This document shows positions 1 through 33,097 of a DNA stretch of 33,097 nucleotides, piece by piece. The translations under genes were made by a program, and so were the position numbers. This stretch comes from Synechococcales cyanobacterium bin31.maxbin.ball.101 (GTDB lineage Bacteria > Cyanobacteriota > Cyanobacteriia > Leptolyngbyales > Leptolyngbyaceae), in contig JAAFJU010000043.1 in the NCBI GenBank assembly GCA_013298165.1, positions 1 to 33,097 of the forward strand, written 5' to 3'. The notes beneath the pieces are model-generated. The model did not search any database and had not been told where the DNA came from. It saw nothing but the letters and a program-made list of their open reading frames with translations. Position 1 is the stretch's first letter. Every line of letters begins with the position of its first letter.

Positions 1-1
1 G

Positions 2-562
2 ATTGGGGACTCTGTGGATGATGTCTGTGGCGTGATTCATTTAAAAGAGTTAGCTGAGCCATTGGTCCAGGGGACATTGATTCTGGATAGCCCCATTCAG
101 CCCTGGATTCGGCCTGCACGCTTTGTTCCGGAGTATACGCCATTGGGTGAGTTGTTGACGTTAATGCAACGATCGCGCCATCACATTGTGGTGGTGGTGG
201 ATGAGTTTGGCAGTACGGCGGGGTTGGTAACGATTCAGGATTTGATTGCGCAGATCATTGGGGAGTCGCCGGAAAATGAAATGGAAACGGTGAATTTAAT
301 TCAACGCATTGATGCTCATACATTCATTGTGCAAGCGCAGTTATCCCTGGAAGAAGTCAACGAAAATCTCCGTCTCGATCTCCCCGCTTTGGATGAATAC
401 CATACGCTCGGGGGCTTGTTGCTCTATCAGTTTCAGCGCATTCCCGGCGAAGGCGAGACCTTACAGTATGGCAATTGTGAAATGACTGTCATTGCAACGA
501 TCGGTCCCCGCCTCGACCAAATTCAAGTCCGACGCCTGGAGCCATTGCCACCAGAGGAGTAG
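2..562 (+). CDS. CorC/TlyC (HlyC)-type CBS-domain protein, C-terminal part
   Basis: The reading frame is open from base 2, so the gene starts outside the window and only its last ~186 codons are present. The visible part begins in the first CBS repeat (GVIHLKEL). It continues through the second CBS repeat, whose signature is HHIVVVVDEFGSTAGLVTIQD. It ends in a CorC_HlyC transporter-associated domain (GGLLLYQFQRIP, then GCEMTVIA-like text reading NCEMTVIATIGPRLDQIQVRRL). Family members carry an N-terminal DUF21 membrane domain, which would lie upstream. They are inner-membrane proteins linked to Mg2+/Co2+ efflux, although 'hemolysin' is the historical annotation. The exact substrate cannot be read from this part. 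The gene converges on the HNH remnant at 609-814. Confidence 0.9.
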   Translation: MGDSVDDVCGVIHLKELAEPLVQGTLILDSPIQPWIRPARFVPEYTPLGELLTLMQRSRHHIVVVVDEFGSTAGLVTIQDLIAQIIGESPENEMETVNLIQRIDAHTFIVQAQLSLEEVNENLRLDLPALDEYHTLGGLLLYQFQRIPGEGETLQYGNCEMTVIATIGPRLDQIQVRRLEPLPPEE

Positions 563-608
563 AAATCATCTTTCCATTGTGCTGACGCCTGGGTAGAGCG
601 ATCGAATT

Positions 609-814
609 TTAATCTTGAGGTGGATGTTGACCGACACGATTCCATAGTTTGCGAAGATTCTTTAGAGCGGGGCGGTTCATGGTGAGTGCTGCAATCGTTG
701 CTCGACCGGATGCCGTGAGTCCATGAGTGCTTCGGCAGTTTGACAATAGGCACAGCGGTTTTTGAATTGCGATCGAATCTGTCGTTGAAGTTTGACTGGA
801 ATGTATGGACTCAC
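609..814 (-). pseudogene. HNH endonuclease with internal deletion and frameshift
   Basis: Reading down the minus strand from a GTG at 814-812, the first ~32 codons give VSPYIPVKLQRQIRSQFKN followed by RCAYCQTAEALM. This is the start of a small cyanobacterial HNH endonuclease family, including the first Cys-x-x-Cys pair. At about 717-720 the frame breaks. In another frame the text resumes as GLTASGRATIAALTMNRP and then ALKNLRKLWNRVGQHPPQD, ending in TAA at 609. That is the C-terminus of the same family as I recall it. The central part with the HNH catalytic histidines (about 60 residues by my memory of the family) is missing. The GTG start overlaps the stop of the upstream gene (GTGA), so the pair was translationally coupled. 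The pseudogene call is strong; the loss of activity is inferred. Confidence 0.82.
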
Positions 815-1134
815 GCGGCGCTCGCCTGATTGAAGTACTGAAGGGTATATTGAGCGCGGGCTTTCAGAATATTAAGTTGGTCGAGTTGATCAAGAAGCCG
901 ATCGAGGGTTTCGAGTTCTTCTGTGGAGAGTTGGTTCTCGGTGTTGCGTGCGAGGAGATCGCTGAGTTTGTCTTGTTCTGCGGGGGCGATCGCAATCTGT
1001 GCAAGGGCTTGCAGTTCGGCGGGGCTGACGTTGGTGAGAAGGTCTTCGTCTTCGAGACCATCTAGAAATTGCTGCTGCTTTTGGCGTGGCAGAATTTGGA
1101 GTTTGTTGACGATCGTTTGGCTCAGGGAAGTCAT
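811..1134 (-). CDS. 107-residue partner of the HNH gene, hypothetical
   Basis: This is a small acidic, helical, leucine-rich protein without signal peptide or membrane segment. The C-terminal half (LLARNTENQLSTEELETLDR, then LLDQLDQLNILKARA) resembles a cyanobacterial family that I recall being encoded just before HNH endonucleases. Its stop codon overlaps the GTG start of the broken HNH gene, which supports a two-gene module. An antitoxin-like or immunity-like role would fit the arrangement, but nothing in the sequence proves it. The start is the ATG at 1134; no clear Shine-Dalgarno sequence precedes it. The gene is intact although its partner is not. Confidence 0.7.
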   Translation of the reverse strand: MTSLSQTIVNKLQILPRQKQQQFLDGLEDEDLLTNVSPAELQALAQIAIAPAEQDKLSDLLARNTENQLSTEELETLDRLLDQLDQLNILKARAQYTLQYFNQASAA

Positions 1135-1267
1135 AAGTGGATGGAGTGATGACTTGAGGTGACTGGGTTTATTCTAGCGGATCTGGCAAGGGTAGGACGA
1201 TCGGGAGATGAGAGTTACTTTTGTCGCGATCGGAGTTGCAATGCAGCGTCCGATCGCTCCATTCAGT

Positions 1268-1477
1268 CTAGACGTACCATTTGGTCATAACGGATAGAAA
1301 TTGACCCGGTTCGTCTGGTTTGGATTGGATCTTGCTCCAGTCGGCATGGTCGCAGAAGTGGAGAGTGCAGAGGTGGTCGATTGTTGGTTGGAGTCGATCG
1401 CGGGGACCCATGACGAGAATGCGCACGGGTGCGGCAGTGAACGCACGATCGCTACTGAGAGGTCTGGATATATTCAT
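1268..1477 (-). CDS. small conserved-looking hypothetical protein, 69 residues
   Basis: The encoded peptide has a hydrophobic strand-like segment (APVRILVMGPRDRL) followed by a helix and HLCTLHFCDHADWSKI, and it ends in FLSVMTKWYV. This looks like a compact alpha/beta protein rather than random translation. It resembles short cyanobacterial hypothetical proteins with a VLVMGP...DWS...GEVMTILT layout, but I cannot name the family. No membrane segment or signal peptide is visible. It stands alone between two small modules, with more than 100 bases of non-coding DNA on either side. Its function is unknown. Confidence 0.55.
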   Translation of the reverse strand: MNISRPLSSDRAFTAAPVRILVMGPRDRLQPTIDHLCTLHFCDHADWSKIQSKPDEPGQFLSVMTKWYV

Positions 1478-1594
1478 TAGATTTTGTTGAAAATCTGTGG
1501 CGTTGACCGATGCTTGTATCTGAGCAACGATCCTGATTAGAGGACGATCGGCTTTCCATGGCGCTGACGGATGGGCAGGTCGGGCAAATCGATC

Positions 1595-1972
1595 TTACTC
1601 ACTGAGTAGAGACGAAATAGTGACAGTGCCACCAACGATCGTATCCATCTGATATCGGTATCCCTTGAGCAAACTCATTCCAACTAATGGCGTTGTTTCT
1701 GCGGCATTGATTTCAATTCGTCGCCGCTGTCCATCCCAAATCACAACTCCGGTATAGATATCGAAAGCACACAGACTTCCATCCCCGAGAAAACCTTCTT
1801 CGCTACCGTAATAACGCAAACCCAGTTCATGAATGGTTTCAAGTGGAAGGCTGAGGAATCCAGTAAATCCAGTATCTACGATCGCGTCTAGGGCTGTTCT
1901 TTTGTCTTCAGCGTTGCCAACGACAAGACGAAGGGTCGCTTCATAGCGTTCATCAATCTTTCCAAAAATCAT
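1595..1972 (-). CDS. clan AA (retropepsin-like) aspartic protease
   Basis: This 125-residue protein carries the Asp-Thr-Gly catalytic triad of retropepsin-like proteases at residues 33-35, inside AIVDTGFTGFLSLP. The second hydrophobic motif, PLVGMSLLKGYRYQMD, lies near residues 94-110. The length and layout match the single-domain cyanobacterial 'clan AA aspartic protease' family, which must dimerise because each chain provides one catalytic Asp. There is no signal peptide, so it should be cytoplasmic. It starts six bases after the stop of the 88-residue gene upstream, so the two are almost certainly co-transcribed. Substrate and role are unknown. Confidence 0.85.
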   Translation of the reverse strand: MIFGKIDERYEATLRLVVGNAEDKRTALDAIVDTGFTGFLSLPLETIHELGLRYYGSEEGFLGDGSLCAFDIYTGVVIWDGQRRRIEINAAETTPLVGMSLLKGYRYQMDTIVGGTVTISSLLSE

Positions 1973-1978
1973 AGAAGC

Positions 1979-2245
1979 TTAAAGTAGACGACCAATTCCA
2001 AAGCGATGTACGGCACGATGGCCAATCCGAATACGCCAGATCACGGCATCGGGATGATGTTCAAGAAGTCGATCGGAGGCTGTCATCGTGTCTTCAGCAA
2101 TTTCAAAGGCTCCACTTTCGATGTCTATGGCGATAATTTTGCCGTGGTTATTTGCTTCGACTTGCGATCGGAGTTGGGTTTCGTAAAGGGTATTGCCACG
2201 TTGGGCAGTTTCTTCTTTGGTGTAAGGAGGATATTGAACTGTCAT
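1979..2245 (-). CDS. 88-residue partner of the clan AA protease, hypothetical
   Basis: The protein reads YPPYTKEETAQRGNTLYE near the start, then HGKIIAIDIESGAFEIAEDT, and ends in VIWRIRIGHRAVHRFG. I recognise this layout from a widespread cyanobacterial hypothetical family usually followed by a clan AA aspartic protease. It has no catalytic motif that I can see. The gene ends six bases before the protease start. The pairing of a small helical protein with a small enzyme resembles toxin-antitoxin architecture, but this is inference from layout. The ATG at 2245 lacks a clear Shine-Dalgarno sequence. Confidence 0.78.
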   Translation of the reverse strand: MTVQYPPYTKEETAQRGNTLYETQLRSQVEANNHGKIIAIDIESGAFEIAEDTMTASDRLLEHHPDAVIWRIRIGHRAVHRFGIGRLL

Positions 2246-2305
2246 GGGATTGACCTCGCTTTGACTGGTTCTATCTTAGCCGATCGGCGGGATAGGGTGG
2301 GGTGG

Positions 2306-3304
2306 TCAACAAGAGACTGATAAGCTAGGTCGAAAAGATGATGATTCAATCGAAGTATCGTCTATCCATTTCTCAGGTGTAGGCTTATACCACCAATATT
2401 CTAGAATCTCTTGACTAACATAGTTAGTAAGGTCTAAATCTGGCCATATGTGCAATTTTTCTATACAGCCAACTTCATTTGCTGCTGATTCAAGTTCAGC
2501 CCACTGTTTTATAAAAGATTCAGCCCAATGCTTCTGTTCTGTTATTGAATGCACAAAGTCTAATCCAGCAGCTAACATTCGCTTACCATTAGTTCCACGC
2601 GCATTGATAGGCTCCCAAAAAACCACTTCAGGATTCACCTCTAGAATCTTTTCAAAGTGCTTCTTAAAGTTCACTCTTTTCATTTGCGGCGGAGTCGGTG
2701 CCATTGCAATATAAATTCGACAACCAGCTTTCCGTCCCTCTAACACAGCTTTGTATCTAACACTAGGTGGAGGTGCTTGAGGCTCAATCTGCCTACTAAG
2801 ATCATCATCTAAATACGGAATGCTCATACCGACAGTGACATTTGGATGGACTAAAATATCCAAATCTTGTAACCACAACGGACTCCGAGTGAGAATTCTT
2901 ACTCGCCGACCATACTCCAATAGGACCTTTATAGATTCTCTAGTTATGGATGCAACTTCTCTATTTTGGTAAGGATCTGTTCCTGAACAGAGAAGAACAA
3001 CTCCTTTTCCTGATGGGGTTGTTCTCCAAGAACGCTGGCGGCTGAGCTTATCCCGCAATTTATGAGGTATACCTTCTCTAATGAACAAATATTTTCCCCA
3101 ATCCATTTGAGGACTAGTAACACCTCTCTGAATTAATTCTGCTTGTTTAGTCCGAATAGCAGGAGTGGATGGTACGTAACAGAAAGTGCATCCATGTAAG
3201 CAACCAGATGCAACATTTATCACATAATCACATAGCCCTTTTTTGCTGAGAGCACTCTGTTGTAATGGACTGACTATGGTTTCGTACCCTTTCGTAATAG
3301 ACAT
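2306..3304 (-). CDS. radical SAM protein, spore photoproduct lyase (SplB)-like family
   Basis: This 332-residue protein has a CX3CX2C cluster (C35, C39, C42 in GCLHGCTFCYVPS) that binds the radical SAM 4Fe-4S cluster. Later segments fit a partial TIM barrel: GKGVVLLCSGTDPYQ, RVRILTRSPLWLQD and HPNVTVGMSIPYLD. This layout matches SPL-family radical SAM proteins, which generate 5'-deoxyadenosyl radicals and often act on nucleic acid. A role in repairing spore photoproduct is not expected in a cyanobacterium. It starts 37 bases after the TcmP gene and is surely in the same operon. The DNA is AT-richer than its neighbours and free of CGATCG sites, which suggests transfer. The reaction and substrate are unknown. 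Confidence 0.85.
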   Translation of the reverse strand: MSITKGYETIVSPLQQSALSKKGLCDYVINVASGCLHGCTFCYVPSTPAIRTKQAELIQRGVTSPQMDWGKYLFIREGIPHKLRDKLSRQRSWRTTPSGKGVVLLCSGTDPYQNREVASITRESIKVLLEYGRRVRILTRSPLWLQDLDILVHPNVTVGMSIPYLDDDLSRQIEPQAPPPSVRYKAVLEGRKAGCRIYIAMAPTPPQMKRVNFKKHFEKILEVNPEVVFWEPINARGTNGKRMLAAGLDFVHSITEQKHWAESFIKQWAELESAANEVGCIEKLHIWPDLDLTNYVSQEILEYWWYKPTPEKWIDDTSIESSSFRPSLSVSC

Positions 3305-3341
3305 ACCTCAACTCTCCCTTTGTAGAATAGACAGTAACTGC

Positions 3342-4613
3342 TCAAGGAATCTTTTTCACGTCAAAGACAAAGAGTTGTTTGTGTTTTGCTCGTCTAATTA
3401 TATCCTGGCGCTGTAGAGTTATTTTCTTTCCTTGAATAACTTGACCTTTTCGCTCCACTTCAATTTCAGATTCATATCTTAATTGATTCAGGTACTTCAT
3501 ATAATGTCTCTTGCTTGCAGGATTTTGCTCCATAGTCAACTCTGATATTTGCCTAAATGTTACACCATCTGGGTTGTCATTAACAATTTTTCCAACATCA
3601 CGGCTTAGATTATTGATGCAAAATTCTTCGCTACTTTGGGTGATATCAAACTTCAGAGATATCTGTCCCTCTTCATAGTAATCAGATGACTTGAAACCAT
3701 AACCATAAATTTCAAAATAGTACTGATAATCTAAAGTATTTTCTTTCCAAAAACTATCCTTGACAACTTCTAGTGCAGTCAAATTACCTGACATATGCAT
3801 CAAATAATACAAGACTCTCACATTACCTTTTGCGATTAAAGAAAAAGTAAAGACGTACTTAGCATTACCTTTTTCTCTAAATAAACGCATTGATTCATTT
3901 CGCAAATAGCATTGTTCGCCAATTGTCCCCATTTTGCTCGAATCGGCTTTCTCATAATATCCATCTGCTTCTAAAATATTCTGAAAGCTGGACTTCTGTG
4001 AATCATGGCGTTGAGCAATAAACCTCTCGATAAAATCAATCATATAGGTGTATATAATCTCAGACCCAGGAATAGAATTGATTTTTCTAATTGTACTCAT
4101 AGATACTTGAGTCCAACCAAATGGATCTAGTAAGAAGAATGAATGACCTTTTTTTAGACTGACTGAGAAAATAATCGAATTAGCTAAATGTTCAAATTCA
4201 CCGTGAAAAAATTCACATTGCTCTGAATTAGCGATCATATCTAATCCTGCTTTGGGTAGAGCGTAATTTTGCAGACAGTCTAAATGCTCCTTGTTACTAT
4301 CAGAAAAGATGTATTTAACATTTAAAGGATAGGCTCTCTTTGATCTAAGTCTGCCAGCCTCTACTGCTCTAATAATTCTGATTGGTGATCCTTCCCATTC
4401 TTGATTGGAATCCTCTGGGTCTCTGTACATTCCACCACCACAGAAAGCATCAACAAACGTGAATTCTGTCACCCCATAACGACCTTTTCCGTAAAGCGTG
4501 AAGATGAGATTTTCAATATATTCCTCTAAAATCTTGTGTTTTGCCTTTGTATGAGGCTCGACTGCAGGTAGATCACTTCCATCGAAGCTCCATATTGCTT
4601 GATTTTTTCCCAT
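3342..4613 (-). CDS. tcmP: three-Cys-motif partner protein TcmP
   Basis: I recognise the TcmP family from its N-terminal half. FVDAFCGGGMY (residues 53-63) resembles the SAM-binding loop of class I methyltransferases. FSDSN (103-107) and LLDPFGW (161-167) follow in the right order, the last resembling the catalytic DPPY/DPFG loop. The C-terminal third (NPDGVTFRQISELTMEQNPA onward) looks like a winged helix. TcmP proteins are named for being encoded beside a three-cysteine radical SAM-like protein, and that is exactly the gene downstream here. I use the ATG at 4613, preceded by GGAG six bases upstream, rather than the in-frame TTG at 4625. Length is 423 residues. A nucleic-acid methyltransferase role is inference; the biological function is undescribed as far as I know. 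Confidence 0.85.
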   Translation of the reverse strand: MGKNQAIWSFDGSDLPAVEPHTKAKHKILEEYIENLIFTLYGKGRYGVTEFTFVDAFCGGGMYRDPEDSNQEWEGSPIRIIRAVEAGRLRSKRAYPLNVKYIFSDSNKEHLDCLQNYALPKAGLDMIANSEQCEFFHGEFEHLANSIIFSVSLKKGHSFFLLDPFGWTQVSMSTIRKINSIPGSEIIYTYMIDFIERFIAQRHDSQKSSFQNILEADGYYEKADSSKMGTIGEQCYLRNESMRLFREKGNAKYVFTFSLIAKGNVRVLYYLMHMSGNLTALEVVKDSFWKENTLDYQYYFEIYGYGFKSSDYYEEGQISLKFDITQSSEEFCINNLSRDVGKIVNDNPDGVTFRQISELTMEQNPASKRHYMKYLNQLRYESEIEVERKGQVIQGKKITLQRQDIIRRAKHKQLFVFDVKKIP

Positions 4614-4659
4614 AAATATCTCCAAGTAGAAACTAAATGTTTACATCTCACCGACATTT

Positions 4660-4688
4660 ATTCTAGTACCTGCGTACTCAATACGCAA
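4660..4688 (-). promoter_or_regulatory. candidate sigma70-type promoter of the tcmP/radical SAM operon
   Basis: On the minus strand, TTGCGT (4688-4683) and TAGAAT (4665-4660) are separated by exactly 17 bases. The -10 box matches TATAAT at five of six positions. Transcription would start near 4653, leaving a leader of about 40 bases before the ATG at 4613. The spacing and position are good, but the promoter is predicted by eye only. Confidence 0.5.
4671..4687. promoter_or_regulatory. palindrome overlapping the -35 box, candidate operator
   Basis: TGCGTA-CTCAA-TACGCA is a perfect 6-bp inverted repeat with a 5-bp centre. It covers most of the -35 hexamer and the spacer of the promoter proposed for tcmP. 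A repressor bound here would block RNA polymerase. No obvious regulator gene is encoded in the operon, so the binding protein could be TcmP itself through its winged helix or a factor elsewhere. The regulatory role is inferred from position. Confidence 0.45.
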
Positions 4689-4939
4689 ATAAAATCTATG
4701 TGTTACTTTATACGAAATCTTTTGAGAAAGCCTAGTTAGGATATTAGTTACATTGGAACGTCTACCCACTAGGGACAAAGTTAGATGGAGAATTAATCTC
4801 AACTCAAGATCTAATGACCTTTATCACAACAATAATCCCCCTTCACTCAAGTTCAGCCGGAGTCAACCCAAGATCGATCGTCCCACCATCCATCTCCCCG
4901 TAGTACGATCGCAATCACCCAAACGATCGCATCCCAACC
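4689..4939. other. non-coding DNA upstream of the tcmP promoter
   Basis: No convincing gene is seen between the tcmP promoter and the 68-residue gene at 4940. The first part is AT-rich like the tcmP operon. From about 4860 the normal base composition and the CGATCG sites return, so the right edge of the transferred segment probably falls near 4740-4860. I see no insertion-sequence ends or tRNA fragment at this edge. Confidence 0.4.
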
Positions 4940-5146
4940 ATGACAAATCCCACACTCGAAAGACTATCTGCCACCGACGCCCAAGCCATTCTCGATCGCC
5001 TCCCCACCCGCATCCAAACCGCACTGATCGATCGAGCCACTGAAATCAAATATCCGGTCGAAATGGTCGTTGAAATGGCGATCGCTAGCTTCCTCGATTC
5101 AGAAGCCTTAGGCTTTGTCGATTGCAAACCCGGACGAGGGCAATAA
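4940..5146 (+). CDS. small hypothetical protein, 68 residues
   Basis: The protein reads as helices: LSATDAQAILDRLPTRIQTA, then LIDRATEIKYPVEMVVEMAI, and it ends in ASFLDSEALGFVDCKPGRGQ. The segment spacing (a helix, 'YPVEMVVEMAIASFLD', then a glycine-rich tail) resembles short DNA-binding or antitoxin-like proteins, but I cannot assign a family. Codon use and HIP1 sites match the host genome, so it is probably native. No partner gene is adjacent on the same strand; the gene converges on the HigA-like antidote gene. The start is the ATG at 4940. Confidence 0.6.
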   Translation: MTNPTLERLSATDAQAILDRLPTRIQTALIDRATEIKYPVEMVVEMAIASFLDSEALGFVDCKPGRGQ

Positions 5147-5153
5147 ACTAACA

Positions 5154-5450
5154 TTAGGCAACCAGTCGTTCTTCCTCGCTCACCACCGACAATCGCAAAC
5201 CCAAATCATTCAACAGTTTTGCAAAGTCAACTAAACTCGGGGGTTCAGACTGAGCAAGAATCCGATCGACCCGTTCCCAACTTAAGTCTCGAACACCATT
5301 TTGTCGCTGTGCCTCAACCACATTTTTAAGTGCCAGCATAATGTGCTGTGGATCAGCCTCCTCCAACACTGCCTCAATGTAGGCAGAAGCTTCGAGCGGA
5401 TCCCGAAGCGACTCAACCAAAAATGAATGATAGGACTTACTTTTAGTCAT
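5154..5450 (-). CDS. HigA-family addiction-module antidote protein
   Basis: This 98-residue protein has the layout of the 'putative addiction module antidote' family. An N-terminal segment (SLRDPLEASAYIEAVLEEAD) is followed by a helix-turn-helix region (DLSWERVDRILAQSEPPSLV) and a hydrophobic end (LLNDLGLRLSVV). Members normally neutralise a RelE/HigB-type toxin encoded just upstream in the same operon and bind DNA to repress the promoter. Here the upstream toxin is reduced to its last ~32 codons (5454-5552), three bases before this ATG, so the antidote appears to be an orphan. It may persist as a regulator or an anti-addiction gene. The start is the ATG at 5450. Confidence 0.8.
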   Translation of the reverse strand: MTKSKSYHSFLVESLRDPLEASAYIEAVLEEADPQHIMLALKNVVEAQRQNGVRDLSWERVDRILAQSEPPSLVDFAKLLNDLGLRLSVVSEEERLVA

Positions 5451-5453
5451 AAA

Positions 5454-5552
5454 TCACCTCTTCTGAAACTCATCCCAATATTGTTTTGCAGTTAGAATAT
5501 CGCGTGCCTGACTACTTTTATCACTGCCACATAGGGTAAAATCCGCTGACAA
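5454..5552 (-). pseudogene. C-terminal remnant of a RelE/HigB-type toxin
   Basis: Between the photolyase stop and the antidote start, one minus-strand frame reads LSADFTLCGSDKSSQARDIL followed by TAKQYWDEFQKR and a TGA at 5456-5454. The segment LCGSDKSSQARDI...AKQYW is the typical C-terminal end of RelE-family toxins paired with HigA-like antidotes (LLCGGDKSSQ...DI..AK.YW). A TAG at 5555-5553 closes the frame upstream, and no N-terminal toxin sequence is seen. The rest of the toxin was lost, apparently at the junction with the photolyase gene. The identity rests on motif recognition. Confidence 0.75.
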
Positions 5553-5570
5553 CTACGTAGACAAATCAGG

Positions 5571-7010
5571 CTATGCGATCGCCGCTTTCTGAGCCGCATA
5601 GCGCTCTTTAAATTGGCGTTGCTGGACGGCATGATCGACGATCGGTTTGACGTAGCCGAGACGATCGCGGAGGGATTTCTCAAGTTCTCCTGTGAGTAAT
5701 AGTTTAGTTTCGACTTTGGCGAGTTCGGGGACCCATTGGCGAATGTAATCGGCACTTTTGTCGAACTTCTGCGCTTGCGTCCAGGGATTGAAAATACGGA
5801 GGGGTTTGGGGTCCATGCCGCTGGATGCACTCCATTGCCAGCCGCCATTGTTTGCAGACAGATCGCCATCCACTAAGCGCTGCATGAAGTACTTCTCACC
5901 CAGTCGCCAATCCAAGATCAAATCTTTGGTTAAAAAGCTTGCGACAATCATGCGGCAGCGGTTGTGCATCCAGCCTGTTTCATTCAACTGCCGCATGGCT
6001 GCATCGACGATCGGATAACCCGTTCGGCCTTCGCACCAGGCTTCAAAGGTGCGATCGTCATCGTTCCAGGGAAATTGTTTAAACTGATCGCGGTAAGGTC
6101 CATCGGCAAGACTCGGGAAGTGATACATGACCTGTTGGTAAAATTCACGCCAAGCCAATTCCTGTTGCCAAGTTCGCACCCCAATTTTAGCTTCATCGCT
6201 TTGACAAACCTTCATTGCCTCTAGCGTTGTTTTCCAAATATTCCGAATGCCGATCGTCCCAAACTTTAAAGCCGGACTTAAGGTCGAAGTGCCCGGTTGC
6301 GAAGGATAGTTACGATCGTCGTCGTAGGCTTCAATTTGTTTAGTTGCAAATTCATCTAATCGCTCCTGTGCCGCGATTTCTCCCGGTTCTAAGACCTGTT
6401 CCCCAGACCAAACAAATCCAAGTTCTTTGAGGCTGGGAATGGGTCTTGCACCGTGGGTTTGGGCGATCGTTTGTTGGTCGGAGGTGAGGCCGATCGCGCC
6501 TTCTAATGTGGGATAGGGAGATTTCTTGTCTTTTGAAATCCAATTTTTCCAAAAGGGACCATACACGGTGTAGGGTTCGTTTTTAGCTTTAGAGACAATG
6601 TCAGTTGGCGTATGTAAAAGCTGATCCCAAAATGTTTCGACTTCGATTCCGATTTCACGCAGGGCTTTGATCATCGCATTATCACGAGCCTGTGCGTAAG
6701 GCTCTACATCCCAATTCCAAAAGACGTGACTGGCCCCGATCGCTTTGGCAAACCGAGGAATGATCTCTGTAGGATTGTCTTGGAAGATAAGAAGCTCACT
6801 GCCAGCGGCTTGGTACCGATCGCGCAGAGCTTTCAGCGAACCTAAAAGATAGTCCACTCGTACGTCTGCTATGTCGTCTGAGTTTAGGATTTTGGCATCT
6901 AGGCAAAAGAGACCGACGACGTTGCGGGTTCGATCGCGGGCCATGGAGAGACCGGCGTTGTCCGCAATGCGAAGATCGCGACGATGCCAAAACAAAATTA
7001 AATCAGACAT
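5571..7010 (-). CDS. phr: deoxyribodipyrimidine photo-lyase, class I, 8-HDF type
   Basis: This enzyme uses blue light and FADH- to split cyclobutane pyrimidine dimers in DNA. The N-terminal Rossmann-like antenna domain opens with LILFWHRRDLRIADNAGL. The segment FWDQLLHTPTDIVSKAKNEP followed by YTVYGPFWKNW matches the cyanobacterial enzyme that carries an 8-hydroxy-deazaflavin antenna. The FAD-binding part holds SPALKFGTIGIRNIW, TWQQELAWREFYQQVMYH, GYPIVDAAMRQLNETGWMHN and DGDLSANNGGWQWSA, all hallmarks of the family. I take the ATG at 7010 (479 residues) over an in-frame TTG at 7022. The 3' end abuts the toxin remnant, so the right edge of the accessory islet lies at this stop codon. Confidence 0.96.
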   Translation of the reverse strand: MSDLILFWHRRDLRIADNAGLSMARDRTRNVVGLFCLDAKILNSDDIADVRVDYLLGSLKALRDRYQAAGSELLIFQDNPTEIIPRFAKAIGASHVFWNWDVEPYAQARDNAMIKALREIGIEVETFWDQLLHTPTDIVSKAKNEPYTVYGPFWKNWISKDKKSPYPTLEGAIGLTSDQQTIAQTHGARPIPSLKELGFVWSGEQVLEPGEIAAQERLDEFATKQIEAYDDDRNYPSQPGTSTLSPALKFGTIGIRNIWKTTLEAMKVCQSDEAKIGVRTWQQELAWREFYQQVMYHFPSLADGPYRDQFKQFPWNDDDRTFEAWCEGRTGYPIVDAAMRQLNETGWMHNRCRMIVASFLTKDLILDWRLGEKYFMQRLVDGDLSANNGGWQWSASSGMDPKPLRIFNPWTQAQKFDKSADYIRQWVPELAKVETKLLLTGELEKSLRDRLGYVKPIVDHAVQQRQFKERYAAQKAAIA

Positions 7011-7058
7011 TTCAGAACTCAAGACTTAGTATTTTATTCTTCTAGGTTATTGCAGAGG

Positions 7059-7176
7059 CCCGATCCCCCTAACCCCCTTAACAAGGGGGGACCGGAGTTT
7101 TCTAGATAAGGAGCGAAGTATCTTCCATCCTCTTTCTCAAAGTCCCCCTTTTTAAGGGGGATTTAGGGGGATCGGG
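7059..7176. repeat. REPIN-like paired hairpin repeat, C/G-run family
   Basis: The element starts with CCCGATCCCCCTAA and ends with its exact complement TTAGGGGGATCGGG, a 14-bp terminal inverted repeat. Each end also contains its own small hairpin (CCCCCTT...AAGGGGGG and CCCCCTT...AAGGGGG). A related single unit lies at 12817-12854. The element fills the gap between the photolyase and NUDIX genes. Confidence 0.75.
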
Positions 7177-7203
7177 TGTTGGCTGACAACGATCACGATC
7201 GCA

Positions 7204-7746
7204 TTACAGCATAACCAAATGCCGCACCATCATAAAGGCTGAAATGGTTTTGGAGTCAATGATTTCGCCTGATAAAATTGCTTTTTCCACAGCTTCTGGC
7301 GTCATACACAACACTTCAATATCCTCATCTTCATCCTGATCCGGCGGGCTTTCGAGTTTGGTTAGACCTGTCGCTAAAAAGATCCCGACCGCTTCGTCGG
7401 AGTATCCTGGTGCAAGCAGAATATCGCCCATAAATTTCAAGGTTTCAGCGCTGTAGCCCGACTCTTCCTGGACTTCGCGCTCAGCAGTACTCAGAGCGGT
7501 TTCACCAGGTTCGATCGTGCCTGCGGGAAATTCTAAAATTCGGCGCTGTACCGTGAAACGATATTGTTTCAACAGTACAAGTTCACCACTCGGCAGCACT
7601 GGAATCACCAACGCGCCGCCGGGATGACGAATGCACTCTAACTCTCCTTCGACTTTGTTCGGGAGTCGATAGCGGTTGACCTCGTAGGCAAACTTACGAC
7701 CCTGATAAAACAATTTACGACGGAGCAGTTGGGGCGGTTCTAACAT
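7204..7746 (-). CDS. NUDIX hydrolase, probable ADP-ribose pyrophosphatase
   Basis: The Nudix box GX5EX7REUXEEXGU is complete at residues 76-98 (G76, E82, R90-E91, E94-E95, G97). It is preceded by EFPAG, typical of ADP-ribose pyrophosphatases. The N-terminal part (FAYEVNRYRLPN, then ALVIPVLPSGELVLLKQYR) fits the dimerising beta-sheet of that subgroup. The enzyme would hydrolyse ADP-ribose or a related nucleoside diphosphate linked to another group, using Mg2+ bound by the box glutamates. It is 180 residues, normal for the family. The start is the ATG at 7746, 26 bases downstream of the folK stop, so the two may be co-transcribed. Confidence 0.92.
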   Translation of the reverse strand: MLEPPQLLRRKLFYQGRKFAYEVNRYRLPNKVEGELECIRHPGGALVIPVLPSGELVLLKQYRFTVQRRILEFPAGTIEPGETALSTAEREVQEESGYSAETLKFMGDILLAPGYSDEAVGIFLATGLTKLESPPDQDEDEDIEVLCMTPEAVEKAILSGEIIDSKTISAFMMVRHLVML

Positions 7747-7772
7747 ATGTTGTTACAAAATAATAGAGACAA

Positions 7773-8273
7773 TCAATTCTGATGAAGTTTAACGTCTGAG
7801 CAATCTACCCTTTGACAGAGCTGTTCGATCGATCGGGACGAAACTGGATCAATCCAATCCGGCGCAATTTCCGCAAGGGGCACCAGGACGAAGGCCCGCT
7901 GTGACATGCGAGGATGGGGTAATTCTAGCTGGTCTGTGGTGAGTTGGCGATCGTCATAGAGCAATAAATCCAAATCCAACGTCCGCGCCCCCCAGCGCTC
8001 ATTTCGCACCCGCCCAAACTGATCTTCGATCCCCAGGAGTAATGTCAGGAGTTCATGAGGTGAAAGATGGGTTTCAAGAATCGCGCAGCCGTTTAGATAG
8101 TCCGGTTGCGGTGGACCCACGGGAGCGGTGAGGTACCAAGACGATCGGCAAATCAATTTCAGTTGCGGATGGTTGGCAAGGGTTTCGATCGTGGCGTTGA
8201 GGGTTTGTAGGGGATCGCCGAGATTGGCTCCAAGGGCGATCGCACAGCGAGACGGAAGAGGAAGATCGGTCAT
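7773..8273 (-). CDS. folK: 2-amino-4-hydroxy-6-hydroxymethyldihydropteridine diphosphokinase
   Basis: HPPK transfers pyrophosphate from ATP to 6-hydroxymethyl-dihydropterin in folate synthesis. The signature pieces are present: CAIALGANLGDPLQTL at the start, SSWYLTAPVGPPQPDYLNGC in the pterin site, and the ATP/Mg2+ motif RWGARTLDLDLLLYDD followed by LPHPRMSQRAFVLVPLAEIAP. I place the start at the ATG at 8273 (166 residues). The longer open frame back to 8333 runs into the neighbouring repeat and adds a low-complexity stretch foreign to the family. The product acts in the cytoplasm. Confidence 0.93.
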   Translation of the reverse strand: MTDLPLPSRCAIALGANLGDPLQTLNATIETLANHPQLKLICRSSWYLTAPVGPPQPDYLNGCAILETHLSPHELLTLLLGIEDQFGRVRNERWGARTLDLDLLLYDDRQLTTDQLELPHPRMSQRAFVLVPLAEIAPDWIDPVSSRSIEQLCQRVDCSDVKLHQN

Positions 8274-8290
8274 AACAGGTAATAAAAGAG

Positions 8291-8396
8291 GCCCCCCAAC
8301 CCCCAATTCTGGGGGAGCCGATCCGCAAATCAACTCCCTTCAGAATTAACGGTTAGGGGATTATCATGTCCCCCCAGAATTGGGGGTTAGGGGGCG
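8291..8396. repeat. REPIN-like paired hairpin repeat, C/G-run family
   Basis: Two inverted copies of a unit with core CCCCCAATTCTGGGGG face each other at 8291-8315 and 8370-8394, separated by about 54 bases. Each copy can fold alone, and the two can pair with each other. It lies between gyrA and folK. Single related units occur at 14694-14718 and 18232-18260. Confidence 0.75.
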
Positions 8397-8423
8397 GTTC
8401 ACCAGGATTTAACGCTTCAAATC

Positions 8424-11090
8424 CTAGTCTTCAGCGTCATCTTCAGCCACGTCATCTGCTTCTACAGAATCCGTTTCTTCAACCGTTTCTGCATCCACCA
8501 AGATCGCTTCATCATCACCCTCCTCATCCAAATCCTCCGTAGACTCACCCGTCAATGGCACCACCGCCACTGCACTGATGGCATCGGATTCGTCTAAGCG
8601 CTGCAATCGCACACCTGTCGCAGGTCGAGACTGTCTGGAAATGGCATTGACCAATTGACGAATGATGATGCCGCGCTGAGTCACGAGCATCAGTTCTTCG
8701 CCTTCGTTGACCATGGTGAGGGCCGCAAGCGTATCGCCTTTTTTGCGGAACTTCGTGGCAATGATGCCCATGCCGCCCCGGTTTTGCAATCGGAATTGGC
8801 TGACGGGGACGCGCTTGCCGAGACCGCCTGTGGTGACGATCAAGATCCAAGGACCTTGGTTTTTGTCATCGACGAGTTCTTCAGTGCTTTCATCGTCACT
8901 GCCGGATTCCAACAGCGCCGCATATTCCGCCAAGAGTTGACTGGAAACGATCGCCATTCCCACCAAACTGTCATCTTTTTTCAGGTTCATCGATCGAACC
9001 CCACGAGTCGCACGGCCCAAAGGTCTGAGCTGTTCGTTATTGACGCGGAAGTGAATCGATCGGCCTTGGCTCGACCCAATGATGATGCTATCGGCCGCAG
9101 TCGCCAAACTCACCCAACGCAATTGATCGCCTTCTTCCAGGGAAATCGCAATCAAACCATTGACCCGAATGTTTGCAAAGGCAGACAGCGCAGATTTTTT
9201 AATGAATCCTTTTTGGGTCAACATGACGAGATACACGTCATCTTGGAATTCACTCACCGGAACCACTGAAGTGATTTTCTCGGTTTTAGTAACTTGAATC
9301 AATTGAACCAACGGCGTGCCTCGGGCAATCCGGGAACAGGTCGGGATTTGATACGCCTTAATCGCGTAGACGACACCCCGATCGCTAAATAGCATGACGA
9401 CATCATGATCGCAGCAGGTAATGAAATGATCGATCGCATCATCGACCTTCATCTTCGCGCCTGCTTTACCGCGAGTGTTGCGGCTTTGGGCCTCAAAGGA
9501 ATCCACGGGCATCCGTTTGATATAGCCTTGCTCAGTGATCAGAATGACGGATTTCTCATTGGCAATGAGATCCTCGTCCATCAATTCATTTTCACTTTGC
9601 TCAATCCGCGTCCGACGTGGCGTGGAATGATTCTTTTTAAGTTCTGCGACTTCCTCTGTGATAATCGCCAACACCCGTTCCCGGCTGGCCAAAATATCTC
9701 TGAGATCCGTAATCAGAAGCATTAATTCATCATGCTCTTTTTCAATCTTGCCTGCTTCCAAGGCCGTCAATCGTCGCAATTGCATTTGCAAGATCGCATC
9801 CGACTGCAATTCAGACAGGCCGTAGGTTTCAATCAATTCAGCTTTGGCGATCGCAGAGTCTGCCGATCGACGAATCAACGCAATGATCGCATCCAAATTC
9901 GCCAAGGCCGTAAGCAACCCTTGCAGCAAATGATCGCGCTCTTCAGCCTTGCGCAATTGATAGCGCGTCCGACGGGCAATGGTTTCAATTCGGAAATCCA
10001 GGAAGGTGGCTAGAAATGCCCGCAGCGTCAAGGTTTGCGGCTCATTGTCCACTAGGGCCAACATGTTTGCGCCGAAGGTGGATTGAACCGGGGTTTGTTT
10101 ATAAATATTGTTCAGAACAACGCGGGGATAGGCGTCGCGCTTGAGTTCGATGACGACGCGCATTCCGTCCCGATCGCTTTCATCGCGAATATCAGAAATG
10201 CCTTCAAGTTTCTTATCGTTGACCAATTCGGCAATTTTTTCAATCAACGCTGCTTTATTGGTTTGGTAGGGCAGTTCGGTGATGATGATGGCTTCCTTAT
10301 CGGGAGCACCGCGCCGCTCCAGGGTTTCAAAGGATGCCACGCCGCGCATGACGATGGACCCGCGACCTGTGGTGTAGGCTTCTCGAATGCCGCTCTTGCC
10401 ATTAATCACCGCGCCCGTGGGGAAGTCAGGACCGGGAATATACTGCATCAGTTCGATGTCAGTGATGTCGGGATTATGAATCATCGCCATCAAGCCATCG
10501 ACGACTTCGCCGAGGTTGTGGGGCGGAATGTTGGTCGCCATACCCACGGCAATACCTGCGGAGCCGTTGATGAGAAGCTGCGGCAGGCGCGACGGGAGGA
10601 CGGTGGGTTCCTGCTGAGAGGCGTCGAAGTTGTCGGCGAAGTCTACGGTTTCGGATTCGATGTCTTGGAGCAGGGAATGGGCGGTGAGGGAGGTCAGCCG
10701 GGATTCCGTGTAACGCATGGCGGCGGGAGGATCGTTATCGATCGACCCGAAGTTCCCATGGCCGTCAATGAGGGGCGCACGCATGGAGAAGTCTTGAGCC
10801 ATCCGCACCAATGCGTCGTAAACAGCGGTGTCACCGTGGGGGTGATACTTACCGAGCACTTCCCCGACCACACGAGCACATTTTCTAAAGGGCCGATCGT
10901 AGTTCAGTCCCAGTTCGTGCATGGCATAGAGAATGCGACGGTGAACGGGTTTCAGTCCGTCACGGGCATCGGGAAGCGCACGACCAACGATAACGCTCAT
11001 GGCGTATTCTAGGTATGAGCGCTGCATCTCGTTGCGCAGGTCAGTCGGAACAATGCGTTCCACGTTCGGCGTGTCTTGAGAAAAGGTCAT
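8424..11090 (-). CDS. gyrA: DNA gyrase subunit A
   Basis: Gyrase A is the breakage-reunion subunit of the enzyme that introduces negative supercoils. The N-terminal domain has [20 protein letters not shown] and the catalytic Tyr at residue 127 (AAMRYTES). The quinolone-resistance region reads [20 protein letters not shown], with Thr88 and Asp92 at the places of E. coli Ser83 and Asp87. The gyrase-specific GyrA box is present as QNRGGMG near residue 768, in the six-bladed C-terminal domain, which separates it from topoisomerase IV ParC. The C-terminus ends in a strongly acidic tail ([18 protein letters not shown]). Length is 888 residues, normal. The start is the ATG at 11090. A perfect TATAAT lies about 100 bases upstream. 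Confidence 0.97.
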
Positions 11091-11187
11091 ATGCAGAGAT
11101 ACTCCAGAAGCAGAATTCTTAAGATTGCCCGATCGCCCAAAAATGCCTGCTTTTAAGGCAGTTTTAAGGGTTTTCGTAAGGCGCTTA

Positions 11188-11193
11188 ATTATA
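11188..11193 (-). promoter_or_regulatory. candidate -10 box of gyrA
   Basis: The minus strand carries a perfect TATAAT here, about 98 bases before the gyrA ATG. No good TTGACA-like -35 box is found at 16-18 bases. The leader downstream contains a small hairpin (CTGC...GCAG) near 11150. It is proposed from sequence match only. Confidence 0.4.
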
Positions 11194-11257
11194 GACGCTT
11201 ACTTGCCGATCGGATCACTCTATTTTAGCATGAAGAAGCCCCTTTCTAACGAGTTTG

Positions 11258-11280
11258 AAACCCTTGCTGTACAAGGGTTT
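11258..11280. repeat. perfect 9-bp stem hairpin between gyrA and the DUF4160 gene
   Basis: AAACCCTTG and CAAGGGTTT pair perfectly around a CTGTA loop. No T-run follows on the plus strand. It lies in the divergent region between gyrA and the DUF4160 gene and could be a regulator site, an RNA leader hairpin or a degenerate repeat. Confidence 0.5.
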
Positions 11281-11387
11281 GAGCGGCCTTAAAAAGTATG
11301 GTTTCTGAAGTCGCTATAATGAGGCCATTCCAGGGCTTATTCGTGCAGCGCAAAATTTGTCGTAAAACACTTGGATTTGACGTCAAC

Positions 11388-11666
11388 ATGGGTAAAGTTT
11401 ATGCCGATCAAGAGACGGGATTTATCTTCTACATTTTCAGTAACGATCATCGCCCCCCTCACGTTCATGTTTACAAGAAGAGGAAAGGCGATCGTCAGGA
11501 TAAGGGGATTCTAAAAATTGGCATCGGGGACCGGGACAATCCACCCACAATTGACAAGATTTACAGCAAACTGGGGAAAGAAGAAATTAAGCAGGCTTGG
11601 CGCATTGTGGCCGATCGACAGGAAGAATTTTTAGAGGAATGGCAGAAGTATCATGGAAACCCGTAA
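11388..11666 (+). CDS. DUF4160 domain protein
   Basis: The core IFYIFSNDHRPPHVHVYKKR carries the PPHVHV motif that defines DUF4160. It is followed by a charged helix (KIYSKLGKEEIKQAWRIVAD) and EFLEEWQKYH. DUF4160 proteins are usually encoded with a DUF2442 protein, as here, with the two frames overlapping by 14 bases. The pair resembles a toxin-antitoxin cassette in layout, but no activity is established to my knowledge. I choose the ATG at 11388 (92 residues) because the family normally begins just before the strand preceding the PPH motif. The open frame extends to an ATG at 11298, which would add 30 residues of doubtful value. Confidence 0.8.
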   Translation: MGKVYADQETGFIFYIFSNDHRPPHVHVYKKRKGDRQDKGILKIGIGDRDNPPTIDKIYSKLGKEEIKQAWRIVADRQEEFLEEWQKYHGNP

Positions 11667-12024
11667 CGATTGGACACAACTGATCTCTGACGAAGATCTC
11701 GACCTGCAAATCGCCCAGGCGATCGAGGCAGGAGAGATAGCGAATCAGACCGAACCTAGGGCTAGCCGAGTTTGTTATGACGAGGCGCAAGATGCGATCG
11801 TGATTTATTTAAAAAATGACCTGTTTCTTGGGATTCCGCGTCGGTTACTGCAAGGACTCGATCGGGCGACAACGGAAGAGCTTCAGGACTTTTGGCTCAC
11901 GTCCAACGGGGATGCAGTTCATTGGGACCAACTCAATGTCAGTTTCGGGATTACGGGCTTAGTGAATGAGGTCTATGGGACTCAGAACTGGATGGATGGA
12001 CTCATGGTCTCTGCATCACGGTAA
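11653..12024 (+). CDS. DUF2442 domain protein
   Basis: The C-terminal half matches DUF2442: DAIVIYLKNDLFLGIPRRLL, then a helix (LDRATTEELQDFWLTSNGDA) and VHWDQLNVSFGITGLVNEVYG. The N-terminal 40 residues form a charged helix (LISDEDLDLQIAQAIEAGEI), an extension seen in some cyanobacterial members. DUF2442 proteins often bind nucleic acid or act as the small partner of DUF4160. The start ATG at 11653 lies inside the end of the DUF4160 gene, so translation is coupled. Length is 123 residues. Function is not established. Confidence 0.82.
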   Translation: METRNDWTQLISDEDLDLQIAQAIEAGEIANQTEPRASRVCYDEAQDAIVIYLKNDLFLGIPRRLLQGLDRATTEELQDFWLTSNGDAVHWDQLNVSFGITGLVNEVYGTQNWMDGLMVSASR

Positions 12025-12127
12025 AGTGTCCAGCAGTCACAAATACCCGGCAATTGAAATCAGGAAATTTCGGGGCAGAATTTTGTGAGATCCTGAGGCT
12101 CGATCGAAAGAATCGGTTTTCCGACTT

Positions 12128-12155
12128 TTGCGGAATGACGGACGATCGCTACAAT
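12128..12155 (+). promoter_or_regulatory. candidate promoter of clpP
   Basis: TTGCGG (12128-12133) and TACAAT (12150-12155) are separated by 16 bases on the plus strand. The clpP ATG follows about 45 bases later. TACAAT matches the -10 consensus at five of six positions. Confidence 0.45.
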
Positions 12156-12199
12156 AGAATTTATTACGTAATCGAAATCCACAGGTCACGGCAAATTCC

Positions 12200-12805
12200 A
12201 TGATTCCTACCGTTATTGAACAATCGGGTCGCGGAGAACGCGCCTTTGACATTTATTCGCGTCTGTTGCGGGAACGCATTGTGTTCCTCGGATCGGCGGT
12301 TGATGCAGAAGTGGCAAACTTGATCGTGGCGCAGTTGCTCTTTTTGGAGTCTGAGGATCCTGAGAAGGATATTTATCTCTACATCAATTCCCCCGGCGGC
12401 TCGGTGTCGGCGGGCATGGGAATTTATGACACCATCAAGCAGCTTCGTCCGGATGTTTCGACCATTTGTGTGGGCTTTGCGGCTTCGATGGGGGCATTTT
12501 TGCTCAGCGCTGGGACCAAGGGTAAGCGCATGAGTCTGCCCCATTCGCGGATCATGATTCACCAGCCCTTGGGCGGGGCGAGCGGTCAGGCGACGGATAT
12601 CGCAATCCAAGCGAAGGAAATTCTCTACATCAAGAGCCGTCTGAATGGCTTGTTGGCAGACCATACCAGTCAGCCGTTGGACAAGATCAAAGAGGATACG
12701 GAGCGCGATTTCTTCATGTCGGCTGAGGAGGCGAAGGAGTACGGGTTGATCGATCAGGTGATCCGTCGTCAACCATCTGCGAGTCAGCCTCCGATCGCGG
12801 CTTAG
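12200..12805 (+). CDS. clpP: ATP-dependent Clp protease proteolytic subunit
   Basis: ClpP forms the double-heptamer serine protease chamber that works with ClpC or ClpX. The catalytic triad is visible: Ser96 in [10 protein letters not shown], His121 in [10 protein letters not shown] and Asp170 in DTERDFF. The oxyanion-hole segment [11 protein letters not shown] (residues 62-72) is intact. This is therefore an active ClpP and not a ClpR paralogue. The N-terminus ([20 protein letters not shown]) is typical. Cyanobacteria carry several clpP copies, and I cannot say which numbered paralogue this is. At 201 residues the length is normal. A strong hairpin terminator follows at 12867-12901. Confidence 0.96.
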
Positions 12806-12816
12806 TGATTGCCTAA

Positions 12817-12854
12817 GCCCGATCCCCCTAAATCCCCCTTGGTAAGGGGGACTT
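12817..12854. repeat. single C/G-run hairpin unit after clpP
   Basis: GCCCGATCCCCCTAAATCCC followed by CCTTGGTAAGGGGGACTT matches the left unit of the paired element at 7059-7176. It folds into a CCCCCTT/AAGGGGG hairpin. It has no inverted mate nearby. Confidence 0.6.
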
Positions 12855-12866
12855 TGAAATGGATCG

Positions 12867-12901
12867 AAAATCCCCGGAGACTTTGGTTTTCGGGGATTTT
12901 T
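12867..12901. terminator. intrinsic terminator between clpP and the J-domain/WD40 gene
   Basis: AAAATCCCCG and CGGGGATTTT form a 10-bp stem followed by TTTTTG on the plus strand. The A-run at the other side gives a U-run on the minus strand as well. It can therefore end both converging genes. Confidence 0.75.
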
Positions 12902-12905
12902 GATT

Positions 12906-14567
12906 TTAGGGGAGTTGCCAGAGTTGGAGCGTTTGGTCTATGGCGATCGCAACCTGCCTACCACTCCCAACTACCGCCGTGGAATGTCCCACACCAACGT
13001 CCCATTCCATCACCAAATCCCAGGTGGCAACATCCCAGATTTTGATCAGAGGACTTGCACCTGCCACGAGCAACTGACCGCCACCCGCGAGAAATTCTAA
13101 CGATCGGATCGGCCCTTCAGGAAACGCTGCAAAACTCTTGACCAAATCGCCATTCGTTGAGAAACAGTGGACAGAGGCTCGATCGTCTCCGATCGCCACC
13201 CATTTCTTCTGAAGGTTAATGGCCATCGTTTTACAGAGCGGCGATGAGAGATCTGATTCTTGAATGATTTTGCCGGAGTCAATTCCTCGAAGTTTTGAGT
13301 CTGCGCTGGCGGTAAAAAAGCGATTGCCTAAGAGTCCTGAGGAGAAAATAGGAGCGGCTGATACTTGCAGGCTATGGCGCAATGATGAAGCAGGTTGAAG
13401 TTGAAACAGTTTTAAAATGCCGTCTTCGCCTGTAGTCGCGAAGGATTTTCCGTTGGGGCTGAAGTGGATTCCGGTAATACTTCCGGTGTGGAGCGGAATC
13501 GAACGGATCAGTTTCCGCTCAGCCAAATCCCACATTTTGATTTTGCCGCTGCGATCGCCTGTGATAAAAAGCTTCGAGGTGGGGCAGGCGGCGATCGCAG
13601 TCACAGCCTCACCTACCGTCAGATAACCCTCTAATTTTCCCGTTTCGATCGACCAAATCCTGACAGTCCCGTCATGACTAGCGCTGATCAGCGATCGGTT
13701 TAGAAAAAGAATTTGAGAAATGCTATCGACATGGCCCTCGAAAGTTTGCAGCCCTTGCGGTTGTGAAACAACTGGTTTTACTGGGGATTTTTCAGGTGGC
13801 TTTTCAGGTTGATGTGCGGGGGATTGGACCGATGGGGGCTGGGTAGATTGGGCGGACGGATTGGATTTGGGCGCTTTGGATTTTGTTGAGGACTGGGATT
13901 GCGATCGCTTCTGAGCCTGAGTTTTAGCAAAAATCTCCTTGGCTCGTTTGGCAAAGGCAGATTCAACAGATGAGTCTGGGGTTGTTTTGGCGGAAGGCTT
14001 TGAGGGCGTTTGGGTTGAAGACTGAGATGTGCTTGGAGACTGGGAATCGATCGATCGGCCTTCACTTTTGTAAACCCACCGAAAATGTTTCGCCCGTCGC
14101 AAATCCATTTTGGAGCCGTAGGCATTGCCCAGCATGAGTCGCAGTTCCGATCGCAACTCGTAAGCAGGATAGTAGTCATCCTGAAGGGCGATCGCTGTAT
14201 CCAATGCCATAACTGCTTCTTGAAGGTTTCCCAAACCCTGATATCTACGGGCTTCTTCGACAAAAGCGTAGGGAGTCCGATCGACAGAAGAACGCTCGGT
14301 CTTGAACTCTACATGATATTTTGTCGAAGTCTTGGCAGCCCCAGGGCTTGGCGCTTCGTAGGTTTTAAGAAATTCATAGGCGGCGTTGATGGATTTGAAC
14401 TTCTCTTCGGCAGATTTGAGATTTGCGGCATCCCCGGAGAAGCGATCGGGATGATACTGACGGGCGAGATTGCGAAAGGCAGATTTAATCTCTGATTGGG
14501 AAGCGTTCAGGGGCAATTCCAGGACTTGATAAAACTGTTCGATGTCCCGATCGCTGATCACCTTCAT
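12906..14567 (-). CDS. J-domain protein with C-terminal WD40 propeller
   Basis: The N-terminus is a J domain (DRDIEQFYQVLELPLNASQS, then FRNLARQYHPDRF) with the essential HPD motif at residues 39-41, so it should stimulate an Hsp70 (DnaK). A short helical-repeat region (residues ~95-155, YQGLGNLQEAVMALDTAIAL) follows. Then comes a Ser/Pro/Lys/Gln-rich linker of ~110 residues that looks disordered. The last ~280 residues carry WD40 repeats (FEGHVDSISQILFL, DGTVRIWSIETGKLEGYL, SGKIKMWDLAERKLIRSI). The propeller probably binds clients and delivers them to DnaK. I use the ATG at 14567, with GGAG nine bases upstream, rather than the open-frame start at 14588. Length is 553 residues. Confidence 0.88.
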   Translation of the reverse strand: MKVISDRDIEQFYQVLELPLNASQSEIKSAFRNLARQYHPDRFSGDAANLKSAEEKFKSINAAYEFLKTYEAPSPGAAKTSTKYHVEFKTERSSVDRTPYAFVEEARRYQGLGNLQEAVMALDTAIALQDDYYPAYELRSELRLMLGNAYGSKMDLRRAKHFRWVYKSEGRSIDSQSPSTSQSSTQTPSKPSAKTTPDSSVESAFAKRAKEIFAKTQAQKRSQSQSSTKSKAPKSNPSAQSTQPPSVQSPAHQPEKPPEKSPVKPVVSQPQGLQTFEGHVDSISQILFLNRSLISASHDGTVRIWSIETGKLEGYLTVGEAVTAIAACPTSKLFITGDRSGKIKMWDLAERKLIRSIPLHTGSITGIHFSPNGKSFATTGEDGILKLFQLQPASSLRHSLQVSAAPIFSSGLLGNRFFTASADSKLRGIDSGKIIQESDLSSPLCKTMAINLQKKWVAIGDDRASVHCFSTNGDLVKSFAAFPEGPIRSLEFLAGGGQLLVAGASPLIKIWDVATWDLVMEWDVGVGHSTAVVGSGRQVAIAIDQTLQLWQLP

Positions 14568-14648
14568 CCCAGTTTTCTCCCAATACATTCCTTTACATAA
14601 TATTTAGCCTTCCCACTTCCACAATCTGACGCCACAGAAAATTCACTG

Positions 14649-14682
14649 AAAAACCCCTGGAAACTATAGTTTCCAGGGGTTT
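14649..14682 (-). terminator. intrinsic terminator of metK
   Basis: Bases 14651-14682 are a perfect 32-base palindrome (AAACCCCTGGAAACTA and its complement). On the minus strand the stem runs into TTTTTC, as expected for a terminator 46 bases past the metK stop. Confidence 0.75.
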
Positions 14683-14693
14683 CTAGTCTTAAA

Positions 14694-14718
14694 GCCCCCA
14701 AAATTGGGGGTTGGGGGC
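14694..14718. repeat. single C/G-run hairpin unit after metK
   Basis: GCCCCCAAAATTGGGGG plus TTGGGGGC matches the unit family found paired at 8291-8396. It sits between the metK stop and its terminator. Confidence 0.6.
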
Positions 14719-14728
14719 TTCTTATGTC

Positions 14729-15961
14729 TTAAGCGCCGACGAGCAATGCCGCTGCTTCTTTTTTGAGCAACTCAGCTTTGTCGGTCTTTTCCCAAGGAAG
14801 ATCTAGATCGTTCCGTCCGAAGTGACCATAGGCCGCCACGTCTTGGAAGAACCGACCACCCCGATCGCCCGGAAGATTCCGCAGGCCAAAGGTTTGGATA
14901 ATCCCTAAAGGACGGAGTTCGAAGTGTTTTTCAACCAAATCCGTCAGCTTGTCTTCGTCGATTTTGCCCGTGCCGAAGGTCTCAACCAAGAGACTCACCG
15001 GACGCGCCACACCGATCGCATAGCTGAGTTGGACTTCGCACTTGTCTGCTAAACCTGCAGCCACGATGTTTTTAGCCACGTGACGTGCGGCATAGGCAGC
15101 ACTGCGATCGACCTTTGTGGGATCCTTACCGGAGAACGCACCACCGCCATGACGGGAGTACCCACCGTAGGTGTCGATGATGATCTTACGACCCGTCAGA
15201 CCTGCATCCCCTTGAGGACCACCCACTACGAAAATGCCCGTGGGGTTCACGAGGAACTTAGTCGCGTCAGTGGGTTTGAGATCCAAATCGGCAAAGGATG
15301 GGATGACGACATATTGCATCAGGTCCGCTTTGATCTGCTCTTGAGTCACGCCAGGGTTGTGCTGGGTGGAAATCAAAATCGTGTCGATCGCGACGGGCTT
15401 ATTCCCTTCGTACTTGACGGTGACTTGCGTCTTACCGTCGGGACGGAGGTAGTTGACTTGGCCCGACTTCCGCACTTCAGAGAGCTTCCGCGCAATGCGG
15501 TTAGCCAAGCTGATGGGCAGGGGCATGAGTTCAGGGGTCTCGTTACAAGCAAACCCGAACATGATGCCTTGGTCGCCTGCACCTGTCTTATCCAGTTCTT
15601 CAGAACTGAGTTCGACGCGGGTTTCAGAGGCGCTATCGACACCTTGGGCGATGTCGGGGGACTGTTCATCGAGGGCGACGAGCACGGCACAACTGTCAGA
15701 TGCAAAACCATTGTCTGCAATGGTGTAACCAATTTCAGCCAACTTAGCCCGTGCTAATTTGATGAAATTTACATCTGCTTTGGTGGTGATTTCGCCTGTG
15801 ATCAGAACGAGTCCCGTGTTGACGACGACTTCCGCTGCCACCCGACTCGCGGGATCCTGCGCTAGCAATGCGTCCAAAATGGTATCCGAGATTTGATCGC
15901 AAACCTTATCAGGATGCCCCTCTGTAACTGATTCAGAGGTGAAAAAATATTGACGTGGCAA
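14729..15961 (-). CDS. metK: S-adenosylmethionine synthetase
   Basis: MetK makes SAM from methionine and ATP. The protein opens with [20 protein letters not shown], the ATP-binding start of the family. It also contains [20 protein letters not shown] and [20 protein letters not shown] (P-loop-like segment), followed by [14 protein letters not shown]. The length of 410 residues is normal and all three repeated domains are present. The start codon is TTG at 15961, with GAGAGG eight bases upstream. No ATG fits better, because family members begin right before the FTSES motif. The region upstream (15962-16190) shows no riboswitch fold that I recognise. SAM from this enzyme also feeds the radical SAM and TcmP proteins in this window. 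Confidence 0.97.
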
Positions 15962-16190
15962 GGACTTACCCTCTCTAATAGCTCGTTTGAGTCATGAAAA
16001 ATAAGCGGTGTCGATCGTACCAGGTTGCGGCACAGTCCTGACGTGCAGGGCCAGAACGATCGCCTAGACGATTAACTATAGGAATTTAGATGCTTAAAAA
16101 TTCGTATCGCTGCATATCCTAGCAATTCTACGGATCATTTTGTACCGAATGGGTCAAACTTTATTCCTTCTTTTTCTGCAAAGATGGCAA

Positions 16191-16859
16191 TTACTGAGGA
16201 GGATGCAGTTGGGGGTGACGTTCGTGGAAGTAGATGGCGGCTTGGGTCCGATCGCGCAAACCCAGACGGGCGAGGAGGTTTGTGATGTGGTTTTTGACGG
16301 TTTTTTCGGAAATGTAGAGCTTTTGGGCGATTTCGCGGTTGCTGGATCCCTGGGCGATCAGTTGAAGGATTTCCTGTTCGCGGGGGGTTAGATCGGAGTC
16401 TGGGGGGATGGGGAGTGATGGGGTGGGAGGGTTTTCGGGAGTAGGTCTGGTGGTTTGGATGAGTTTTTGGGCAAGTCCGGGGGAGAGTTGGGTGTAGCCT
16501 TTGTGGATCAGTTGGATGGCTTGGACGAGTTCTTCGGCGGGGGTGTCTTTGAGGAGGTAGCCTGCGGCTCCGGCTTGGAGAGCGCGGGAGACATATTCGG
16601 TGTCGTCGAAGGTGGTGAGGATGAGGATTTTGGTGGAGGGGTGGAGGGGGACGATCGCTCCTGTGGCTGCAACACCGTCCATGATGGGCATTCGGATGTC
16701 CATGAGGATCACGTCGGCGGTGATGGTTTTGAGGAGGTCGATCGCGGTTTCGCCATTTTCGGCTTCGCCGACGATTTCGAGATCGGGTTCAGGTTTCAGC
16801 AGGGCGCGGAGTCCTCGGCGGATGAGGGGTTGATCGTCTACTAGGAGAATGCGGATCAT
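16191..16859 (-). CDS. NarL/LuxR-type response regulator
   Basis: The receiver domain (residues 1-120) has the acidic pair D8-D9, the phospho-acceptor D54 in ILMDIRMPIMDG and the conserved Lys in GYLLKDTPAEE. A proline-rich linker leads to a LuxR-type helix-turn-helix near residues 150-210 (DLTPREQEILQLIAQGSSNR, then EIAQKLYISEKTVKNHI). It should bind DNA as a dimer when phosphorylated. The kinase gene lies just upstream on the same strand and ends 65 bases before this start, so they form a two-component pair. I use the ATG at 16859 (222 residues); the longer frame runs into the repeat at 16895-16955. The target genes are unknown. Confidence 0.93.
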   Translation of the reverse strand: MIRILLVDDQPLIRRGLRALLKPEPDLEIVGEAENGETAIDLLKTITADVILMDIRMPIMDGVAATGAIVPLHPSTKILILTTFDDTEYVSRALQAGAAGYLLKDTPAEELVQAIQLIHKGYTQLSPGLAQKLIQTTRPTPENPPTPSLPIPPDSDLTPREQEILQLIAQGSSNREIAQKLYISEKTVKNHITNLLARLGLRDRTQAAIYFHERHPQLHPPQ

Positions 16860-16894
16860 GGGAATTGTGAAGGTTGAAGTGTGAATGTTGTCGT

Positions 16895-16955
16895 GGGCTT
16901 CGACTCCGCTCAGCCCACTAGACACTAAGTCGAGGACTGAGCGGAGTCGAAGTCC
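16895..16955. repeat. REPIN-like paired repeat, TTCGACTCCGCTCAG family
   Basis: Two inverted units lie at 16895-16916 and 16934-16955. Each has the core TTCGACTCCGCTCAG or its complement and closes its own small stem. The left unit closes with GGGCT/AGCCC, the right with GGACT/AGTCC. The right unit lies inside the histidine kinase gene and encodes its last residues. The same element occurs at 27487-27541. Confidence 0.8.
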
Positions 16956-18220
16956 GGCAAAGGAAACTGAACCCGTATGCTACAACCCCGATCGATCGCG
17001 CTCACAATCTCAACGGTCCCATCCAACGCCTGAACCCGTTCCTCAATGCCCTGAAGTCCAAACCCACTGCGAGTCTGCGATCGGACAAACCCCACCCCAT
17101 CATCCCGAATCGTCAGGACCAAACCCGGATTTGAGGCTGAGGTCAGAGAAATCCAAACCTCACGAGCCTGAGCGTATTTTGAGATGTTGGTTAGGGCTTC
17201 TTGGATGATGCGGTATGTGGCGATTTTTAGGGATTCGGGGAGGGTTGAGATATCTAGCGACACTTCAAAACTTGGCACAATTTGGGACGATCGGGACCAG
17301 TCTTGCAACAGCAGTTCGATCGCTTTATCCAACGGCTGGGATTTTAACGGGTCTTCCGATCGCAGCGTCTTCACCGAATCTCGCACGGCCTGCAATGTTT
17401 CGGATCCCAGGCGTTTGGCTTCTCGCAATAAATCCGTCGCTTCTTCGGGATCGCTCTTCAACAGCCGCAGCGCCGCCTCAAGGTGAATATTGGAAGCCGT
17501 CAGAGAATGACCCAGCGCATCATGGATCTCGCGGGAAATCCGGTTTCGTTCTTGCAGGGTGGCTGTGGCTTCTGCCTTCAGGGCATACTCTCGCAAACGG
17601 GTGTTCGCGATCGCCAGCGCTTCCCGGTTTCGTCGTTCCGCCACTAACGACGCAATCAACACCTGCACAAACAACAGCACCAACCCCAACAGCAAAATAC
17701 TACTCAACGACGAAGTCCAAAGCCGAGACGTAATCGGATCGACCCCCTCTGGCGCGATCGTCTCTGGCGAAACCCCGAGCCGAGCCGCCCGACGAAGAGC
17801 CATCTGCTCTAAGCGCGGCAATCGAAACGTCATCAAATAATAAACCTGCGCCCCCGCCCCCATCAAAAATGTCAGCCCCGCAATCCCCCAAGACAGCAAC
17901 GGTTCAAACAACACCCCACAGCGCAGCACCACCACAATACAAAGCAGCGGCAAAAGCTGTAACCCCGTACAAAAAGCCGCGATCGCCAACAACCCCAACA
18001 GCAACGCCCCATAACCCAAGCGCTGAAACCGCTCTTGCCCCGGCGATCGAAAACTCAACAGCACAAAAATCAAAACGATCGTCAAATTCCACAAAGGCGC
18101 ATGGGGCATCCCGCGCATCAACCGAAACGGAGGAACCCGCACGACTTCACCCACGGCACAAAGCGCCAGCAAACACCATTCAAACTGCAACAAAAACCGA
18201 AACGGATGCTTCATCACCAT
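16925..18220 (-). CDS. NarL-family sensor histidine kinase (HisKA_3)
   Basis: The N-terminal ~190 residues hold about six hydrophobic segments (for example LWNLTIVLIFVLLSF and ILLLGLVLLFVQVLIASLVA), so the sensor sits in the membrane. A short helix leads to the HisKA_3 phospho-acceptor His233 in ERNRISREIHDALGHSLTAS. The ATPase part has the N box IIQEALTNISKYAQA, the G1 box IRDDGVGF and the G2-like GFGLQGIEERV. It would phosphorylate the response regulator encoded next. The signal is unknown; no periplasmic sensor domain is evident. The C-terminal tail FDSAQSST is encoded by one arm of the repeat at 16895-16955. The start is the ATG at 18220; an ATG two codons later is possible. Length is 431 residues. 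Confidence 0.93.
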   Translation of the reverse strand: MVMKHPFRFLLQFEWCLLALCAVGEVVRVPPFRLMRGMPHAPLWNLTIVLIFVLLSFRSPGQERFQRLGYGALLLGLLAIAAFCTGLQLLPLLCIVVVLRCGVLFEPLLSWGIAGLTFLMGAGAQVYYLMTFRLPRLEQMALRRAARLGVSPETIAPEGVDPITSRLWTSSLSSILLLGLVLLFVQVLIASLVAERRNREALAIANTRLREYALKAEATATLQERNRISREIHDALGHSLTASNIHLEAALRLLKSDPEEATDLLREAKRLGSETLQAVRDSVKTLRSEDPLKSQPLDKAIELLLQDWSRSSQIVPSFEVSLDISTLPESLKIATYRIIQEALTNISKYAQAREVWISLTSASNPGLVLTIRDDGVGFVRSQTRSGFGLQGIEERVQALDGTVEIVSAIDRGCSIRVQFPLPDFDSAQSST

Positions 18221-18231
18221 AATGCTTCAAA

Positions 18232-18260
18232 GCCCCCCAGAATTGGGGGGTTGGGGGGCC
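18232..18260. repeat. single C/G-run hairpin unit between ftsI and the kinase gene
   Basis: GCCCCCCAGAATTGGGGGG followed by TTGGGGGGCC matches the unit at 8370-8394 almost exactly. It occupies the short gap after the ftsI stop and may stabilise or end the ftsI transcript. Confidence 0.6.
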
Positions 18261-18267
18261 AACGTCT

Positions 18268-20028
18268 CTAAGGATCAGGCTTACTCGGCGGCACCTGTTC
18301 AATTCCCGCCACCACCTTGATTACCTCGCTCACGATCGGAGCCGCCGTCGTCCCCCCATACGCTTGCCCCTGAGGCTCATCCAACACCGACAGCACCACA
18401 TAACGCGGATTATCCACCGGGAAAATCCCGACAAAACTCGTAATAAACCGATAGGTCGAGTAGCCACCGCCTTCCGTTGCCTTTTGAGCGGTCCCAGTTT
18501 TCCCTGCGACACGATACCCCGGAACCTGAGCGGCCTTACCCGTCCCACTATCCACAACCGCCTCCATCATCCGCAAAATAGCCTTCGTGTTTTTGGGTGA
18601 AAAGACCTGCTTTGGCATCGACTGCTTCGGTTGCCAGAACGGTCGTCCCTGACCATCGTAAAGACCTTTCACCACATGGGGCGTCACCATTTTTCCGCCA
18701 TTCGCCAGCATGGAATGCAACTTCGCCAACTGAATTGGGGTCATCGAAAACCCTTGTCCAAAGGAGGTCGTCGCCACTTCGATCGGCGACGTCATATAGG
18801 TCTGCCGAGGCTTAATGTAACCCTGCGCCTCAAACGGCAAATCAACCCCCGTATACTGACCCAACCCAATGCGCTCCAGCCAACTGTAGTAAACCGACGG
18901 CTTCATGGTTTGGGCGATGCGGACCATGCCGACGTTGCTGGAATACCGCATGATATCCGTCAAACCGATCGACCCTCTAGCAGCATTATCCGAGTTATTG
19001 ATCGGCCAACCTTCGATCATCAGACTACCAGAATCGTAAAAATAATCGTCTAACTTGATCGTGCCTGCTTCAAGGGCGATCGCCACATTCAAGGGTTTAA
19101 ACGTCGATCCCGGTTCATACAAATCTGTCAAACCCCAATTTTTCAAGGCTGCAAGATCTTTGACCTTCCAATATTCATTCGGATCAAAGGTCGGATTCGT
19201 CACCATGGACAGAATCGCGCCATCATTGGCATCCATGACAATGACGAGACCCCGTTTTGCACCGAAGCTAGAAACTTGGCGATTGACGATATCTTGAATG
19301 GCGCGTTGCATCCGACTGTCGATCGTCAACTGCAACCGCTGATCATCCTGATACACAAACCCATTGGGCACCCCATCCGGCAAGATCGTTCCGCCCCCTG
19401 TTTTGTTGAGGCGCACGGATTTTTCTTGAGGTTTCAGAAGATGTTCGTAGGTCGTTTCGATGCCGCCTTGGCTTTGCTTTTGGAGATCCACATAGCCAAT
19501 GATATTGGCCAGAAGCTCCTGCTGGGGATAGACCCGCCGGGATGAAGGAATAAAATCAATGCCATCAATCCGCAGATCTTTAATCCGTTGGGCGGTGTTT
19601 TCTTCGAGTTGCTCGGTGAGCTTGATCCCCGTCTTGCTGGCGTCAAACTTCTTTTGCAGGTCTTCTGGTTTTTGGTTGACCAGCGGTGCGATCAGTTTGG
19701 CCACATCCGAATTACTCTGACGATCGAAATACCGAGGATGCACAAAAACGGTGTAAACCTGCTCATCGATCGCGATCGCATTACCATTGCGATCGACCAC
19801 GGGCCGCCGAGGAGAAAAAGGTTTTAACAGCGTCGTCTGCTGCTGCTTCGCACGGGTTAAGAGATCCGATGCCTGCAACACCTGAAGCCTCAAAAGATTC
19901 AGCCCCAGCAGCGTACATCCCCCCAACAAAACCATCCAAACCAGTCGCAGGCGAAAAAGAGACGGTTTGGCTTCGGGGACTTGGGTACGAGTGCGGCGAC
20001 GGGGAAATTCAGATTGACGACGGGCCAT
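18268..20028 (-). CDS. ftsI: peptidoglycan D,D-transpeptidase FtsI (class B PBP3)
   Basis: This divisome enzyme cross-links septal peptidoglycan. One N-terminal membrane segment (residues ~28-50) anchors it with the catalytic part in the periplasm. The penicillin-binding motifs are all present: S308-x-x-K311 in EPGSTFKPLN, S363-S364-N365 in RYSSNVGM and KTG at residues 510-512. The dimerisation/pedestal domain is seen at PFSPRRPVVDRNGNAIAI. Length is 586 residues, normal for cyanobacteria. The start ATG at 20028 has GGAG eight bases upstream. It lies 12 bases after the stop of the FtsL-like gene, so the two form an operon. Confidence 0.95.
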   Translation of the reverse strand: MARRQSEFPRRRTRTQVPEAKPSLFRLRLVWMVLLGGCTLLGLNLLRLQVLQASDLLTRAKQQQTTLLKPFSPRRPVVDRNGNAIAIDEQVYTVFVHPRYFDRQSNSDVAKLIAPLVNQKPEDLQKKFDASKTGIKLTEQLEENTAQRIKDLRIDGIDFIPSSRRVYPQQELLANIIGYVDLQKQSQGGIETTYEHLLKPQEKSVRLNKTGGGTILPDGVPNGFVYQDDQRLQLTIDSRMQRAIQDIVNRQVSSFGAKRGLVIVMDANDGAILSMVTNPTFDPNEYWKVKDLAALKNWGLTDLYEPGSTFKPLNVAIALEAGTIKLDDYFYDSGSLMIEGWPINNSDNAARGSIGLTDIMRYSSNVGMVRIAQTMKPSVYYSWLERIGLGQYTGVDLPFEAQGYIKPRQTYMTSPIEVATTSFGQGFSMTPIQLAKLHSMLANGGKMVTPHVVKGLYDGQGRPFWQPKQSMPKQVFSPKNTKAILRMMEAVVDSGTGKAAQVPGYRVAGKTGTAQKATEGGGYSTYRFITSFVGIFPVDNPRYVVLSVLDEPQGQAYGGTTAAPIVSEVIKVVAGIEQVPPSKPDP

Positions 20029-20040
20029 GGGTTCACTCCA

Positions 20041-20634
20041 CTAGTATCCGATCGGAGTGATGGGTTTTGCCTTGGGATCAACGGTGCTGCGAGTCGGCAA
20101 GGCACTGCGAAGGGGAGCGGGCGGAATTACGACAATATGCTCGGCATTACGGGGCACGAGACCATATTGCTTGGGATCATTGTGGCGGGCGATGTCATTT
20201 TTCATCAGTTCGCTGCTTTTCAGCAATTGTCGCTCATCCCGTCGCAGCGTGTTGAGACGATTGAAATTGCTCCCCCATAGCTGCTGAGAATAGACCGCCC
20301 AGCCATAGGTCGCCACTGCGGCACTGACCAAGCCAAATGCCACCATCAAAGAGGCTTTTTCCGTTTGTTTCAATAGTCGGAGCCAGCCTGGAAGGGGCAT
20401 CCGATCGGGCATCGCCTGTAGGGTCGTACGGGAATTTCTAGGGGCGAAGGGAGTCGGTCTTGAGGCACTAGAATTGACCGATCGCATCCCCGGCTTTTTC
20501 AGGGGAATCGGAGACATCGCCGCCGATCGGCTCTTGCGAAGCGCTTGACTAGGCTGGCCAGGACGATCGGATCGCACAGGTCGGAAATTAGTGCTGCGGG
20601 AAACAGCACGACGAGAGTTAGAAGAAGCAACCAT
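20041..20634 (-). CDS. bitopic FtsL-like protein upstream of ftsI
   Basis: The first ~85 residues are basic, Ser/Pro/Arg-rich and probably disordered in the cytoplasm. One membrane segment follows at about residues 93-115 (ASLMVAFGLVSAAVATYGWA), then a short charged helix (FNRLNTLRRDERQLLKSSEL). The tail is Pro-rich and periplasmic. Position (12 bases before ftsI) and topology (N-in bitopic with a juxtamembrane coil) match FtsL, whose sequence is very poorly conserved. Cyanobacterial FtsL is usually not annotated. The FtsL assignment is inference from layout, not from sequence similarity. Confidence 0.6.
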   Translation of the reverse strand: MVASSNSRRAVSRSTNFRPVRSDRPGQPSQALRKSRSAAMSPIPLKKPGMRSVNSSASRPTPFAPRNSRTTLQAMPDRMPLPGWLRLLKQTEKASLMVAFGLVSAAVATYGWAVYSQQLWGSNFNRLNTLRRDERQLLKSSELMKNDIARHNDPKQYGLVPRNAEHIVVIPPAPLRSALPTRSTVDPKAKPITPIGY

Positions 20635-20847
20635 ACAAACCTGTCAGCAGCAAAGAGGGCGATCAGGACGCTTGAGACCAAACGTTCACGGCTAGAGTGA
20701 AAATACACAGGGACAGTGAAAAACAGTGTAACCGGAGAGTCTCTCTTTGCGATCGGAAGTTTGATATTTTTTTAGAAGCTGGATCCACACATCTAGTCTA
20801 GTTTAACCCAAATTAATCCAAAACTCCTCTCCATCTAGCGTCAGAGG

Positions 20848-23685
20848 TCAGGATTTAGACGATCGTCCCCCCTGAGCAGCAGGCAGCATCAGGCGCGTCA
20901 TAATGCGACCGTCCTCTAAACGGCTCAGGGTCAGTTCCGAACCCATCGCCCGCAAAATCTCTTTGCAGATGGCAAGGTGCATTCCGGGAGGCTGATTCAA
21001 CAGACTGGGAGCGAGGGGATCATTGGGCTGAGAGGCTTCTAGCTCTTTGATCAGGCGGGGTTCGATCGTGCCATCGTCGGTAATGGCGACTTCGACCCAG
21101 CGGGGATCGGACTGACGGCACCAGATGTCGATGCGCTTGCCCGGTTCCGATCGTAAGCCCGCAATAGAAATGACTTCATAGAACACCATTTCTAATTTAT
21201 TCATATCCCCGACAATGATCGGATTGCTGTCTTGGTGAACTTGGGACCAGAGCTGACGCTGCTTGAGCAGGGCATCGGCGCGATCGATCGATCGACGCAG
21301 CACTCCCAGCAGCGGGACCGATTCCTGACGGTACTGCATCTGCCACACTTCATTCAGCAGCGTGGATTGCACAGGCATCATGGCATCGGCGATTTGGCGC
21401 AGGATTTGCTGGTTGCGGGTGGCGGCGAGGGCATCTTGGGTGGCAGGTTTGGACACCTCCACGAGTCGCTGCACCCCAATTTGGACGCTGCGATGCAGTT
21501 CTTCGAGATGGCGGTGCTTATACCAACTGATCTGTTCGAGCTTTAGCCGTTCGGATTGCAGGGCGGATTCTAGTTTGAGATGACGACGGGCTGCTGCAAG
21601 CTGACTGGCCAAGACACTGAGGGTATTGAGCGCCTTTTCATCCCAGACCCGCTCTTCTTTGAGCGCTAGACAAAGTAATCCCGTGGATTCATCGTCGGGA
21701 TGGGTGCGCAGGGCGATCGCGACGATTTGGCTCATGCCTTGGGCGTTTAACCACTGGCGGGTTTCCCCAGGGATTTGCTGGGGCGCGAAGATCAGCACCG
21801 AGTTATTTTCCTGGGCCATGCGAATCAGCGGATCCGCATGAACCGAGACTTTGGTATTGGGCAGCAGGAGATACTGGCGGTCCATAATTTCCGGCAAGAC
21901 CAGACGACCTGTGCGCCGACCGGGAAACCAGGACACCAGGAACGAAAGCGGCGCTTTGAGAACCTGGGCGATCGATCGCAGGGCCACCTGTTCCAGTTCA
22001 TCAATGGAGTCACTGCGCTGAATCATCTGAATGGCGCGCTGGGTGTTCTGGTGGAGCTGGGCCTCTTGCTCAACTTGGCGCTGAAGTTGCCACTGATTCA
22101 AAATCACGCCGAGTTGCTGGGCGACGAGTTGCACCAGATGGGCTTCGGAGGCCGTCCAGGCTCGGGGCGTCTCGTGACAAACCAGGAGCAATCCCTCCAG
22201 ACGATGGCCGGGACAAGTGGTGGTCAACAGAACCGATCGCACCCCCAAATCCCACAGCGCACTGCGCCAATTGCCCAACCGCAGGTCATCTTCAAGATCT
22301 TCAATAGGAATGCCCTGACTACTCCGCTCCACCAGTTGCAGATCCATGTCATTCAAAGGGGGCAACTGAAGCAAGGTATTGCGACGGCTGCGGGGCTGAT
22401 GCTGGTAACAGACTTCAAAGGTTCCCGTGGCGCGATCGTAGAGGACGACCATAAAGCGCTCGACCTTGAGCCGTTCGGTCAGGAGTTCCGCCGATCGGGT
22501 CAGGGTGACTTTCCAGTCTTCAGAGCTATAGAGCGATCGGGCGATTTCCGCCGTAATCGACTGGTCTAGCTGCGTCTGCTGGATAATGGACTCCATCTCT
22601 TCTAAAGGAGCCAAGAGCGAAATCAACTGTCCAGCCCCACGCAGGTATTGCTTTTCCTCTTCTTGCCAAATACGCGGCTCATTGCCTTCGATCGCCAGAA
22701 AGCCCAGCAACTGGTTTTGATACAAAATGGGGGCGGCGAGGAGAGACCTGGCCCGAATGATCTGCATCAAGCGCGAGGTGGCATCGGCCCGCAGTGAACT
22801 CTGGGATTCCCCGATCGCCACCACTTGGTCTTGAATAAGCTGCTGATAAAAACTATTGATTTCCTGGGCCGTGATGCCAGAGGCGGGGGAGGTATTGTCG
22901 AGTAAGCCCTTCGATCGGGGCGCTTGGTTGGTCAGCCGACGCCAAAAGTAGCGCTTCTCCGGCTCAAACCAGTACAGACTCGTCCTTGCAGGCGTTAGGA
23001 AACGCTGGGCTTCCTCAATGATCGCCTCCAATCTGCGTCCGAAGTTGGGTAAGGTGCGGACGAGTTCTAGATGGCTGAGGAGGGGTTTATCGGGTCGTTT
23101 TTGCTGCTGTCGCTGCCATTCCTGTTCGATTTGGCCGAGGGAGGCGGCAAAGGCTCCAAGCACAATATTAAGGGCGGCTTTTTCTGGCGTCCCAGGGAAG
23201 GTCCCCCAGCGCTGTGAACCCAGGACTAGGATCCCTAAGCACCGATCGCGGTGACACATGGGAAAGATCATGGTCCCTTGAATGTCATACTTCTGAGCGA
23301 TTTTTCGCCATTCGCCCGCTCGCATTTCCTGCCGCAGATCAGCCAGGGCCAAGGGCCGCTGCTGAATCACCACCTGCTCTAGAATATCGCCGGACAGCAG
23401 GGGCATTTTGTGGTGCAAGACATCATTGCGACCGGAGGTCGTCCCAGTCATCGGGCCATTTTTCGGCTCAGGCAAAAATCCACCCTTACCTAGGATGCGG
23501 TGATCGACCCGATCGTAAAGACCCAGCCAGATCAAGCCATACTCTTGCTGAAACGCCGTCTTGAGATAGCTGAGCAGCGCCTCAATCAGAAGGCCGTCAG
23601 TTTCTGCTTCCCGCAGGGTCTGGAGGACTTGGCCCAACAAAATGAGGCTATGTTCTTGTAGGTTTGGCTCTTTGAGAGGACCCAT
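20848..23685 (-). CDS. multi-GAF sensor protein with degenerate histidine-kinase end
   Basis: This protein of about 945 residues has no membrane segment. I see four GAF-like domains in a row. One starts near LLIEALLSYLKTAFQQEYGL, a second is around LLAAPILYQNQLLGFLAIEG, a third around VERFMVVLYDRATGTFEVCY and GVRSVLLTTTCPGHRLEGLL, and a fourth follows LEQVALRSIAQVLKAPLSFL. A helical segment, SWYKHRHLEELHRSVQIGVQ, may be the dimerisation region. The end (VEVAITDDGTIEPRLIKELE, then GMHLAICKEILRAMGSELTL) resembles a HATPase_c fold, but the N and G boxes are weak. No bilin-binding Cys context is certain. I take the ATG at 23685, where the first recognisable helix starts, over the open-frame start at 23817. 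The signal and output are unknown. Confidence 0.82.
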   Translation of the reverse strand: MGPLKEPNLQEHSLILLGQVLQTLREAETDGLLIEALLSYLKTAFQQEYGLIWLGLYDRVDHRILGKGGFLPEPKNGPMTGTTSGRNDVLHHKMPLLSGDILEQVVIQQRPLALADLRQEMRAGEWRKIAQKYDIQGTMIFPMCHRDRCLGILVLGSQRWGTFPGTPEKAALNIVLGAFAASLGQIEQEWQRQQQKRPDKPLLSHLELVRTLPNFGRRLEAIIEEAQRFLTPARTSLYWFEPEKRYFWRRLTNQAPRSKGLLDNTSPASGITAQEINSFYQQLIQDQVVAIGESQSSLRADATSRLMQIIRARSLLAAPILYQNQLLGFLAIEGNEPRIWQEEEKQYLRGAGQLISLLAPLEEMESIIQQTQLDQSITAEIARSLYSSEDWKVTLTRSAELLTERLKVERFMVVLYDRATGTFEVCYQHQPRSRRNTLLQLPPLNDMDLQLVERSSQGIPIEDLEDDLRLGNWRSALWDLGVRSVLLTTTCPGHRLEGLLLVCHETPRAWTASEAHLVQLVAQQLGVILNQWQLQRQVEQEAQLHQNTQRAIQMIQRSDSIDELEQVALRSIAQVLKAPLSFLVSWFPGRRTGRLVLPEIMDRQYLLLPNTKVSVHADPLIRMAQENNSVLIFAPQQIPGETRQWLNAQGMSQIVAIALRTHPDDESTGLLCLALKEERVWDEKALNTLSVLASQLAAARRHLKLESALQSERLKLEQISWYKHRHLEELHRSVQIGVQRLVEVSKPATQDALAATRNQQILRQIADAMMPVQSTLLNEVWQMQYRQESVPLLGVLRRSIDRADALLKQRQLWSQVHQDSNPIIVGDMNKLEMVFYEVISIAGLRSEPGKRIDIWCRQSDPRWVEVAITDDGTIEPRLIKELEASQPNDPLAPSLLNQPPGMHLAICKEILRAMGSELTLSRLEDGRIMTRLMLPAAQGGRSSKS

Positions 23686-24086
23686 GATGAGGTGCGGGGA
23701 TGAACGGAGACTGGAAATGAAATACGAAACGGTTAAGATGCAACCACTAAGATGCAACCACAACTCTAGTGTCTCTATACGCTCATTTTGGGAGTACAGA
23801 TGCACGATAAGGCACATCTATAAAAATGAGGTTAGGCCAATATAATGCGTCTAAGGTCTAGTTTGCCCGGAAAGCTGAGGAATTCACCTTACACCAAAGA
23901 TTAAAATCTGGATTAAATTCGTAGATTTCGCCAGTTCGATATCAGGTTAAATAGGGTATGGGCTTAGCCAGTGCATCGCCAGTGCTGAGTCAGTCAGTGC
24001 TTAGTCAGTCAGTGCTTAGTCAGTCAGTGCTTAGTCAGTATAGGTGCAACCTTACTTCACCTCTTGAGAATCTATAGGAGTCTCGC
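23686..24086. other. divergent intergenic region between the GAF sensor gene and pyrD
   Basis: No gene is seen here. A perfect TATAAT occurs at 23841-23846 on the plus strand, without a clear -35 box. The 15-base tandem repeat lies at 23988-24039, and the pyrD Shine-Dalgarno sequence AGGAG at 24076-24080. Promoters for both flanking genes must lie in this stretch. Confidence 0.4.
23988..24039 (+). repeat. tandem 15-base repeat, about 3.5 copies
   Basis: AGTCAGTCAGTGCTT is repeated exactly three times (23988, 24003, 24018), and a partial fourth copy begins at 24033. A weaker related stretch (GCCAGTGCATCGCCAGTGCTG) precedes it. It ends about 47 bases before the pyrD start, so it is transcribed or lies at the promoter. 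Confidence 0.85.
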
Positions 24087-25295
24087 TTGCCAGATCTCTA
24101 CCGCTCCCTCCTTCGGCCCATTTTATTCTCAGGGCTAAACCTAGATCCCGAGTGGCTCCATCAGCAGACCCTGCAGTGGCTACAGTGGACGGACCTAGAG
24201 GCCCCGATCGCCCTCCGTCAGGCCATCTTGGGTCAGATGCAAAACATCTATGGCTATGCCGATCGCAGACTGAGCACCCAATGTTTCGGCTGCGAGTTTG
24301 CCAATCCCCTGGGGCTATCGGCGGGGTTTGATAAAGATGGTCAGGGGGCGGCGGTATGGCCTTATTTTGGCTTTGGCTTTGCGGAACTGGGGACGGTGAC
24401 ACAGCACGCCCAAGCGGGAAATCCACAGCCACGCCTGTTTCGTCTGGTCGAGGACGAAGCGGCCCTCAATCGCATGGGGTTCAATAATCAAGGGTCTCAA
24501 GCCCTGGCCGATCGTCTCACGCAGCGCAGCCAGCAGTCCGATCGCCCCATTCAGACCATGCCCATCGGCATTAATCTCGGTAAATCTAAAATTACAGAAC
24601 TAGAGGATGCGGCGGGTGATTATCGCGAAAGTTTCCGACGGCTGCGGGAGTTGGGGCAATATTTTGTCATCAATGTCAGTTCGCCGAATACCCCCGGACT
24701 CCGATCGCTCCAAAGTGTCGAGCAGTTGAAACCGATTTTTACCGCGCTCAATGAAGAGAATGTGGGCCGTAAACCGATTTTGGTCAAGATTGCCCCAGAC
24801 CTGATTGACGAAGACATCCTAGCGGTGGTCGATTTGGCGCGGGCTTGCGGCTTGGCTGGAATCATTGCCACGAACACGACGATTCGCCGGGATGGCTTAA
24901 AAACGCAGGTGCTGGCGCGAACCGGAAATCCGATCGCCGACGAAGCGGGCGGGATCAGCGGTGCGCCTGTGCGATCGCGATCGACGGAGGTGATTCGGTT
25001 GATTTATCGGCACACAAACGGGGCGTTTCCGATCGTGGGTGTGGGAGGCATTTTCAATGCGGACGATGCCTGGGAAAAAATTACGGCAGGGGCGAGTCTG
25101 CTTCAGGTCTATACCGGATGGATTTATGAAGGGCCTGCAATGGTGCGGCAGATTTTGTCGGGGCTGGTCGATCGGCTGGATGCGGCGGGATTGGATACGT
25201 TGGATCAGGCGGTGGGTTTGGAATTCGGGTCGGGTCGGAACCGAGCGAATGAATTCACGTCTACACAAACAAAGTCCACCTTCGTGGACTCGTGA
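24087..25295 (+). CDS. pyrD: dihydroorotate dehydrogenase (quinone), class 2
   Basis: PyrD oxidises dihydroorotate to orotate in pyrimidine synthesis and passes electrons to quinone at the membrane. The N-terminal helices (YRSLLRPILFSGLNLDPEWL) are the class 2 membrane-contact extension. The FMN barrel shows ANPLGLSAGFDKDG, GTVTQHAQAGNPQPRLFRL, NRMGFNNQG, the catalytic-Ser segment FVINVSSPNTPGLR, LVKIAPDL, GIIATNTT, GGISGAPV and IVGVGGIFNADDAW. The start is TTG at 24087 with AGGAG six bases upstream. The C-terminus carries an extra tail (NEFTSTQTKSTFVDS) that runs into a hairpin repeat. At 402 residues it is slightly longer than usual for this reason. Confidence 0.95.
   Translation: MPDLYRSLLRPILFSGLNLDPEWLHQQTLQWLQWTDLEAPIALRQAILGQMQNIYGYADRRLSTQCFGCEFANPLGLSAGFDKDGQGAAVWPYFGFGFAELGTVTQHAQAGNPQPRLFRLVEDEAALNRMGFNNQGSQALADRLTQRSQQSDRPIQTMPIGINLGKSKITELEDAAGDYRESFRRLRELGQYFVINVSSPNTPGLRSLQSVEQLKPIFTALNEENVGRKPILVKIAPDLIDEDILAVVDLARACGLAGIIATNTTIRRDGLKTQVLARTGNPIADEAGGISGAPVRSRSTEVIRLIYRHTNGAFPIVGVGGIFNADDAWEKITAGASLLQVYTGWIYEGPAMVRQILSGLVDRLDAAGLDTLDQAVGLEFGSGRNRANEFTSTQTKSTFVDS
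25273..25290. repeat. small hairpin at the 3' end of pyrD
   Basis: AGTCCAC-CTTC-GTGGACT is a perfect 7-bp stem with a four-base loop. It lies inside the last codons of pyrD and encodes KSTFVDS. I recall similar AAGTCCRC...GYGGACTT hairpins as dispersed repeats in filamentous cyanobacteria, but only one copy is present here. Confidence 0.55.
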
Positions 25296-25350
25296 CCTGT
25301 TTCAAGTTTTAAACTAGTGACTAGAGCTGGGTGAATTGAGTGATGGACCT

Positions 25351-25971
25351 ATGAAAACTCCCAAAACGCTGAAAAGTTTAGAAGAATTAGGCCGAGTGCG
25401 GCTGTCGGATAATTTTTATCTTCGTGATTTTCTGTACAGCGAAGTGGGAAATTTTCATGGCATCCCGAACATTCCCCTCAACCCAGAACTGGCGATCGCC
25501 ACAGGCACCCACCTCTGTCAGGAGTTACTGGAACCCTTGCGACGCAGCTTCGGCCAGGTTTGCATTCGATCGGGCTATCGGTCCACGGTGGTCAACCAGT
25601 TTTGTCATGATCACAGCTATGGCTGTGGCAGCAATGAGCGAAATTTTGCCCGCCATATTTGGGATGTGCCAGACGATGAAAATGGCAAGCTAGGAGCGAT
25701 GGCCTGTGTGGTGTTGCCCTGGTTTCAAGAGCGCTATGAAGAGACGCAGGAATGGCGATCGTTGGCCTGGTGGATCCATGACCATCTGCCCTATTCGTCG
25801 CTTTATTTTTTTCCAAAACTCTGTGCCTTTAATATTGGCTGGCACGAGCAGCCCGATCGGCGCATCGACAGCTACATCAAGCCCAAAGGTTGCCTCACCA
25901 AGCCCGGAATGGACAACCACTCCGGGGATCACAGCGACTGGTACAGCGATTTCCCACGCTTGAAGATTTGA
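25351..25971 (+). CDS. peptidase M15-like hypothetical protein
   Basis: This 206-residue protein has no signal peptide or membrane segment. IRSGYRSTVVN (residues ~72-82), NERNFARHIWDVPDDE (~95-110) and FNIGWHEQP near residue 165 recall the Ser/His/Asp...Trp-His layout of M15 D-Ala-D-Ala peptidases. However, the His to Asp spacing is not the classical HxxGxAxD, so zinc binding is uncertain. Similar proteins are often labelled 'peptidase M15'. I use the ATG at 25351 over a TTG five codons upstream. It follows pyrD by 55 bases on the same strand. A cell-wall or phage-lysin-like role is only a guess. Confidence 0.65.
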   Translation: MKTPKTLKSLEELGRVRLSDNFYLRDFLYSEVGNFHGIPNIPLNPELAIATGTHLCQELLEPLRRSFGQVCIRSGYRSTVVNQFCHDHSYGCGSNERNFARHIWDVPDDENGKLGAMACVVLPWFQERYEETQEWRSLAWWIHDHLPYSSLYFFPKLCAFNIGWHEQPDRRIDSYIKPKGCLTKPGMDNHSGDHSDWYSDFPRLKI

Positions 25972-26023
25972 CGACGGCTCAATCAATTCGTCTAAAATGT
26001 CCATAGTCCCTTGGGTTTTCAGT

Positions 26024-26353
26024 ATGACCGACAGAACGCCAGAGCAAATCAACCACAACATCGACCAGCTTCTAGCCATCTCCGCTGAGACTTCTCGTAT
26101 CTCCAGTGAGAACACCCGGAACATTGCCTCATTACAGCAAAGCATCGGGGAACTCACGACCTACATGCGTAACCGTACTCAGCAGCATGATTTAGAACTA
26201 GACGACCATGATATTGGCATTGAACGTTTAGAGCGGGATCATGCCGACCATGCCGATCGGATGGCCAAACTGGAAGACATTCAAGATGACATCCGAGGCA
26301 TGATGCAAATGCTCACCCGTCGCCTCAGCGGTGAAGCCCCAGAAGCAGATTAA
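26024..26353 (+). CDS. small coiled-coil protein
   Basis: This 109-residue protein is almost entirely helical with heptad-like spacing (INHNIDQLLAISAETSRISS, then NIASLQQSIGELTTYM, IERLERDHADHADRMAKLED). It ends in a short charged tail. No catalytic motif, membrane segment or Cys is present. The ATG at 26024 begins the family-like text MTDRTPEQINHNID; the longer frame from 25997 adds a hydrophobic stretch without support. Many cyanobacteria encode such short coiled-coil proteins; the role is unknown. It converges on the secreted WD40 gene. Confidence 0.65.
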   Translation: MTDRTPEQINHNIDQLLAISAETSRISSENTRNIASLQQSIGELTTYMRNRTQQHDLELDDHDIGIERLERDHADHADRMAKLEDIQDDIRGMMQMLTRRLSGEAPEAD

Positions 26354-26366
26354 CTGGATTGAGCAT

Positions 26367-27404
26367 TTAGCGTTCGAGTTTCCAAATCTTCACCGTTTTG
26401 TCTTCACTGCCACTGGCCAACAACCGCCCGTTCGGGCTAAGACCGATCGACAGCACAGGCAGCGTATGCCCCGTCAACGTCCGCATCAAACGACCCGTCT
26501 CCACTTCCCACTCCTTAATCGTCCGGTCCATGCTTCCGGAATAAATCGTGTTGTTATCGGGAGCGAAGGCAATACTGCGAACCGCGCCCTTATGACCGGA
26601 CAGGGTTTTCAACAGCTTTCCAGTAGACATTTCCCAGATTTTAATCGTCTCATCATTACTCGCACTGGCAATGTACCGACCGTTCGGACTCACCGCCACC
26701 GATAAAACCCAGCCCTGATGGCCCTCTAAAACCATGCGCTGCGTACCACTTTCAATATCCCAGACGCGGACCGATCGATCATACCCGCCGCCCCCACTGA
26801 CCAAGGTTCGCCGATCGCGGCTAAAGGCTACCGAAAGCACGTAGTCAGTATGTCCCTTCAAGGTTTTGACCGAATCCCCTGTGTTGAAATCCCAGATCTG
26901 CACCGTTTTGTCCACGCGAGCTGTTGCAAACTGGAGACCATCGGGCGCAATATCGATCGCCCGCACCAGCGCATCATCTTTGGGATTGGCTTTATTGGAA
27001 TAGGTCCGAAGCAGGCCGCCATCGTTCACTCGGAATAGCCGCAGAGTCCGATCGACGCCGCTACTCAACACCATGGATCCATCATTCGTCGGCGCAATGA
27101 CGTTAGCCGCAAAGGAATTTTTCATCGTCCGTTCCAGTTCGCCATTGTCCAGGTTCCAGACCTTGAGGGTGCGATCGGAGCTGCCGCTGATGACGGTGCG
27201 ATTGTTGTCGGCGATCGATACGGCGTTCACGGCTTTTTCATGGCCTGTCATCGTGCGGAACAGTTCGGGAGAGGAGATGGCGGATGAGGCGAGTAGAATC
27301 GGTTGGGTAGAGCGATCGGCAGAGGCACGAGCAGGGGTTGTGTTCATTGAGGCGAGCAACATGCCAGTGGTGACAACAGCGGTCAAAAAAGTAGAGCCTT
27401 TCAT
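26367..27404 (-). CDS. exported WD40-repeat protein
   Basis: A signal peptide is clear: basic start (MKGS), hydrophobic core (FLTAVVTTGMLLASMN) and a likely cleavage after ARASA near residue 29. The rest is one seven-bladed propeller. Repeats start at TGHEKAVNAVSI and end in WD-like pairs such as DRTLKVWNLDNGEL, DKTVQIWDFNTGDS, DRSVRVWDIESGTQ, DETIKIWEMSTGKL, DRTIKEWEVETGRL and DKTVKIWKLER. It should be periplasmic or released and act as a binding scaffold. No enzyme domain is fused. Length is 345 residues. Unlike the J-domain/WD40 protein at 12906-14567, it has no cytoplasmic partner domain. Confidence 0.9.
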   Translation of the reverse strand: MKGSTFLTAVVTTGMLLASMNTTPARASADRSTQPILLASSAISSPELFRTMTGHEKAVNAVSIADNNRTVISGSSDRTLKVWNLDNGELERTMKNSFAANVIAPTNDGSMVLSSGVDRTLRLFRVNDGGLLRTYSNKANPKDDALVRAIDIAPDGLQFATARVDKTVQIWDFNTGDSVKTLKGHTDYVLSVAFSRDRRTLVSGGGGYDRSVRVWDIESGTQRMVLEGHQGWVLSVAVSPNGRYIASASNDETIKIWEMSTGKLLKTLSGHKGAVRSIAFAPDNNTIYSGSMDRTIKEWEVETGRLMRTLTGHTLPVLSIGLSPNGRLLASGSEDKTVKIWKLER

Positions 27405-27486
27405 AATGATTGGGGGTGATTTAGATGCGAATACTTTTCTATTGCCCCTTGCTCCGTGGAATTATGCAAAACCTATAAATTTATCC

Positions 27487-27541
27487 GGACTTCGACTCCG
27501 CTCAGTCCTCGATCGTCGTGGGCTGAGCGGAGCCGAAGCCC
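27487..27541. repeat. REPIN-like paired repeat, TTCGACTCCGCTCAG family
   Basis: Two inverted units lie at 27487-27508 and 27520-27541. Here the left unit closes with GGACT/AGTCC and the right with GGGCT/AGCCC, the reverse of the copy at 16895-16955. This shows that the arms co-vary. The element lies in the 3' end of the PD-(D/E)XK gene and supplies both its tail and its stop codon. Confidence 0.8.
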
Positions 27542-28347
27542 ACCTCATCCACCGCATCCCAAGTCAGCACATCTAAACTCTGCACCGCTGAATTCACAAC
27601 TCTGTCACACCGCACCGCAAACCCACAGGTCTCACAGGTCGATCGCACTTCCGTCTGCGGAAAATCTTCTCCCAATCGCTCATAAGCCTCCAACCACCGA
27701 TTCAACTGCGTCAAAAGAGCCGTCAAATCCTGCGCCGTCTGCTCCTGTTGGAAGCGATCGTAAGGCAGGCGCAACATCTGCGGTTGATTGGACTGGGGAT
27801 CAACACGGGATTGTGCGGACTCGGTTCGATCGCGACCTTGAAAAAACCAGTAGCGCATCTCAATCTGCTCCGGCAAATAATCACTCGTCTGCGCTAACAA
27901 AAACGGATAGAGCCGAGACTGCCAATTATGTTGAATGTGATGCGTTGCGATCGGCTTCGGATAGGTCTTCCAGTCCAAAATCTGCGCGGACGATGCCGTC
28001 AAAATCACATAGTCGTAGATCCCCACCACCGTATGCCCCAGCCATTCCAACGTCCGCACATGCTCACTATCCGTCCAAACCGTCTTGTCCTCTAACCCCG
28101 GAAATAGATCCGCCCCATAGTCCTGCACCGCCCGAAACCAGCGCGTCAAATCCGGGTCGCTCGCCACAATCGGTTCGATCGGCAACTGCTGCGATCGCTG
28201 CTGCATCAACTGGTGAAACTGGCTCCCCAACTGCAGCCGCTCCCACAACTCCCCCAACTGCGGCACCCCCAACTGCTCCAACACCTGATGCTGAAACAAG
28301 CGAGGACAGGTTTCTAAAACAGTCAGATTTCCCTGGGAAAGTTTCAT
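27502..28347 (-). CDS. PD-(D/E)XK nuclease with Cas4/AddB-like cysteine pattern
   Basis: The nuclease core is seen at VVGIYDYVIL (Asp112) and QILDWKTYPKP (Asp125-Trp-Lys127), matching the GxxD ... DxK motif of RecB-type PD-(D/E)XK enzymes. Cys14 (ETCPRLFQHQ) near the start and a C-terminal CETCGFAVRC cluster (CX2CX5C) give four cysteines in the order seen in the 4Fe-4S clusters of AddB and Cas4. It should cut or resect DNA. No CRISPR array or cas gene is nearby. It follows the fibrillin gene by 17 bases on the same strand. The C-terminal residues GFGSAQPTTIED are encoded by the repeat at 27487-27541. Length is 281 residues. Confidence 0.82.
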   Translation of the reverse strand: MKLSQGNLTVLETCPRLFQHQVLEQLGVPQLGELWERLQLGSQFHQLMQQRSQQLPIEPIVASDPDLTRWFRAVQDYGADLFPGLEDKTVWTDSEHVRTLEWLGHTVVGIYDYVILTASSAQILDWKTYPKPIATHHIQHNWQSRLYPFLLAQTSDYLPEQIEMRYWFFQGRDRTESAQSRVDPQSNQPQMLRLPYDRFQQEQTAQDLTALLTQLNRWLEAYERLGEDFPQTEVRSTCETCGFAVRCDRVVNSAVQSLDVLTWDAVDEVGFGSAQPTTIED

Positions 28348-28364
28348 AGCAGGCGCATTTCACA

Positions 28365-28967
28365 TCATTTCACTAAGACAAAAATACTACCTTGATTCCC
28401 TCGACTAATCCGTAGGGTCTCATCCAGGTAAGTCACTTCCAACCAGCCCCCACCCGAGCCTTCCCTAGCTGGGATCGGCACATCGATCGCCAAAAACTTC
28501 GCCTTCATCTCCAAAGCATTAATAAAGGCCGTTGCCGATCGGTATCCCATGACCGATCGCAACCCCAAAATCGATCGCTCAAACGTCACCTGAACCCGCA
28601 CCTCTGAAGCAACCTCATACCGCGCCGCCACCGCCACAACCCCCTCGATCCCCAGCAGACTCCTCGTCTCGGCCACGTTGTACACCCGATCGCCCCGAAT
28701 CGCCTGATACACCTCCCCCAAATCCGTCAACGGGATCCGATCGAGTCCCAAAATCCCCTGACTCGTGGTGTACAGCAATCGCCAATCCCCCATCAACAGC
28801 GGCGATTCCAACGGCTGAGGAGTCGGATTCAGGGCTTCGAGCGCCCCGATCGCCTCATGCAGATCCACCGTCGAAGCAGGCTTCTGCCACCGAAACTCCG
28901 ATCGGTGTGCTTCTAGGCTAGCTAGCAGCAAAGACTTCACAGTGTTGCCATCTTGTTCGATCGTCAT
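28365..28967 (-). CDS. PAP/fibrillin family protein
   Basis: This 200-residue protein fits the plastid-lipid-associated (fibrillin) family. The hallmarks are PLLMGDWRLLYTTSQGILGLDRIPL near residues 57-82, VYNVAETRSLLGIEG, and the C-terminal WLEVTYLDETLRISRGNQGS followed by IFVLV. Fibrillins form lipocalin-like barrels and associate with thylakoid membranes or lipids; in cyanobacteria they have been linked to photoprotection. No transit or signal peptide is expected or seen. It is the first gene of a likely operon with the PD-(D/E)XK gene, an odd functional pairing. The start is the ATG at 28967. Confidence 0.93.
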   Translation of the reverse strand: MTIEQDGNTVKSLLLASLEAHRSEFRWQKPASTVDLHEAIGALEALNPTPQPLESPLLMGDWRLLYTTSQGILGLDRIPLTDLGEVYQAIRGDRVYNVAETRSLLGIEGVVAVAARYEVASEVRVQVTFERSILGLRSVMGYRSATAFINALEMKAKFLAIDVPIPAREGSGGGWLEVTYLDETLRISRGNQGSIFVLVK

Positions 28968-29282
28968 AAATACGGATCCTGATGAGTATATAAAGAGACT
29001 TCACAAAACAATTTACAGATATTTACCTGTAAATCTTGTAAATCCAGGGATTTACTGAAAAAATCGCCCTGACGCAGATGAAGACGAGTGATAGATGTTG
29101 CATAAAATGCTTTTTAGTACACTCTATCCAAGGTATAGTCCTCTGCAATCAGGCGTTTATCCCAAAGTACGAGAAATATGGCGATCGATTGCGTCAAGTT
29201 TCGAACTCGGTGATACACTCTGTTTACTTTCAGCAGGCGCAAGCGCGTAGCTGTTAATCGTGAGAACCATCCAGAGCATCCA
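28968..29282. other. divergent intergenic region between fibrillin and DUF3134 genes
   Basis: No gene is found. The first part is AT-rich with repeated TTTAC/GTAAA words (29010-29060) that could fold or bind a regulator. Candidate -10 boxes for the plus-strand gene are TATAGT near 29133 and TACACT near 29213; neither has a strong -35 box. Confidence 0.35.
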
Positions 29283-29540
29283 ATGACTGAGATTACTGAA
29301 ATTCAGGTTCATAACCCCTCTCTCCGCCAAGAACCTCGGGATAAGCCCGCCAGTGTTCTTCAGGTGAGACGACAAGCCTCCATTCTAGATTGGTTGGAAC
29401 AAGCAGGTCGTCTTCGAGCACGTCAGCCAGGGGATTTTGACTACGTCGATGACGAAGAAGAAATCAACGATCTGATGGGTAACGACACCGATGACTACGA
29501 AGAGGACGATGATGACGATGTGGGCGATGTCGATGACTAG
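29283..29540 (+). CDS. DUF3134 protein, cyanobacterial
   Basis: The text NPSLRQEPRDKPASVLQVRR, then QASILDWLEQAGRLRARQPG and FDYVDDEEEINDLM is the DUF3134 signature, found to my knowledge only in cyanobacteria. The last ~20 residues are nearly all Asp and Glu. No catalytic residue or membrane segment is visible. It is 85 residues, normal for the family. Function is unknown. The acidic tail could mimic nucleic acid or bind a basic partner. Confidence 0.9.
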   Translation: MTEITEIQVHNPSLRQEPRDKPASVLQVRRQASILDWLEQAGRLRARQPGDFDYVDDEEEINDLMGNDTDDYEEDDDDDVGDVDD

Positions 29541-29643
29541 CCTGTCCGTTAGCGTCTTACCCTAAATTGTAGGGTCATTGAGCTGGGTTACGAGGTTTGA
29601 GCATGAGCAGCTTATTTTAAAGTGGTGATCTCTAGCTAGTTTC

Positions 29644-29674
29644 TTGACAGAGCTGGTTAGGGCATAGGTAGACT
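29644..29674 (+). promoter_or_regulatory. candidate promoter upstream of mraY
   Basis: A perfect TTGACA (29644-29649) is followed 19 bases later by TAGACT (29669-29674), four of six matches to the -10 consensus. The spacing is longer than ideal. The mraY start lies ~120 bases downstream. The GT-rich stretch right before the start (29770-29815) offers several GTG codons. Confidence 0.35.
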
Positions 29675-29793
29675 AGCTAGGACATCAGACGAGTCAATCT
29701 GAATTTTTACGAGTCAAAACATTATTTTTTAATGTAAACGCTAGCAAATTTTCGGAAAAGCCGCTGTTTCCTGTGTGGTGTGGTGTGTATTGA

Positions 29794-30903
29794 GTGAGTG
29801 TGAGTGTCGTGGACGCTAAATTATTTACAAGTCAAGCTTTAAGTTTTTCCGGAACCCGTCTGCTAGTTTCCTTAGCAACTGGGATGACCGCATGTTCGGT
29901 AGCTTTGGATCTGTGGGCTAGTCGCTCACTGGTCTCAATGACCTCCCTGACGGCTCCTTTGGTTATCTGTGGTGTCCTTTCGGCGATCGTTGGTTTGGGC
30001 GCTGTCCCACTTCTGCGTGCCCTAAAAGCAGGCCAAATCATCCGCGAAGATGGACCCAAATCCCATCTGAAGAAGACAGGCACCCCGACGATGGGCGGTG
30101 CCTTTTTTGTTCCCGTAGCGGTAATCATGTCGGTCATCTTGAGTGGCTTTCATCCGAATGCCATAGCTGTAGCGGCTTTAACGACCGCTTATGCAGGCAT
30201 CGGATTTGCCGATGACTGGGAAATTATTCGGAGACGATCGAACAAAGGCATCTCTCCCCGCACCAAAATGGGATTGCAGATTGCCTTTGCAGCGGCCTTC
30301 TGTCTCTGGATGATGGCGTCCGGCCAAGTCTCTACCGATGTGCGACTGCCCTTCGGCGTCGTGCTGCCCCTCGGCTTTATGTTCTGGGGTCTAGCAGGCT
30401 TTACCCTCGTCGCTGAAAGCAACGCCACCAACCTCACCGATGGCGTCGATGGCCTCGCGGGTGGAACGGTTGCCGTAGCACTCCTCGGTATGGGTCAATT
30501 GGCCGCAGTGAACGGTCATCCCGAACTGATGGTCTTCTCCGCTTGTCTCAGTGGCGCTTGCCTGGGCTTCCTAGCCCACAATCGCAACCCGGCTAAGGTT
30601 TTCATGGGCGACACGGGTTCCCTGGCCTTGGGCGGCGCGCTGGCGGCAGTTGGCTTGATGACGAATTCTTTGTTTGCACTCTTGATCATCAGCGGACTCT
30701 TCTTCTGGGAAACCCTGTCGGTGATCATCCAAGTCTCCTACTTCAAGATCACGAAAAAAGCAGATGGCGTCGGCCAACGGTTTTTCAAAATGTCTCCGTA
30801 CCATAACCATCTCGAACTCAGCGGCTGGACCGAGACCCAAATTGTGGGCTGGTTCTATGCGGTGAATGGGATGTTGGCCCTGCTGGCTTTGACGGTTCGT
30901 TAG
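29794..30903 (+). CDS. mraY: phospho-N-acetylmuramoyl-pentapeptide transferase
   Basis: MraY moves phospho-MurNAc-pentapeptide from UDP to undecaprenyl phosphate, forming lipid I on the inner membrane. About ten hydrophobic segments are visible. The catalytic motifs are present: GIGFADDWEIIRRR, the NLTDGVDGLAGG loop, VFMGDTGSLALGG and the C-terminal MSPYHNHLELSGW. The Pro/Lys-rich loop GPKSHLKKTGTPTMGG is also typical. The start is a GTG at 29794 or one of the next few GTG codons; no clear Shine-Dalgarno sequence decides. Length is 369 residues, normal for cyanobacteria. With ftsI in this window it is a second cell-wall gene, but the two are not in one cluster. Confidence 0.95.
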   Translation: MSVSVVDAKLFTSQALSFSGTRLLVSLATGMTACSVALDLWASRSLVSMTSLTAPLVICGVLSAIVGLGAVPLLRALKAGQIIREDGPKSHLKKTGTPTMGGAFFVPVAVIMSVILSGFHPNAIAVAALTTAYAGIGFADDWEIIRRRSNKGISPRTKMGLQIAFAAAFCLWMMASGQVSTDVRLPFGVVLPLGFMFWGLAGFTLVAESNATNLTDGVDGLAGGTVAVALLGMGQLAAVNGHPELMVFSACLSGACLGFLAHNRNPAKVFMGDTGSLALGGALAAVGLMTNSLFALLIISGLFFWETLSVIIQVSYFKITKKADGVGQRFFKMSPYHNHLELSGWTETQIVGWFYAVNGMLALLALTVR

Positions 30904-31029
30904 AATCTGGGTCTTGAGAATTGCTTTGACGGGTTGAACCTCACGAAGGATACGCTTTCACGATTTTTTCTTCTGGCTTGCGACATTTTTTCAGAAATCT
31001 CTGATATATTGTTTCAAGTCGGAATGCCT

Positions 31030-31118
31030 GGAGAGATGGCTGAGTGGACGAAAGCGGCAGATTGCTAATCTGTTGTACGGATTAATCCGTACCGAGGGTT
31101 CGAATCCCTCTCTCTCCG
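31030..31118 (+). tRNA. trnS-GCU: tRNA-Ser (anticodon GCU)
   Basis: The acceptor stem GGAGAGA/TCTCTCC closes the molecule with discriminator G118. The anticodon loop TTGCTAA has GCU at 31064-31066, reading AGC and AGU. A long variable arm (GTACGGATTAATCCGTAC) marks it as a class II tRNA, as expected for serine. The T arm GAGGGTTCGAATCCCTC is perfect. CCA is not encoded. Confidence 0.96.
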
Positions 31119-31129
31119 TTAATAAAAAG

Positions 31130-31171
31130 AAAAAGAGCCGCAAGTTACTCAAATAATTTGCGGCTCTTTTT
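31130..31171. terminator. intrinsic terminator after tRNA-Ser
   Basis: AAAAAGAGCCGCAA (31130-31143) pairs perfectly with TTGCGGCTCTTTTT (31158-31171). The plus-strand stem ends in a T-run 12 bases after the tRNA. The A-run on the other side makes it work in both directions. Confidence 0.85.
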
Positions 31172-31243
31172 CAATAGATGGAAGGTTTTCCAGCGTTTGC
31201 GATGGTACGCTTAACCTAAAATCTCGGTTTGAGGAGTTGTGTT

Positions 31244-32584
31244 ATGGGTTATCAAAATCGTGGGATGAGCTTGGGAAGAGCCGTAGTGACCACAGGCATG
31301 GTTTTGGGTCTTGGGATGATTACAGCGGCCTGTCAAGAAGCCGAAACGCCTAAGCCGTTGAATGGTGGGCAAGGGGCAAGCTCAGGAGCCAACCAAAGCA
31401 GCGCCACGAGTCCTGCCGATACCAAAAGCCTCAAATTAGGGGCGCTGTTGCCTTCGACGGGAGATCTCGCGTCCTTGGGCGAACCCATGGTGGCTTCTGT
31501 GCCGTTGCTCGTGGAGACGGTGAATCAATGCGGTGGCGTCAATGGCGAACCTGTGAAGTTGGTGGCCAGTGATGACCAGACCGATCCCACGGCGGGAACG
31601 GAAGCCGTCAACCGTCTCGTTTCGGTCGAGAAAGTTGCTGGAATTGTCGGTTCCTTTGCCAGTGGCGTCTCCATGGCCGCTGCCAAGGTGGCCTCTCGCA
31701 GTAAGGTGATGATGATCTCACCGGGAAGCACCAGCCCAGACTTCACGAAAAAAGCCAGTGAATACAATGGCTATTGGGCCAGAACGGCACCTTCTGACTC
31801 GTATCAAGCGCCTGCTTTGGCTAAATTGGCCTACGATCGCGGCTTCCGCAAAGTAGCGACGATCGTGATCAACAATGACTACGGCATTGGCTTTGAGAAA
31901 GAATTTATTACGGCCTTCAAGGCACTGGGGGGGACGATCGTCAACGAAGCCAAACCCACCCGCTACGATGCCAAAGCCACCACCCTCAAAACCGAGGCCA
32001 CGGAAGTCTTCGGCACTAAGCCCGATGCCGTGGCTGCGGTGATGTATGTGGAAAGTGGCAGTCTGCTGTTGAAATCCGCCTACGAACAAGGCGTCAGCCA
32101 AAACATTCCCGTCCTCGTCCCCGATGGCATGTACTCCGAAGATCTCGCCAAGAAAATCGGCCAGACCAAAGATGGCAAATTCATCGCCCAAGGCATTCAG
32201 GGCACGATTCCCGGAGCCGACGGCACGGCTTTAGCGAACTTCAGCAAAATCTGGGAAGCCAAGCTCAAGCGTCCCGTTGGTGCCTATGCTGCTCACTCCT
32301 GGGATGCTGGAGCGCTATTGGTCCTAGCAGCACAAGCGTCTAAACAGAACACCGGAGAAGGCATTCAAAGCAAAATCCGCGAAGTGGCCAATGGTCCTGG
32401 CGAAGTCGTCAGCGATGTCTGTGAAGGGCTGAAGCTGTTGAAAGCAGGAAAAACCATCAACTACCAAGGGGCCAGCGGCAACGTCGATTTGGATGCCAAT
32501 GGTGATGTCCTCGGCAGCTACGACATCTGGACCGTCAAAGACGATGGCAAGATCGGCAAGCTGGGGAATGTAAGACCTAAATAA
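31244..32584 (+). CDS. branched-chain amino acid-type ABC transporter substrate-binding lipoprotein
   Basis: A lipoprotein signal is clear: hydrophobic segment VVTTGMVLGLGMITAAC with the lipobox Cys at residue 30, followed by a Ser/Gly/Gln-rich spacer. The binding fold follows (LKLGALLPSTGDLASLGEPM, LVASDDQTDPTAGTEAVNRL, GIVGSFASGVSMAAAKVASR, FRKVATIVINNDYGIGFEKE). This is the Leu/Ile/Val-binding (livJ/natB) type of periplasmic protein. The ligand cannot be read from the sequence. The ATG at 31244 has GAGGAG seven bases upstream, so the open-frame TTG at 31229 is not used. No permease or ATPase gene follows; the gene stands alone and is closed by its own terminator. Length is 446 residues. 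Confidence 0.92.
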   Translation: MGYQNRGMSLGRAVVTTGMVLGLGMITAACQEAETPKPLNGGQGASSGANQSSATSPADTKSLKLGALLPSTGDLASLGEPMVASVPLLVETVNQCGGVNGEPVKLVASDDQTDPTAGTEAVNRLVSVEKVAGIVGSFASGVSMAAAKVASRSKVMMISPGSTSPDFTKKASEYNGYWARTAPSDSYQAPALAKLAYDRGFRKVATIVINNDYGIGFEKEFITAFKALGGTIVNEAKPTRYDAKATTLKTEATEVFGTKPDAVAAVMYVESGSLLLKSAYEQGVSQNIPVLVPDGMYSEDLAKKIGQTKDGKFIAQGIQGTIPGADGTALANFSKIWEAKLKRPVGAYAAHSWDAGALLVLAAQASKQNTGEGIQSKIREVANGPGEVVSDVCEGLKLLKAGKTINYQGASGNVDLDANGDVLGSYDIWTVKDDGKIGKLGNVRPK

Positions 32585-32609
32585 AAAACGTCCCAATCAA
32601 TCAAATCGT

Positions 32610-32648
32610 AAAAAACCTCTGGCTGCTCTAATTAGCCAGAGGTTTTTT
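32610..32648 (+). terminator. intrinsic terminator of the binding-protein gene
   Basis: AAAAAACCTCTGGCT and AGCCAGAGGTTTTTT form a 15-bp stem around a nine-base loop, ending in a run of six T. It starts 26 bases after the stop codon. Confidence 0.9.
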
Positions 32649-33010
32649 ATTGATCCAAATTCCAAATTCATTAACATTTAGATTTATTAATCTTCAAGCA
32701 CGATCGCAAGGTTATGAATTCCTGATTCTTATCTGACGAAATCATAAAGATCTATCCAACGGCCTATCTCAAAACACCGGATTCCAAATCAATCCCCCTC
32801 AGGAAGGCAGATGATCCTAATGTTCCGATTGACTAATATTGGGACATCACTAGGTAATCACTCTCAGCAGTGACTCTAAGCAGTGACTCAACGCTTCAAT
32901 CACTAGGCTTTTAATCTAGGCAATTAAATTCTTAGTTAGACCTCTTAATTAATATTTCAAGCATCATAAATTCGATCGACGGCTTAACAATTAACTAATC
33001 ATTACATGCC
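32649..33010. other. AT-rich intergenic region before the Wzz-like gene
   Basis: No gene is seen on either strand. It holds the AGCAGTGACTC direct repeats (32866-32889), two copies of TCACTAGG nearby, and a run of AT-rich DNA up to the start codon. The length suggests a regulated promoter for the polysaccharide gene that follows. Confidence 0.4.
32866..32889 (+). repeat. two direct AGCAGTGACTC repeats
   Basis: AGCAGTGACTC occurs at 32866-32876 and again at 32879-32889, a 13-base period of slightly more than one helix turn. It lies about 125 bases before the Wzz-like start. Regulator binding is possible. Confidence 0.5.
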
Positions 33011-33097
33011 ATGTTAGATAATCCCTCCACTCAAGTTCTTCCAAACTTTGTCGAAGAAATTGATCTGCAAAAATATGGACTCGTTCTGAAGCGGCGT
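33011..33097 (+). CDS. Wzz-type polysaccharide biosynthesis protein, N-terminal fragment
   Basis: The gene is cut by the window end after 29 codons: an ATG at 33011, then LDNPSTQVLPNFVEEIDLQK and YGLVLKRR. The text EIDLQKYxxVLKRR is the usual opening of the Wzz domain of chain-length determinants and of the fused tyrosine kinases that control exopolysaccharide export in cyanobacteria. The kinase part, if any, lies outside. Only the first residues support the call. Confidence 0.65.
   Translation, partial: MLDNPSTQVLPNFVEEIDLQKYGLVLKRR

Follow-up and report, generated by a model that had tools for sequence, protein, structure and literature searches.

A tcmP gene paired with an SplB-like radical SAM gene in a cyanobacterial contig: a candidate two-enzyme mobile module with an exchangeable partner

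In the cyanobacterial contig examined here, a tcmP gene is followed on the same strand by a gene for a radical SAM protein whose predicted fold resembles that of spore photoproduct lyase (SPL), and this partner differs in family from the DUF5131 protein that usually stands beside TcmP. All coordinates refer to the window, that is, the whole stretch of 33,097 nucleotides that was analysed. The reading we favour, and hold with middling confidence, is that the two genes form a mobile anti-phage module of two enzymes that modify nucleic acid, with a radical SAM half that can be exchanged. Since the TcmP-DUF5131 pair is a widespread, experimentally untried candidate for phage defence, the variant is of some relevance, and scans that require DUF5131 will overlook it in cyanobacteria and haloarchaea. 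The features of the locus are as follows.

2287-4874, strand not applicable: AT-rich stretch without CGATCG
2306-3304, minus strand: SplB-like radical SAM coding sequence (332 amino acids; model pLDDT 91)
3179-3202, minus strand: CX3CX2C motif, C35-C39-C42 (these cysteines and C25 invariant across all 38 rows)
3305-3341, minus strand: intergenic gap of 37 bases from tcmP to the radical SAM gene
3342-4613, minus strand: tcmP coding sequence (ATG at 4613, 423 amino acids; alternative TTG at 4625, 427 amino acids; TIGR04474 150.3 bits)
3450-3668, minus strand: C-terminal winged-helix-like region (PF22560, GMT-wHTH, 26.6 bits, cut-off 27)
3741-4556, minus strand: TIGR04474 region, predicted RlmJ-like methyltransferase fold
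4113-4133, minus strand: LLDPFGW motif of TcmP (35 rows: D163 invariant, P164 and G166 conserved in ≥90%)
4425-4457, minus strand: glycine motif FVDAFCGGGMY, motif I of TcmP (35 rows: D55, F57, G59 and G61 conserved in ≥90%)

Layout, composition and surroundings

The first-pass annotation had delimited a two-gene segment at 2306-4688. The pair is real, whereas the end at 4688 lies upstream of both possible tcmP starts, the ATG being the more likely one. The spacing given for the two genes was exact, as was the count of 19 G+C in a 60-base stretch inside tcmP (3661-3720). The G+C content is 37.9% in 2306-4625 versus 51.8% in the remaining window, and 377 of 2261 60-mers within the pair region have 19 or fewer G+C, compared with 399 of 30,777 outside. 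Likewise, GC3 is 0.30 and 0.31 in the two genes and 0.40-0.66 in the 20 other window ORFs of at least 150 codons. A lack of CGATCG had also been remarked upon, and this was borne out: the window holds 181 sites, none of them between 2281 and 4875. No other gap in the window matches this one of 2594 (the second largest is 1599), and when 181 sites were placed uniformly 20,000 times, a gap as long arose twice. The deviation in composition extends from the comparison with the window's other genes to that with the flanks of relatives. At all 40 cyanobacterial loci measured, the G+C content of the pair is below that of its flanks, and the overall density of CGATCG is 0.19 per kb in the pair versus 1.62 in the flanks, the exceptions among the 40 being L059 (zero in both) and L079 (slightly higher in the pair). 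No Rfam element was detected at Rfam thresholds in window 1-8500, and scans for promoters (9 versus a shuffle mean of 8.1) and terminators (3 versus 1.9) gave no excess.

The pair is patchy, the gene being found in 4 of 42 genomes of the window's family and in places on plasmids, and the hosts found for the SplB-like pair are cyanobacteria and haloarchaea. A recent insertion with a clean empty site was considered and set aside: comparison of the flanks with three same-genus genomes gave no junction, and none could be set because the shared flank pieces (the photolyase side at 5576-7017, a small gene at 4952-5145 and short patches of 58-311 bases) sit in different places. The photolyase-like gene, recognised by eye, occupies 5571-7022.

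Predicted folds of the two proteins

The window TcmP matches TIGR04474 over residues 24-295, well above the curated cut-off of 53, and both motifs reported for it at first are present. The methyltransferase fold proposed from those motifs is upheld by the structure model, for which the top VIA-align match is RlmJ, the 23S rRNA m6A methyltransferase (Z 15.8, 218 residues), although identity is 11% and TcmP adds the winged-helix-like region; in plain Foldseek order, TYW4 and COMT are on top. DPPY is the catalytic motif of N6-adenine methyltransferases, and TcmP departs from those of the RlmJ type in carrying DPFG instead. Residues 328-408 of the model form three helices and two strands, and a relative paired with DUF5131 (L006) scores 75.0 against PF22560.

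The partner scores 35.3 against PF04055 (Radical_SAM; cut-off 29.5). Its earlier description as SPL-like holds for the fold and fails for family membership: SPL is the top fold match of the model (Z 19.9, rmsd 3.2, 260 residues), but identity is 12%, the score against the SPL family PF20903 is 11.8 where the cut-off is 27, and genes of the window type mostly adjoin tcmP. Moreover, neither of the spore photoproduct lyase models TIGR04070 and TIGR03886 lists the window protein at E ≤1. A predicted SPL-like fold in common shows no function, and the next fold match is SuiB (Z 16.1). A possible counterpart of the catalytic hydrogen-donor cysteine of SPL (C140/C141) is C106, which 24 of the 38 rows share; among the 14 others, 13 carry a cysteine at column 111 instead. 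The nearest NCBIfam relatives by sequence are the PA0069, Rv2578c and rSAM mobile pair B families (84.5, 60.3 and 46.2 bits), but the protein falls far under their cut-offs of 360, 430 and 410. DUF5131/Gp37_Gp68 (PF07505) is not listed for it, and the window's own genome contains no DUF5131 match at E ≤1e-10. Searches for solved structures gave no convincing relative of the two proteins, either from single sequences (best E 0.07 and 0.032) or from profiles (best E 0.19 and 0.042), and none for the DUF5131 protein of locus L005 (best E 0.83).

In the favoured reading, TcmP would be a SAM-dependent methyltransferase with an RlmJ-like fold and a C-terminal winged helix, and its partner a 4Fe-4S radical SAM enzyme with an SPL-like fold. 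Both would most likely target one nucleic acid, the radical SAM enzyme altering a base by radical chemistry and TcmP methylating that site or one close by. The nucleic acid of the phage, or else a host RNA on which the phage depends, would in this way be changed during infection; it is the substrate, the order of the steps and the defence purpose that we infer. Radical SAM activity would be supplied by at least two families, SplB-like and DUF5131. The pair encodes no nuclease or known toxin domain, and a restriction-type outcome would therefore need another gene.

Pairing, partner exchange and phage context

The two genes are consistently adjacent, as had been anticipated, both in a survey of 386 genomes of the cyanobacterial phylum and in the collected loci. 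All 11 full-length SplB-like relatives in the survey adjoin tcmP, and a TcmP ORF of at least 260 amino acids adjoins the radical SAM ORF at 53 of the 62 loci where the latter reaches at least 300. Within 2 kb of 55 of the 56 TcmP matches in the 386 genomes there is a DUF5131 or SplB-like gene; the partner is DUF5131 in 44 and SplB-like in 11, which agrees with the earlier statement that the Gp37/Gp68 type is usual. A plain operon was rejected as the rule, because orientations vary (co-directional, divergent and convergent) and it is the neighbourhood that persists. The window locus resembles NCBIfam's TIGR04474 TcmP in combining a full-score match with an adjoining three-Cys radical SAM gene, but the partner is a CX3CX2C SplB-like protein, DUF5131 being more usual. 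The DUF5131 motif is CX6CX2C in most cases examined, and sequence likeness between the two families is confined to the surroundings of the cysteine motif.

TcmPs that group with that of the window have a DUF5131 partner, and the radical SAM gene therefore appears to have been exchanged. One of them, at L162, shares 60% identity and the same gene order with the window, and its downstream partner is DUF5131; on a tree of 89 rows the partner changes six times, three of these being forced by starred branches. Because this half varies in family while TcmP is nearly unchanged, the results suggest that the module needs radical SAM activity rather than one particular protein, which makes the chemistry testable: a modification common to both partner types would reveal it. 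Relatives of the radical SAM gene also occur without an adjoining TcmP, namely three (L033, L037 and L041) among the 11 long plasmid matches, and those at G028, L071, L100, L109 and L115, so that the enzyme would have some TcmP-independent role.

In all four of the TcmP-bearing temperate Gordonia phages examined, TcmP and DUF5131 adjoin the annotated immunity repressor, TcmP being next to it and on its strand. DUF5131 lies within 1 kb in 13 of 14 TcmP loci in IMG/VR, the 14th TcmP reaching the contig end, and the DUF5131 partner is also found in phages of soil bacteria. TcmP at first seemed almost missing from phages, in part an artefact of single-sequence searching, since a profile recovered it in three more of the phages examined (Fairfaxidum, Bosnia and BaxterFox). 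Genes co-expressed with a phage repressor can be defence genes, as in the example of CarolAnn, where the genes concerned are RexAB-like and other than TcmP or DUF5131 (PMC6426606).

The phage or defence context first proposed for the pair gains some backing from these phages, from PADLOC candidates and from one Nostoc plasmid in which a relative of the pair lies near BREX genes; protection itself we infer. Of the three outcomes named beforehand as speaking against the first interpretation (no methyltransferase fold, rare adjacency, ordinary composition), none arose, composition being judged against the window's genes and the flanks of relatives. The window TcmP matches PDC-M30A (PDLC04566, E 2.4e-20) and PDC-M41A (E 5.6e-9), and both PDC-M30 and PDC-M41 consist of two adjacent genes, but PDC-M30B and PDC-M41B are DUF5131, whereas the SplB-like partner of the window has zero matches among the PADLOC models, that for the B gene of PDC-M30 included. 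The PDC label stems from prediction by guilt by embedding and is termed "nonexperimentally validated" in a study that reports PDC-M30 from 32 strains of Pseudomonas aeruginosa out of 100 (PMC10855318). At 71 loci the closest genes on either side, at most two on each, were taken, giving 258 references, of which 246 were scanned with PADLOC in two sets (129 in A5 and 117 in A6, which are groupings rather than true alignments), and the 12 of L121-L123 were left out. We claim no defence-island enrichment, because the scan gave families rather than protein counts and had no background control. When ten large neighbours were chosen by eye, eight gave a match at E ≤1e-10 and two did not. Neighbours of at least 90 amino acids mostly show no recurrent theme, the largest common cluster spanning 7 of 71 loci. 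Several observations count against the favoured reading, namely the lack of an encoded nuclease or known toxin domain, DPFG in place of DPPY, the scarcity of recurrent neighbours, a neighbour scan that had no background control, a PDC label that is predicted, the radical SAM relatives with no adjoining TcmP, and the two loci (L059 and L079) where CGATCG density is not below that of the flanks. Among the literature matches listed, a set outside the scope of which preprints fall, none is a functional study of TcmP, the DUF5131 partner or the pair.

Competing readings

A different account, possible although we consider it doubtful, is a toxin-antidote logic. By itself TcmP would harm the cell by methylating a host RNA, as its RlmJ-like fold might suggest, and the radical SAM enzyme would forestall or undo that harm; infection would disturb this equilibrium, whereupon the infection would be aborted by the cell. 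Solitary radical SAM genes of phages would then be counter-defence. The state of the genes is consistent with this. Among 51 uninterrupted TcmPs in the 386 genomes, 50 adjoin a full-length radical SAM partner and one (G195) has a partner cut by the contig end. A broken tcmP stands beside an intact partner at G127, G350 and G358 of the survey and at L053, L058, L064 and L091 of the collected loci, and since no intact TcmP with a broken or absent partner was recognised in the loci examined, TcmP without its partner may be deleterious or serve no purpose. However, L053-L091 were collected via the radical SAM protein and are biased to intact partners, leaving an asymmetry of 3 to 0 once they are set aside, some tcmP interruptions may stem from misassembly of metagenome bins, and the partner counts are those of the cyanobacterial phylum, whereas TcmPs occur in other phyla too, for example in 67 plasmid records. 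Gene order is also often convergent or divergent, which is not the arrangement of most toxin-antitoxin operons. Solitary radical SAM genes do occur in viruses, TIGR04474 having no match in 10 of the 16 phage records picked by hand or in any of the four IMG/VR contigs that carry an SplB-like gene. Yet solitary phage DUF5131 genes are longer than paired ones (290-398 amino acids as annotated in 10 genes, versus 248-252 in four TcmP-paired phages) and may serve another role, and identity to the window protein is just 29-35% for three of the four proteins from IMG/VR. We know of no demethylating radical SAM enzyme of such a kind. The account in its fullest form, with TcmP as a conditional RNA- or DNA-methylating toxin tolerated only beside a radical SAM antidote, two families of hardly any common sequence acting as antidote and solitary phage copies acting in counter-defence, seems to us rather unlikely; if true, it would be an anti-phage system made from two SAM enzymes with opposing chemistry.

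The rank of RlmJ, an rRNA methyltransferase, as the top fold match of TcmP would suit a housekeeping or conditional RNA-modification pair unconnected with phages, but we find this unlikely in view of the patchy distribution, the plasmid and prophage locations and the low G+C content. It is quite improbable, in our estimate, that the genes are a DNA or RNA repair pair in which organisms exposed to sunlight would use the SplB-like enzyme against photoproducts or alkylation damage. The predicted SPL fold, the cyanobacterial and haloarchaeal hosts and the photolyase-like gene nearby would fit such a role, but the SPL models are unmatched, the gene is patchy, low in G+C and plasmid-borne in places, the photolyase-like stretch is kept in three same-genus genomes without a match to either gene (one of the three is 69% complete), and phages of soil bacteria carry DUF5131, the exchangeable partner. 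A peptide- or metabolite-modifying pair of the natural-product type, to which the place of SuiB and other radical SAM peptide enzymes next in the fold ranking might point, is very improbable given how seldom neighbours of at least 90 amino acids recur.

A paralogous stretch (G000:C160) matches window 581-1585, mostly at 95-97%, and 4906-5145, but not the pair.

The gene pair and its predicted products

The window, contig C281 of a 356-contig assembly (5.39 Mb), carries two adjoining genes, delimited here by ORF reading:

3342 to ATG 4613 or TTG 4625, minus strand: tcmP
3304 to 2306, minus strand: radical SAM gene, 37 bases after tcmP

The first-pass annotation had described this arrangement, and profile searches confirmed it, with TcmP scoring 150.3 bits against TIGR04474 (cut-off 53) and the second product 35.3 against PF04055 Radical_SAM (cut-off 29.5). 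Its description of the latter as like spore photoproduct lyase (SPL) held for the predicted fold, since SPL was the best match of the model (38 rows, mean pLDDT 91; Z 19.9, rmsd 3.2, 260 residues), followed by SuiB (16.1) and by viperin and RlmN (near 15), but not for family membership, where the score against PF20903 was 11.8, below the cut-off of 27; the closest NCBIfam models (PA0069, Rv2578c and rSAM mobile pair B) were all far below their cut-offs. The TcmP model (35 rows, pLDDT 84.6) best matched E. coli RlmJ (Z 15.8, rmsd 3.2, 218 residues), and firmly predicts the methyltransferase fold that had been proposed from sequence motifs. Because further SAM methyltransferases followed at Z 12-15 and plain Foldseek placed TYW4 and COMT on top, the designation RlmJ-like, towards which the model leans, is weaker than that of a methyltransferase fold. 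Across the 35 rows, D163 of the DPFG motif did not vary and the glycine motif was almost invariant. The C-terminal part of TcmP scored 26.6 against PF22560 GMT-wHTH, just below the cut-off of 27, and a DUF5131-paired relative scored 75.

To the left of the pair (811-2245, minus strand), small ORFs resemble, by eye, toxin-antitoxin or protease-like genes, and 581-1585 has a near-duplicate in another genome (G000:C160; 95-97% over most of the stretch).

Constancy of the pairing and apparent exchange of the partner

Full-length radical SAM matches were found in 4 of the 42 genomes of the window's family, plus one fragment, and three of the four adjoined tcmP; a TIGR04474 match was not found in the fourth genome, G028, and neither pair gene was matched in three same-genus genomes (one 69% complete). 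The solitary G028 gene (C73, locus L133, ORFs 5564-9823) has terminase-like ORFs and a small ASCH-like one in its vicinity, judged by eye, and is probably located in a prophage. Among 386 genomes drawn across the phylum (threshold E up to 1e-20), the radical SAM protein gave 13 matches in 12 genomes, and TcmP adjoined all 11 that were full-length and neither of the two fragments, so that the rarity of adjacent homologues, which would have spoken against the first-pass annotation, did not occur.

Scanning 84,980 species genomes yielded at least 71 loci; those listed comprise 51 from cyanobacteria and 20 from haloarchaea. A radical SAM ORF of at least 300 aa was present in 62 of the 71 listed loci, the remaining nine having shorter ones only. 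In 53 of these 62 it adjoined a TcmP ORF of 260 aa or longer, including loci with split (L053, L058) or truncated (L070) tcmP and one with both genes split (L114). Among the other nine, L060 and L102 were cut by contig ends, tcmP was broken in L064 and L091, and TcmP was not detected beside the radical SAM ORF in L071, L100, L103 (the G028 contig described above), L109 and L115. Among the matches listed, 17 of the 39 cyanobacterial pairs were co-directional with tcmP first and 22 divergent, and 11 of 14 haloarchaeal pairs had a second radical SAM paralogue within the locus. Eleven plasmid records had a match covering 80% or more of the radical SAM protein; TcmP adjoined in eight (seven annotated, L042 by tblastn), and none of the other three (L033, L037, L041) has TcmP annotated beside the radical SAM gene.

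Two radical SAM paralogues accompany TcmP in L034, L035, L040 and L099, at least one of them with an extra cysteine-bearing N-terminal region in the first three. Five cyanobacterial loci (L063, L064, L065, L066, L069) have one flank of the pair in common, including ORFs that resemble rnpA and yidC, which places the pair at one chromosomal site in these five.

When TcmP was taken as the starting point, the 386 genomes gave 56 TIGR04474 matches (two being pieces of one gene, in G350), whose partner within 2 kb was a DUF5131 (Gp37/Gp68 family) protein in 44, a SplB-like protein in 11 and neither in one, a fragment in G423; as stated in the first-pass annotation, the usual partner is of the Gp37/Gp68 type. 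Conversely, TcmP adjoined 43 of 79 DUF5131 matches. The cysteine motif was CX6CX2C in each of 24 DUF5131 proteins in which it was read; those of L162 and L163 instead have CX3CX2C, which is also the motif of the SplB-like partner. PADLOC assigned TcmP proteins to the phage-defence candidates PDC-M30A or PDC-M41A; both DUF5131 proteins submitted to it were assigned to PDC-M30B/M41B. It returned no match for the SplB-like partner (the window's own and three from TcmP loci, one of L032 and two of L034).

An 89-row TcmP tree (28 rows DUF5131-paired, six of these from phages, most with long branches) requires six changes of partner label, three of them forced by starred branches, and shuffled labels require an average of 24. 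The window's TcmP clustered with those of G074 and G086 (L162, L163), with SH-aLRT 87, and 88/89 in a careful 42-row tree, although by plain identity the SplB-paired L070 TcmP was slightly closer (65% over 311 columns). The window and L162 TcmPs are 60% identical over 416 residues and the gene order is the same, with a gap of ~35 bases in L162, but the gene downstream of L162 tcmP encodes a protein of the DUF5131 type. In BLASTP, the best stretch that this protein shares with the window's partner covers 18 residues surrounding the cysteine motif. SplB-paired rows came together in 0/200 bootstrap trees (42-row tree); an AU test gave p 0.044, which is borderline given that the group tested was chosen in view of a first tree. 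The window's pair is the SplB-like-partner version of an already known PDC candidate, TcmP with DUF5131, with evidence of partner exchange.

Phages, viral contigs and a possible defence role

DUF5131 relatives occurred in 161 of 50,697 phage records, and the SplB-like protein gave only matches of 25-30% identity, in eight. Among 16 hand-picked phage records, in which counts are not rates, six had a TIGR04474 match and the other ten had DUF5131 without TcmP. DUF5131 adjoined TcmP in five of the six, and was looked for in these five only, the sixth (Ssp-JY39) having been found through TcmP. In four Gordonia phages (Fairfaxidum, Bosnia, BaxterFox and WelcomeAyanna), an annotated immunity repressor comes next past TcmP on the same strand, and the displayed stretch of three of them includes an integrase on the other side. 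In Gordonia phage CarolAnn, genes co-expressed with the repressor are described as forming a different type of defence system, one that has been tested (PMC6426606). The BaxterFox DUF5131 gene (L136:2501-3232, plus strand) is unannotated, short opposite-strand ORFs being annotated there instead.

In IMG/VR, 14 TcmP loci were found, 13 with DUF5131 within 1 kb and one with TcmP reaching the contig end; none of the 14 had a SplB-like partner beside TcmP. Four viral contigs carried a SplB-like gene (58% identity in one, 29-35% in three) and, on these contigs, which may be fragments, no TcmP match was found. One of them (L124:1526-5665) has, by eye, two PAPS-reductase/DndC-like ORFs on its left side.

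The pair is best read as an anti-phage module of two SAM enzymes modifying nucleic acid. Since the constant feature is TcmP with some radical SAM enzyme, the latter probably makes or primes the TcmP substrate, or checks TcmP activity. We infer the defence role from the PADLOC candidates, prophage position, mobility, patchiness and individual loci, for instance on a plasmid of Nostoc sp. C052, where BrxA, BrxL and PglZ lie nearby. The earlier proposal of such a role was reasonable and is partly supported, the phage and defence context and the assignment of TcmP by PADLOC agreeing with it, while modification and defence themselves are predictions. PDC systems are described as putative and nonexperimentally validated in PMC10855318, where, of 100 P. 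aeruginosa strains, 32 are reported to carry PDC-M30 and 68.8% of these carriers to be phage-resistant, a correlation only. For Sinorhizobium meliloti (SMa2243/SMa2245), a published expression table lists a TcmP gene beside the defence gene Hna (PMC12445080).

Composition, disruption and an intein-like insert

As the first-pass annotation had noted, the pair is AT-rich and free of CGATCG (HIP1) sites: G+C is 37.9% in 2306-4625 and 51.8% in the remaining window, and both genes fall in a CGATCG-free gap of 2594 bases, longer than any other in the window and reached in 2 of 20,000 uniform placements. GC3 is ~0.30 for both genes, compared with 0.40-0.66 in the window's 20 further ORFs of at least 150 codons. 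Low G+C and CGATCG scarcity are not peculiar to the window's genome. In the 40 loci among L053-L097 with a measurable pair span of 1.8-6 kb, the pair was lower in G+C than its flanks in all 40 and lower in CGATCG density in 38 (totals of 18 sites in 94.9 kb of pairs and 928 in 573.2 kb of flank), the exceptions being L059, with zero in both, and L079, slightly higher in the pair. Either repeated horizontal transfer or a base content that the module itself maintains would be consistent with this.

In the TcmP-first survey of 386 genomes, 50 of the 51 uninterrupted TcmP matches had a full-length partner, and in G195 the partner was cut by a contig end; the stop in the G294 radical SAM match is the end of its 322-aa ORF. 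Where TcmP was broken, the partner was intact in G127, G350 and G358 and absent in G423. The radical-SAM-first survey added, among the matches listed, broken tcmP with intact partner in L053, L058, L064 and L091, and both genes appear damaged in L076 and L114. Neither survey gave a recognisable case of intact TcmP beside a broken partner. This 7-to-0 asymmetry is suggestive, but four of the seven cases stem from the radical-SAM-first survey, which is biased towards intact partners, and some breaks may be assembly errors.

In L091-L094 (Okeania, Lyngbya and a Microcoleaceae genome), an insert of ~330 codons lies in the SplB-like gene immediately before the third cysteine of CX3CX2C, for example:

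L093:8861-10819, plus strand: insert-bearing SplB-like gene

In L093 and L094 the insert contains a LAGLIDADG_3 domain, which suggests an intein interrupting the cluster-binding motif.
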